Assembly: GCA_014240365.1 (NCBI GenBank)
Contig: JAAZXC010000008.1
Span: 1 to 45,267 of the forward strand
Length of the DNA: 45,267 nt
Source: Acidimicrobiales bacterium
GTDB taxonomy: Bacteria > Actinomycetota > Acidimicrobiia > Acidimicrobiales > MedAcidi-G1
Reading direction: 5' to 3'
Shown here: piece by piece, positions 1 to 45,267 of the stretch
Layout: each line of letters begins with the position of its first letter
Position numbering within the stretch: position 1 is the first letter of the stretch
Program-made: the position numbers and the translations under genes
Notes under the pieces: generated by a model
Told to the model about the DNA's origin: nothing
The model's database searches: none
Seen by the model: the letters and a program-made list of their open reading frames with translations, nothing else

Positions 1-154
1 TCAACCGCGACGGCACGTGGTGCGACCGGAACAGCGGCAGCTGGTGCAGCCAGTACCAGGCTGACCAGGGACCCCAGCCACCCAGCGCGAGCGCTCCGAA
101 CACGACGCCGACCAGCAGCCAGGTCAACAACAGGCCCCGGTCACCGAGCCTCAC
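1..154 (-). CDS. Unidentified membrane protein, N-terminal part
   Basis: The reading frame stays open to the window edge, so only about 51 residues are visible. The GTG start (154-152) overlaps the ccmG stop in a GTGA junction, which suggests translational coupling as last visible gene of the ccm operon. The peptide has one hydrophobic segment (about residues 8-25), then a Trp-rich stretch and the run LPLFRSHHVPSRL. That run resembles a motif (LP.FRS.RVPSRF) I associate with polytopic membrane proteins of the YfhO or mannosyltransferase kind. It lacks the RCxxC motif expected early in CcmH, so it is probably not ccmH. Function unassigned. Confidence 0.6.
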   Translation of the reverse strand, partial: MRLGDRGLLLTWLLVGVVFGALALGGWGPWSAWYWLHQLPLFRSHHVPSRL

Positions 155-684
155 GAGATGGCCGCCAGGGCACTGGTCAGGAGGCCGTCCAGCTCGTCCA
201 TCTCCACGCCGCCGATCACCTTGGCCGCGACGTGACCCGAGGGCGTGACCAGGTACGACTCGGGAACCCCGATCACACCCCAGTCCACGGCAACCCGCCC
301 CGTATCGACGGTCAGCACGGGCCAGTCGCCCCCGTTCCGCGCGAAGAAGGCAGCCACCGCCGATGGCGAGTCGTCGAATGCGACGGTGACGAGCCTCACG
401 TCGTCGGCCTCGGCGTGTGCGGCGGCGAAGGCCACCAGCTCAGGATGCTCCCTGATGCACGGCACGCACGTCGTGGAGAAGAAGTTGACGACGACCCAGC
501 GACCCCGCTGGTCATCGAGGTCCCATTCGGATCCGTCCAGCGTGACACCGACCACCGCAGGTGCCACCGCTCCCACCAGGTGCGTCGTCATCCGGTCCCG
601 GCTCGTATCGCGGGTGGCGAACACGAGGATGAGGAGCCCCAGCACGAGACCGACGGCCAGCGCCGTCATCCTGATGGGGTTCAA
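151..684 (-). CDS. ccmG: Thioredoxin-like cytochrome c maturation protein (CcmG/ResA type)
   Basis: Membrane-anchored extracytoplasmic thiol-disulfide reductase, predicted to keep apocytochrome c (CXXCH) cysteines or its partner reduced for heme attachment. A single N-terminal membrane anchor (about residues 7-23) is followed by a thioredoxin fold with the active-site motif CVPC at C73-C76 in the context NFFSTTCVPC. Length (177 aa) fits the family. The ATG overlaps the ccmF stop by 4 nt (ATGA), so it is the seventh gene of the ccm operon. The name ccmG rests on position; by sequence alone it could equally be called ResA or an AhpC/TSA-like redoxin. Confidence 0.9.
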   Translation of the reverse strand: MNPIRMTALAVGLVLGLLILVFATRDTSRDRMTTHLVGAVAPAVVGVTLDGSEWDLDDQRGRWVVVNFFSTTCVPCIREHPELVAFAAAHAEADDVRLVTVAFDDSPSAVAAFFARNGGDWPVLTVDTGRVAVDWGVIGVPESYLVTPSGHVAAKVIGGVEMDELDGLLTSALAAIS

Positions 685-2642
685 ACCGTGACCCCCTCCG
701 GGGAGCCTTCGACCGTCTCGTCGGCGCCACGTCGCCTACGCCCACCGGTGGTGGGCACGGCCGCAAAGGCCGTCCCGAGCGCCATCACCGCTCCTCCCAC
801 CCACAGCCATGCGACGAGAGGCTGGACGGTGACGCGCACGATCGTGGTGTTCGACCTTTCATCGGGCACCGCCAGGACGGCGAGTTGCAGGTCGTCGCGG
901 AGGGTGGAGCGCGTCGCCGGGGTGCCGATGGTCTGGCTACCGAAGGGGAACGTGGAGATGGCTGGGAGGTAGGTGCGTCCATCGACCCGGACCGACACAC
1001 GGATCTCGGTCTTCTCGGAGAGTTCCACGGTGGTGAGGCCCTCGAACACCAGCTCGTGTCCGGCGAAGACCGCCCGTTCCCCCGGCTGGTCGAACCGGAA
1101 CTCGGCCTGGCGGATGAAGGCCGAGGAGCAGGCGAACGCCACGGCCACGACAGCTACACCGATATGGACGATCATGCCTCCGCTGGATCGCCCGACCAGG
1201 CCCCGCAGGCCCCGGGACCGCACAGTCATGCCGAGTTGTCGCACCGCTCCGCCGATTGAGAACCCGGCAAGGCCGACGGCCAGGGTCGGGGCCCACCCAC
1301 GGCTCCCCAACCCCAGAGCCAGCACCATTGATGCCGCACCGGCTACAGCCGGCCAGCGAAGGCGTCCTGCCATGGTGGCACCGGTGGTGCCTCCCCACGG
1401 CAGGGCCGGCGCCACGGCCATGAGGAACAGCAGGGCGAAGCCAATCGGCATCGTCATCCGCTCGAAGTACGGGTTGCCCACCGATATCCGGTCCCCGTTG
1501 GCGGCCTCGACGAGCAGCGGGAAGACCGTTCCGAGAAGCACGACGAAGGCGAAGGCCCCGAACAGGAGGTTGTTGACCAGGAACGCCGCAGTCCGCGAGA
1601 CCGGCGAATCAATGGAACCGACCGTCCTCATGGAATCGCCCCGCCATGCAATGAGGCCGACGGTGGTCACCACCACCAGTCCGAAGAAGCCCAGCAGCAT
1701 CGGTCCGATGCCCGACTCGGTGAAGGCGTGGACCGACTCCAGCACTCCGGACCGGGTGATGAACGTTCCGAGGATGGTCAGCGAGAACGTGGCGCAGAGC
1801 AGCGAGAGGTTCCACACCCGCAGCATTCCCAGTCGCTCCTGAACCATGACCGAGTGGAGGTACGCGGTGCCGGTCAGCCAGGGGAGGAACGAGGCGTTCT
1901 CCACCGGGTCCCATGCCCAGTAGCCACCCCACCCCAGGACCTCGTAGGACCACCAGGCTCCCAGCAGGATTCCCACGGTCAGGCAACCCCAGGCCATCAG
2001 CGTCCACCGGCGGGCCTCAAGCAGCCAGCCCTCCCCCAACCGGCCTGTGACGAGGGAGGCCACCGCCAGGGCGAACGGGACGGTGAAGCCCACATACCCC
2101 AGGTAGAGCACAGGCGGATGGAACGCCATGAGCACGTGGTTCTGGAGCAGCGGGTTGGGTCCCGGGCCGTCGTAGCCGGCCCACGGTTCGAAGCGTGTGA
2201 ACGGAAATGCCGGCCCGGCAAGCAGCAGGAAGAAGAAGGTGCAGACCACGAACAGCACCAGCAGCGTCCAGCCCACGACCGGATCATCCAGACGGTGGCG
2301 GAACCTCCTCACCACCAGCACCACGTAACCGACCAGGATCAGGACCCACAGCAGGATCGACCCCTCGAGCGCCGACCAGAGGGTGGCCACGTTGAACAGC
2401 GCCGGAGTGCGGTGGCTGCCGTGTTCGGCCACGAAGGCAACGGTGAAGTCGCGGGTGATGAGCGCCCGCTCCATGACCGCCACCTGGCCGACCGCAGCCA
2501 CGGCCAGCAGCGCCACCCAGCCTCGGGCCCGGACCACGAAGACGGGACTCCGGGTTGCGAGGCCCCATGCCACGCTGAGGAGGCCGGCCACCGAGGCGGA
2601 CAGCCCGATGGCCACGAATGCGGTACCGAGGGTGGCGTTCAA
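681..2642 (-). CDS. ccmF: Heme lyase CcmF
   Basis: Polytopic membrane subunit that transfers heme from holo-CcmE to apocytochrome c on the outer face of the cytoplasmic membrane. The 653 residues contain about 15 hydrophobic segments and the WWD heme-handling motif WGGYWAWDPVEN at residues 238-249. Conserved histidines lie in AFHPPVLYLGY (H175) and YLHSVMVQER (H263). Length matches the family. The ATG overlaps the ccmE stop by 4 nt. This gene is the strongest proof that the locus is a System I (Ccm) rather than a System II (ResB/CcsA) pathway. Confidence 0.96.
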   Translation of the reverse strand: MNATLGTAFVAIGLSASVAGLLSVAWGLATRSPVFVVRARGWVALLAVAAVGQVAVMERALITRDFTVAFVAEHGSHRTPALFNVATLWSALEGSILLWVLILVGYVVLVVRRFRHRLDDPVVGWTLLVLFVVCTFFFLLLAGPAFPFTRFEPWAGYDGPGPNPLLQNHVLMAFHPPVLYLGYVGFTVPFALAVASLVTGRLGEGWLLEARRWTLMAWGCLTVGILLGAWWSYEVLGWGGYWAWDPVENASFLPWLTGTAYLHSVMVQERLGMLRVWNLSLLCATFSLTILGTFITRSGVLESVHAFTESGIGPMLLGFFGLVVVTTVGLIAWRGDSMRTVGSIDSPVSRTAAFLVNNLLFGAFAFVVLLGTVFPLLVEAANGDRISVGNPYFERMTMPIGFALLFLMAVAPALPWGGTTGATMAGRLRWPAVAGAASMVLALGLGSRGWAPTLAVGLAGFSIGGAVRQLGMTVRSRGLRGLVGRSSGGMIVHIGVAVVAVAFACSSAFIRQAEFRFDQPGERAVFAGHELVFEGLTTVELSEKTEIRVSVRVDGRTYLPAISTFPFGSQTIGTPATRSTLRDDLQLAVLAVPDERSNTTIVRVTVQPLVAWLWVGGAVMALGTAFAAVPTTGGRRRRGADETVEGSPEGVTV

Positions 2643-3172
2643 CCGCCGGCCCCACAGGGCTCCAGCTCGGCACCATCGGATCGGTAGTCGTTGTCGTGCT
2701 TCACCACCATGTGATCGGTCCGCAGGTACCAGCCGTCACCGGCGGCATCCGGGAGGCCGGCCATGTCGGGCGGTCGTCCAGCGGTCCAGGCGCCCTGGAG
2801 CACTACCGGAACTCCCGCCTGGAACAGCTCGGCAGGGTCGCCCAGATGGACCACGTCGGCCAGGACGTCGTCGGCGCAGAGCGTGAACACGACTGCGGAG
2901 GCGCCGTCCAGTTCCGTGACCAGAAGGCCGGGCTGCGGCGTTCCCACCACCCGGAACCGGCTGTCGCCCAGATCGGAACGCAGGTCGACCGCCTCGGCCA
3001 CGTCGTAGAAGAACAGGGAGGCGTCGCCCAATGTCCGCAGCAGCACGAAGATGATGCCCCCAACGAGGAGGAGGAGGAGGGCAATGGCGCCGCGCCGGTT
3101 GCCGGCCGCAGGCCTGGCGGGGCGGGGTGTCAGGTCGAGGGACGGTGGTTCCGACCCGGCGTCGTCAGTCAC
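2639..3172 (-). CDS. ccmE: Periplasmic heme chaperone CcmE
   Basis: Membrane-tethered heme chaperone that takes heme from CcmC and delivers it to CcmF. The 177-residue product has one membrane anchor (about 28-46) and an OB-fold domain ending in LRTDHMVVKHDNDY. H159 is the expected covalent heme ligand and Y163 the axial ligand, giving the classical HxxxY rather than the CxxxY variant. I chose the GTG at 3172, which overlaps the end of the small ccmD-like gene by 8 nt. An in-frame ATG at 3268 would add 32 residues lying over ccmD and looks spurious. Confidence 0.93.
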   Translation of the reverse strand: MTDDAGSEPPSLDLTPRPARPAAGNRRGAIALLLLLVGGIIFVLLRTLGDASLFFYDVAEAVDLRSDLGDSRFRVVGTPQPGLLVTELDGASAVVFTLCADDVLADVVHLGDPAELFQAGVPVVLQGAWTAGRPPDMAGLPDAAGDGWYLRTDHMVVKHDNDYRSDGAELEPCGAGG

Positions 3173-3323
3173 GGTCGGTCCCGGGCGACTCCAGCCACCT
3201 ACGACGATCCTCGGGCACCTCGGCGCTGAGGGAGCGGCCCCGTCGGACCAGACGCAACGCATAACCACCCAGCACGACCAACGAGATGCCCCAACCGGCG
3301 ACCAGGTATCCGAGGTGGGTCAT
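3165..3323 (-). CDS. ccmD: Small CcmD-like membrane protein
   Basis: A 52-residue frame between ccmC and ccmE. Its ATG overlaps the ccmC stop (ATGA at 3323-3320) and its TGA lies inside the start of ccmE. It begins MTHLGYLVAGWGISLVVLGG, one hydrophobic helix (about residues 5-24), followed by a basic segment (LRLVRRGR). This is the size, topology and position of CcmD, which in other bacteria helps release holo-CcmE from CcmABC. Sequence conservation in CcmD is low, so the name rests on position and topology. Confidence 0.78.
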   Translation of the reverse strand: MTHLGYLVAGWGISLVVLGGYALRLVRRGRSLSAEVPEDRRRWLESPGTDRD

Positions 3324-4144
3324 GGCGACTCCTCCCCGGCCGGGTCGTCTGAGACGCCGATGGCGGCATCAAGCTCGACAGCGGACGTCTCGGAGCGGCG
3401 TTCGGCAATGGCCGACCCGACAGCGTGGTCAATCGCAGCACGCTCCAGCCACCCGACGCGGAACCTCTGCAGCGTCAACCACCAGACCACCAGGCCGAAC
3501 GTGAGGAATCCGAACATGAGGGTGAACAGCGTGAGGTCCTCGATCTTGAGTTCCTCCAGCGTGGACCTCTGGTGGAGTGTTCGGTTCTCCCACCACTCCA
3601 CCGACCGGTTGACGAGCGGAATGTCCAGTACCGCCACCAGAGCCACCACCGCCGCCTGACGCTCCTGGCGCCGGGGATCAGACGTGGTACCGCGCAGGGC
3701 CAGGTAGCCGGCGAACAACAGGAACAGCACCAGCGTGGTCATCAGGCGCACATCGCCCCACTCCCACCATGTGTTCCAGACCGGGCGACCCCAGATGGAG
3801 CCGGTCACCAGTACCAGGCCGCACAGCACGGTGCCGACCTCCGCCGTCGAATGGGCCATCACGTCCCACCAGGGAGTGCGCTTCACCAGCACGCCGACGC
3901 TGGCTACGGCACACAACAGGAACGAGGCGTACATGAGGATCGCCATCGGTACGTGCAGGTAGAGCATGCGGACGGCATCGAACTGGCCGAACTCCTCACC
4001 GGTGGTGGGGTGGATCCGGACATCCGGTCCGGTCAGGACGAAGGCCAGCACGCCCAGGACCCCGAGGCTGGCCAGGGCGACACAGCCCAGGAGGCGGGAG
4101 CCGCGCGATCCCGTGGTGCCTGGTGTCTCGTCTCGTCCGGCCAT
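3320..4144 (-). CDS. ccmC: Heme handling protein CcmC
   Basis: Six-helix membrane protein that loads heme onto CcmE. Family landmarks are H64 in YLHVPMA, H98 in MAHSTAEVG, a tryptophan-rich motif at residues 119-134 (WGRPVWNTWWEWGDVR) and H191 in ENRTLHQRS. The motif departs from the usual W-W-x-W-D-x-R-L by one extra residue: it reads WWEWGDVRL. A basic-acidic tail of about 50 residues (235-274) follows the last helix. The start has a GGGAG ribosome site 7 nt upstream and lies 12 nt after ccmB. Confidence 0.9.
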   Translation of the reverse strand: MAGRDETPGTTGSRGSRLLGCVALASLGVLGVLAFVLTGPDVRIHPTTGEEFGQFDAVRMLYLHVPMAILMYASFLLCAVASVGVLVKRTPWWDVMAHSTAEVGTVLCGLVLVTGSIWGRPVWNTWWEWGDVRLMTTLVLFLLFAGYLALRGTTSDPRRQERQAAVVALVAVLDIPLVNRSVEWWENRTLHQRSTLEELKIEDLTLFTLMFGFLTFGLVVWWLTLQRFRVGWLERAAIDHAVGSAIAERRSETSAVELDAAIGVSDDPAGEESP

Positions 4145-4156
4145 CAGTGCTCCCGA

Positions 4157-4840
4157 TCAGTCCTCGATCAACACGCCATGGACCAGTGCGCCGACCACGG
4201 TGGCGATCAGGGCGGCCACGGCCAGCAGCCCTGTCCAGGCCCAGCCGTCCACCGCCACGGACCCGAGGGCATCGTCGAACGCCCGGGTGGCCCCGATCAG
4301 CACCGGCGCCAGCACCGGGAGCAACAGGATCGGCAGGAGGGTCTCCCGCACCCCCAGCCCCGAGGCCAGCGCGCCGTAGAGGGTACCTGCCGCCGCCACC
4401 GCGACCCCGGCCAGCAGCCCGGAGACGAGCAGCAGCATCGGATCCACGACCTGCACCCCGTACAGCACGAGCAGGCCGCCCAGCAGGACGACCTCCAGAA
4501 GCATCAGTTGCACGAACACGGCCGTTGCCTTGCCGAGGAACAGGGCAGCCGGTGGAAGGCCCGACATCCGCAGGGCGTCCAGGGTCCCGTCCGAGAGCTC
4601 GAGGGCCGCCGACCTGTGCACCGCCAGCAGGGCGCTGAGCAGCACCGCCACCCAGAAGAGGCCCGACGCGAACATCCGGAGGGTGCGATGGTCGGCGTCC
4701 AGGGCGAAGCCGAACAGCACGAGCACAAGCAGGGCGAACGGCACCACCTGGCCGACCACCACGCGTGACCGGAACTCGATCCGGAGGTCACGCGCCGCCA
4801 CGAGCCCGGCGTCGCCGAGGAACCTGCGAACCTCAGACAC
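4157..4840 (-). CDS. ccmB: Heme exporter permease CcmB
   Basis: Membrane permease that pairs with the ATPase CcmA; together they drive release of heme-loaded CcmE from CcmC. The 227 residues begin with the cytoplasmic stretch ARDLRIEFRSR typical of CcmB and contain about six hydrophobic helices. LSDGTLDALRMSGL is the conserved cytoplasmic loop (coupling) region. The start overlaps ccmA by 8 nt and the stop is 12 nt before ccmC. Confidence 0.92.
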   Translation of the reverse strand: MSEVRRFLGDAGLVAARDLRIEFRSRVVVGQVVPFALLVLVLFGFALDADHRTLRMFASGLFWVAVLLSALLAVHRSAALELSDGTLDALRMSGLPPAALFLGKATAVFVQLMLLEVVLLGGLLVLYGVQVVDPMLLLVSGLLAGVAVAAAGTLYGALASGLGVRETLLPILLLPVLAPVLIGATRAFDDALGSVAVDGWAWTGLLAVAALIATVVGALVHGVLIED

Positions 4841-5516
4841 GGGATCCTCCCCCGACGGCCGGACCGGTGTCGTCCACCACCACCCCGCCTGAGATGGTCA
4901 CCACCCTCGGACCCAGCCCGGCGACGCGTTCCAACTCGTGGGACGAGACCAGCACGGTGGCACCGGCTGCCACGGCATCGCCGACCAGGCCGTCGACCAC
5001 GTCGCGGCCGGACTGGTCGAGGCTCGCATGGGGTTCGTCCAGGAGCCACAACCCGGGTCGCCGGACGACCAGCGCCGCCAGTGAGGCCCGCCGTCGCTGA
5101 CCGGCCGACAGGGTGTGGACCGGCTGGCCCAGCAGCCGCTCGGAAAGTCCCATCCGGAGCAGCGCAGAGGCCGTCCGTTCGATGGCCTCAACTGCACTGA
5201 GACCGGCGGCGCGTGTCCAGAAGCGCACGTTCTGGTTGACCGTCAGATCGTCGTACAGGCCGGTGGCGTGACCCAGCAGGGCGACCCGCCTGCGAACAGA
5301 GCGACGCTCACGGACGAGGTCGTGGCCGAGTACCTCTACGGAGCCGGATTCGGGTCGAACCAGACCGGCGCAGAGGCGCAGCAGGGTGGTCTTGCCTGCG
5401 CCGTTGGGGCCCCTGAGCAGTACCACCTCACCGGATTCCACGGTGAGATCGACCCCGGCAAGGGCTGGAAAGTTTCCGAGCAGCGCCACCGCTCCACGCA
5501 ACTCGACCACCGGCAC
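4833..5516 (-). CDS. ccmA: Heme exporter ATP-binding protein CcmA
   Basis: Cytoplasmic ABC ATPase of the CcmAB complex. Counting from the chosen start, Walker A is GPNGAGKT (36-43), the signature is LSAGQ (136-140), Walker B is LWLLDEP (156-162), and an H-loop histidine sits in SSHELE. I chose the GTG at 5516, giving 227 residues. It is preceded by TACCGT and a 6-nt spacer, the arrangement seen before many starts in this window, and the family fold begins right after it. An ATG at 5540 is possible, and an ATG at 5600 would run into the divergent lipoprotein gene. It leads the ccm operon. Confidence 0.92.
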   Translation of the reverse strand: MPVVELRGAVALLGNFPALAGVDLTVESGEVVLLRGPNGAGKTTLLRLCAGLVRPESGSVEVLGHDLVRERRSVRRRVALLGHATGLYDDLTVNQNVRFWTRAAGLSAVEAIERTASALLRMGLSERLLGQPVHTLSAGQRRRASLAALVVRRPGLWLLDEPHASLDQSGRDVVDGLVGDAVAAGATVLVSSHELERVAGLGPRVVTISGGVVVDDTGPAVGGGSRV

Positions 5517-5522
5517 CCCATC

Positions 5523-5528
5523 ACGGTA
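5523..5528 (-). promoter_or_regulatory. Leaderless-type -10 box for the ccm operon
   Basis: TACCGT on the minus strand, 6 nt before the GTG start of ccmA at 5516. The spacing implies transcription starting at or next to the start codon. The box itself supports choosing 5516 over the ATG at 5540. Confidence 0.5.
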
Positions 5529-5539
5529 CCGGCCTGCCA

Positions 5540-5545
5540 TACCCT
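5540..5545 (+). promoter_or_regulatory. Leaderless-type -10 box for the lipoprotein gene
   Basis: TACCCT ends 6 nt before the ATG at 5552, and no ribosome-binding sequence is present. It lies back to back with the ccmA box, 11 nt away on the other strand. Confidence 0.5.
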
Positions 5546-5551
5546 GACCCC

Positions 5552-6130
5552 ATGCCCGCTCCCCGGACGACCGGCAGATGCTTCTTCGTAGCCGCAGCAA
5601 TGGCGGTCCTGCTGGCCGGTTGCGCTGCCGATGGGTCCGACCCGCCCTTGACGGACAGCGGGCCTGCAGCCGCCACCACCTCGATCCTCGAGACGCGACC
5701 CACCCTCGCCGACGAGCGCATTCCGAACTGGGTTGGCGACGTGGTGAACCTCCACGACATGGAGGACGGCTCCTGCTTCAACCGCTACTCATGGGTCCAG
5801 GACGACCGGCAGGTCGAGCTCGACACCCGTGTGCCCTGCCTCGACCCCCACCAGCACGAGGTCTACCTCCGGACCCAGCACCCGGCCCGGGCCGGCGCAC
5901 CGTGGCCGGGCGACCGTGAGATGGAGGCGTTCGCCAAGGCCCAGTGCTACGGAGCCTTCGCCGACTTCGTGGGCCAGATCTACGAGCTGTCGGAACTGCA
6001 GCTGGGGTACCTGACCCCGGACAGGGTTGACTTCGAGCACGAGCAGGCCCGGTTCCGCGCGATCCACTGCTACGTGCACCGTGGTGACGGTGAGGAGATG
6101 GTCGGCTCGGCGCGCGACAGCCGTTCCTGA
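5552..6130 (+). CDS. Lipoprotein with septum-formation-like domain
   Basis: Predicted lipoprotein: a short basic N-terminus, a hydrophobic stretch and the lipobox LLAGC (Cys about residue 24). A short Ala/Thr-rich linker follows. The mature part resembles the actinobacterial septum-formation domain (Septum_form/DUF4190 type): GSCFN, then VPCLDPHQHEV, then a paired-cysteine region (QCYGAF and HCYVH). These features suggest a small disulfide-stabilised extracytoplasmic domain. Function is unknown; the family name comes from homologues near division genes, not from this context. It diverges from the ccm operon. Confidence 0.75.
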   Translation: MPAPRTTGRCFFVAAAMAVLLAGCAADGSDPPLTDSGPAAATTSILETRPTLADERIPNWVGDVVNLHDMEDGSCFNRYSWVQDDRQVELDTRVPCLDPHQHEVYLRTQHPARAGAPWPGDREMEAFAKAQCYGAFADFVGQIYELSELQLGYLTPDRVDFEHEQARFRAIHCYVHRGDGEEMVGSARDSRS

Positions 6131-6147
6131 ACCCGACCGGGGATGCT

Positions 6148-7353
6148 TCAGGTAACCGCGGCATCCCGTCGTGCAGCCAGCAGCAGGGCCAGGCCCGTCC
6201 ACGACTGGGGAACTGCACCCAGACCGGCACCCGAATCCGGATTCCAGTACTCGGCCAGGCCCGAAGCCCAGGCGCCGGCAACGGTCGTCCGGCAGAGGTC
6301 GGCCGCCACCTCGGGAGAATGCCGGTCCGTGGCCAGGACCATCAGGTAGGCCAACTGCGGCCACACGGGCCCACGCCAGTAGGCATCCGGGCGAAACGAC
6401 GGTTCCCCCCGGTGGACGCCGGTCGGACCGGCCGGGCCCCCGTGCGCCGCCGGGTCCATGAGCTGGGCCGTGACGACGGCTGCACGATCCGGGTCATCGT
6501 CGACGAGGAGTCCCAGGAGGCCATCGAGGGTCCGGACCCGTCCCGACCCGTCGGCCATGGGCCCGGCATCCACCCAGGTGCCCGCCTCATCGGACCAGCG
6601 CCCTGTCAGCGCCCCGGCCAGCTCGGCCGACCCGTCGGCCAGGCGGTCATCGCCGACCACGTCAGCCAGCTCACGGGCGTTGAACGCCACGAGGGCGTTG
6701 AACCCGACGGGGGCCACCGGGAAGTCCGGATTGGCCACCGGCGAGCCGTCCGGACCGGTCTGGATGGTCGAAACCAGGTGGTCCTTCACCACGGCCCACC
6801 GTTGGCGGTCGTAGCCACCACGGCAGGCATCGTCCCAGCGCGGTGAGTCGTCACACCCGGTCTCCCACGGGTGGCAGACCAGCAGCATGCCCGACCGGTC
6901 CCGGGCGCGTTGTTCCAGCAGGAAGCGCAGGCCGGCCACCGCCGCCTCCACCACCTGGTCCGGTGGCGGCGAGCCCGCCCGGACCAGTTCAGCAACCGCA
7001 TGGCCGTACATCGGCGGTTGCGTGATGGCCGAACCGTCCCGGCGCCCCCAGAGGTCCTCGTGGAATCCGGGATCCCGGACGTAGTTCATGTGGGGTACGA
7101 AACCGGACGGGGCCTGTGGGCCGAAGACCGCTGCCAACTCTCGCTGGGCGAATGTTGCCTCATCCAGGGCCTGCCAGACCAGTACGTGGAAGCTCGAATC
7201 CCACAACCACTGCCACGGGTAGACCCTCGAGTTGGGTGCTGCGTACCCTTCCGACACCCAGTGTTCTCCGAGCATCCGTCCAACGGCAGCCCGAAGATCG
7301 CCGTACGACGGGTCGGGGAGACCATTGCCATCCACCACAGCGCCTCGCTGCAC
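6148..7353 (-). CDS. MGH1/GH63-like glycoside hydrolase
   Basis: Cytoplasmic (no signal peptide) (alpha/alpha)6-barrel glycosidase of 401 residues. Near the start VYPWQWLWDSSFH holds the family aspartate (D52), later YWRGPVWPQ, and EYWNPDSG holds the likely second catalytic acid (E368). Relatives hydrolyse mannosylglycerate or glucosylglycerate, and others are called trehalase-like, so the substrate is uncertain. The GTG at 7353 is preceded by GGAAGGAG at good distance, which decides the start. The frame upstream of it belongs to the divergent glycosyltransferase. The partner gene suggests that a glycoside, possibly a compatible solute or storage sugar, is made and turned over here. Confidence 0.82.
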   Translation of the reverse strand: MQRGAVVDGNGLPDPSYGDLRAAVGRMLGEHWVSEGYAAPNSRVYPWQWLWDSSFHVLVWQALDEATFAQRELAAVFGPQAPSGFVPHMNYVRDPGFHEDLWGRRDGSAITQPPMYGHAVAELVRAGSPPPDQVVEAAVAGLRFLLEQRARDRSGMLLVCHPWETGCDDSPRWDDACRGGYDRQRWAVVKDHLVSTIQTGPDGSPVANPDFPVAPVGFNALVAFNARELADVVGDDRLADGSAELAGALTGRWSDEAGTWVDAGPMADGSGRVRTLDGLLGLLVDDDPDRAAVVTAQLMDPAAHGGPAGPTGVHRGEPSFRPDAYWRGPVWPQLAYLMVLATDRHSPEVAADLCRTTVAGAWASGLAEYWNPDSGAGLGAVPQSWTGLALLLAARRDAAVT

Positions 7354-8398
7354 AATCGTCTCCTTCCGGTTCGGGCCCAGCGACGGGGTCTCGGTAGTAG
7401 CACGGAATTGGGCCGATGCTCTCTCCGGGATGGGATTCGAGGTCGACTGGGTGGCAGGCGACGTCGAGCCTGACTGGACCGACGAGCGTCCACTGACCCT
7501 GGTCGATGGCCTCGGAATCGACGCCGGATCCCCGCCGGATCCCGACGAGCTGGCGGCCGCACTGGCGGGATCCGACCTGGTCGTGGTCGAGAACCTCTGC
7601 ACCATCCCGCTGAACCCCGGTGCCTCGACGGCTGTTGCAGATGCCCTCCGGGGTCGGCCGGCGATCATGCACCACCACGACCCGCCCTGGCAGCGGGACC
7701 ACTTCGCCCATGTGACGGAACTTCCGCCAGACGACGACCGGTGGCTCCACGTCACCATCAACGACCTGACCCGCCGACAGATGGCTGAGCGCTCGATCAC
7801 CGCCACCACGATCAGAAACGGCTTCGGGACCAACCCTCCGGGCGGCGACCGCCAGTCAACCCGTGACCGACTCGGCCTTTCAGCAGACGACCTGCTCGTC
7901 GTCCACCCGGTCCGGGCCATCCCACGCAAGGCGGTGGGCCGGGCCGTGGCGATCGCCGAAGAGCTCGATGCCACCTACTGGCTCCTGGGTCCGGCCGAGG
8001 ACGGCTACGGCCCCGAGCTGGCACGGGAGCTGGCGGCCGCCCGGTGCCCCGTCATCCACGCTCCGCTGGCCGACCGGGCCGACATATACGCCGCTGCCGA
8101 CGTAGTGGCGTTCCCCTCAACCTGGGAGGGCTTCGGAAATCCGCCGGTGGAGGCCTCCCTCGCCATGCGGCCGGTCGTGGTGGGTGGCTATCCGGTCGTC
8201 CACGAGCTGAAGGGCCTGGGTTTCAGCTGGTTCGACGCCGACGACCTGGGCTCTCTCCGAGCCTGGCTGGTATCGCCTCCAGACAGCCGGGAAGACCTGC
8301 TGGCAGCCAACCGGGCGGTGGCAGTACGCGAGCTGTCGCTGGATCGCATGGCAGATCGTCTGGAATCCCTCCTGTTCACGGCAGGCTGGCTCCCGTGA
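7325..8398 (+). CDS. Glycosyltransferase, GT4-like
   Basis: GT-B fold sugar transferase. The N-terminal Rossmann domain opens with TIVSFRFGPSDGVSVVARNW; the C-terminal domain holds RAIPRKAVGRAV (about 200) and the nucleotide-sugar site FPSTWEGFGNPPVEA (about 263-277). The start is uncertain: the frame has no ATG near the fold's beginning. TTG at 7325, behind GGGGAG with 4 nt spacing, gives 357 residues and overlaps the start of the divergent glycosidase by 29 nt. An ATG at 7232 would lie deep inside the glycosidase. The next gene overlaps its stop. Confidence 0.8.
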   Translation: MPSTTAPRCTIVSFRFGPSDGVSVVARNWADALSGMGFEVDWVAGDVEPDWTDERPLTLVDGLGIDAGSPPDPDELAAALAGSDLVVVENLCTIPLNPGASTAVADALRGRPAIMHHHDPPWQRDHFAHVTELPPDDDRWLHVTINDLTRRQMAERSITATTIRNGFGTNPPGGDRQSTRDRLGLSADDLLVVHPVRAIPRKAVGRAVAIAEELDATYWLLGPAEDGYGPELARELAAARCPVIHAPLADRADIYAAADVVAFPSTWEGFGNPPVEASLAMRPVVVGGYPVVHELKGLGFSWFDADDLGSLRAWLVSPPDSREDLLAANRAVAVRELSLDRMADRLESLLFTAGWLP

Positions 8399-8679
8399 AC
8401 GCCACCGGAGACACCTCCGCCCCGCACGACGACCCGGTGCTGGAGCGACGGGCCCGCCTGGCCCGTCTTGCCAGCCTGGGACAGCGATCGGGCTACCTGG
8501 CCTTCGTCGTCTCGATCGCTGTGTTCACTTTCGGCATGTCCACTGGCTTCACCGATGGCGTAGCCACGTCTCTCGTCGTCCTGCTGGTCGTCGGCTCGTT
8601 CGTGCTGGCACCGTCGATCGTGCTACACCACGCTGTCCGGGCGACCGACGCCGAGGACCGCGGCGGCTCCGGGCACTGA
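8395..8679 (+). CDS. Small two-helix membrane protein
   Basis: A 94-residue product with a charged N-terminus (LERRARLARLASLGQRSG), two hydrophobic helices (about residues 34-50 and 57-78) and a charged tail. The GTG start overlaps the glycosyltransferase stop (GTGA), so the two are probably co-translated. No family recognised. It could help place the glycosyltransferase at the membrane, but that is only inferred from coupling. Confidence 0.72.
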   Translation: MNATGDTSAPHDDPVLERRARLARLASLGQRSGYLAFVVSIAVFTFGMSTGFTDGVATSLVVLLVVGSFVLAPSIVLHHAVRATDAEDRGGSGH

Positions 8680-8731
8680 TCGCCTTCGTCGAAATACTCC
8701 GCCCGGTTCCCCCTGGTGGGCCGGGTGTGCC

Positions 8732-8737
8732 TACCGT
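8732..8737 (+). promoter_or_regulatory. Leaderless-type -10 box for tetR-like gene
   Basis: TACCGT ends 6 nt before the ATG at 8744; no ribosome site is seen. Confidence 0.5.
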
Positions 8738-8743
8738 CACCAG

Positions 8744-9322
8744 ATGGTCGTCAAGTCCCGCATGTCGTCAGCCGAGCGCCGACGGCAGGTTCTAGACGTA
8801 GGTCTCGAAGTGTTCGGCCGCCACGGCTACCACCAGACCTCGATGAGCGCCCTCGCCGCCGAGGCCGGGGTGACCAAGCCGGTGCTCTACCAGCACTTCG
8901 CCTCCAAGCACGACCTGTTCGCCGAAGTGCTCGCCGAGACCGGCGACCGCCTGATGCGGGCAATCGAGGCCTCCGAGGTGGAGGAGACGCCACGTCGACG
9001 GGTGGAGGCCGGCTTCCGGTCCTTCTTCAGGTTCTTCGAGGAGCAGCCCGCTGCCTTCGACGTGCTCTACGGCACGAGCGTCGCCGTCGACCCGGACTTC
9101 CGGAAGGACGCCAGACGGGTCAGGGACACGTTCGCCGAATACCTCACCGGCCTCATCCGGACGGTGGACCACGGGTCGGCGCTGGCCATGGCGGCCGGGA
9201 TCAACGGCCTCTCCGAGGGGATGATCCGCCACTGGATGCACGGAGACGACCCGCGCAGCGCCGAGGAGATGGCGGCGCTGGCAGCCCGTCTGGCGTGGGG
9301 CGGCCTGGAATCACTGACCTGA
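8744..9322 (+). CDS. TetR/AcrR family transcriptional regulator
   Basis: Dimeric DNA-binding repressor of 192 residues. The N-terminal helix-turn-helix domain is clear: ERRRQVLDVGLEVFGRHGY, then TSMSALAAEAGVTKPVLYQHFASKHDLF. The C-terminal ligand domain (about residues 65-190) is variable and gives no ligand. It stands alone between a membrane-protein gene and the convergent Nudix gene, so its target cannot be inferred from position. The acyl-CoA genes in this window carry palindromes typical of TetR operators, but linking them to this regulator would be speculation. Confidence 0.9.
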   Translation: MVVKSRMSSAERRRQVLDVGLEVFGRHGYHQTSMSALAAEAGVTKPVLYQHFASKHDLFAEVLAETGDRLMRAIEASEVEETPRRRVEAGFRSFFRFFEEQPAAFDVLYGTSVAVDPDFRKDARRVRDTFAEYLTGLIRTVDHGSALAMAAGINGLSEGMIRHWMHGDDPRSAEEMAALAARLAWGGLESLT

Positions 9323-9337
9323 GGTCACCGGCTGTGG

Positions 9338-9358
9338 GACCACCTGGGGTCAGTGGTC
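9338..9358. terminator. Weak hairpin between convergent genes
   Basis: GACCAC and GTGGTC are separated by 9 nt in the 57-nt gap between the TetR gene and the convergent Nudix gene. There is no T-tract. It could act as a shared terminator, but a 6-bp stem is weak. Confidence 0.25.
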
Positions 9359-9379
9359 GGTAGGCGGAATCCGTCCGGA

Positions 9380-9871
9380 TCAGTCGAGTGGTACCGGCGA
9401 GATGTCTATCGGCACCTCGGGTAGGTCACCGGCCACTATGGGCGCCAGGTGCTCGCGAAGGAGTGCCGGCAGGACCGGCTCGGTGGATGCCAGAAGGTCG
9501 TCCAGCGCCCACCAGCGTGCGCCCATGAACGCAGCTGCCTCGAGCGCCTCGAGATGCCTGGGCCTGTACTCGCCGCCGTCGCACCACGCCACGTGGATCT
9601 TCTCGTGGCTGTCGAAGAAGTAGCCACCGAAGGTGAACTGGACGTGCTGGGTCCAGATCACCGGACCCATCTCAACGCCTTCGATGCCGGTCTCCTCCAC
9701 CAGCTCGCGCTCTGCAGCGGTTGCCGAGTCCTCCCCGCGGTCGATTCCCCCTCCGGGGATCTCCCACCAGGCCGGCTTGTAGGGATCCAGCGGGTCCTCG
9801 GCATTCACCAGGAAGATCCGCCCGTCGCGGTCAAGCAGCACCACCCGGGCAGCCGGTCGTCTCAGGAACAT
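9380..9871 (-). CDS. Nudix hydrolase
   Basis: Hydrolyses a nucleoside diphosphate linked to another moiety; substrate unknown. The Nudix box runs from about residue 41 (GGGIDRGEDS, then ERELVEETGI), with all acidic metal ligands present. The fold starts at RRPAARVVLLDRDG. I chose the ATG at 9871 (163 aa). An ATG at 9970 in the same frame would add 33 residues of low-complexity sequence and overlap the Fur-family gene by 47 nt. It lies directly downstream of that Fur gene on the same strand, so co-transcription is likely. Confidence 0.85.
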   Translation of the reverse strand: MFLRRPAARVVLLDRDGRIFLVNAEDPLDPYKPAWWEIPGGGIDRGEDSATAAERELVEETGIEGVEMGPVIWTQHVQFTFGGYFFDSHEKIHVAWCDGGEYRPRHLEALEAAAFMGARWWALDDLLASTEPVLPALLREHLAPIVAGDLPEVPIDISPVPLD

Positions 9872-9923
9872 GGGCGGCGAACCTGGTTGCGAACTGACGG
9901 GCCGGACCCGTCCGGGCGGTTCG

Positions 9924-10394
9924 TCATCGGCATCCGGCGCAGCGACCCAGCATGTCGAAGCGGTGGGCATCCACCCTGAACCCTCCGTCGTCCGCCACCT
10001 CCACCAGGGCAGCCACCTGCCTCTCGAACTCGTCCGGCACCTGGAAGTCCTCCACCCGACCGCACGAATCGCACACCAGATGGTGGTGGTGCCCGGTCAG
10101 GGACTCGTGCAGCTCGAACCGGAACCGGTCATCGCCGGCGTCGACACGTCGCGCAACCCCGACGTCGACCAGCTCGCCAAGGTTGCGGTATGCGGAGCTC
10201 TGGGCCAGCCGTCGGCCGGCATCGACCGCCAGGATCTCGGGAAGGGTCAGTGGCCGACCGGCGTCGGCCATCACCTCGACCACGGCGTAGCGCGATCTGG
10301 AGTAGCGCATCCCGGCGACGCGTAGTCGGCGGCCCACCGTCACGTGCAGGTCATCAACGGCTCCGACGTGCACATCCGGGTGGTCGTCGGCCAT
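9924..10394 (-). CDS. Fur-family metalloregulator
   Basis: Metal-responsive repressor of the Fur/Zur/PerR family, 156 residues. The winged helix ends in SSAYRNLGELVDVGVARRV. The metal region has HHHHLVCDSCG, with structural-zinc cysteines C108/C111 and C152/C155, the last pair at the very end (CAGC). The N-terminus is slightly extended. Sequence alone does not separate Fur from Zur or PerR. It leads the Nudix gene and has its own leaderless-type -10 box. Confidence 0.9.
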   Translation of the reverse strand: MADDHPDVHVGAVDDLHVTVGRRLRVAGMRYSRSRYAVVEVMADAGRPLTLPEILAVDAGRRLAQSSAYRNLGELVDVGVARRVDAGDDRFRFELHESLTGHHHHLVCDSCGRVEDFQVPDEFERQVAALVEVADDGGFRVDAHRFDMLGRCAGCR

Positions 10395-10402
10395 GGTCGC
10401 CG

Positions 10403-10408
10403 ATCCTA
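10403..10408 (-). promoter_or_regulatory. Leaderless-type -10 box for the Fur-family gene
   Basis: TAGGAT (minus strand) ends 8 nt before the ATG at 10394. Confidence 0.45.
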
Positions 10409-10458
10409 TGCCGGGCCGACCCGTACCGGGAATCCATGGGAACCAGCGGTGCCCGACC

Positions 10459-10944
10459 TCAGGGCCGGCGGCGCATCAGGGCATTGCGCCGGGTCCGACA
10501 GACCAGCTCGTCACGTTGGTTGTGCGCCCGGTGCTCGAAGGTCACGATGCCGGCGTCGGGGCGCGACCCGGAGGCACGGGCCGCCACCACCTCGGTCTCG
10601 AACCTCAGCGTGTCGCCGATGAACACCGGTGCCGGGAACGTCGACTCCTCGAACCCCAGGTTGGCGACCGTGGTTCCCAGCGTCGTGTCGCCCACGCTCA
10701 CCCCGACCACCAGGCCGAGCGTGAACAGGCTGTTGACCAGGCGTTCACCGAACTCCGTGGCCGCAGCGAACGTTGCGTCCAGGTGAAGGGGCTGCGGATT
10801 GTGCGTGAGGGCGCAGAACATGAGGTTGTCGGTCTCGGTGACCGTGCGGGTCAGGGCGTGGCGAACCACCAGGCCCACGGGGAGTTCCTCGAACCAGCGC
10901 CCCGCCGCCCCATCCACCGGTTCCACGGTGCCGTCATCGTCCAT
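10459..10944 (-). CDS. MaoC-family hot-dog hydratase
   Basis: Acyl-CoA or acyl-thioester hydratase/dehydratase, 161 residues. It carries the hydratase signature in [27 protein letters not shown] and the conserved [21 protein letters not shown]. This subtype resembles beta-methylmalyl-CoA/mesaconyl-CoA hydratases, but no partner lyase is nearby to confirm it. The frame could extend upstream to 11370, but that part is antisense to the acetoacetyl-CoA synthetase; the ATG at 10944 starts the domain. A CAGACT box lies 6 nt before the ATG. Divergent from acetoacetyl-CoA synthetase across 57 nt. Confidence 0.88.
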
Positions 10945-10950
10945 GGGTGC

Positions 10951-10956
10951 AGTCTG
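10951..10956 (-). promoter_or_regulatory. Possible leaderless -10 box (NAGACT type)
   Basis: CAGACT on the minus strand, 6 nt before the MaoC ATG at 10944. It is weaker than the TANNNT boxes but shares NAGACT with three other starts in the window. Confidence 0.3.
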
Positions 10957-10988
10957 GCCGACCGGCACCAGCGCCGCGGAGACGGACC

Positions 10989-10994
10989 TAGCCT
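10989..10994 (+). promoter_or_regulatory. Leaderless-type -10 box for acetoacetyl-CoA synthetase
   Basis: TAGCCT ends 7 nt before the ATG at 11002; no Shine-Dalgarno sequence is present. Confidence 0.45.
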
Positions 10995-11001
10995 CCGGAC
11001 G

Positions 11002-12930
11002 ATGGCCGTACCACTCTGGACTCCCGACGCTCAACGCAGTTCCACCAGCCAGATGGAGGAGTTCCGGTCTGCCGTGGGGGTCAAAGGCGGATACCGGGAG
11101 TTGCACCGCTGGTCGGTGGAGCACCCGAGCGACTTCTGGCAGGCGGCCTGGGATCACCTCGGCGTGGTTGGCAGCCCGGGCGCCCGGCCGATCCACTCCA
11201 CCGGGGGCCATCCCACCGACACCCGCTTCTTCCCCGACGGCCACCTGAACTTCGCTCAGAACCTCCTGCGAGAGGCCGATGACTCGCCAGCGATCCTGTA
11301 CCGGGGAGAGGATGGCTGGCGCAGGGACCTCAGCCGTAGGGATCTCCACGACCTCGTGTCCCGACTCCAACAGGCGCTCCTTGGCCTGGGCGTGGAGCCC
11401 GGCGACCGAGTGGCGGCGTGGCTACCCAACATCGCTGAGACATACGCCGTGATGCTCGCCTCAGCCTCCATCGGAGCCGTGTTCTCCTCCACCTCCCCCG
11501 ACTTCGGTACCGACGGCGTGCTGGACCGGTTCGGACAGATCCGTCCCGTCGTGCTGTTCGCCACGGACGGCTACCACCACGCCGGACGCCACCACGACGT
11601 CACCGCCAGGCTGACCGACGTGGCAGCGGGCCTACCCACCCTGCGACAGGTCGTGGTCATCGGCGACCACACCGGGGAGATTCCCGCCGGCTGCGTCACC
11701 CTCGAGGCGTTCCTCGAACCCCACGCGGCCGAACCCGTCAGGTACCTGGACCTGCCCTTCGACCATCCCCTCTACGTCCTGTACTCGTCGGGGACCACCG
11801 GGAAGCCCAAGTGCATTCTCCACCGAGCCGGTGGAATCCTCCTCAAGCACCTGGTCGAGCACCGACTCCACTGCGACGTCCGCTCCGGCGACCGGGTCTT
11901 CTACTTCACGACGGCGGGCTGGATGATGTGGAACTGGCTGGCCTCCGGCCTGGCGGCCGGCGCCGCCCTGGTCCTCTACGACGGATCGCCGTTCCACCCT
12001 GACGGCAACCGGCTGTTCGACCTCGTAGACGACTGCGACGTGACGCTGTTCGGCGTGTCGGCCAGGTTCATCGACTCGGTGGCGGGGGCCGGGCTGCGGC
12101 CGATCCAGACGCATGACCTCACCAGCCTGCGAACCATCTGCTCCACCGGTAGCCCGCTCGGCCCCGAGGGCTTCGCCCACGTCCACACCGACTGGAAGGC
12201 CGACGTCCACCTTGCATCGATCTCGGGCGGAACCGACCTCTGCGGCTGCCTCGTGGGTGGCCAGCCGACCGGGCCGGTCCACGCCGGCCAGATCCAAGGC
12301 CCGATGTTGGGCATGGACATCGACGTGGTGGACGAGGAGGGCTGCAGCGTCGAACCCGGCACCCGTGGCGAGCTGGTCTGCAGATCGACCTTCCCGTCGA
12401 TGCCTCTCGGGTTCTGGGACGATCCGGACGACCGGCGCTACCACGCCGCCTACTTCGACCGTTTCGCTGGCCTCTGGCACCAGGGCGACTTCGCCGAGCG
12501 GACCGCAGAGGGTGGCTTCATGATCCACGGACGATCCGACGCCACGCTTAACCCGGGTGGTGTCCGCATCGGCACGGCCGAGATCTACCGACGGGTCGAA
12601 GGCCTCCCGGAGATATCCGAGGCCCTGGTCATAGGCCAGCCATGGAAGGGAGACACCAGGGTGGTGCTGTTCGTTGTGACCGCCGCCGGAACCACCCTCG
12701 ACGACGACCTGCGCTCACGGATCCGTTCCGTGCTCCGGACGCAAGCCTCACCACGGCATGTGCCGTCGATCATCATCGAGGTACCCGAGGTCCCCAGGAC
12801 ACGCTCAGGCAAGTTGGTGGAGCTGGCAGTGAGGAACGTGGTGGAAGGCCTGCCGGTAACCAACGCCGAGGCCCTGGCCAACCCGGCCTCGCTGGACCAC
12901 TTCAGGAACCTGCCCGATCTGTCCGACTGA
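11002..12930 (+). CDS. Acetoacetyl-CoA synthetase
   Basis: Cytosolic ATP-dependent ligase making acetoacetyl-CoA from acetoacetate, linking ketone or polyhydroxybutyrate carbon to central metabolism. The 642-residue length fits this family. It starts with the ACS-type cap ([23 protein letters not shown]), has the AMP-binding loop [10 protein letters not shown] and the adenylate motif GFWDDPDD, and ends with RSGKL holding the likely catalytic K604. [15 protein letters not shown] is typical of acetoacetyl rather than acetyl-CoA synthetases. The frame is open far upstream, but the family N-terminus begins at the ATG at 11002. Confidence 0.9.
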
Positions 12931-12959
12931 GCACCCGGTGCCCATCCACCCGGAGTGCT
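12930..12959. terminator. Candidate bidirectional terminator hairpin
   Basis: AGCAC-C-CGG pairs with CCG-GA-GTGCT (8 pairs with a small internal loop) in the 31-nt gap between two convergent stops. There is no T-tract. Confidence 0.4.
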
Positions 12960-12961
12960 GG

Positions 12962-13585
12962 TCAGAATTCGTGCAACGGCACGCCGGCCACACTCAGATG
13001 GCCCAGCTCATTGACGGACCTCATGGTGCGATGCCCGGATGATGACGCCGCCACCCGGCTGATCGACGTGTAGCGGGCCTCGTAGAACAGCACGGACTCG
13101 ATGCCGAGGATGTGCGACAGGTATGCGGAGACCACGCCTCCGTGGCAGCCCACGACCACCGTCCGGCCCGGGTTGGCGGCGATGATCCGGTCCATTCCGG
13201 TCACCACCTGGTCGCGGAAGGCCTCCGGGTCCGAGATGTCCCCACCGGCCATGATCTGGTCCCAGCGGGGATCGCCCATGGCCTTGAGGCGCTCCATGGG
13301 CACGTACTCGACCTCGCCCTCGTCGTATTCGGTCACCAACGGTTCTATCGACACCTCCAGGCCGAGGCGTCGCGCCAGGGGCGCCACGGTCTCACGGGCC
13401 CGGGCCTTGGGGCTGGCATAGACCGCATCGATGGCCGCCTCGGCCGTCGGCCCGTCGGTCAACCAGTCGGCCAGGGCCTCGGCCTGACGTAGCCCCAGGT
13501 CCGAAAGCCTCGGATCGGCCTCCTCGCCGGTGGCCGTGTTGTCCACGGTGACAGGGAGGGCGTGGCGGATGAGGAGCAGTTCCAT
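12962..13585 (-). CDS. Histidine phosphatase family protein
   Basis: Phosphoglycerate-mutase-like phosphatase of 207 residues. The phosphohistidine is in LLLIRHALPV (H8), a second arginine region is ASPKARARETV, and the second catalytic histidine is in VVVGCHGGVVSAYL. Substrate unknown; such proteins act on small phosphoesters or are annotated as phosphoglycerate mutases. The ATG at 13585 is preceded by TAGCGT at 10 nt. The upstream extension of the frame overlaps the divergent LLM gene and is spurious. Confidence 0.9.
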   Translation of the reverse strand: MELLLIRHALPVTVDNTATGEEADPRLSDLGLRQAEALADWLTDGPTAEAAIDAVYASPKARARETVAPLARRLGLEVSIEPLVTEYDEGEVEYVPMERLKAMGDPRWDQIMAGGDISDPEAFRDQVVTGMDRIIAANPGRTVVVGCHGGVVSAYLSHILGIESVLFYEARYTSISRVAASSSGHRTMRSVNELGHLSVAGVPLHEF

Positions 13586-13595
13586 GACCGGCCGG

Positions 13596-13601
13596 ACGCT
13601 A
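13596..13601 (-). promoter_or_regulatory. Leaderless-type -10 box for the histidine phosphatase
   Basis: TAGCGT on the minus strand, 10 nt before the ATG at 13585, the longest spacing of the set. Confidence 0.4.
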
Positions 13602-13621
13602 GCGGTGGGTGCTCCCACGGG

Positions 13622-13627
13622 TACCGT
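13622..13627 (+). promoter_or_regulatory. Leaderless-type -10 box for the LLM gene
   Basis: TACCGT ends 7 nt before the ATG at 13635. Confidence 0.45.
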
Positions 13628-13634
13628 CGGCGGC

Positions 13635-14657
13635 ATGAAGATCGACGGAGGAATCAGCGGTGCGGGCGCCGGCGGCCTCGCTGCCATCGGCGAATCGGCA
13701 CGGAAGCTCGAGGAGGCCGGCTATGCGGGTGCCTGGACCGCCGAGACGAGCCATGACCCGTTTCTGCCCCACATGCTCGCAGCGGAGCACACCCAGCGAA
13801 TCGAGTTGGGCACCTCCATAGCGGTGGCCTTCGCGCGCAACCCGATGCTCCTGGCGAACCTCGGCCACGACCTCCAGCGCTACACCGACGGTCGCTTCAT
13901 CCTCGGCCTGGGAACCCAGATCAAGCCCCACATAACCAAGCGGTTCTCGATGGAGTGGTCGAACCCGGCAGCGCGGATGCGCGAGATGATCAGCGCGATC
14001 CGGGCCATCTGGACAACGTGGAACGACGGGACGAAGCTGGACTTTCGCGGCGACTTCTACCAGCACACCCTCATGACGCCCTTCTTCGACCCGGGCCCCA
14101 ACGACTGTGGCCCACCGAAGGTGTTCCTGGCTGCGGTCGGACCGCTCATGAGTGAGGTGGCCGGCGAAGTCTGCGACGGTCTGATCTGCCACGCCTTCAG
14201 CACCGAGAAGTACCTCCGTGAGGTCACCATCCCCGCTGTGGAACGGGGCCTGGAGAAGTCCGGCCGCACCCTTGCCGACTTCGAGTTCGTCGGGCCGAGC
14301 TTTGTCGTGACCGGCGAGACCGAGGAGTCCATGGCACGGGCAGGCAACGGCGTACGCCAGCAGATCGCCTTCTACGGTTCCACCCCCGCCTACCGTCCTG
14401 TACTCGACGTGCACGGCTGGGGGGACCTCCAGGTGGACCTGAACCGGATGTCCAAGCAGGGCGAGTGGGAGGCCATGGGCGAGCTCATCGACGACGAGAT
14501 CCTCTCCACGTTCGCCGTGGTCGGCGAACAGGGCGCCATTGCCCAGGGGTTCCGCGACCGGTACGGCGACTGCATCGACCGGTTGAGCTTCTACTCCACG
14601 GGCTCCGAGGCCGGGCCGGAGTTCTGGGAACCGATCGTGGCGGATCTCTCCTCCTGA
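13635..14657 (+). CDS. LLM-class F420-dependent oxidoreductase (TIGR03617-like)
   Basis: Luciferase-like TIM-barrel oxidoreductase of 340 residues; the TIGR03617-type subfamily is predicted to use coenzyme F420. It opens with a beta-strand (MKIDGGIS), has AWTAETSHDPFLPH, the conserved GTSIAVAFARNPM and GRFILGLGTQIKPH, and ends in STFAVVGEQGAIAQGFRDRYG, the usual C-terminal block. Substrate unknown. No F420 biosynthesis gene is in the window. The ATG at 13635 begins the domain; an upstream ATG at 13530 would overlap the divergent phosphatase. Confidence 0.88.
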   Translation: MKIDGGISGAGAGGLAAIGESARKLEEAGYAGAWTAETSHDPFLPHMLAAEHTQRIELGTSIAVAFARNPMLLANLGHDLQRYTDGRFILGLGTQIKPHITKRFSMEWSNPAARMREMISAIRAIWTTWNDGTKLDFRGDFYQHTLMTPFFDPGPNDCGPPKVFLAAVGPLMSEVAGEVCDGLICHAFSTEKYLREVTIPAVERGLEKSGRTLADFEFVGPSFVVTGETEESMARAGNGVRQQIAFYGSTPAYRPVLDVHGWGDLQVDLNRMSKQGEWEAMGELIDDEILSTFAVVGEQGAIAQGFRDRYGDCIDRLSFYSTGSEAGPEFWEPIVADLSS

Positions 14658-14660
14658 GAA

Positions 14661-14689
14661 CCCGGCCCACTCCGACAACCCGGGCCGGG
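14661..14689 (+). terminator. Strong hairpin after the LLM gene
   Basis: CCCGGCCC pairs perfectly with GGGCCGGG across a 13-nt loop, 3 nt after the stop codon. It has no T-tract, as is common in actinobacterial terminators. Confidence 0.55.
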
Positions 14690-14760
14690 CGGCCACCACA
14701 CCTGACATCGGAGCGTCACCCGCGGTGCCACCTGCGCCCATCGCGTCGCCGGTCGCCCGG

Positions 14761-14766
14761 TAGGTT
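14761..14766 (+). promoter_or_regulatory. Leaderless-type -10 box for fumarase
   Basis: TAGGTT ends 6 nt before the ATG at 14773. Confidence 0.5.
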
Positions 14767-14772
14767 TCACCC

Positions 14773-16425
14773 ATGGCCGACCAGGAGGAGTACGCATACG
14801 CCGAGCTGCTCCCACTACTGCGGGATCCGCACTCCACCACCACCTACCGGAAGCTCACGGCCGACGGCGTATCGACGGTGGACGGCCCGGGGGGCCGGAC
14901 CTTCCTGGAGGTGGACGCCGAGGCGATCCGCCTGCTCACCGCCACGGCGATGCGCGACATCTCCCACCTCCTGCGAACCAGCCACCTCGAGCAGTTGGCA
15001 GCCATCCTGGATGACTCCGAGGCATCAGCCAACGACCGGTTCGTTGCCTCAGAGCTCCTCCATAACGCCTGCATCGCCGCCGGTGGTGTCCTCCCGTCCT
15101 GCCAGGACACCGGAACAGCCATCGTGTCGGCCAAGAAGGGCGACCTCGTGCTCACCGGCGGCGACGACCGGGAGTCGATCTCCCACGGTGTCTACGACAC
15201 CTTCCTGACGTCCAACCTGCGCTACTCGCAGCTGGCCCCGTTGGACATGTTCACCGAACGCAACACCGGAACGAACCTCCCAGCCCAGATCGAGATCGAA
15301 TCGGTGCCCGGCGACGCCTACAAGTTCCTTTTCATGGCCAAGGGCGGCGGTTCGGCAAACAAGACGTTCCTCTTCCAGGAAACCAAGGCCATCCTGAACC
15401 CCGAGAGCCTGGCCCGCTTCCTGGACGAGAAGCTCAGGACTCTGGGCACATCGGCCTGCCCGCCGTACCACCTGGCCGTCGTCATCGGCGGCACCTCGGC
15501 CGAGCACACCCTGCGAACCGCCAAGTACGCCTCGGCCCACTACCTCGACGACCTCCCCACGAGCGGAAGCCCGTCCGGCCATGGCTTCCGGGACCTCGAA
15601 TGGGAGGCGGAGATCCTCGAGATGACCCGTGGCTTCGGAATCGGGGCCCAGTTCGGCGGCAAGTACTTCTGCCACGACGTCCGGGTGGTCCGACTACCCC
15701 GACACGGCGCGTCGAACCCCGTCGGGATCGCCGTCTCGTGCTCCGCCGACCGGCAGGCCCTGGGGAAGATCACCGCCGAGGGCGTCTTCCTGGAGCAATT
15801 GGAGGAGGACCCCGCCAGATTCCTCCCCGATGTGGTCGATGACGACCTCTCGTCCACGGTTGTCCCGATCGACCTGGACCAGCCCATGGACGCCATACGC
15901 AGCGAACTCTCCAGATATCCGGTGAAGACCCGGCTCTCCCTGACCGGGACCCTCGTGGTTGCCCGCGACATAGCCCACGCCAGGATCGCCGAACTGCTCG
16001 ATGCCGGAGAGCCGATGCCTGCCTACCTGCGGGACCATCCCGTCTACTACGCCGGTCCCGCCAAGACACCTGAGGGATACGCCTCGGGATCATTCGGGCC
16101 GACCACCGCGGGCCGGATGGATGGCTATGTAGAGCGCTTCCAGGCGGCCGGTGGGAGCCTCGTCATGCTGGCGAAAGGGAACCGTTCCCAGCAGGTGACC
16201 GAGGCGTGTGCACGCCACGGCGGCTTCTACCTGGGGTCGATCGGTGGGCCTGCGGCCCGTCTGGCCCTGGACTCGATCCGCAGCGTCGAGGTACTCGAGT
16301 ACCCGGAGCACGGCATGGAGGCCATCTGGCGCATCGAGGTAGAGGACTTCCCGGCGTTCATCGTGGTCGACGACAAGGGTGGAGACTTCTTCGACGAGGT
16401 TTCCACGCCGGTGAACCTGGGCTAG
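14773..16425 (+). CDS. Class I fumarate hydratase
   Basis: Iron-sulfur fumarase interconverting fumarate and malate in the TCA cycle. At 550 residues it is the long single-chain form, fusing the alpha and beta parts. The alpha part has the cluster cysteine regions [17 protein letters not shown] and KYFCHDVR. The beta part begins near [19 protein letters not shown] and includes [26 protein letters not shown]. The [4Fe-4S] cluster makes these enzymes oxygen-sensitive, so many aerobes use class II instead. It stands alone with its own promoter box. Confidence 0.95.
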
Positions 16426-16483
16426 TCGCCCGATCCCGGGAGGCTCGGCACCCGACCAGAACCACCCGGTGCAATGGCCGTGG

Positions 16484-17356
16484 TCAGATGCAGTTGTTGA
16501 CCATGTGGCCGACCCCGTCGATGTGGGATTCGATCCGCTGGCCGCGGCGCAGACACCTGTCCTGGGCGTAGCCGACGCCGGCCGGCGTACCCGTGAACAC
16601 CAGGTCGCCCGGCTCGAGCGTGCAGACGGCCGAGAGGTAGGCGACCAGCTGCCTCACCCCGAGCATCATCCTGCTGGTCCGACTGTCCTGCCGGACCTCG
16701 CCATCAACCAAACAGCCGAGGAGGAGGTCGTCCCTCTCGTCGAGCAGGTCGACGGACACGACGTTCGGACCAATGGGTCCGAACGTGTCATAGCTCTTGC
16801 CGAGGCTGAACTGGGCTGGCTCAGACGCCGTCTGGAGTGCCCTCTCCGAGATGTCCTGGCCAACGGTCACGCCGGCCACCGCATCCCACACGTCGGACTC
16901 GTCGAGATCACGGCACCGTCGACCCACCACGATCACCAGTTCCACCTCGTAATCGGTGCGGTCCCCGACCACCACGACGTCGTCGGCTGGACCCACCAGG
17001 CACGACGGGAACTTGGTGAAGATCACGGGAGCGGTCGACGGAGCCCGATGCATCTCGTCGATGTGGGCCAGGTAGTTCATGCCGATGCCGAAGACCTTCT
17101 GAGGCCTGGGCACGGCCGGACCCAGGCCATCGAGGCCGACCGAACCGTCTGCCTCGCCGGCTGGAATGCCCATCTCGTCGGAGAGTGCGTGCAGGGACGT
17201 CAGGTCCGCTAGAGCATCCATCGGGTCTGCCAGACGCCCGTCGGTCAGACGGCCCAGGTCCCACCAGCGGGCCGTCGCACCGTCGACCGGGGCTACCAGG
17301 CCGTTGTCCATGAGGACGGCCCTGCCGTCGTTGAGGTTTCCCAGTCGAAAGGCCAT
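16484..17356 (-). CDS. Fumarylacetoacetate hydrolase family protein
   Basis: Metal-dependent hydrolase or decarboxylase of the FAH superfamily, 290 residues. The C-terminal catalytic domain has GIGMNYLAHIDE, the metal-ligand motif DYEVELVIVVG, VGQDISERALQ, GKSYDTFGPIGP and FTGTPAGVGYAQ. The N-terminal 90 residues are the variable FAH lead-in. Family members act on acylpyruvates or on ring-cleavage products of aromatic degradation; this substrate is unknown. The frame is open for another 560 nt upstream, but the family N-terminus is at the ATG at 17356. An AAGACT box lies 7 nt upstream. Confidence 0.9.
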   Translation of the reverse strand: MAFRLGNLNDGRAVLMDNGLVAPVDGATARWWDLGRLTDGRLADPMDALADLTSLHALSDEMGIPAGEADGSVGLDGLGPAVPRPQKVFGIGMNYLAHIDEMHRAPSTAPVIFTKFPSCLVGPADDVVVVGDRTDYEVELVIVVGRRCRDLDESDVWDAVAGVTVGQDISERALQTASEPAQFSLGKSYDTFGPIGPNVVSVDLLDERDDLLLGCLVDGEVRQDSRTSRMMLGVRQLVAYLSAVCTLEPGDLVFTGTPAGVGYAQDRCLRRGQRIESHIDGVGHMVNNCI

Positions 17357-17363
17357 GACCGAC

Positions 17364-17369
17364 AGTCTT
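17364..17369 (-). promoter_or_regulatory. Possible leaderless -10 box (NAGACT type)
   Basis: AAGACT on the minus strand, 7 nt before the ATG at 17356. Weak on its own. Confidence 0.3.
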
Positions 17370-17479
17370 GCCGGGATGTCCGGGATTCCCTCGTCGGCCG
17401 GCCCATCCCCAAAGGTCCGGGCGGGCCTGACAACGCCGCGCCCACGCGCCATGATGGGCTGACACATTCCCGGCCATGA

Positions 17480-17493
17480 TCGACCGGGGTCGA
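17480..17493. promoter_or_regulatory. Inverted repeat upstream of the hibernation factor
   Basis: TCGACC-GG-GGTCGA, 6-bp arms, ends 17 nt before the TTG start. It could be an operator or, in the mRNA, a hairpin next to the ribosome site. Confidence 0.3.
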
Positions 17494-17510
17494 CACATGA
17501 AGGAGGAGGC

Positions 17511-18278
17511 TTGGTAAAGCCACATACCGTCTGTGAAGTCGAAATTCTCACCCAGGGGACGGTGAGGAACGGTGATCGGGAACACGCGACCGACAAGGTG
17601 CGGGACCTGTGCGAGCTGGGCCATGAGCCGGTACTCGCTGCCGTGGTCAAGTTGAGGCTCCGCGAGGGCAGTTCCGATTCGCTGCCAGCCATAGCCGAGG
17701 CCACACTTGACCTGAACGGCGTGCCGATCCGCGCCCACGCATCGGCCGACACGATGACCGAGGCCATCGACAGGCTCGACGACCGGCTGGGCCGACGGCT
17801 CCGACGACACCGCAAGAAGCTCGAGGACCGGCGATACGACCACGAGCCGGAGGCGGCAGTCAGCCATCCCGGATTCGCCTCGATCCCGCCCGATGAGCGC
17901 GAGGTGGTGCGCCACAAGTCGCTCGCGATGCATCCGATGACGGCCGAGGAGGCGGCAGACGAGATGGACCTCCTGGACCATGGCTTCTACCTGTACCTGG
18001 ATGCCGACCACAACATTGACCGCGTCGTGTTCCACAACGGGAACAGCGCCATCCACGTCGTGCCCGCTGTCGACGGGGAGGACCTGCCCGGCGACACCCG
18101 CCCTCCGATCCATCCCGGACCCCTCGTCCTGAACCACCTTCCGCTGCTCGAAGCCGAGGTCCTGCTGGATGAGGGCGACGATGCGTTCGTGTTCTTCGCT
18201 ACACCCGACTCGGGACGGGGACAGGTGCTGTACCGGCGGTTCGACGGCCACTACGGCCTGATCTCACCGGCCATCTGA
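17511..18278 (+). CDS. Long ribosome hibernation factor, RafH (Rv0079)-like
   Basis: Predicted to bind 30S or 70S ribosomes and silence them in stress or dormancy. Residues about 5-105 form the S30AE/HPF fold. Two C-terminal S30AE_C-type units follow: HKSLAMHPMTAEEAADEMDL with FYLYLDADHNIDRVVFHN (about 134-180), and LLEAEVLLDEGDDAFVFF with GRGQVLYRRFDGHYGLISP (about 213-253). Two such units, not one, characterise mycobacterial Rv0079/RafH, as I recall that family. The TTG start is supported by the strong AAGGAGGAGG just before it. The gene is thus leadered, unlike most of its neighbours. Confidence 0.85.
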   Translation: MVKPHTVCEVEILTQGTVRNGDREHATDKVRDLCELGHEPVLAAVVKLRLREGSSDSLPAIAEATLDLNGVPIRAHASADTMTEAIDRLDDRLGRRLRRHRKKLEDRRYDHEPEAAVSHPGFASIPPDEREVVRHKSLAMHPMTAEEAADEMDLLDHGFYLYLDADHNIDRVVFHNGNSAIHVVPAVDGEDLPGDTRPPIHPGPLVLNHLPLLEAEVLLDEGDDAFVFFATPDSGRGQVLYRRFDGHYGLISPAI

Positions 18279-18285
18279 GCAGGGG

Positions 18286-18888
18286 ATGAAGGTCGTCGGC
18301 CTCTGCGGGGGCATCGGCGCCGGCAAGTCCACAGTCGCCGGGTTGCTGGCCGAACGGGGTGCCGTGGTCGTCGACGTCGACGCCCTGGGGCGCAGCGTGC
18401 TGACCCATGACGAGGTCAGACGGGCCGTGGTATCGGAGTTCGGCGACGGCGTGCTGGATGCCGAAGGCGAGATAGACCGGGCGGCGCTGGCCCACGAGGC
18501 GTTCTGCTGCGAGGGTCGCCTCACCGATCTCGAGGCGATCAGCCACCCCGCCATCGATCGTGAGATCGCACGGTGCATGGATGCCCTGTCCGAGGACCCG
18601 CCGGATCTGGTGGTGCTGGACATGGCCGTGCTCGTGGAGAGCGACCTCGGAAAGCTGGCCGACGGGCGCGGTTACACCGAAGTGGTCGTGGTGGAGGCCG
18701 GGGCCGAGGTGCGACTTGAGCGCCTGGTCGCCAGGGGCATGGCTGTCGACGACGCCCGGTCACGCATGGCCGCCCAGGCCACCGATGCGGACCGCCGTGC
18801 CGTAGCGGACCACGTAGTGGTCAACGACTCTGACGAGGCCGCCCTGGCGCAGCGGGTCGACGAACTGCTCCGCCTGCTGGTCGCCTGA
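18286..18888 (+). CDS. coaE: Dephospho-CoA kinase
   Basis: Catalyses the last step of coenzyme A synthesis, phosphorylating the 3'-OH of dephospho-CoA. The 200-residue P-loop kinase has Walker A GGIGAGKST (8-16), VVDVDALGR (D31/D33 region), EGRLTDLEAISHP, the LVVLDMAVL strand (DMAVL replaces the commoner DVPLL) and the LID region RLERLVARG. The start lies 7 nt after the hibernation-factor stop, behind AGGGG, so the two genes probably form one unit. Confidence 0.93.
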   Translation: MKVVGLCGGIGAGKSTVAGLLAERGAVVVDVDALGRSVLTHDEVRRAVVSEFGDGVLDAEGEIDRAALAHEAFCCEGRLTDLEAISHPAIDREIARCMDALSEDPPDLVVLDMAVLVESDLGKLADGRGYTEVVVVEAGAEVRLERLVARGMAVDDARSRMAAQATDADRRAVADHVVVNDSDEAALAQRVDELLRLLVA

Positions 18889-18897
18889 CCCGTCCGA

Positions 18898-19635
18898 CTA
18901 CCAGCGGAGGGCGCTGAGTACCGACCCGGTGTACTCGGGTCGACTTATGACAAGGCCCGGTACGACAGGTCGGGCCTTGTTGAGCTCGAGCCGGGAACCA
19001 TCCACACCGTGGACGTCCAACCCGGCCGCCATTGCGACCCCGGCCGGTGCACATGCATCCCACTCGTACAGACCTGACGGGTGCACGTACACGTCAGCCG
19101 ATCCGGCAACCACGGCCATGGCCTTCACCCCTGCCGACCCGCAGGACCGGACCACTCCCCCGATCGCCGCAGCAACCTCCTCGGCCTCACCCTGCTGGGA
19201 TCGACTGGTGATGACCACCGGCCGGACCCGCTCCGTCGGACGCTGGGCGGTGGACATCGCCGTGCCGTAGAGACGGTGACTTGCCGGTAGGCACACGGCC
19301 GCCGCTGATGGCGAACCGTCAACCACCAGGGCGATGTGAACTGCCCACTCGATGCTCCCCGGTCGCCCGAAGTCATGGGTGCCGTCCAACGGATCCACGA
19401 TCCAGACGCGTTCAGCGTGGACGCGATGGCCGTCATCGGCACCCTCCTCGGAGAGCACCGCGTCATGTGGCCGCAGACCCGCCAGGCGATCAGCCAGGAG
19501 TTGGTGGGCCTGACCGTCGCCCTCGTCCCGGAGCCGGCTGGGGGACCACCCCTCAGCCATCGCACGATCCCGGATCTCGAGTAGGAGCTTCCCGGCCTCA
19601 CCAGCCAGGAGACCGGCGACCTCGTGATCCTGCAT
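18898..19635 (-). CDS. CysQ/inositol-monophosphatase-like phosphatase
   Basis: Magnesium-dependent, lithium-sensitive-type sugar or nucleotide phosphatase, 245 residues. Family motifs are VLSEEGADD (metal glutamate pair), WIVDPLDGTHDF (the DPLDGT signature) and YEWDACAPAGVAMAAGL near the C-terminus. The C-terminal form and length best fit CysQ, which recycles 3'-phosphoadenosine-5'-phosphate, but inositol monophosphatase activity cannot be excluded. Convergent with coaE 9 nt away; divergent from the KAS III gene. Confidence 0.88.
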   Translation of the reverse strand: MQDHEVAGLLAGEAGKLLLEIRDRAMAEGWSPSRLRDEGDGQAHQLLADRLAGLRPHDAVLSEEGADDGHRVHAERVWIVDPLDGTHDFGRPGSIEWAVHIALVVDGSPSAAAVCLPASHRLYGTAMSTAQRPTERVRPVVITSRSQQGEAEEVAAAIGGVVRSCGSAGVKAMAVVAGSADVYVHPSGLYEWDACAPAGVAMAAGLDVHGVDGSRLELNKARPVVPGLVISRPEYTGSVLSALRW

Positions 19636-19644
19636 GCGGATCGG

Positions 19645-19650
19645 ACCCTA
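19645..19650 (-). promoter_or_regulatory. Leaderless-type -10 box for the CysQ-like gene
   Basis: TAGGGT on the minus strand, 9 nt before the ATG at 19635. Confidence 0.45.
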
Positions 19651-19658
19651 ACCCGACT

Positions 19659-19683
19659 GCCTCCGGCCGCTGACTCCGGAGGC
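19659..19683. promoter_or_regulatory. Perfect 8-bp inverted repeat in a divergent promoter region
   Basis: GCCTCCGG and CCGGAGGC flank a 9-nt spacer, 9 nt upstream of the CysQ-like -10 box and about 100 nt before the KAS III start. Position suits an operator; a terminator is unlikely because both genes are transcribed away from it. Confidence 0.35.
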
Positions 19684-19780
19684 GGGCCGCCACAGCACCC
19701 ATCCCCACTTGACTACCCTTCCAACGGGCCGGTCATCGTCCGGCCCCTCCACCTCACCTGAGACCACATCGGAGCAACGC

Positions 19781-20716
19781 ATGGCCCACGGCCGCATCAC
19801 CGGTTGGGCGACCCACCTCCCCGAGAAACGGCTCACCAACCATGACCTGGCGGAACTCGTGGATACCACCGACGAGTGGATCAGGGAGCGAAGCGGGATC
19901 TCCGCCAGGCACGTCGGCGGCAAGGTTTCCGAGATGTCGACCGTTGCCGGGCGCGATGCCCTCGCCATGGCCGGTGTCGACCCGGGCGACGTCGGCCTCC
20001 TGCTCCTGGCCACATGTAGCTCCGAGCAGCAGTTCCCGGCCAGCGCGTCGATCGTCCAGCACGACCTGGGACTGAAGTGCGGAGCGATCGACATCAACGC
20101 CGCCTGTTCGGGCTTCGTGTACGGCCTGGTGACGGCCATGCAGTTCGCCGCAGGTGGCGTGGACACAATCCTGCTCATTGGCAGCGATGCCCTCTCCGGT
20201 CTGGTCGACTGGACCGACCGCAGTACATGCGTGCTGTTCGGTGACGGTGCCGGGGCCGTCGTGATCCAACGTTCTGCCGACTCACCGACCATGCTCGGCT
20301 GGGACCTCATGTCGGACGGGTCAGCCGCCGGAATCCTCTCCTGCGAACATGGCGGCAAGATCTTCATGAACGGCAAGGAGGTGTTCCGCCGGGCCGTGCT
20401 GGCCATGGAGAGCACCGCCCGCAATGCAATGGAGACCGCCGGCGTCGTAATGGACGACATAGCCCTCGTGGTGCCGCACCAGGCAAACATCCTGATCATC
20501 GACGCCGCCATGAAGCGACTGGCCATTCCCCGGGAAAAGGCGGCGATGGTCCTCGAGAGAACCGGGAACACGTCGGCGGCATCCATCCCCCTGGCGCTGG
20601 TGGACGCCCTCGACAACAACCGGGTGGCGCCCGGCGACCTGGTGCTCATGGTCGGCTTCGGCGCCGGAATGTCCTCGGCGGCAGCCGTCATCCGATGGGA
20701 CCCACCCTCCTCCTGA
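19781..20716 (+). CDS. 3-oxoacyl-ACP synthase III (KAS III)-like
   Basis: Thiolase-fold condensing enzyme of 311 residues with a complete Cys-His-Asn triad: C109 (INAACSGF), H233 (VVPHQAN) and N263 ([10 protein letters not shown]). It is FabH-like, which starts fatty acid synthesis by joining acyl-CoA to malonyl-ACP, but a specialised KAS III cannot be excluded because no other fab gene is near. The ATG at 19781 follows GGAG by 6 nt and begins the family N-terminus ([17 protein letters not shown]). A TTG at 19709 would add 24 unrelated residues. Confidence 0.9.
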
Positions 20717-20718
20717 CG

Positions 20719-20736
20719 GACCCCGGCCGCCGGGTC
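20719..20736 (+). terminator. GC-rich hairpin after the KAS III gene
   Basis: GACCC-C-GG and CC-GGGTC-type pairing between the KAS III stop and the ABC-F start; one bulged C and a very short loop. No T-tract. It would separate KAS III from the ABC-F gene, which has its own -10 box. Confidence 0.35.
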
Positions 20737-20753
20737 ACCGCCCGGCGCGGCGA

Positions 20754-20759
20754 TACCCT
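20754..20759 (+). promoter_or_regulatory. Leaderless-type -10 box for the ABC-F gene
   Basis: TACCCT ends 6 nt before the GTG at 20766. Confidence 0.5.
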
Positions 20760-20765
20760 CCCGGG

Positions 20766-22703
<1,938 letters not shown>

Positions 22704-22725
22704 CGCCCCGGCACCGTGCCACCGG

Positions 22726-22731
22726 TACGGT
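22726..22731 (+). promoter_or_regulatory. Leaderless-type -10 box for surE
   Basis: TACGGT ends 8 nt before the ATG at 22740, although the gene follows the ABC-F gene by only 36 nt. Confidence 0.45.
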
Positions 22732-22739
22732 CGCCCTCC

Positions 22740-23561
22740 ATGAGGATCCTGGTCACCAACGACGACGGCATCGATTCCCACGGCCTCCACGAGCTGGCGC
22801 GTGCCCTCGTGGACCTGGGCGATGTGACGGTCGTAGCCCCCGACGCGGAGTACTCGGGTGCCGGCGCCTCACTGGGCGCCATGCACCTGATCCGACCCGA
22901 GGTGCATGATGCCCACGTCGACGGGGTGGACAGGGCCTGGTCGGTCAGCGGACCACCCGGCCTCTGCGTCATATACAGCCGCCTCGGCCTCTTCGGCGAC
23001 CCGTTCGACCTGGTCGTGGCCGGGATCAACCCGGGGATGAACGTCGGCCGGTCCGTGTACCACTCAGGCACCGTCGGTGCCGCCCTCACGGCTCGAAACG
23101 GAAAGGTCACCGGTATCGCGGTCAGCCAGGCTGTCACCGGTTGGGGAATCGAGGGCCAGGGCGCCGACGAGGTGCTGGCCAACCAGCGATGGTCGACAGC
23201 AGCGACCGTGGCCCATGCCGTCGTCGCCGGAGTCATCGCCTCCCCGCCGGCCACTCCGTCGGTCCTGAACGTGAACGTGCCGAACCTGGAGATGTCTGAG
23301 ATCCAGGGATGGCGCCACACCGTGATCGGTCCGGCACTACCTCGGAGCCTCGGCACCGCCGACCTGGTGCCCAAGGAAGGCCATAAGGGCACCTACAGGG
23401 TTGAGATGGACTGGGGCGAGGCCGGCGACCTTCCACCGGACACCGATGGTGGAGCGGTGATGGACGGCTATGTCAGTCTCTCCTGGCTGAACCGCCTGCA
23501 GGACGAACCTCCCCCTGAGGACGACCCGGCCGCCAGTGGCCTGGCACGCCTCCTCGGCTGA
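22740..23561 (+). CDS. surE: 5'/3'-nucleotidase SurE
   Basis: Metal-dependent nucleoside monophosphate phosphatase, 273 residues. The acidic metal site NDDGID (D8/D9) is at the N-terminus, followed by VVAPDAEYSGAG, VVAGINPGMNVGRSVYHSGTVGAA and LNVNVPN, all SurE signatures. The substitution of SGAG for the usual S-G-x-S/G and the long C-terminal tail are within family variation. Start: ATG at 22740; the ATG at 22716 adds eight unrelated residues. Confidence 0.93.
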   Translation: MRILVTNDDGIDSHGLHELARALVDLGDVTVVAPDAEYSGAGASLGAMHLIRPEVHDAHVDGVDRAWSVSGPPGLCVIYSRLGLFGDPFDLVVAGINPGMNVGRSVYHSGTVGAALTARNGKVTGIAVSQAVTGWGIEGQGADEVLANQRWSTAATVAHAVVAGVIASPPATPSVLNVNVPNLEMSEIQGWRHTVIGPALPRSLGTADLVPKEGHKGTYRVEMDWGEAGDLPPDTDGGAVMDGYVSLSWLNRLQDEPPPEDDPAASGLARLLG

Positions 23562-23589
23562 TGATCGCCAACTGCTTCTGGCACGATCA

Positions 23590-24174
23590 GTGAAGCCCAC
23601 CGAACCCGTCTGGTACGTGGCCTACGGCTCCAACCTGCTGGCCGCCCGTTTCCTCGCGTACATAACCGGTTGCGGCGACGATGCCGTCTGGGGCGCCCAC
23701 AGGGGCAGTGCCGACGCCACCCTGCCGACCGGCGACCGCCAGGTGGTGGTCCCGTACCCCGTTTTCTTCGGCGGCGACTCCCGACGCTGGAACGGAGCCT
23801 GCTGCTTCTGCCCCGCCGAGCCAGCGGCCGATGACCGGCTACCGGTGGTCGGACGGGCCTGGCTGGTCACCTGGGGTCAGATGGCCGACATCGTGGCCCA
23901 GGAGAACCGTCTCCCAACCTCGGCGGCCTCGCTCCCCGATCATGTACCCGGGCCCGGCGAGACCGTTCGGGTGATCGACGGTGTCATCGACCTGCTCCTC
24001 GGCATGGCAACCATCGACGGATACCCGGCGTGCACCCTGGCCTCCAGCCAGCCTCCGCCGCCGGCTCCGCCCAGCGCCTCCTACCGTCTGGTACTGGCCG
24101 CCGGGATGGCGGAGATGGGACTCTCCGACGAGGTGGCCGAGCGCCACCTGCTGGACCTGGACCTGACCAGCTGA
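23590..24174 (+). CDS. Gamma-glutamylcyclotransferase-like protein
   Basis: GGCT/AIG2-fold protein of 194 residues, recognised by the N-terminal WYVAYGSNLLAARF, with the YGSN loop that binds the gamma-glutamyl carboxylate in relatives. It ends with a Pro-rich patch (QPPPPAPPSAS) before the last helices. Substrate unknown. The start is ambiguous: GTG at 23590 fits the domain; an ATG at 23536 in the same frame would overlap the end of surE by 26 nt. Neither has a ribosome site. Probably co-transcribed with surE. Confidence 0.75.
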   Translation: MKPTEPVWYVAYGSNLLAARFLAYITGCGDDAVWGAHRGSADATLPTGDRQVVVPYPVFFGGDSRRWNGACCFCPAEPAADDRLPVVGRAWLVTWGQMADIVAQENRLPTSAASLPDHVPGPGETVRVIDGVIDLLLGMATIDGYPACTLASSQPPPPAPPSASYRLVLAAGMAEMGLSDEVAERHLLDLDLTS

Positions 24175-24198
24175 GCGCCCCGACGTGCCCGCAACCAC

Positions 24199-24972
24199 CT
24201 AGATGGTGATCAGGCCGCCGTTGGGCGACAACCACTGGCCGGTGGTGAACGAACTCTCGTCCGAAGCCAGGTAGAGGGCGGTAGCGGCGATCTCCTCGGG
24301 CGTTCCCTTCCTGCCCAGCGGCGTCATCATGACGAGCGGCGCCAGCAGGGCCTCGTCCACGCCGGCGGTCATCGGGGTGTCGATCACCCCGGGGGCGATG
24401 GCGTTGATGCGTATGCCCATTGCACCCAGCTCCCGACTGGCCGCCTTCGTAAATGCCAGGATCGCGCCCTTGGCGGAGGCGTAGTGGAGCGTCCCCCAGC
24501 CGACCAGCCCGGCGATGCTGGCCAGCGTGATGACCGAGCCACCCCTGCCCATGAGCTTCACCGCCTCACGGGTGCACAGGAACGTGCCACCGACATGGAT
24601 GTCCAGCATCCGGATGAACGCACCATGATCCATCAGGGAGATCTGTGGACCCTCGCCAGCCAGCATCTCGTCGAAGCCGTCGCCCGGGAGTCGATCCACG
24701 CCGGCGTTGTTGACCTGGATGTCAAGCCGCCCGTAGGCCCCGAAGATCTCAGCAAAGACCGCCCCCATCGCCGCCTCATCGGAAACGTCACCGGCCAACG
24801 CCCGGTGGCCGTCACCATCCAGGAGGTGCACGGTCTCGTCTGCAGCCTCCCAGCGGAGGTCCTGGGCAGCCACGGTGGCCCCCTCCTCGGCGAACCGGAT
24901 CGCCATTGCCCTACCCAGGCCGGAACCGGCACCGGTGATGCAGGCAATCCTTCCCTCTAGGCGTCCCGTCAT
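24199..24972 (-). CDS. Short-chain dehydrogenase/reductase
   Basis: Classical SDR of 257 residues: TGAGSGLGRA (cofactor loop 14-23), D38 region QDLRW favouring NAD(H), NNAGV, catalytic Ser in ITLASIAGLV, YASAK, and the C-terminal FTTGQWLSPNGG. It carries a roughly 20-residue insertion after NNAGV (GDGFDEMLAGEGPQISLMD), longer than usual. Substrate unknown. A TAGGGAG sequence 6 nt before the ATG could be either a ribosome site or a degenerate -10. Confidence 0.9.
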   Translation of the reverse strand: MTGRLEGRIACITGAGSGLGRAMAIRFAEEGATVAAQDLRWEAADETVHLLDGDGHRALAGDVSDEAAMGAVFAEIFGAYGRLDIQVNNAGVDRLPGDGFDEMLAGEGPQISLMDHGAFIRMLDIHVGGTFLCTREAVKLMGRGGSVITLASIAGLVGWGTLHYASAKGAILAFTKAASRELGAMGIRINAIAPGVIDTPMTAGVDEALLAPLVMMTPLGRKGTPEEIAATALYLASDESSFTTGQWLSPNGGLITI

Positions 24973-25133
24973 TGGTGCTCCCTACTCATCTCGGGTGGGA
25001 CTCATCCTGGGTGACAGGCACAGGCCCCGCCACAACCGTCAGCGCCCATCTGGGCAGCGGAACGGTCCGGTACGGAGCCACCCACGGCGGCGAGTGTAGG
25101 ACCACCTACCCGGCGGAGCGGTAACGGTCACCA

Positions 25134-25148
25134 ACCCGACAGCCGGGT
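25134..25148 (-). terminator. Small hairpin after the RarD-like gene
   Basis: ACCCG and CGGGT with a 5-nt loop, 13 nt after the RarD-like stop on the minus strand. The rest of the 188-nt gap up to the SDR start shows no other clear signal. Confidence 0.3.
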
Positions 25149-25160
25149 CGTCGACCCTCC

Positions 25161-26042
25161 TCAGGCCCGGCGTAGCGGCGGACGGGTCGACCTGATCCCG
25201 TCCACGGTGAAGATGGCCAGCCCCGTCCACGCCAGGACAAAGCCGACCAGACGACCGGTACCGAATGTCTCGCCGAAGACCAGGACGCCCAGCAGGAAGT
25301 TGATCGACGGTGACAGGTACTGCAGGACGCCGACGACCGCCAACGGCACGCGCCGGACGCCCCCGGCGAAGAAGAGCAGGGGTATCGCGGTGAAGGCCCC
25401 ACTGGCCACCAGGATCAGCGCCTCGACGGGGGTGCCTGACATCAGGACCTCGTGGCCACCGGCCGTCCGGAACGCAAGGAACGCCAGGGTCACCGGCAGC
25501 ATCACCGACAGCTCGACGGCCAGCATGTCCAGCGGTGGCATATCCACCTTCTTCTTGATGAGCCCGTAGGTGCCGAAGGTCGCAGCCAGGCACAGCGAGA
25601 CCCAGGGCAGGCGCCCCATGTCGATGGTCAACCACACCACGCTGGCGACACCCAGTGAAACCGCCAGCCACTGGCCCCGACGTAGGCGCTCACCGAGGAC
25701 CAGCACGCCCAGCAGGATGCTGACGAGCGGCGTGATGAAGTAGCCGAGGCTTCCCTCCAGCACCCTCTCGTTGTTGACGGCCCACAACCAGACCAGCCAG
25801 TTCGAGCCGAGCAGGACCCCGGCCAGAGCCTCCAGGCCGAGGATCCTGGGTGAGCGTGCAGCCTCCCTGACCTCCCGCCAGGACCGGCGCGCCAGGTGCA
25901 CGACGGAAACGGCCAGGAACGTCCAGAAAATCCTGTGCGCCAACACGTCCGCCGCCGGAATGGCCGCTACGCCACGCCAGAAGGCTGGCGAAACACCCCA
26001 CATGACCTGCGAAGCCAGAATGAACGAGAGTCCCCGACGCAT
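25161..26042 (-). CDS. RarD-like EamA-family transporter
   Basis: Ten-helix permease of the drug/metabolite transporter superfamily, 293 residues. RarD signatures are HRIFWTF, NWLVWLWAVNNERVLEGSLGYFITPLVSILLG and LQYLSPSINFLLGV. Substrate unproven (RarD is often annotated as a chloramphenicol-sensitivity protein). I chose the ATG at 26042, which has GAGACT 6 nt upstream and matches the family start (MRRGLSFILASQVMWG). A TTG at 26063 behind GGAGGATCACCC would add seven residues and is a real alternative. Divergent from the amidotransferase gene. Confidence 0.87.
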   Translation of the reverse strand: MRRGLSFILASQVMWGVSPAFWRGVAAIPAADVLAHRIFWTFLAVSVVHLARRSWREVREAARSPRILGLEALAGVLLGSNWLVWLWAVNNERVLEGSLGYFITPLVSILLGVLVLGERLRRGQWLAVSLGVASVVWLTIDMGRLPWVSLCLAATFGTYGLIKKKVDMPPLDMLAVELSVMLPVTLAFLAFRTAGGHEVLMSGTPVEALILVASGAFTAIPLLFFAGGVRRVPLAVVGVLQYLSPSINFLLGVLVFGETFGTGRLVGFVLAWTGLAIFTVDGIRSTRPPLRRA

Positions 26043-26048
26043 CGGCGG

Positions 26049-26054
26049 AGTCTC
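26049..26054 (-). promoter_or_regulatory. Possible leaderless -10 box (NAGACT type)
   Basis: GAGACT on the minus strand, 6 nt before the ATG at 26042. The same hexamer and spacing precede the SDR ATG at 44253. Confidence 0.3.
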
Positions 26055-26077
26055 ACCGCCCAAGGGTGATCCTCCAC

Positions 26078-26083
26078 TACATT
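26078..26083 (+). promoter_or_regulatory. Leaderless-type -10 box for the amidotransferase gene
   Basis: TACATT ends 7 nt before the ATG at 26091. Confidence 0.5.
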
Positions 26084-26090
26084 TTGCCGG

Positions 26091-26798
26091 ATGCGGATAG
26101 GGCTGCTGCGCTGCGACGAAATCTACGAGGGCCTACGCCCGCGTTACGAGGGATACCAGAAGCTCTTCACCGACCTCTTCTCGGCGGTCGAGCCCGGCGT
26201 GGAGTTCGTCGACTACCCGGTCATGGAGGGCACGTTCCCGTCAGCACCTGATGAACTCGACGGCTGGCTCATCACCGGGTCGGCACGTGGCGCCTACGAG
26301 GACGAGCCGTGGATCCACGACCTGCTGGACCTGGTGCGCGACCTCGACTCCGCCAGGGCCCCGACGGTCGGCGTCTGCTTCGGCCACCAGGTCATTGCCG
26401 AGGCGCTCGGGGGCAGGGTCGAGCGAGTCGGATCGCTCGGGATCGGCAACCGGGCAATCCATGTGGACCAGCGCGAGGGCTGGATGACGCCCGGGCACGA
26501 CACGGTCGGGATCTTCTACTGCCACCACGACCAGGTCCTGGACCTGCCGCGCGGTGGCCGCCGTATCGCCTCGTCGGCCCACTGTCCTGTCGCCGCCCTG
26601 GCGGTGGGAGACCACTTTCTGGGCATCCAGGCCCACCCTGAGTTCGACGCCGCCTACGCGGACGTCCTCTACCGCGGCAGGTACTCGGCCAGTTCGCCAG
26701 GCGCTCTGAACGATGCACTCGAAACGCTGGACGCTCCGCTCCACCGGGTAGAGGTTGCGGAGTGGATGATCCGGTTCCTACGCGGCGACTCGGCCTGA
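26091..26798 (+). CDS. Class I glutamine amidotransferase-like protein
   Basis: GATase1 domain alone, 235 residues, with nucleophile C96 (GVCFGHQ) and H182/E184 (GIQAHPEFD). The oxyanion region LITGSARGAYEDEPWI is typical of the stand-alone GuaA-like or gamma-glutamyl hydrolase/transferase group. No synthetase domain or partner is adjacent, so it probably handles a gamma-glutamyl compound or serves a partner elsewhere. Complete triad argues for activity. Confidence 0.9.
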   Translation: MRIGLLRCDEIYEGLRPRYEGYQKLFTDLFSAVEPGVEFVDYPVMEGTFPSAPDELDGWLITGSARGAYEDEPWIHDLLDLVRDLDSARAPTVGVCFGHQVIAEALGGRVERVGSLGIGNRAIHVDQREGWMTPGHDTVGIFYCHHDQVLDLPRGGRRIASSAHCPVAALAVGDHFLGIQAHPEFDAAYADVLYRGRYSASSPGALNDALETLDAPLHRVEVAEWMIRFLRGDSA

Positions 26799-26825
26799 TT
26801 GCCCAGCGGAGGCGACACGGGGAAC

Positions 26826-26851
26826 CGGGCCAGCCAAGCCGGCTAGGCCCG
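26826..26851. terminator. Candidate bidirectional terminator
   Basis: CGGGCCAGCC pairs with GGCT-A-GGCCCG: ten pairs, one bulged A, loop AAGCC, spanning the gap between two convergent genes and the stop codon of the EamA gene. No T-tract. Confidence 0.55.
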
Positions 26852-27715
26852 CTCCACGATCTCGACCGGTCGGGTCACCACGAATGCGAGGGAGGCCATG
26901 ACCACCCCCAGGCCGACCGCCTGGAGACCGCCGATGCGTTCGCCCACCAGCCACCAGGCGTAGAGGGGCGCCACGGCCGTGAAGAGCAGGTTGATGAGGC
27001 TCATCATGGTCAGGGTCGTATGCCCGTGGGCGTAGTTGGTGAGCAGGTGGCCGGCACCAGGCAGGGCTGCCATGGCGACGATCAGGACCCAGTCGTCACC
27101 TCCCGGGAGGGCCACACCTCCCTCCATCACCAACGCGAACGGCACCACGGCCACGAGGGCCACGAGGGTCAGGGCCAGTTGGTAGTTGGCTGAGGCAACG
27201 GTCTCCCGGGCGCGTTTGCTCGCCACGTAGTAGGCGGAGAACAACAGCATCATCGCCACGGCCAGCAGGTCACCCTGTCTGGTGGCCACACCGCTGGCAC
27301 CCGAGCCGTACATGGCAAGCACCACGCCTCCGAATGCAACCATCGACCATCCGTAGATGGTGCGGTTCGGGCGTTCCCCGAACATGCGTCCCGCCACGGC
27401 CAGTAGGACCACGGGCTGCAACGACGAGATGACCACGGCGTTGGCTGCGCTGGTGAGTCGCAGGGCGAAGATGAAGAACACCAGGTTGACGCCGAACAGG
27501 AGGCCGCCCAACATCGAACGCCGGATGTCGTGGAGGCTGAGGCGCTTCCCCGAGGCGAGGAGCACTATCCCGTACAGCAGGGCCGCCACGGCCAGGCGCC
27601 AGAACACGAAGGCGATCTCGTCCATCGAAACCTTCTTGACGATGCTCGGACCGAGTGCCATGAAGCCGACGGCACTGATCGCCGCTGCACGGCCGCGCGC
27701 CGCCTGAACCTGCAT
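26843..27715 (-). CDS. EamA-family transporter
   Basis: Drug/metabolite transporter permease, 290 residues, ten hydrophobic helices in two EamA repeats: the first around FVFWRLAVAALLY to LAMYGSG, the second from LLAVAMMLLFSAYYVASKRA to ASLAFVVTRP. The conserved end-of-repeat motif appears as INLLFTAVAPLYAWWLVGERIG. Substrate unknown. The ATG at 27715 has AGGGTGA at good spacing; a TTG at 27736 adds seven residues. It is not RarD-like and not closely similar to the neighbour at 25161, so the two are not a recent duplication. Confidence 0.9.
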   Translation of the reverse strand: MQVQAARGRAAAISAVGFMALGPSIVKKVSMDEIAFVFWRLAVAALLYGIVLLASGKRLSLHDIRRSMLGGLLFGVNLVFFIFALRLTSAANAVVISSLQPVVLLAVAGRMFGERPNRTIYGWSMVAFGGVVLAMYGSGASGVATRQGDLLAVAMMLLFSAYYVASKRARETVASANYQLALTLVALVAVVPFALVMEGGVALPGGDDWVLIVAMAALPGAGHLLTNYAHGHTTLTMMSLINLLFTAVAPLYAWWLVGERIGGLQAVGLGVVMASLAFVVTRPVEIVERA

Positions 27716-27870
27716 TGGTTCACCCTCGCACCACAATGGCGCCGAGACGTTGTCGGAGGCCCACCGATCGTGGGACGGTCACGTACCGCTAATACCCCGG
27801 TGGTATCAGGTGGTCGGCTGTCGGAACCCCAGCGGTGGCGGGACGCTCCCAGACCTGGAACGGGCCCGGT

Positions 27871-28554
27871 TCAGCCGGTGCCCCTGCGGCTGCCGACCGC
27901 CTCGTCCTGAGCGGCCTGGAGGGCGGAAGCCAGACCCACCGTCCATGCGCGCAGGACGCTTCGTGATGCCTTCGGCTCCGGTGGGTCGATGGCCGGCCCG
28001 ACGACCATCCGAACCTTCACAGGCCTGGGTAGCCGTGCCCCGGTCGGCATCGCATCGCCGGTTCCGGCTATTCCGACCGGCACGACCGTGGATCCGGTCC
28101 TTGCCGCCAGCCACGCCGTCCCGTCGAACAGTTCGTCCACCGTGTCACCCTCGTGTCGCTTCCCCTCGGGAAAGACGAGGAGAAGGTTGTTCTCGGCCAG
28201 CAGCTCCCGGGCGATTCTCATCGACTCCCGGTCGGCCGAGTCCCGACGAACCGGGAAGGACCCCAGGGAGGCCATCAACCACGCCATCGGTGGTGCCTTG
28301 AACAGGCTCTCCTTGGCCAGGGCCCGTAGACGCCGACGCGTCAGCGGCGAGAGCATCAGCGAATCCAGGTTGGAGCGGTGCACGGGCGCCAGGATCACCG
28401 GTCCATCCGGTGGGATGTTCTCCCGGCCGGTCACCCGGGTCCGTAGATAGGGCCAGAGCAGGCACCGCACGAGAGCCCGGATCGTCAGGTATACGGGTCC
28501 CGACGACCAGCGAGCGTTGATGCGCCGGGCGCGGTCCTGCGGATCCGAATCCAT
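27871..28554 (-). CDS. 1-acylglycerol-3-phosphate acyltransferase-like (PlsC family)
   Basis: Membrane-associated acyltransferase of 227 residues; the family makes phosphatidic acid from lysophosphatidate. Motif I is HRSNLD (H59, D64), motif II is near GSFPVRRDSADRE, motif III is FPEGKR, and motif IV is VVPVGIAGT. One N-terminal hydrophobic helix (about 20-37) anchors it. Acyl acceptor not certain. The upstream 53 nt separate it from the CBS gene; the 155 nt after its stop up to the EamA start hold a 5-bp repeat (ATACC/GGTAT at 27792-27806) and nothing else clear. Confidence 0.88.
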   Translation of the reverse strand: MDSDPQDRARRINARWSSGPVYLTIRALVRCLLWPYLRTRVTGRENIPPDGPVILAPVHRSNLDSLMLSPLTRRRLRALAKESLFKAPPMAWLMASLGSFPVRRDSADRESMRIARELLAENNLLLVFPEGKRHEGDTVDELFDGTAWLAARTGSTVVPVGIAGTGDAMPTGARLPRPVKVRMVVGPAIDPPEPKASRSVLRAWTVGLASALQAAQDEAVGSRRGTG

Positions 28555-28607
28555 GGTCTGTACGTGACCCGTCAGGGTGACCCGGTTGGAAGGCTCTGCC
28601 GGACCGC

Positions 28608-28985
28608 TCAGCGACGAGCGATGCGGGCGCTGAGTACGTCGCGCAGGCTGACCATGCCGAGCAGCTCACCGTCGAGCACGACCGGCAGGTGTCTGAAACC
28701 GCGGCTCAACATGAGCGAAGCCGCCTCCTCGGTGTCGAGGTCCGGCAGCGCCGTCTCAGGCTCGGGGGTCATCCACCGCTCCACCGAAGTTGCCCGGAGG
28801 TCGTCCTCGGCCGCAGCTGCGCGCAGCACGTCCCGCTCGGTGAGGATCCCCAGCAGCATCCGACCCTGGACCACGACGACCGATCCGAATCCCCCGCGAA
28901 CCATCACCTTGGCGGCCGCACCGACAGAGGCCTCGGCCGAGAGGGTGACGACGTCGGGCGTCATGACATCTGAAAGGGCGACCAT
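28608..28985 (-). CDS. CBS-domain-pair protein
   Basis: A 125-residue protein made almost wholly of two CBS domains: VALSDVMTPDVVTL to VVQGRMLLGILTERDVLRA, and VERWMTPEPETAL to VVLDGELLGMVSLRDVLSARI. Such Bateman modules sense adenosine nucleotides. No effector domain is attached, so it probably acts through a partner. Its ATG overlaps the stop of the 81-residue gene by 1 nt (TGATG), marking that protein as the prime candidate. Last gene of a four-gene unit. Confidence 0.92.
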   Translation of the reverse strand: MVALSDVMTPDVVTLSAEASVGAAAKVMVRGGFGSVVVVQGRMLLGILTERDVLRAAAAEDDLRATSVERWMTPEPETALPDLDTEEAASLMLSRGFRHLPVVLDGELLGMVSLRDVLSARIARR

Positions 28986-29230
28986 CAGCCGCTTCCCCCT
29001 ACTTCGTCGACATCGCGGTCGACACGCTCACTGGCCGGGGCCTCGAGGTCGCGGTTCAAGGTGCGCCAGAGGTTGCCGGCCCACACACTGGTGTGTGGCC
29101 AGTCACGCCAGAACGCCTGGAGGACAACCGGGTCCAACTGCTCGGCCGCCTCGGCGGGCGTGCAGGAACCAGCCAACTCATCAAGCGTGTCAATCACGCC
29201 GAGTAGTTGTTCGGATGGGTCGTCAGCCAT
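28985..29230 (-). CDS. 81-residue protein of unknown function
   Basis: Small acidic protein (starts MADDPSEQLLGVIDTLDELA), predicted soluble and mainly helical, with a Trp-rich middle (QAFWRDWPHTSVWAGNLWRTLNRDL) and an acidic tail. The coding status is well supported: AGGAGG lies 4 nt before the ATG, it fits exactly between the MFS and CBS genes, and the frame shows the strong third-position GC bias of its neighbours. No family recognised. Confidence 0.78.
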   Translation of the reverse strand: MADDPSEQLLGVIDTLDELAGSCTPAEAAEQLDPVVLQAFWRDWPHTSVWAGNLWRTLNRDLEAPASERVDRDVDEVGGSG

Positions 29231-29237
29231 GGTCCTC

Positions 29238-30614
29238 CTAGCGTTTCAAACCCCGATCATCCCCCGAATCCGTCGGATCGGCAAACGGGCCTGCTGACCC
29301 GCCGGTTGGTGCACCGGTACCGGCCGGTCCACCGGTCTCGTCAACCTCAGGCTCAACCTCAGGCTCAACCTCACGGTCCAGCAGGTCGAATGCCCCCCGA
29401 CGACCGGTAACCACCGCATCCACGCACAGCGCCAGCCCCGCACCCAGCACGACCCACCGCAATCCGATCAGGTCGCCGAGGATCCCGAACACCAACCCAC
29501 CGATCGGAATCCCGCTCAGGATCGACACCAGGAACACCGACATCACCCTGCCCCGGAACTCCTCGTCCACCCGGAGCTGGAGGGAGGTACTCAGGGTGGT
29601 GCCATGGAGCATGTGGGCTCCACCCATAAGGAGATACCCGAACATCCCGACACCCAGCCACGACGATGAGGCCACAATCAGGAGGCCCGCCCCGTAGAGG
29701 AGCACGGAACGGCGTTCCAGGACCGCTCGGGACATGCGCCCACCACGACCGCTGATGAAGGCACTCGCCAGCAGGGATCCCACACCGAGGCTCGTGGACA
29801 GGACCCCCAGTCCGCCACCTCCCCTAGCGAACAGGTCATCGGCGATACCGGCGGCCAGCGAGAAGGCGAACACCGCTCCCAGGCCCGCCACGCTGAACGC
29901 CAGACGGAAGGCAATGCGCATCTCCGGCCTCACCCGGACGTACGCCAGCCCCTCGCGGAACTCGTCGCCGATGGACCCTTCGGCCCCGGATGGCGACCAC
30001 GTGGTACGCACGGTTGCCAGAATGGCGAGCCCCACCACGTAGAGGCCCAGTGAAATGGCGAAGGCGAGGCCGGGCCCGTGGAACGCGAGGGTCAACGCTG
30101 CGACGGCGGGGCCCACCGACCGCCCGATCGTGAAGGTGATCGACACCATCCGAACCGCTGCCACCAGCGCCTCACGGGGAACCAGCACAGCCGCCATGGA
30201 CTGGCTCGGCGCCCACTGGAACGAAGCCGCCGAGCCACCTACGAAGTTCAGGAGGAGGATGCGCCACGGGGTCAACCCGCCTGACACGTAGAGGCCGACG
30301 ACCACCGACATGACCAGCACCTGGAGCGACAGGCCTACGAGTAGCAGCACGCGGCGATCTATCCGGTCGGCCAGGGTGCCGGAGAGGGGGGTACCGACCA
30401 CGGCCGGGATGAGCGCCACGAACGACGAGGCCCCAACCCACGTGTTCGAGTCGGTGAGCTGGTTCACCAGGAATGGCGTGGCCAGGCCGCCCAGGAACTG
30501 TGCTGTACCGCAGAGGGTCTGACCGGCTACGAAGCGGGCGAAGGCCGGGTGGCGGAGGGAACTGAACGGGCTGGCGCCGGATGTCTGGCCGGCCGATCCG
30601 GCCTGGTTGGTCAC
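29238..30614 (-). CDS. MFS transporter, EntS-like (MFS_3)
   Basis: Twelve-helix major facilitator, 458 residues, in the group that includes enterobactin exporter EntS and many multidrug exporters. Signatures are FVAGQTLCGTAQFLGG near the start and GTLADRIDRRVLLLVG, the loop 2-3 motif with the conserved D-R-R. The last 45 residues are a hydrophilic tail with the repeated EVEP unit and a Gly/Thr/Pro segment, unusual for the family. The GTG overlaps the YceI stop (GTGA), which implies coupling. Substrate unknown. Confidence 0.9.
   Translation of the reverse strand: MTNQAGSAGQTSGASPFSSLRHPAFARFVAGQTLCGTAQFLGGLATPFLVNQLTDSNTWVGASSFVALIPAVVGTPLSGTLADRIDRRVLLLVGLSLQVLVMSVVVGLYVSGGLTPWRILLLNFVGGSAASFQWAPSQSMAAVLVPREALVAAVRMVSITFTIGRSVGPAVAALTLAFHGPGLAFAISLGLYVVGLAILATVRTTWSPSGAEGSIGDEFREGLAYVRVRPEMRIAFRLAFSVAGLGAVFAFSLAAGIADDLFARGGGGLGVLSTSLGVGSLLASAFISGRGGRMSRAVLERRSVLLYGAGLLIVASSSWLGVGMFGYLLMGGAHMLHGTTLSTSLQLRVDEEFRGRVMSVFLVSILSGIPIGGLVFGILGDLIGLRWVVLGAGLALCVDAVVTGRRGAFDLLDREVEPEVEPEVDETGGPAGTGAPTGGSAGPFADPTDSGDDRGLKR
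29341..29373. repeat. 12-nt tandem repeat in the MFS tail
   Basis: TCAACCTCAGGC occurs twice in tandem with a 9-nt partial third copy. On the coding strand it specifies the EVEPEVEPEVDE tail. Copy number probably varies between strains by slippage. Confidence 0.8.
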
Positions 30615-31471
30615 CTGGTCAGAAACAGTTGGAACTCGACGATGCCGTGGTCCTCAACCGACACCACGATCGACGCACCGGGTGCCTCGATGCCGTGGTC
30701 GGCGAACACGATCGGGAACGAACCGACCACGGTCACCACGTCGCCGACAAGGGTCGCTGCCAGTGTCACATCGACGGGACCGGTCATGCCGTTGATGGTG
30801 ATCGTGCCGGGCACAACGGCATCGACCGACATCCCATCACCATCCAGGTCCCCGAGGGTGACGGGCCCCACTAGGGCGAAGGTGGCCGTCGGATGGTCGT
30901 CGGTGTGCAGTGCACTACGGACCTTCCCGTCCCTGTACACCTTGTCGGACCGTAGGCCCCGCAGATCCGCCGTCACCTCGACGGCCTCTATGGCGTCGTC
31001 GGTGAGCACGACAGACCCGACCACCAGGGGCGTGCGCCCGACTGCTGTGGCGGAGCCGATCCCGTTGCCCAGCACCTCCTGTACCCGGTAGCCGACCCAC
31101 GTGGAGGTGAAGTCGCTGAACGAGCCGATGTCGGTGTCCACCGCCCAGGTCCCCGCCGTGCTGGCCGCAGCAACAGCCGTTGTCGTGGCTGGCACCGTGC
31201 TGGCCGCAGCAGCAGCCGTTGTCGTCGTTGGCGCCGTGGTAGCCACCGGAGCCTGCGTTGTCGTGGTGGTTTCGTACGCGGACGAAGTCGTCGGGTGGGT
31301 GACCGTCGTGCTGGTGGCGGCCGTCGAACCGGTCTGGGCTGCGCTGGCCGTCTCCACAGCCGACGCCAGGTCGGGGGAGGGCGGAGCGGCGGATCGCAGC
31401 AGGAACCACCAGCCGATGACGGCCACCGCCACAACACCGATAACCACCAGAGCCAGCCGTCGCCTATCCAC
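30611..31471 (-). CDS. Membrane-anchored YceI-family protein
   Basis: The family binds polyisoprenoid or other amphiphilic lipids in a lipocalin-like barrel. The 286 residues comprise an N-terminal anchor (about 7-26), an Ala/Thr-rich linker (about 30-107) and a YceI domain from GTWAVDTDIGSFSDFTSTWVGYRV to the end, including LRSDKVYRDGKVRSALHTDDHPTATF. The linker places the barrel away from the membrane, on the outer face. It starts at GTG 31471 behind TAGGGT and leads an operon with an MFS exporter, suggesting a lipid-like cargo. Confidence 0.88.
   Translation of the reverse strand: MDRRRLALVVIGVVAVAVIGWWFLLRSAAPPSPDLASAVETASAAQTGSTAATSTTVTHPTTSSAYETTTTTQAPVATTAPTTTTAAAAASTVPATTTAVAAASTAGTWAVDTDIGSFSDFTSTWVGYRVQEVLGNGIGSATAVGRTPLVVGSVVLTDDAIEAVEVTADLRGLRSDKVYRDGKVRSALHTDDHPTATFALVGPVTLGDLDGDGMSVDAVVPGTITINGMTGPVDVTLAATLVGDVVTVVGSFPIVFADHGIEAPGASIVVSVEDHGIVEFQLFLTR
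31158..31235. repeat. 39-nt tandem duplication in the YceI linker
   Basis: Two copies of a 39-nt unit (31158-31196 and 31197-31235), with a few substitutions, beginning GTGCTGGCCGCAGC. The unit is in frame (13 residues) and extends the Ala/Thr linker. Confidence 0.85.
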
Positions 31472-31477
31472 GTTGCG

Positions 31478-31483
31478 ACCCTA
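31478..31483 (-). promoter_or_regulatory. Leaderless-type -10 box for the YceI operon
   Basis: TAGGGT on the minus strand, 6 nt before the GTG at 31471. Confidence 0.5.
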
Positions 31484-31523
31484 GATCCCACTTCCCGATC
31501 GAATGCAGTCGTGCTCCGGCTCA

Positions 31524-31529
31524 TAGGGT
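31524..31529 (+). promoter_or_regulatory. Leaderless-type -10 box for the monooxygenase gene
   Basis: TAGGGT ends 8 nt before the ATG at 31538. Together with its mirror copy at 31478-31483 it makes an apparent CGACCCTA/TAGGGTCG inverted repeat. Confidence 0.5.
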
Positions 31530-31537
31530 CGGGTGCG

Positions 31538-32791
31538 ATGAAGTTCGGATTCTTCTATGAGCACCAGCTGCCCCGCCCCTGGTCGGACGGCGACGAGCAC
31601 CGGCTCCTCAAGGACGCCCTGGACCAGGTCCAGCTGGCTGATCGGCTCGGCTACGACTACGTGTGGGAGGTCGAACACCACTTCCTCGAGGAGTACAGCC
31701 ACAGTTCCGCACCGGAGGTGTTCCTGGCCGCCGCCAGCCAGCGCACGGAGAGGATCCGGCTGGGCCACGGCATCACCCTCCTACCCGGCGCCTACAACCA
31801 CACGGCCCGGGTCGTCGAGCGGATCAACACGCTGGACCTCCTTTCGGACGGACGGGTCGACTTCGGCTCGGGCGAGTCGTCGTCCAACGCCGAACTGGAG
31901 GGCTTCGGCATAGACCGGACCACCAAGCGCGAACAGTGGCTGGACCACATCGAGGCCGCCACCCGGATGATGGTCGAGGAGCCGTTCGCCGGTTGGGACG
32001 GCCCCTGGCTGCAGATGCCCCCGCGCAACGTGGTGCCCAAGCCGTACCAGCGACCGCATCCCCCACTATGGGTGGCCTGCAGCCAGCGCGAGACCATCCA
32101 TCTGGCCGCCCGGAAGGGAATAGGCGCCCTCACCTTCGCCTTCGTGGAGCCCGGCGAGGCCGAACAGTGGGTAGGCGAGTACCACGACATCATCGCCTCG
32201 GAGGAGTGCGTGCCGGCCGGATTCGCCGTCAACCCCAACATCGCCTGCGTCCTGCCGTTCATGTGCCACGAGGACGAGGAGGAGGCCCTGGAGCGCGGCA
32301 TCGACGGCGCCCACTTCTTCGGCTACTCGCTCGGCCACTTCTACGGATTCGGCAATCACCACCCCGGAACCACCGACATCTGGGCTGAGTTCCAGGAGAA
32401 CCGCAGCGCCTTCGGGTTCGACCGCGAGACGGCTTCCCAGACAGCGGTAAGCCTGCGGGCACGCATGGAGAGTGAGGGGCTGCTCTCGCTGAGGGGAGCC
32501 ATCGGCACACCGGACCAGATCCGCCAACTCCTCCGGGAGTACGAGGCCGCCGGCATCGACCAGGTCATCTTCGTGAGCCAGGCGGGACGCAACCGCCACG
32601 AGCACATCTGCGAATCGATGGAGCTCTTCGCCCGCGAGGTCATGGGAGAGTTCGCCGAACGCGACCCGGCCCACGTGGCGGCCAGGGACGAGCGGTTGGC
32701 TGGCGGTGTGGCGGCCGCCCTGGCCAGACGCGAAGGGCCGCGACAGGTGGATCCCGGATATCGGATCCAGCCCCCCACTGCCCAGGCGTGA
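31538..32791 (+). CDS. Luciferase-like monooxygenase (LLM class)
   Basis: Flavin- or F420-dependent TIM-barrel oxidoreductase, 417 residues. It starts MKFGFFYEHQLPRPW, has VWEVEHHFLEEYSHSSAP (the alkanal-monooxygenase-like EHHF), LGHGITLLPGAYNHTARVVERINTLDLLSDGRVDFGSG and, near the end, GTPDQIRQLLREYEAAGIDQVIF. The EHHF group is close to bacterial luciferase alpha and limonene/alkanal monooxygenases, so FMNH2 plus O2 is more likely than F420. The 110-residue C-terminal extension is longer than in minimal LLM proteins. Confidence 0.87.
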   Translation: MKFGFFYEHQLPRPWSDGDEHRLLKDALDQVQLADRLGYDYVWEVEHHFLEEYSHSSAPEVFLAAASQRTERIRLGHGITLLPGAYNHTARVVERINTLDLLSDGRVDFGSGESSSNAELEGFGIDRTTKREQWLDHIEAATRMMVEEPFAGWDGPWLQMPPRNVVPKPYQRPHPPLWVACSQRETIHLAARKGIGALTFAFVEPGEAEQWVGEYHDIIASEECVPAGFAVNPNIACVLPFMCHEDEEEALERGIDGAHFFGYSLGHFYGFGNHHPGTTDIWAEFQENRSAFGFDRETASQTAVSLRARMESEGLLSLRGAIGTPDQIRQLLREYEAAGIDQVIFVSQAGRNRHEHICESMELFAREVMGEFAERDPAHVAARDERLAGGVAAALARREGPRQVDPGYRIQPPTAQA

Positions 32792-32796
32792 ACCGG

Positions 32797-32802
32797 CATT
32801 CT
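32797..32802 (+). promoter_or_regulatory. Possible leaderless -10 box for the cupredoxin lipoprotein
   Basis: CATTCT ends 6 nt before the ATG at 32809; it differs from TANNNT at the first base. It lies just after the monooxygenase stop. Confidence 0.35.
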
Positions 32803-32808
32803 TGAAAC

Positions 32809-34221
32809 ATGAACCGACTCTCCGCGGGTGCCGTGATAGCCGCAGTGGCACTGCTGGCATCGTGCGCCGGAGCAGGCACTGACGGACCGGTGGTGGCGCC
32901 ACCAAGCACCAGCACCGTCTCACCGGCCACCACCAGCACAGCTAGCCCGACAAGCGCCGCACCAGCCACCACCGCGCCCCCTCCCACCACGACCACCGCC
33001 GCACCAGCCACCACCGCGCCCCCTCCCACCACAAGCGCTGCCATACCGGCAGATGCCGACACCGGTCGACGTGCCGAGCTTCTCCGGATCCTGGTCGCCG
33101 AGGCTTCGTCCTTCACCCAGGCCGAGGCCGCCTTTCTGCTCCCGCCGACGTTGAACCCGAGCGCCGGTGGCGCCCCCGGCTACACCCGTTACGTGTTCCG
33201 CGAGACGTCCGACGGCGTCATCCCTACCCTGGTCGAGGGTCCCCTGGGTCCACAGACCCGCTGCCAGGACCCGGACCTGCCGTGCTCCTACAGCGACCTC
33301 GTAGAGCTGCTCGCCTCGGGAGAACCGATCCCACCCGAGCTGGACCTGACACCTCAGCGGCTCGCCACGCTCGTGTCCGAGCTGGACCAGCTGGCTGAGT
33401 TCGCCGCACTCCATGCCGACGTGGACGTGACCTGTGCCGAGGGCTTCATCTCCGACTCCATCCAGTCATCCAACATGGGCTCGCACTTCTACCAGCCCGA
33501 CTGGTTCGGCGACGGCTTCGACCCGGGCCGTCCGGAGATCCTCCTCTACGCACCGGCGGACGGGTCGCTCACCACCGGTCCTCTCGGCTACTGCGATGCC
33601 AACGGCTGGAACGGACCGGACCTCGTACTGGTGGGCACCGCCTTCCTCAAGCCGCCAGAGGTAATCGGCTGGGAGCACCCAACGGCATTCACCGGGGACC
33701 TGGACAACTGGCACTCGCACTTCAACATCTGTCGTGGGAACGTAAGCGGCACCGACAGCTTCGTGACCATGGCCGAGTGCGAGGCCTCCGGAGGCAACTG
33801 GCACGACGCCATCGGCTGGATGATCCATGCCTGGGTCGCTCCCGGATACGACAACCAACTCGGTGTGTTCTCGATGTGGAACCCGACCATCGCCCCCACC
33901 GCAGCGCCGTCGGCAATCCATGACCAGAGGGTCGTGCGTGGCAGCGACTTCCCGGAAGGTGCCCACCAGTCCCTGATCGCCAACTTCGCCTTCGAGAGGG
34001 TGATCCGCGTCGCCGTCGGTCAGCACGTGTACTTCAACAACAGCGACTCCGTTCCGCACACCGTGAGCGCCGGCACCGAGGACGCTCCCGACCCGGATGC
34101 CTTCGGATCCGGACTGCTGAATCCGGGAGACAACTACCTGCTGGAGACGTCGTCGGCCGGAACCTTCACCATCTACTGCGCCCTGCATCCCGACATGACA
34201 GCCACCGTGATCGTGGGCTGA
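32809..34221 (+). CDS. Cupredoxin lipoprotein with a His-rich middle domain
   Basis: Exported lipoprotein, 470 residues: lipobox LASC (C19), a Thr/Pro/Ala linker (30-80), an unrecognised middle domain (about 85-365) and a C-terminal cupredoxin (about 372-470). The type 1 copper ligands are present: H417 (VPHTV) and C457, H460, M463 (YCALHPDM). The middle domain carries spaced His/Cys motifs, GSHFYQPDW (H226), NWHSHFNIC (H302, H304, C308) and GWMIHAWVAPG (H340), suggesting a second metal site. It could carry electrons or handle copper at the outer membrane face; no partner oxidase is adjacent. Confidence 0.85.
   Translation: MNRLSAGAVIAAVALLASCAGAGTDGPVVAPPSTSTVSPATTSTASPTSAAPATTAPPPTTTTAAPATTAPPPTTSAAIPADADTGRRAELLRILVAEASSFTQAEAAFLLPPTLNPSAGGAPGYTRYVFRETSDGVIPTLVEGPLGPQTRCQDPDLPCSYSDLVELLASGEPIPPELDLTPQRLATLVSELDQLAEFAALHADVDVTCAEGFISDSIQSSNMGSHFYQPDWFGDGFDPGRPEILLYAPADGSLTTGPLGYCDANGWNGPDLVLVGTAFLKPPEVIGWEHPTAFTGDLDNWHSHFNICRGNVSGTDSFVTMAECEASGGNWHDAIGWMIHAWVAPGYDNQLGVFSMWNPTIAPTAAPSAIHDQRVVRGSDFPEGAHQSLIANFAFERVIRVAVGQHVYFNNSDSVPHTVSAGTEDAPDPDAFGSGLLNPGDNYLLETSSAGTFTIYCALHPDMTATVIVG
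32956..33039. repeat. 42-nt tandem duplication in the cupredoxin linker
   Basis: Two nearly identical 42-nt units (32956-32997 and 32998-33039), beginning GCCGCACCAGCCACC. In frame (14 residues); they lengthen the Thr/Pro/Ala linker. Confidence 0.85.
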
Positions 34222-34229
34222 CCCGACAG

Positions 34230-34253
34230 CCGGCGCTCAGCGGAGTCGGCCGG
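34230..34253. terminator. Weak hairpin between convergent genes
   Basis: CCGGC and GCCGG with a 14-nt loop span the 15-nt gap and the end of the methyltransferase gene. Weak. Confidence 0.2.
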
Positions 34254-35358
34254 TCAGGAACCATGCCCGCCGACCACCCAGATCCAGTTGCAGCGCCTCG
34301 GCGAGACCCGGCCTGACCTGGCGGGCCAGCGTCCTGTCGGCCACCAGCACACCGAGGGACCATCCACCGAACCCCTCGGATGCCACCCGGCCCAGGGTGG
34401 CATAGAGGTTCCGCATGTCACCGCCGTCCAACCGGCCACCCCAGGGTGGATTGGCCACCAGCAGGCCCGGACGCCCGCCCGGACCGTCGGGCGGCTCCAG
34501 TTCCGCTATCGGGGCTGTCCGCCACTCGATGAGGTCGGCCACCCCGGCCCTCTCTGCATTGGCCCGGGCAGATTCCACCGCGCCGGCATCGCGGTCCACA
34601 GCCACGATCCTCGGCGGGTCGCCAGCCTCGCTCCGGAGATTCTGGATCTCGGCGGCGACGCTGGCCCAGGTGCCCGGCTCGAATCCGGGCCAGAACCGGA
34701 ACGCCAACTCACGGCCAGCGGCAGGGGCCACGCCGGCTGCTATCAGGGCAGCCTCGATGGCAATCGTCCCGGAGCCGCACATCGGATCCACCAGCGGCGT
34801 GGTCCGGTCCCAACCCGCTGCCACCAGGAGGCCGGCAGCCACGGACTCCCGCAGAGGTGCCTTCGCAATTGCCTGCCTCCACCCCCTCTCGTGGAGCGGC
34901 GCACCCGACGAGTCGACGCTCACCGTGAAGCGGTCGTTCACGGCCCTCACCACGACCAGCTGCTCTCGGGCACCGGGCACCGGTGAGCCCAGCGCCGTCT
35001 CGAAGCGCTGGGCCACCGCACCGTCGTGCCAGAGCTCGGAGTTCCGGCTGGTTACCCGGAACCGGGGAGAGTCCCCCGCACCGATCCAGTAGTCCCACTC
35101 CACCTCGGCTATACGACGCTCCAGGTCCGCGAAGGTCCGCACCGTGAAGCCGGCCACGCGGACCAGAATCCGGGTAGCGCACCGCAGGAACACGTTGGCC
35201 GCATAGAGCTGCCTCGTGGTCATGTCGGCCGACACCGCTCCCTTGGAGGACCGCAGGGCTCGAATTCCCAGATCGGCCAGCTCGTCGGAGACCACCGATT
35301 CCAGACCGGGTGGGCAGACCACCAGGCACGAATGGGTCGCAGCGCGCCGACTGCTCAT
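34237..35358 (-). CDS. THUMP-domain RNA (guanine-N2) methyltransferase
   Basis: S-adenosylmethionine-dependent RNA methyltransferase of the RlmL/TrmN (UPF0020) type, 373 residues. The N-terminal half is the THUMP-containing RNA-binding part (CPPGLESVVSDELADLG and FADLERRIAEVEW). The catalytic half has LVDPMCGSGTIAIEAALIA (SAM loop), IVAVDRDAGAVESARANAERAG and the active-site NPPWGGRL. NPPW replaces the usual NPPY, a substitution seen in the group. The target could be 23S rRNA or tRNA. Overlaps the phosphatase gene by 4 nt. Confidence 0.9.
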   Translation of the reverse strand: MSSRRAATHSCLVVCPPGLESVVSDELADLGIRALRSSKGAVSADMTTRQLYAANVFLRCATRILVRVAGFTVRTFADLERRIAEVEWDYWIGAGDSPRFRVTSRNSELWHDGAVAQRFETALGSPVPGAREQLVVVRAVNDRFTVSVDSSGAPLHERGWRQAIAKAPLRESVAAGLLVAAGWDRTTPLVDPMCGSGTIAIEAALIAAGVAPAAGRELAFRFWPGFEPGTWASVAAEIQNLRSEAGDPPRIVAVDRDAGAVESARANAERAGVADLIEWRTAPIAELEPPDGPGGRPGLLVANPPWGGRLDGGDMRNLYATLGRVASEGFGGWSLGVLVADRTLARQVRPGLAEALQLDLGGRRAWFLTGRLR

Positions 35359-35924
35359 CCGACGACCCCCGCAGCATCGACCCTGATGTCCGGATGGCCC
35401 GGGTCGCCGGTGCCGGTGGCGCCCACAAGCCGGCGAAGCTGCTCATCCTGGGCATCGCTCTGGGGCCCACATGCCGGGCGGGCCGCACGAACGGCCACCA
35501 GCGAGTCCTCCAGATCCATGCCGAAGGCGACGAGGGCCTGGACGGCGACCACCCCGGTACGGCCGTAACCGCCACCGCAGTGGAGGAGCACGGTCATGCC
35601 CGCCTGCAGGCGGGCCACCACGTCGGCAGCCACCGCGGCGGCGACGCCATCGGCGACCACGCCCTGGTCCGGCGCTGGCGCATGGATCGCCCGGTTGGGC
35701 CCGGCTGTCGCCAACCAGGCGGCATAGGTCGGGAACCGCCGGTCAACCTCCTCTGACTCCATGAGACAGACCACGGTGTCCACTTCGAACTCGGCCATCA
35801 CAGCATCCGGCGCCGGCCCCACGATGTCGACGGCACAGGCCAGGAGCGCACCGGACACGCCCTGTGGCACCGGGAAGCGGTGCACGCCGCCGCCGGCGTC
35901 GTGGTGCCTACCGCTGACCTTCAC
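35355..35924 (-). CDS. Dual-specificity protein phosphatase-like
   Basis: Cysteine-dependent phosphatase of 189 residues with the P-loop HCGGGYGRTG (C116, R122) and a likely general acid in APAPDQG (D86). The N-terminal part, FPVPQGVSGALLACAVDIVG, resembles small bacterial DSP/kinase-associated-phosphatase-like proteins. Substrate unknown, either phosphoprotein or another phosphomonoester. The GTG at 35924 directly follows the TAG of the upstream gene and its stop overlaps the methyltransferase start, so translation is coupled on both sides. Confidence 0.87.
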   Translation of the reverse strand: MKVSGRHHDAGGGVHRFPVPQGVSGALLACAVDIVGPAPDAVMAEFEVDTVVCLMESEEVDRRFPTYAAWLATAGPNRAIHAPAPDQGVVADGVAAAVAADVVARLQAGMTVLLHCGGGYGRTGVVAVQALVAFGMDLEDSLVAVRAARPACGPQSDAQDEQLRRLVGATGTGDPGHPDIRVDAAGVVG

Positions 35925-36581
35925 CTAGAAGCCGATAGGCGCCGACAGCACCTCGGCAATCCCGCCGGGGTCTCCGGTCAGCTCGACCCGGGACTGGTCG
36001 CGGCGCCCGAAGAAAAACATCGTCAGCTCACCGGGATCACCGGTGGCGGTCACCTGCCTGGCGCCGGTACGAATGTCCACCGGCTCACCATCCGGACGGG
36101 CGATCGCCAGGGCCACATCCCTGACCTGTCGAGTGCGGAGCTTCGTACCCGACTTCTGGAAGGGCCACAGGGCATCCTGAAGGCCGTCCAGCCCGGTCCG
36201 GGGGGTCCAGCCGTCGGTGGCACGCCTCACGTCCTCCAGGTGGACGAAGAACTCGACGATGTTCATCGGGCCGTCAACCAACCTGAGGAGCCGTGGCGGG
36301 CCTGAACGGATCCGCGCCACCAGACGCTCGAAGGGAAGCCGTTCGGCCGACCGATCAGCGAGGCGCTCGGTTGCCCGCTCCGTGTGGCGGGCGAACGGAC
36401 CCGGCAGCACCAGGCCGAGGCCCACGTCGGGCCGGCGTTCCCGAAGCACCAGATGGGCCGCCATGTGCGCGGCGGTCCAACCCTCGCACAACGTCGGTGC
36501 ATCGGGCCCGACCTCCAGAAGCAGGTCGCAGAGGGCGCCGCGCTCCGCCTGGGCCAGCTGTGCGTTCACACCGGCGCTCAT
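35925..36581 (-). CDS. TIGR03085-like mycothiol-isomerase-fold protein
   Basis: DinB/MDMPI-type four-helix protein, 218 residues. Family landmarks are PTLCEGWTAAHMAAHLVLRERRPD with its metal-ligand-like histidines, and FVHLEDVRRATDGW. Relatives include mycothiol-dependent maleylpyruvate isomerase, and the TIGR03085 branch is largely confined to actinobacteria; its reaction is unknown. The frame is open to 36746, but the family start is at the ATG at 36581, which overlaps the carotenoid oxygenase stop (ATGA). Confidence 0.85.
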   Translation of the reverse strand: MSAGVNAQLAQAERGALCDLLLEVGPDAPTLCEGWTAAHMAAHLVLRERRPDVGLGLVLPGPFARHTERATERLADRSAERLPFERLVARIRSGPPRLLRLVDGPMNIVEFFVHLEDVRRATDGWTPRTGLDGLQDALWPFQKSGTKLRTRQVRDVALAIARPDGEPVDIRTGARQVTATGDPGELTMFFFGRRDQSRVELTGDPGGIAEVLSAPIGF

Positions 36582-37966
36582 ACCGGCGTTCCTACCGGCG
36601 CCACAGTGGTATCGGGCACCCAGGATCCATGGAACCCGTCCGGAACCCTGCGCGGGAGGTGAACCACGGCCACCGGGGGCGCCTCCAGGTCGGCTCCGTC
36701 CAGGATCACGAGGTCCGCCGGTCCGCCGGCCCGGTCGTTGACGCACACCATGATCCAGGCGTCACCCTCAAGACTGGACCCTTCCTTCGGGACCACTATC
36801 GGCTCGGCACCGAACCTGCCGGGCCCGTGATCATGGAGAACTGTCTCACCCGTCTCCACGTCCACCCGGGCGGTCGGTCCCAGCCCCAGACCGGCAGCGG
36901 TGAAGGCGTAGCGATGGCGTCTAGTCCCCACACGCGGGTCATGGGTCGGGAACTCATGGGCGCCATCGGTCAGCGGCGTCTCGACAACCCGACCCGCCAC
37001 CGGATCGACGAGCCAGCGGGCCAGCGTGGGAATCGAGTCGCCGGCCGGCCCCAGCCGGTCACGGTCGAACACCGTGTCGTACCGGCAGACGTCCACGACA
37101 ATGGTGCCGTCCTCGGCGTCATAGGCGTTGACGGGATGGAACACATAGGCCTGCGGCGCCTCGCACCAGACGATGTCGTCAGCAGTACCGGCCCGGGGAA
37201 GCACGCCCACCCTGGCCGCATGGTCGGGGTTCCACGAGAACGGGAACGGCGAACCGCCCATTGCCATTTCCATGTCCAGGCAGACCGGGAGGTCGTAGAC
37301 GAGCACACTCGAGCCGGTGAGCGACATGTCATGCACCATGGGCATCCCCTCGACGGCGATGTCGGTCACCTTCGACACCCGGCCGTCGGGGCCGACCACC
37401 ACGTGCTGCACACGGTCCATGGCCTCCGGATAGGCGTAGCAGACAGCGTGGAGTTCGCCGGTCGCCGGGTCGTACTTCGGATGGGCGGTGAACGCCGCCG
37501 GAAGGGTTCCGTCGAATCCATCGAATCCAATGGTGTCCAGTTCGTAGGTGAGCGTCATCGGAGTGGGGCCAGCCTCGACCATGGCCCAGGTTCGCCCTGC
37601 AAAGCCCCCCACAGAGGTGTTGGGGCCGAAGTCCCGATCTCCGAACGACGTGCCTGCCGGTGCAGTACCGCCGAGGGCCGCCGCGACCCGCGGGCCCCTC
37701 ACCCAGCGGTTGCGGTACCACTCGGCGCGCCCGCCCCGGAGGCGCACACCATGCACCATCCCGTCACCCATGAACCAGTGGTGTGTGGACGGATCAACGT
37801 CACCCAGCGGGTTGGGCCCGTTGCGCAGCCACCGTCCCTCCAGTTCTTCCGGGATGGCCCCCGTCACCGGCAGGTCCGTGGCGGTCACCTCGTCAACCAC
37901 CGGAGCCATGTCCCCCTCCAGATACCGGTTGCCCGCGGCAGTTTCCAGGGTGTCGTCGCTCACCAC
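36578..37966 (-). CDS. Carotenoid cleavage oxygenase family protein
   Basis: Seven-bladed propeller, Fe(II)-dependent dioxygenase of the RPE65/CCD family, about 462 residues, cleaving a carotenoid or stilbene-like double bond. The four iron histidines are expected in FTAHPKYD, MVHDMSLT, AYVFHPVNAY and the C-terminal DGFHGSW. The N-terminus has LEGRWLRNGPNP, the usual entry motif. The start is one of the GTGs at 37981, 37966 or 37963; GGGAGG 5 nt before 37966 favours that one. Carotenoid substrates hint at pigments or retinal use, but no crt or rhodopsin gene is in view. Confidence 0.9.
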   Translation of the reverse strand: MVSDDTLETAAGNRYLEGDMAPVVDEVTATDLPVTGAIPEELEGRWLRNGPNPLGDVDPSTHHWFMGDGMVHGVRLRGGRAEWYRNRWVRGPRVAAALGGTAPAGTSFGDRDFGPNTSVGGFAGRTWAMVEAGPTPMTLTYELDTIGFDGFDGTLPAAFTAHPKYDPATGELHAVCYAYPEAMDRVQHVVVGPDGRVSKVTDIAVEGMPMVHDMSLTGSSVLVYDLPVCLDMEMAMGGSPFPFSWNPDHAARVGVLPRAGTADDIVWCEAPQAYVFHPVNAYDAEDGTIVVDVCRYDTVFDRDRLGPAGDSIPTLARWLVDPVAGRVVETPLTDGAHEFPTHDPRVGTRRHRYAFTAAGLGLGPTARVDVETGETVLHDHGPGRFGAEPIVVPKEGSSLEGDAWIMVCVNDRAGGPADLVILDGADLEAPPVAVVHLPRRVPDGFHGSWVPDTTVAPVGTPV

Positions 37967-37978
37967 GGGAGCCTCCCA

Positions 37979-37992
37979 CACGGGTACCCGTG
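37979..37992. promoter_or_regulatory. 14-bp perfect palindrome
   Basis: CACGGGTACCCGTG lies 12 nt upstream of the favoured carotenoid oxygenase start, in the gap to the divergent MetE-like gene. Candidate operator. Confidence 0.35.
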
Positions 37993-38002
37993 GCCCGGCA
38001 GG

Positions 38003-38012
38003 CAGGTACCTG
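38003..38012. promoter_or_regulatory. 10-bp perfect palindrome
   Basis: CAGGTACCTG, 10 nt after the first palindrome and sharing its GGTACC core, just upstream of the MetE-like -10 box. Confidence 0.3.
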
Positions 38013-38020
38013 AGACGAAC

Positions 38021-38026
38021 TACCGT
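38021..38026 (+). promoter_or_regulatory. Leaderless-type -10 box for the MetE-like gene
   Basis: TACCGT ends 8 nt before the ATG at 38035. Confidence 0.5.
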
Positions 38027-38034
38027 CCACGCCC

Positions 38035-39093
38035 ATGGAAACCGCTTCAGGACCTGGACTCCCCACCACCGTCATAGGCGCCTACCCCAAGCCCGGTTAC
38101 GTACCGGTCTCGGACTGGTTCGACCTGCCGGACCGCGACTATGCGGGACGCTGGGCCGACGAGATGGATTCAGCCGGCACGGACGCCGAGCCGTTGTTCG
38201 TGAGGGCCGCAGCCGAGGTCATTGCCGACCAGGTGGAGGCTGGAATCGACGTGGTCACCGATGGCGAGGTGCGACGCGAGAACTACATCCACTACCACTG
38301 CCGCCACCTCAGCGGGTTCGACTTCGAGGACCGGTTCGAGACGACCATGCGCGGCGTCCTGACGACCACCCTGCCCACCATCACGGGCCCGGTGGCGGCC
38401 GGCGAGCCATTCCTGGTACATGACTGGCGGGCCGCCCAGGCCACCACCGACCATCCGGTGAAGGTGACAATCCCGGGCCCGCTGACGATCACCGACAGCA
38501 CCGTGGATCGCCACTATGGCGACCGGGCAGCTCTTGTGGTCGATCTGGCAACGGCCGTGAACTCCGAGGTGCGGGCGCTCGCCGATGCCGGCTGCACCCA
38601 CATCCAGATCGACGAGCCGGTCTTCGCACGGCGGCTCGACGACGCCCTCGCTTTCGGGGTGGACGCCCTGGCCACCTGCTTCGATGGCGTCCCGGACAAC
38701 GTGGTGCGAACGGTCCACTGCTGCTGCGGCTACCCACGGCACCTTGACGATGACTCCTATGAGAAGGCCCCGCCCGAGTCCTACCTGGACCTCGCCGAGG
38801 CGATCGACGCCGCCCCGATCGACCGGTTCAGCCTCGAGGACGCCCACCGGCCCAATGACCTGGCGGCCCTGCTGCCACGGTTCCGTGACACCACCATCAT
38901 CCTCGGCTGCGTGGCCATAGCCCGGAGCCGGATGGAGACGGTGGACGAGGTACGGGCCCGGCTCACCGAGGCACTCCGCCATATCGACAGGGAGCGTCTC
39001 GTCGCAGGACCGGACTGCGGGCTGGGCTACCTGGGTCGGGACCTGGCCGTTGCCAAGCTGCGGGTGCTCTGCGAGGCGGCCAGCTCGGTCTGA
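38035..39093 (+). CDS. Short MetE-like (core) methyltransferase
   Basis: Corresponds to the C-terminal catalytic half of cobalamin-independent methionine synthase, 352 residues instead of about 750. It has TTVIGAYP near the start, the substrate aspartate in QIDEPVF (D193), zinc ligands H228 and C230 (TVHCCCG) and C328 (GPDCGLG). The folate-binding N-terminal half is absent. Short MetE forms in other microbes (core-MetE) use a corrinoid or other methyl donor. It could make methionine or methylate another thiol. Stand-alone, divergent from the carotenoid oxygenase operon. Confidence 0.87.
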   Translation: METASGPGLPTTVIGAYPKPGYVPVSDWFDLPDRDYAGRWADEMDSAGTDAEPLFVRAAAEVIADQVEAGIDVVTDGEVRRENYIHYHCRHLSGFDFEDRFETTMRGVLTTTLPTITGPVAAGEPFLVHDWRAAQATTDHPVKVTIPGPLTITDSTVDRHYGDRAALVVDLATAVNSEVRALADAGCTHIQIDEPVFARRLDDALAFGVDALATCFDGVPDNVVRTVHCCCGYPRHLDDDSYEKAPPESYLDLAEAIDAAPIDRFSLEDAHRPNDLAALLPRFRDTTIILGCVAIARSRMETVDEVRARLTEALRHIDRERLVAGPDCGLGYLGRDLAVAKLRVLCEAASSV

Positions 39094-39149
39094 GTCGCCA
39101 CGCCCGCCTGCCCACTGTCTGTCGCCGATTTCCTGGTGGAGAACGCTGT

Positions 39150-40871
39150 CTATTCCTCTATGAAAGTCTGGGTGGCCTCGCCTCGCAGCACGGCCTTCAC
39201 GACCTTGCCGGAGGCGTTGCGCGGTAGCGGGGCGTTCCACACCTCGAGGTGCTCAGGCAGCTTGTAGCCGGCCAGCGTCTCGCCACAGAAGGCACGCACT
39301 GCGGCGAGGTCGAGTGATTCGCCGGCGTTCAGGACCACGACCACCTTGACCTCCTGGCCCAGGGACGCATGGTCGACGCCGTACACGGCGCACTCGGCGA
39401 CAGCCGGGTGCTGCTCCAGACGTGATTCGACCTCGATGGGGTACACGTTCTCGCCACCTCGCAGGATGAGGTCCCGTAGTCGGGATGCGAGGAACAACTC
39501 GCCGCCGACCAGCCGGCCGTAGTCACCCGTCATGAGCCACCCGCCCGGCGCCAACGCCTCGCTGCTGGCCTCGGAATCCCCCCAGTAGCCGAGCATCACC
39601 AGTGGGCTGCGTACGCAGATCGAACCGTTCACGCCTTCGGGCACCTCGGCTCCGTCCTCGTCCACTATCCGGAGTGCCACGGTCGGCATTGCCATGCCCA
39701 CGCTGTCGGCATTGGCCTTGAGCATGGCGTTGCTGGCGTGGCTGACCATGCCGCCAGCCTCGGTCAGGCCATAGCCGGAGGTGAACGTGTCGACCAGGTG
39801 GGGAAACCGTTCCTCCGTGGCTCGTATCAGTTCGGGCGTGGTGGACGAGCCACCAATGGCGACGGTCTGGACCAGCGACACGTCGAGTGTCGAGATCGTC
39901 GGGTCATGGAGGAGGCGGAACATGTGGGTGGCCGTCCCGTTCCATGCATAGATGTTCTCCTCGGTGGTGAGGTGGATCACCGCGGCGGGATCGAACCTTC
40001 CCATAGGCCAGACGTTGCCGGCCCCGGTGGCCATCGGCGTGATGCTGGCGCTCTGCAGTCCGGAGATGTGGAACATGGGGAACACCGCCAGGCGTGGGCG
40101 CCTCGGCCCCGTGGAAGGCAACCCGACCGATGCCGTCTGCGCCGCTCCGAGGAAGCTCACCACCTGGACGAAGGCCACCACGTTGCGATGGCTGAGCACC
40201 GCCGCCTTCGGCCGACCGGTGGTCCCCGAGGTGAACTGGAGCAGGGCCGGCTGGTCTTCGTCGATCGCGACATCTGGCAGGACAGCGTCGGGGGCGAACG
40301 ACTCCAGGTCGGCGAAGTCGTCCTCGATGAGCACGACGGGCATACCGGGATCAGCACCTTCCAGGCGGGCAAGGCGCTTCGCGTCGGCCACCAGCAGTTT
40401 CGGAGTGGTGTGGGCGAGGGCGTGGCGAATCTCGTCTCGTGTCCACCAGCCGTTGCACGCCACCGCCACCGCTCCCAGCGACACCGTTGCCCAGAACGCG
40501 ACAATCCACTCCGGGCAGTTGGCGGCCAGGATCGCCACCCGGTCTCCGGCAGCGACTCCCCGGTCTGCCATGGCAGCCGCCACCGAGGCCACCCGTCGCT
40601 CGTGGTCGGCAAAGGTCAGTACCCGCCTGCGTCCCCCGTCGTGGAATACGGCGTAGTCGGAATCGCCGAACCGTCCTGCGTGCTCCAGGAGCTCCCGCAG
40701 CGATCGGTCCCTCTGCACGAAGACCTGCATCGGTTCGCCCAGCACGTCCTCGACGGCCATCTCGAACGGGGCGCCCGGCGCCAGCAGGGCCATGACGGCG
40801 GCCCCCGGATCAGGCGGTGCCGTGTCGGCGGGGTCCGTGCCGGAAGTATCCATCTCGTGTGGGCCGGTCAT
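39150..40871 (-). CDS. AMP-dependent acyl-CoA synthetase
   Basis: ANL-superfamily ligase, 573 residues, activating a carboxylic acid to its CoA thioester. AMP-binding loop FTSGTTGRPK, adenine region SGYGLTEAGG, MTGDYGRL hinge aspartate, RLRDLILRGGENVYPIEVE and C-terminal catalytic lysine in RNASGKVVKAVL. The N-terminal leader (about 1-30) is acidic. Substrate unknown; the closest type is class I fatty- or aryl-acid ligases. It follows its paralogue at 40885 by 13 nt and is about the same length, so the two are probably one transcript. Confidence 0.9.
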   Translation of the reverse strand: MTGPHEMDTSGTDPADTAPPDPGAAVMALLAPGAPFEMAVEDVLGEPMQVFVQRDRSLRELLEHAGRFGDSDYAVFHDGGRRRVLTFADHERRVASVAAAMADRGVAAGDRVAILAANCPEWIVAFWATVSLGAVAVACNGWWTRDEIRHALAHTTPKLLVADAKRLARLEGADPGMPVVLIEDDFADLESFAPDAVLPDVAIDEDQPALLQFTSGTTGRPKAAVLSHRNVVAFVQVVSFLGAAQTASVGLPSTGPRRPRLAVFPMFHISGLQSASITPMATGAGNVWPMGRFDPAAVIHLTTEENIYAWNGTATHMFRLLHDPTISTLDVSLVQTVAIGGSSTTPELIRATEERFPHLVDTFTSGYGLTEAGGMVSHASNAMLKANADSVGMAMPTVALRIVDEDGAEVPEGVNGSICVRSPLVMLGYWGDSEASSEALAPGGWLMTGDYGRLVGGELFLASRLRDLILRGGENVYPIEVESRLEQHPAVAECAVYGVDHASLGQEVKVVVVLNAGESLDLAAVRAFCGETLAGYKLPEHLEVWNAPLPRNASGKVVKAVLRGEATQTFIEE

Positions 40872-40884
40872 GGTCGTTGGCCGG

Positions 40885-42621
40885 TCAGCCAGCCGGGGTT
40901 CCGACCAGCTGGTCGCGCAACGTTCGCTTCACGAACTTGCCGTTGGCGTTGCGGGGCAGCGGATCGTCCAGGAACCAGACGTACTCAGGCACCTTGAAGC
41001 CGGCAATCAGTGTCCGGGTGTGCTCCCTGAGGCCGTCCGCAGTCAGGTCGGCGTCCGGGAGCAGCAGCACAGCAACGCCCACGACCTCGCCGTGGCGCTC
41101 GTCGGGCACGGCGAAGACAGCTGCCTCGGCAATCGCCGGGTGCTCGTAGATGGCCGCCTCGACCTCTGCGGAGTAGACGTTCTCACCGCTGCGCAGGACC
41201 ATGTCCTTGGCGCGGTCCACCAGGAACAGGAATCCATCCTCGTCCAGGTAACCGATGTCGCCTGTGTGGAACCAGCCATCGGTAAGGGACTCGGCATTCG
41301 CCTCGGGTCGGTTCAGATAGCCGCGGAACACGTTTCCGCCGCGTACCCAGAGCTCGCCGTGTCCGCCAGCGGGCTGGTCCGTTTCGTCCTCCCCGACTAT
41401 TCGGGCCTCCATGACCGGGCAGGGTGAACCGGCTGACGCCGGCTTTGCCATGAAGAACTGGTTGGCGTTGATGGAGATGACGCCGTTCACCTCCGTGAGG
41501 CCGTACCCGGTACTGGGCCTACCCTCCAGGCGTTCTTCGATCTTGTGCACCAGGTCAGGCTGCACGGCGGCCCCGCCCCCACCCAGGTGGGCGAGGCTGG
41601 AGGTGTCGCGTCGGTCGAAGTCCGGGCTGTTGATCAGCTCGCGGACCATGGTCGGAACGCCGGTGAAGGTGGACGGCCGATCCCTCTCGATCAGCTCGAG
41701 GGCCGTCTCAGGGTTCCAGCGGTGCATGAGGGTCAGGCGGCCGCCGACAGCGGTGACCGGGTGCAAGCAGCAGTTGCAGCCGGTGACGTGGAACAGTGGC
41801 ACGGCCAGGACCGAGCCGGGGTACGACTCGCCGGGCTTCTTGTCCGAACCCGGGGGCGGTTCACCCGCCGCTATGGCCATGTCCTGAGCTGTTCCGGCCA
41901 TCGTCTGCCAGAAGGCCAGGTTCAACAGGTTGGAGGCGGCGCCACGGTGGGTCAGCACGGCTCCCTTCGGATGTCCGGTCGTGCCCGAGGTGTAGAAGAT
42001 GCAGAGGTCGTCCTCCGGTCCGATCTCGGCCATGGGTGTGACCGGCAGGCCGGCGGCGCCGGCCACGGCGTCCTCCCACCGGACGGCGTCGTCGGGCAAC
42101 TCGGCTTCGGGGCCGAGGCGGATGCCGACCACGTGCATCGGCCCGTCGGACCGCAGGGCTTCCAGATAGGGGACGACCCGCTCGAGCCTCTCGGCATCGC
42201 AGAGCAGCGCCCTAGGCGACGAGTCCGCCAGGCCGAACTCCATCTCGGGTCCGGTCCACCAGGCGTTCAGGCCGACGACGGCGGCTCCCAGCTTCAACGT
42301 GGCCCAGTAGCCGAGTACCCATTCCGGATAGTTCCGCATGGCGAGGGCCACCCGGTCGCCGTGACCCACCCCGATGGCTGCCAGATGCGACGCAATGGCG
42401 TCCACCTGGACGTGCGCCTCGGCATACGACATGCGCTCGTCCTGGTAGATCAGGTAGTCGGCATCGCCGTGTGCGGCCGACCCCGCCCAGAGGAGGGCCA
42501 TGTTCGGCGGAGCGGCGTCGTAGGTACGGGTCGGCACGCCCCTCACGTCGGTGACCGACCATGCGAAGGGGGCTCCGGGTGCGGTGAGGGCGTCCCATGC
42601 CGCCCGATAGTGCTGGTCCAT
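40885..42621 (-). CDS. AMP-dependent acyl-CoA synthetase
   Basis: Second ANL ligase, 578 residues: AMP loop YTSGTTGHPKG, STGYGLTEVNG, FHTGDIGYLDEDGF, RAKDMVLRSGENVYSAEVE and catalytic lysine in RNANGKFVKRTL. The opening (DALTAPGAPFAWSVTDVRGVPTRTY) matches the other synthetase's opening (LLAPGAPFEMAVEDVLGEPMQVF), showing they are paralogues. The ATG at 42621 is set by GGAGG 8 nt upstream; the longer frame to 42873 reads through the intergenic region. First gene of the pair, divergent from a MaoC hydratase. Confidence 0.9.
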   Translation of the reverse strand: MDQHYRAAWDALTAPGAPFAWSVTDVRGVPTRTYDAAPPNMALLWAGSAAHGDADYLIYQDERMSYAEAHVQVDAIASHLAAIGVGHGDRVALAMRNYPEWVLGYWATLKLGAAVVGLNAWWTGPEMEFGLADSSPRALLCDAERLERVVPYLEALRSDGPMHVVGIRLGPEAELPDDAVRWEDAVAGAAGLPVTPMAEIGPEDDLCIFYTSGTTGHPKGAVLTHRGAASNLLNLAFWQTMAGTAQDMAIAAGEPPPGSDKKPGESYPGSVLAVPLFHVTGCNCCLHPVTAVGGRLTLMHRWNPETALELIERDRPSTFTGVPTMVRELINSPDFDRRDTSSLAHLGGGGAAVQPDLVHKIEERLEGRPSTGYGLTEVNGVISINANQFFMAKPASAGSPCPVMEARIVGEDETDQPAGGHGELWVRGGNVFRGYLNRPEANAESLTDGWFHTGDIGYLDEDGFLFLVDRAKDMVLRSGENVYSAEVEAAIYEHPAIAEAAVFAVPDERHGEVVGVAVLLLPDADLTADGLREHTRTLIAGFKVPEYVWFLDDPLPRNANGKFVKRTLRDQLVGTPAG

Positions 42622-42902
42622 ATTTTCACCCTCCGAAGGCGGTCTCACGGTCTGGCGGTGCAGTCCACCGAGACATTTGTCCACTGCCGGTACCTGCGCC
42701 AGGCCCGAGGGATTCGACCCTAGGTCCGCCCGGCCCTCCGGCCTGCCACGGGGCAGCGGATCGCGCACCCGTCCTGCTCCCGGCAACGGGGCAACGCACC
42801 CGGTCGTGCACCCAGCCACGGCCCGCCCGGTTCGGACACCCGGGCGCGTCGGCGTCACAATGTGGCCGGCCACATTCCCGAGAGAGCCAGGACCAGAACC
42901 GC
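42622..42902. other. Divergent intergenic region, 281 nt
   Basis: The longest gene-free stretch of the window. It holds the GGAGG ribosome site of the synthetase on the left and, close to the MaoC start, the 18-bp palindrome at 42859-42876. No small gene or RNA is recognisable. A loose GCAGT/ACTGC repeat near 42660-42690 is too weak to call. Confidence 0.6.
42859..42876. promoter_or_regulatory. 18-bp perfect palindrome, candidate operator
   Basis: AATGTGGCCGGCCACATT, perfectly symmetrical, 26 nt before the MaoC start and in a GC-rich region where its AT-rich ends stand out. Size and position fit a TetR- or GntR-type operator controlling acyl-CoA genes. Confidence 0.55.
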
Positions 42903-43379
42903 ATGAGCGAAAAGCCGGAAATCGCCTACGACGACCTCGAGGGCCTGCGTGGGGCCATCACCGATGAGTGGAGTGCCTGGGGTCCCGAGTACGAGATGAC
43001 CCAGGAGAAGGTGAACCAGTTCGCCGAGTTGACCGGCGACCACCAGTGGATCCATGTGGACGTGGAGCGTGCCACCGCCGGCCCGTTCGGCGGGCCGATC
43101 GCCCACGGTTTCTTCACCCTCGCCCTCCTACCGACCCTGAACCGCACCGGCCACGTGAAGATCACCGGACAGCAGAACGTCGTCAACTACGGAGCGGACG
43201 GCCTGCGCCTGCTGGCCCCGGTCCCCGTCGGCTCCACGCTGCATGCCCGGAACCGGATGACCGACATCCGTGAGCACAGGAAGGGCACGCTGGTGGCAAC
43301 ACAGGTGGCCATCCACGTGGTCGGCAACGACGACGTGCCGGCCGTGCTGTACGACGCCCTGAGCCTCTACCAGGGCTAG
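42903..43379 (+). CDS. MaoC-like (R)-enoyl-CoA hydratase
   Basis: Hot-dog-fold hydratase of 158 residues with a complete signature: LTGDHQWIHVDVERATAGPFGGPIAHGFFTLAL, containing the catalytic Asp and His of (R)-specific enoyl-CoA hydratases. It hydrates trans-2-enoyl-CoA to the (R)-3-hydroxy form, for beta-oxidation variants or polyhydroxyalkanoate supply. The N-terminal 20 residues are acidic. The ATG at 42903 is chosen because the upstream frame has no homology-like sequence. Next to two acyl-CoA synthetases and an SDR, it fits an acyl-CoA pathway. Confidence 0.92.
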   Translation: MSEKPEIAYDDLEGLRGAITDEWSAWGPEYEMTQEKVNQFAELTGDHQWIHVDVERATAGPFGGPIAHGFFTLALLPTLNRTGHVKITGQQNVVNYGADGLRLLAPVPVGSTLHARNRMTDIREHRKGTLVATQVAIHVVGNDDVPAVLYDALSLYQG

Positions 43380-43393
43380 GCCAGCCTGTTCCC

Positions 43394-43408
43394 GGGGGCA
43401 CGGCCCCC
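43394..43408. terminator. Compact GC hairpin between convergent genes
   Basis: GGGGGC-ACG-GCCCCC, a 6-bp all-GC stem with a 3-nt loop, 14 nt after the MaoC stop and 27 nt from the convergent SDR stop. Confidence 0.45.
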
Positions 43409-43434
43409 CCTCCAGCGGAGGTCTGGGCCGGAGC

Positions 43435-44253
43435 TCAGTTGTTCTTGATGGTCATGCCGCCGTCCACCATGAGCAGGTGGCCGGTGATGTAGCCGGACGC
43501 AGGCAGCGCCAGGTGGAGGATCCCGTGTGCCACCTCCTCCGGGGCGCCGTAGCGCTTCAGCGGGACCCGTCGACGTGCGAATTTGCGCCTGGCCTCGTCT
43601 GGGATCGCCTCCGTCATGCCGGTCTCGATGGGGCCCGGCCCCACTGCGTTGACCGTGATCCCGGTTTCACCCAGCTCCACGGACAGCGAGCGGGTCAGGC
43701 CGACCACCCCGTGCTTGGCCGCCGTGTACGGAGAGACCCCGGCCGAGCCCCCGGCGCCCTCCGTGGACGAGACGTTGATGATGCGGCCCGCCGCCGAGGC
43801 CCGGAGGTGCGACAGGGCGGCGCGGATGGTGCGGGCCTGGGCGGTCAGCATCACGTCCATGGAAACCAGCCAGGCGTCCTCGTATCCGGGACCGTCTATC
43901 GGGGCGGCGATCGACACCCCGGCGTTGTTGACCAGCACGTCGAGCCCGCCACCCCACTCTGCGACCTCGGCCACCACGGTCTCGATGGCCGCCGGGTCCG
44001 CCACGTCCAGAGTCCAGCCCCGCGCCCCTCCGCCCACACCTTCGATCTCCGCCACGACGGTGGCCACCCGCCCGGCGTCGCGGTCCGTCACGGCCACGAA
44101 CGCTCCCTCGTCGGCGAACAGGTGCGCCGTGGCCCGCCCGATCCCCGAACCGGCCCCGGTGACCAGCACGACGTGACCGGCCACCGACCGGCTGAGGCGG
44201 CTCAACCGGGTGGTCGGTGGTGCTTCGCTGGTGTCGTCCTGATTCTCGTCCAT
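43435..44253 (-). CDS. Short-chain dehydrogenase/reductase
   Basis: Classical SDR of 272 residues: VTGAGSGIGRA, D at the end of strand 2 in VAVTDRDAGR (NAD preference), VNNAGV, catalytic Ser in NVSSTEGAG, YTAAK, and GPIETGM followed by ITGHLLMVDGGM. Substrate unknown; a hydroxyacyl-CoA or alcohol is plausible given the neighbours. The first 30 residues (ending RLSRSVAGH) are a nonconserved leader. I chose the ATG at 44253, behind GAGACT with a 6-nt spacer; an ATG at 44274 is possible. Confidence 0.9.
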   Translation of the reverse strand: MDENQDDTSEAPPTTRLSRLSRSVAGHVVLVTGAGSGIGRATAHLFADEGAFVAVTDRDAGRVATVVAEIEGVGGGARGWTLDVADPAAIETVVAEVAEWGGGLDVLVNNAGVSIAAPIDGPGYEDAWLVSMDVMLTAQARTIRAALSHLRASAAGRIINVSSTEGAGGSAGVSPYTAAKHGVVGLTRSLSVELGETGITVNAVGPGPIETGMTEAIPDEARRKFARRRVPLKRYGAPEEVAHGILHLALPASGYITGHLLMVDGGMTIKNN

Positions 44254-44259
44254 TGCCCG

Positions 44260-44265
44260 AGTCTC
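44260..44265 (-). promoter_or_regulatory. Possible leaderless -10 box (NAGACT type)
   Basis: GAGACT on the minus strand, 6 nt before the ATG at 44253. Confidence 0.3.
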
Positions 44266-44367
44266 GCGTGGCATCGTTGCGGTCACGTCGCCGGAGCCGG
44301 TGGGTCCGGGCCGCGATGACCAACGGCGGCGGCCGGCGGAGCGCCCTGACAGATCCCCGGTGTTTGC

Positions 44368-44382
44368 CTGACGGATCGTCAG
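44368..44382. promoter_or_regulatory. Inverted repeat, candidate operator
   Basis: CTGACG-GAT-CGTCAG, perfect 6-bp arms, between divergent SDR and amidohydrolase genes. The layout resembles TetR-family operators near lipid genes. Confidence 0.45.
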
Positions 44383-44392
44383 ATTCCATGAT

Positions 44393-44409
44393 GGGTCCAT
44401 GATGGACCC
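44393..44409. promoter_or_regulatory. 17-bp inverted repeat before the amidohydrolase
   Basis: GGGTCCAT-G-ATGGACCC, perfect 8-bp arms, ending 3 nt before the ATG at 44413. It would block initiation if bound by a protein, or form a hairpin if transcribed. Confidence 0.4.
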
Positions 44410-44412
44410 TTC

Positions 44413-45267
44413 ATGGACAACATGACCACCTCGACCTTCCCTGATGACGTAGCCGCCATCGACACGATGATGGGCACCCGGGCGGGGCCCAACGCCAGGC
44501 TCAATTACGCCAACCTGACCGGGATCAGGGACGCCGACTCGAAGTCCATGAACTTTCCGGCCCAGTACATGTTCAAGGACGTCCCGTTCTCAGACCAGGC
44601 CCGGGGCGCCGACGGCGATCCCCCGGACCCGCCCCAGGGTGCCGAGCTGTGCCTGCCCTTCATGGACCGCAACAACGTCCAGATGGCGATGATCGGCATC
44701 GGCCCCGAGAAGGGCGAGGGCCGGTCCATGGTCGAGGCGCACCCCGACCGGTTCTTCGGCTGCTACGAGCCGGACCCCAATGACGTCCCCGGGATGCTCC
44801 GGACCGTCCGCCAACTACATCGCGACGCCGGGCTGAAGGCAGTCAGCGCCTTCCCGTCAGGTCGTGACCCCCAGGTACCCATTGACGACCCGAAGATGTA
44901 CGAACTGTACGAACTCTGCTGCGAGCTGGGGATCCCCATCTTCTGCTGTGCGGGGATTCCCGGGCCCAGAGTGCCGTTCGCACCGCAACGCGTCGAGCTC
45001 ATCGACCAGGTCATGTACGACTTCCCAGACCTGGTGTTCGTGACCCGTCACGGCTGCGAGCCGTGGCAGGAGCTCATGGTGAAGCTGATGCTGAAGTGGC
45101 CGAACCTCTACTACTCCACCTCGGCGTTCGCCCCGAAGCACTACCCGAAGGCCATCATCGACTACGCCAACAGCCGGGGCGCCGACAAGGTCATCTACGC
45201 GGGCTACTTCCCGATGGGGCTCTCCCTGGACAGGATCTTCACCGAGCTGAGGGACGTGCCGTTCAAG
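44413..45267 (+). CDS. Amidohydrolase_2-type TIM-barrel hydrolase, 5' part
   Basis: The frame is open to the window edge; 285 codons are visible. It belongs to the amidohydrolase-related (ACMSD-like) group, judged by VMYDFPDLVFVTRHGCEPWQELMVKLML (metal-ligand histidine in RHG), the following YYSTSAFAPKHYPKAIIDYANSRGADKVIYAGYFPMGLSLDRI and the barrel strand preceding them. Such enzymes are metal-dependent decarboxylases or hydrolases of ring or acyl substrates. The N-terminal metal pair HxH is not visible, so it may lack one metal site. Starts: ATG 44413, or ATG 44422. Confidence 0.87.
   Translation, partial: MDNMTTSTFPDDVAAIDTMMGTRAGPNARLNYANLTGIRDADSKSMNFPAQYMFKDVPFSDQARGADGDPPDPPQGAELCLPFMDRNNVQMAMIGIGPEKGEGRSMVEAHPDRFFGCYEPDPNDVPGMLRTVRQLHRDAGLKAVSAFPSGRDPQVPIDDPKMYELYELCCELGIPIFCCAGIPGPRVPFAPQRVELIDQVMYDFPDLVFVTRHGCEPWQELMVKLMLKWPNLYYSTSAFAPKHYPKAIIDYANSRGADKVIYAGYFPMGLSLDRIFTELRDVPFK

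Follow-up and report, generated by a model that had tools for sequence, protein, structure and literature searches.

The gene under study runs from 32809 to 34221 on the forward strand of the window, the whole 45,267-nucleotide stretch of an Acidimicrobiales contig that was analysed here, and its open reading frame encodes a lipoprotein of 470 residues. The original prediction, made from the letters of the DNA, had described a lipobox followed by a mucin-like linker, and both were found: the signal peptide (32809..32865) ends in the lipobox LASC with C19 as the predicted lipidated residue, and a Thr/Pro/Ala-rich stretch covers residues 20-84 (32866..33060). This linker is followed by a His-rich middle domain of about 280 residues that has no family name (residues 85-364, 33061..33900) and by a cupredoxin domain (residues 381-470, 33949..34218), which was recognised by its ligands, its fold and sub-threshold profile matches; all of these features are on the forward strand. 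The three His/Cys motifs announced for the middle domain were all present. GSHFY contains H226 (MGSHF, 33484..33486), NWHSHFNIC contains H302-x-H304 (33712..33720), which falls on a predicted strand of the structure model, as well as C308 (33730..33732), and GWMIHAW contains H340 (WMIHAW, 33826..33828). The alignment also marked H290 (in an HP pair, 33676..33678) and C324 (33778..33780). Scans for promoters and terminators found none.

A luciferase-like monooxygenase gene (31538-32791, forward strand; PF00296, 5.1e-47) lies 17 bases upstream of the fusion gene and is possibly co-transcribed with it in this lineage. Beyond it, on the reverse strand, a gene for a YceI-like protein with a hydrophobic N-terminus (30611-31471; PF04264, 5.3e-14, 53.3 bits against a cut-off of 23.7) overlaps by 4 bases a reverse-strand MFS transporter gene (29238..30614; PF05977/PF07690). 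The luciferase-like gene and the YceI operon named originally as neighbours are thus in place. The YceI and MFS genes are likely one transcription unit, and it is uncertain that the transporter belongs to the system. The YceI gene is opposite in strand to the fusion gene with the luciferase-like gene between them, an arrangement that lends no support to co-transcription of the two. The genome, which is 95% complete, has no second YceI match. A carotenoid-oxygenase (RPE65-type) gene was also noted at 36578-37981, ~2.4 kb from the fusion gene; a gene that looks similar by eye (L121:4690-6096) lies beside a stand-alone relative of the middle domain, and the coincidence is probably due to chance. 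Another gene, L130:3809-5164, resembles the luciferase-like monooxygenase of the window by eye (same N-terminal motifs) and adjoins a stand-alone relative in a different family.

The genome itself and 60 relatives (61 genomes) were searched, and 28 gave a match at E 0.001. The match ran over almost the entire region in 23 of these, all within the family of the window (23 of 37 genomes examined there, own included); the other 14 genomes of the family, some of them incomplete, had no match. Across the class, 79 of 296 genomes matched, only ten with long matches (>250 bits), and the remaining matches for the most part covered the final 100-190 residues of the middle domain. When named genomes were scanned, 46 loci were obtained, mostly from marine Acidimicrobiales, including MedAcidi-G1 and MedAcidi-G2B, and also from Ilumatobacter. 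Five loci bear the label Chloroflexi, Dehalococcoidia or SAR202, and a further one the label Gammaproteobacteria. Alignment A2 (38 rows) combines the fusion protein of the window with 37 of these loci, leaving out nine near-duplicate or truncated loci; L097, whose frame stops early, was included although it has no cupredoxin. On the contig titled Gammaproteobacteria (L081), which is possibly misbinned, the fusion gene is Ilumatobacter-like by eye and its product is 58% identical to that of the window in A2. The cupredoxin motif stood behind the middle domain in 45 of the 46 loci, with L097 as the exception. These loci make up a conserved family, in which domain and cupredoxin are a fixed combination.

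Linkage to YceI recurred among these loci. YceI, His domain and cupredoxin form a single open frame in eight of the 46, including those of MedAcidi-G1 and of AG-414-N20, which we take from its AG- name to be a single-cell genome; one of the eight frames (L066) runs across an N stretch. The YceI protein of the window is homologous to the N-terminal part of these triple-fusion proteins. In 10 more loci, one of them cut by the contig end (L064), YceI is encoded next to the fusion gene on the other strand, which brings the fused and adjacent cases to 18/46 loci, and to 13/30 of those with at least 2.5 kb upstream. It was not found in the other 17 of these 30, including loci labelled Ilumatobacter and Chloroflexi, as judged by a profile built from the YceI of this lineage, which a distant YceI could escape; YceI is therefore not obligatory. 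The luciferase-like gene was beside the fusion gene in 7/46 loci and an MFS gene was found in 4/46, many of the flanks being short.

The cupredoxin carries the complete H-C-H-M set that had been read from the sequence, with H417 (34057), C457 (34177), H460 (34186) and M463 (34195), all on the forward strand and identified by sequence and alignment. The C-x2-H-x2-M spacing of the last three corresponds to an amicyanin-type loop. These ligands were kept in 37-38 of the 38 rows of A2, the exceptions being confined to row L097. Foldseek matched the cupredoxin fold to the purple cupredoxin of Nitrosopumilus (5fc9; E 8.2e-8, TMt 0.80) and to amicyanin (1id2; TMt 0.74), and rows to NirK and N2OR had a TMq of ~0.2, a value consistent with matches through the C-terminal cupredoxin. 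Profile scores were lower than the respective cut-offs, at 17.6 bits for PF00127 Copper-bind (gathering cut-off 21.2) and 23.4 bits for the amicyanin equivalog TIGR02657 of NCBIfam (curated cut-off 110.2). The domain thus has the fold and the ligands of amicyanin/plastocyanin-type cupredoxins, but the fusion protein differs from these in its sub-threshold scores, in the position of the cupredoxin C-terminal to an unnamed His domain and in its predicted lipid anchor. The ligand set and the fold mark the cupredoxin as an electron carrier. Two weak Caballeronia matches, to the cupredoxin part alone, were obtained when plasmids were searched with the fusion protein.

The middle domain matched no Pfam or NCBIfam model, and searches of PDB sequences with it gave nothing usable and no known copper oxidase. 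Its His/Cys positions were strongly conserved in A2, where H290, H302, H304, C308, C324 and H340 were present in 38/38 rows and H226 in 37/38 (one gap). Relatives of the domain that stand alone were aligned as a second set of 51 (48 loci as well as L108, L193 and L194; rows >110 residues). H226, H302, H304, C308, C324 and H340 were identical in all 51, a count biased towards conservation because these relatives were picked by similarity to the core and nine of them were used in the profile; H290 was not conserved. Two further pairs, C152/C159 and C209/C262, were absent from five rows of A2, those of the Chloroflexi-type loci L088 and L094-L097. Against the doubt raised with the original prediction, that the histidines might not be conserved, the His/Cys set was essentially invariant in A2 and in the stand-alone relatives.

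AlphaFold2 modelled the folded part (33178-33906) with a pLDDT of 88.9 and a pTM of 0.87 from 38 sequences, and modelling the entire mature protein gave a weaker result (pLDDT 75). H226, H302/H304 and H340 lie on three separate strands in the model, and C308 and C324 are a probable disulfide pair. When the middle-domain model was compared by Foldseek with the PDB and viral models there was no match at E <1, and the PDB comparison gave no cupredoxin-type match. The four invariant histidines (226, 302, 304, 340), with the probable disulfide, most likely form a putative second metal site. The predicted metal is most likely copper, which is favoured because of the gene partners.

One set of partners was found beside the stand-alone relatives. 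In 4/48 loci such a relative immediately precedes a CopC-CopD gene of the same orientation, the two genes overlapping or abutting (L127:5858-8229, L163:3168-5617, L162:2271-5493 and L139:698-3177). The CopC-CopD assignment was confirmed by Pfam in three loci, and the fourth came from a search with a profile made of them; family f44 contributes three of the pairs and family f48 one. A separate cupredoxin gene was sought beside the stand-alone relatives with a profile of our own (E 1e-3), and none was found in the 48 loci; one small neighbour in L122 is cupredoxin-like by eye and has no Pfam match.

The CopC-CopD pairs favour a role in copper trafficking, in which the His domain would collect copper on the extracellular side and exchange it with the cupredoxin for import or oxidase loading, with no catalysis. 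The HxH pair on a strand, a common metal motif, fits this role, as do the His-rich linkers seen in several membrane-anchored relatives. The cupredoxin fits it less well, as a full H-C-H-M type 1 site is typical of electron transfer rather than storage. The fusion with YceI also suits redox or lipid work better, and no CopC-CopD gene stood out when neighbours of the fusion gene in the window were scanned with Pfam. Taking both sides together, we consider trafficking a serious competitor that is rather unlikely to be the correct explanation.

The relatives of the middle domain extend well beyond the fusion family, into a broad superfamily of actinobacterial proteins that has no name. Its core is homologous to short secreted proteins with the motifs MGxHY, LHxWxW and NPxGxF (L116-L119, L181-L192), at an hhalign probability of 99.3 and E 3.5e-20, or a probability of 99.5 with larger sequence sets. 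The invariant GxH and HxW histidines are common to both. The short proteins differ in having a core of ~130 residues without the HxH and the C308/C324 insertion, and the fused cupredoxin is absent from the rows inspected. Four of these proteins (from L116-L119, L181-L192 and L197) were scanned without a Pfam match and two without an NCBIfam match. Further homologues of the core, membrane-anchored or secreted, show the motifs WHxHxGLC and WMxHAW. Family f48 contains up to seven matches per genome to this WHxH/WMxHAW domain (G074, G114 and others), an unnamed expanded family in which several membrane relatives have His-rich linkers. No Pfam family was found above its cut-off in two sets of scanned superfamily representatives (three and five, one of the five with a query sequence that was faulty at its start); one of the three had a sub-threshold match to DUF6247.

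Because the short relatives retain the GxHY and HxW histidines without the HxH insertion, part of the His set may serve the fold. The middle domain might then not bind metal at all, its histidines being kept for the sake of the fold, a ligand or a protein contact, with the cupredoxin as the sole holder of metal. Several Trp, Gly, Asn, Asp and Phe positions of the domain are just as invariant as the histidines, which agrees with such a role. This explanation accounts poorly for six His/Cys positions that are invariant across all 51 diverged stand-alone relatives and for copper genes as recurrent neighbours, and we regard it as improbable. A catalytic copper or other-metal oxidase or monooxygenase, with oxygen or substrate activated at the four-His site and electrons fed by the cupredoxin in the manner of two-centre copper enzymes, would suit the invariant His set with its tethered electron carrier and the luciferase-like oxygenase gene adjoining in seven loci, but it is very doubtful, as the middle domain has no match to a known copper oxidase by sequence or Foldseek, the sequence has no N-terminal His brace and there is no substrate clue.

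The original prediction had also allowed that the middle domain might turn out to have an established non-metal fold. The sole fold match, to TTHB210 (3vg8), was weak, with a VIA-align Z of 3.0 and an rmsd of 3.9 over 87 residues. The structure paper on TTHB210 is said to call it a 'novel homodecamer'. Five hhalign profile comparisons with TTHB210 (PF18197, DUF5602) were made, and the best, using a profile of the 51 stand-alone relatives and the fusion rows, gave a score of 28.9 at a probability of only 43%; the others gave 5.6 to 36%. As controls for this score, 60 column shuffles reached a maximum of 20.7 and the reversed profile 9.2. With the profile of the short proteins, one shuffle in 60 scored higher than the real comparison, and single-sequence and four-row comparisons with TTHB210 gave no significance. 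PF18197 did not match the fusion protein of the window even at E values as high as 1, or any sequence in a 38-member family scan; it had no match in the genome of the window at E 0.001 and matched 0 of 149 actinobacterial genomes. The register PGxG(H)Y...LlYd...lvG.sY is common to TTHB210-like proteins and the middle domain, to which the fusion family adds an N-terminal region specific to it, a WMxHAW strand and an insertion with WHxHxxLC...C. On balance we lean towards a distant relationship between the middle domain and TTHB210.

TTHB210-like (DUF5602) genes were found in 33 plasmid records, 12 of them from Thermus. In 20 of the 21 non-Thermus records, which are mostly from related Rhizobiales, a plastocyanin-type cupredoxin gene is directly behind the DUF5602 gene. 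The two genes overlap or abut in L174-L178 and L180, which are plasmids of Rhizobium, Roseibium, Microvirga, Sinorhizobium, Paracoccus and Antarctobacter, and all four cupredoxins tested had a Pfam Copper-bind match. The lone exception is a Thioclava nitratireducens plasmid (L179:1507-1842), where the DUF5602 gene lies between two IS6 transposase genes. The DUF5602 gene and a plastocyanin/azurin-type gene are apparently a conserved two-gene unit outside Thermus. None of the 12 Thermus records had such a cupredoxin at E 1e-20, and none is annotated beside TTHB210 in HB8, which argues against a fixed pairing. The alphaproteobacterial TTHB210-like protein and its cupredoxin are two genes, whereas the fusion family has one protein.

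Known YceI systems offer a parallel for the partner of the fusion protein. The passages of PMC9113575 considered here report isoprenoids, including ubiquinone-8, in YceI lipocalins, and more lipid peroxidation in mutants of BcnA (a YceI protein) and of the cytochrome b561 LcoA; the quinone mechanism for BcnA/LcoA is given there as a proposal of its authors. Those of PMC8981238 describe Cbp2D, in which a YceI-like quinone domain is joined to two c-type cytochrome domains. As far as these passages go, a YceI lipocalin is linked or fused to an electron carrier in both cases, as in the fusion family. The carrier is a cytochrome b561 in BcnA-LcoA and a pair of c-type cytochrome domains in Cbp2D, whereas here it is a cupredoxin with a His domain, and the fusion family belongs to a different phylum.

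The explanation that we prefer, tentatively and with somewhat less than even confidence, is a copper-based electron relay at the cell surface that probably has a second metal site made of histidines and a quinone-binding YceI lipocalin as partner, acting perhaps against lipid peroxidation. It is supported by the ligands and fold of the cupredoxin, the invariant set of four His and two Cys, the placement of the histidines on three strands, the YceI linkage and the CopC-CopD and DUF5602-cupredoxin neighbours. The protein would be lipid-anchored and extracytoplasmic, with single electrons carried by the type 1 copper of the cupredoxin. H226, H302, H304 and H340 would be gathered by the middle domain from the three predicted strands and held by the probable C308-C324 disulfide, giving a putative second metal site, most likely for copper. 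The YceI lipocalin, which is one polypeptide with the fusion protein in one lineage, would be the functional partner and may hold an isoprenoid quinone. By analogy with the systems above, the fusion protein would exchange electrons with this YceI-held quinone at the outer face of the membrane, and might pass them between the quinone pool and an external acceptor. A plausible purpose would be to regenerate reduced quinone against lipid peroxyl radicals, or to serve the adjacent oxygenase. The analysis establishes the architecture, the conservation of the ligands and the fusion or adjacency with YceI, whereas we infer the presence of metal in the middle domain, its identity as copper, the quinone as YceI ligand, the direction of electron flow and the antioxidant role. 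The YceI-linked or YceI-fused copper lipoprotein of marine actinobacteria points to an uncharacterised cell-surface redox device.

In the open-licence literature no paper was found that describes the fusion protein, the combination or the middle domain, in keeping with the original remark that this combination is not known as a described family. The same literature yielded none on YceI with cupredoxin or blue copper, on TTHB210, TTHB211 or DUF5602, or on plastocyanin in Acidimicrobiia. The consulted portion of PMC8472277 contains no link of YceI to copper biology, and in the main text of PMC10205998, a paper on the MedAcidi-G1 family, the words copper, plastocyanin, YceI and cupredoxin have 0 occurrences. 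The cupredoxin, YceI and possibly the TTHB210-like fold are of known kinds; the combination and the middle domain are described in none of the libraries and open-licence papers that were searched, and the metal site is possibly new. On a bolder reading, cupredoxin and TTHB210-like His domain would be a recurrent two-metal module, found as a fusion in marine Acidimicrobiia and Chloroflexi-labelled MAGs and as two genes in Alphaproteobacteria, and would define a new class of copper redox proteins outside the cytoplasm. Together with YceI it would give marine actinobacteria a quinone-coupled membrane antioxidant or respiratory side-branch, a monoderm counterpart of BcnA-LcoA. We regard this reading, taken as a whole, as unlikely.

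The fusion protein supplies a first testable context, that of copper redox chemistry tied to YceI lipocalins, for a large superfamily of actinobacterial proteins of which the scanned members match no Pfam family above cut-off and, where scanned, no NCBIfam model. If copper is bound at the four-His site, marine planktonic actinobacteria would possess a copper site of new architecture.
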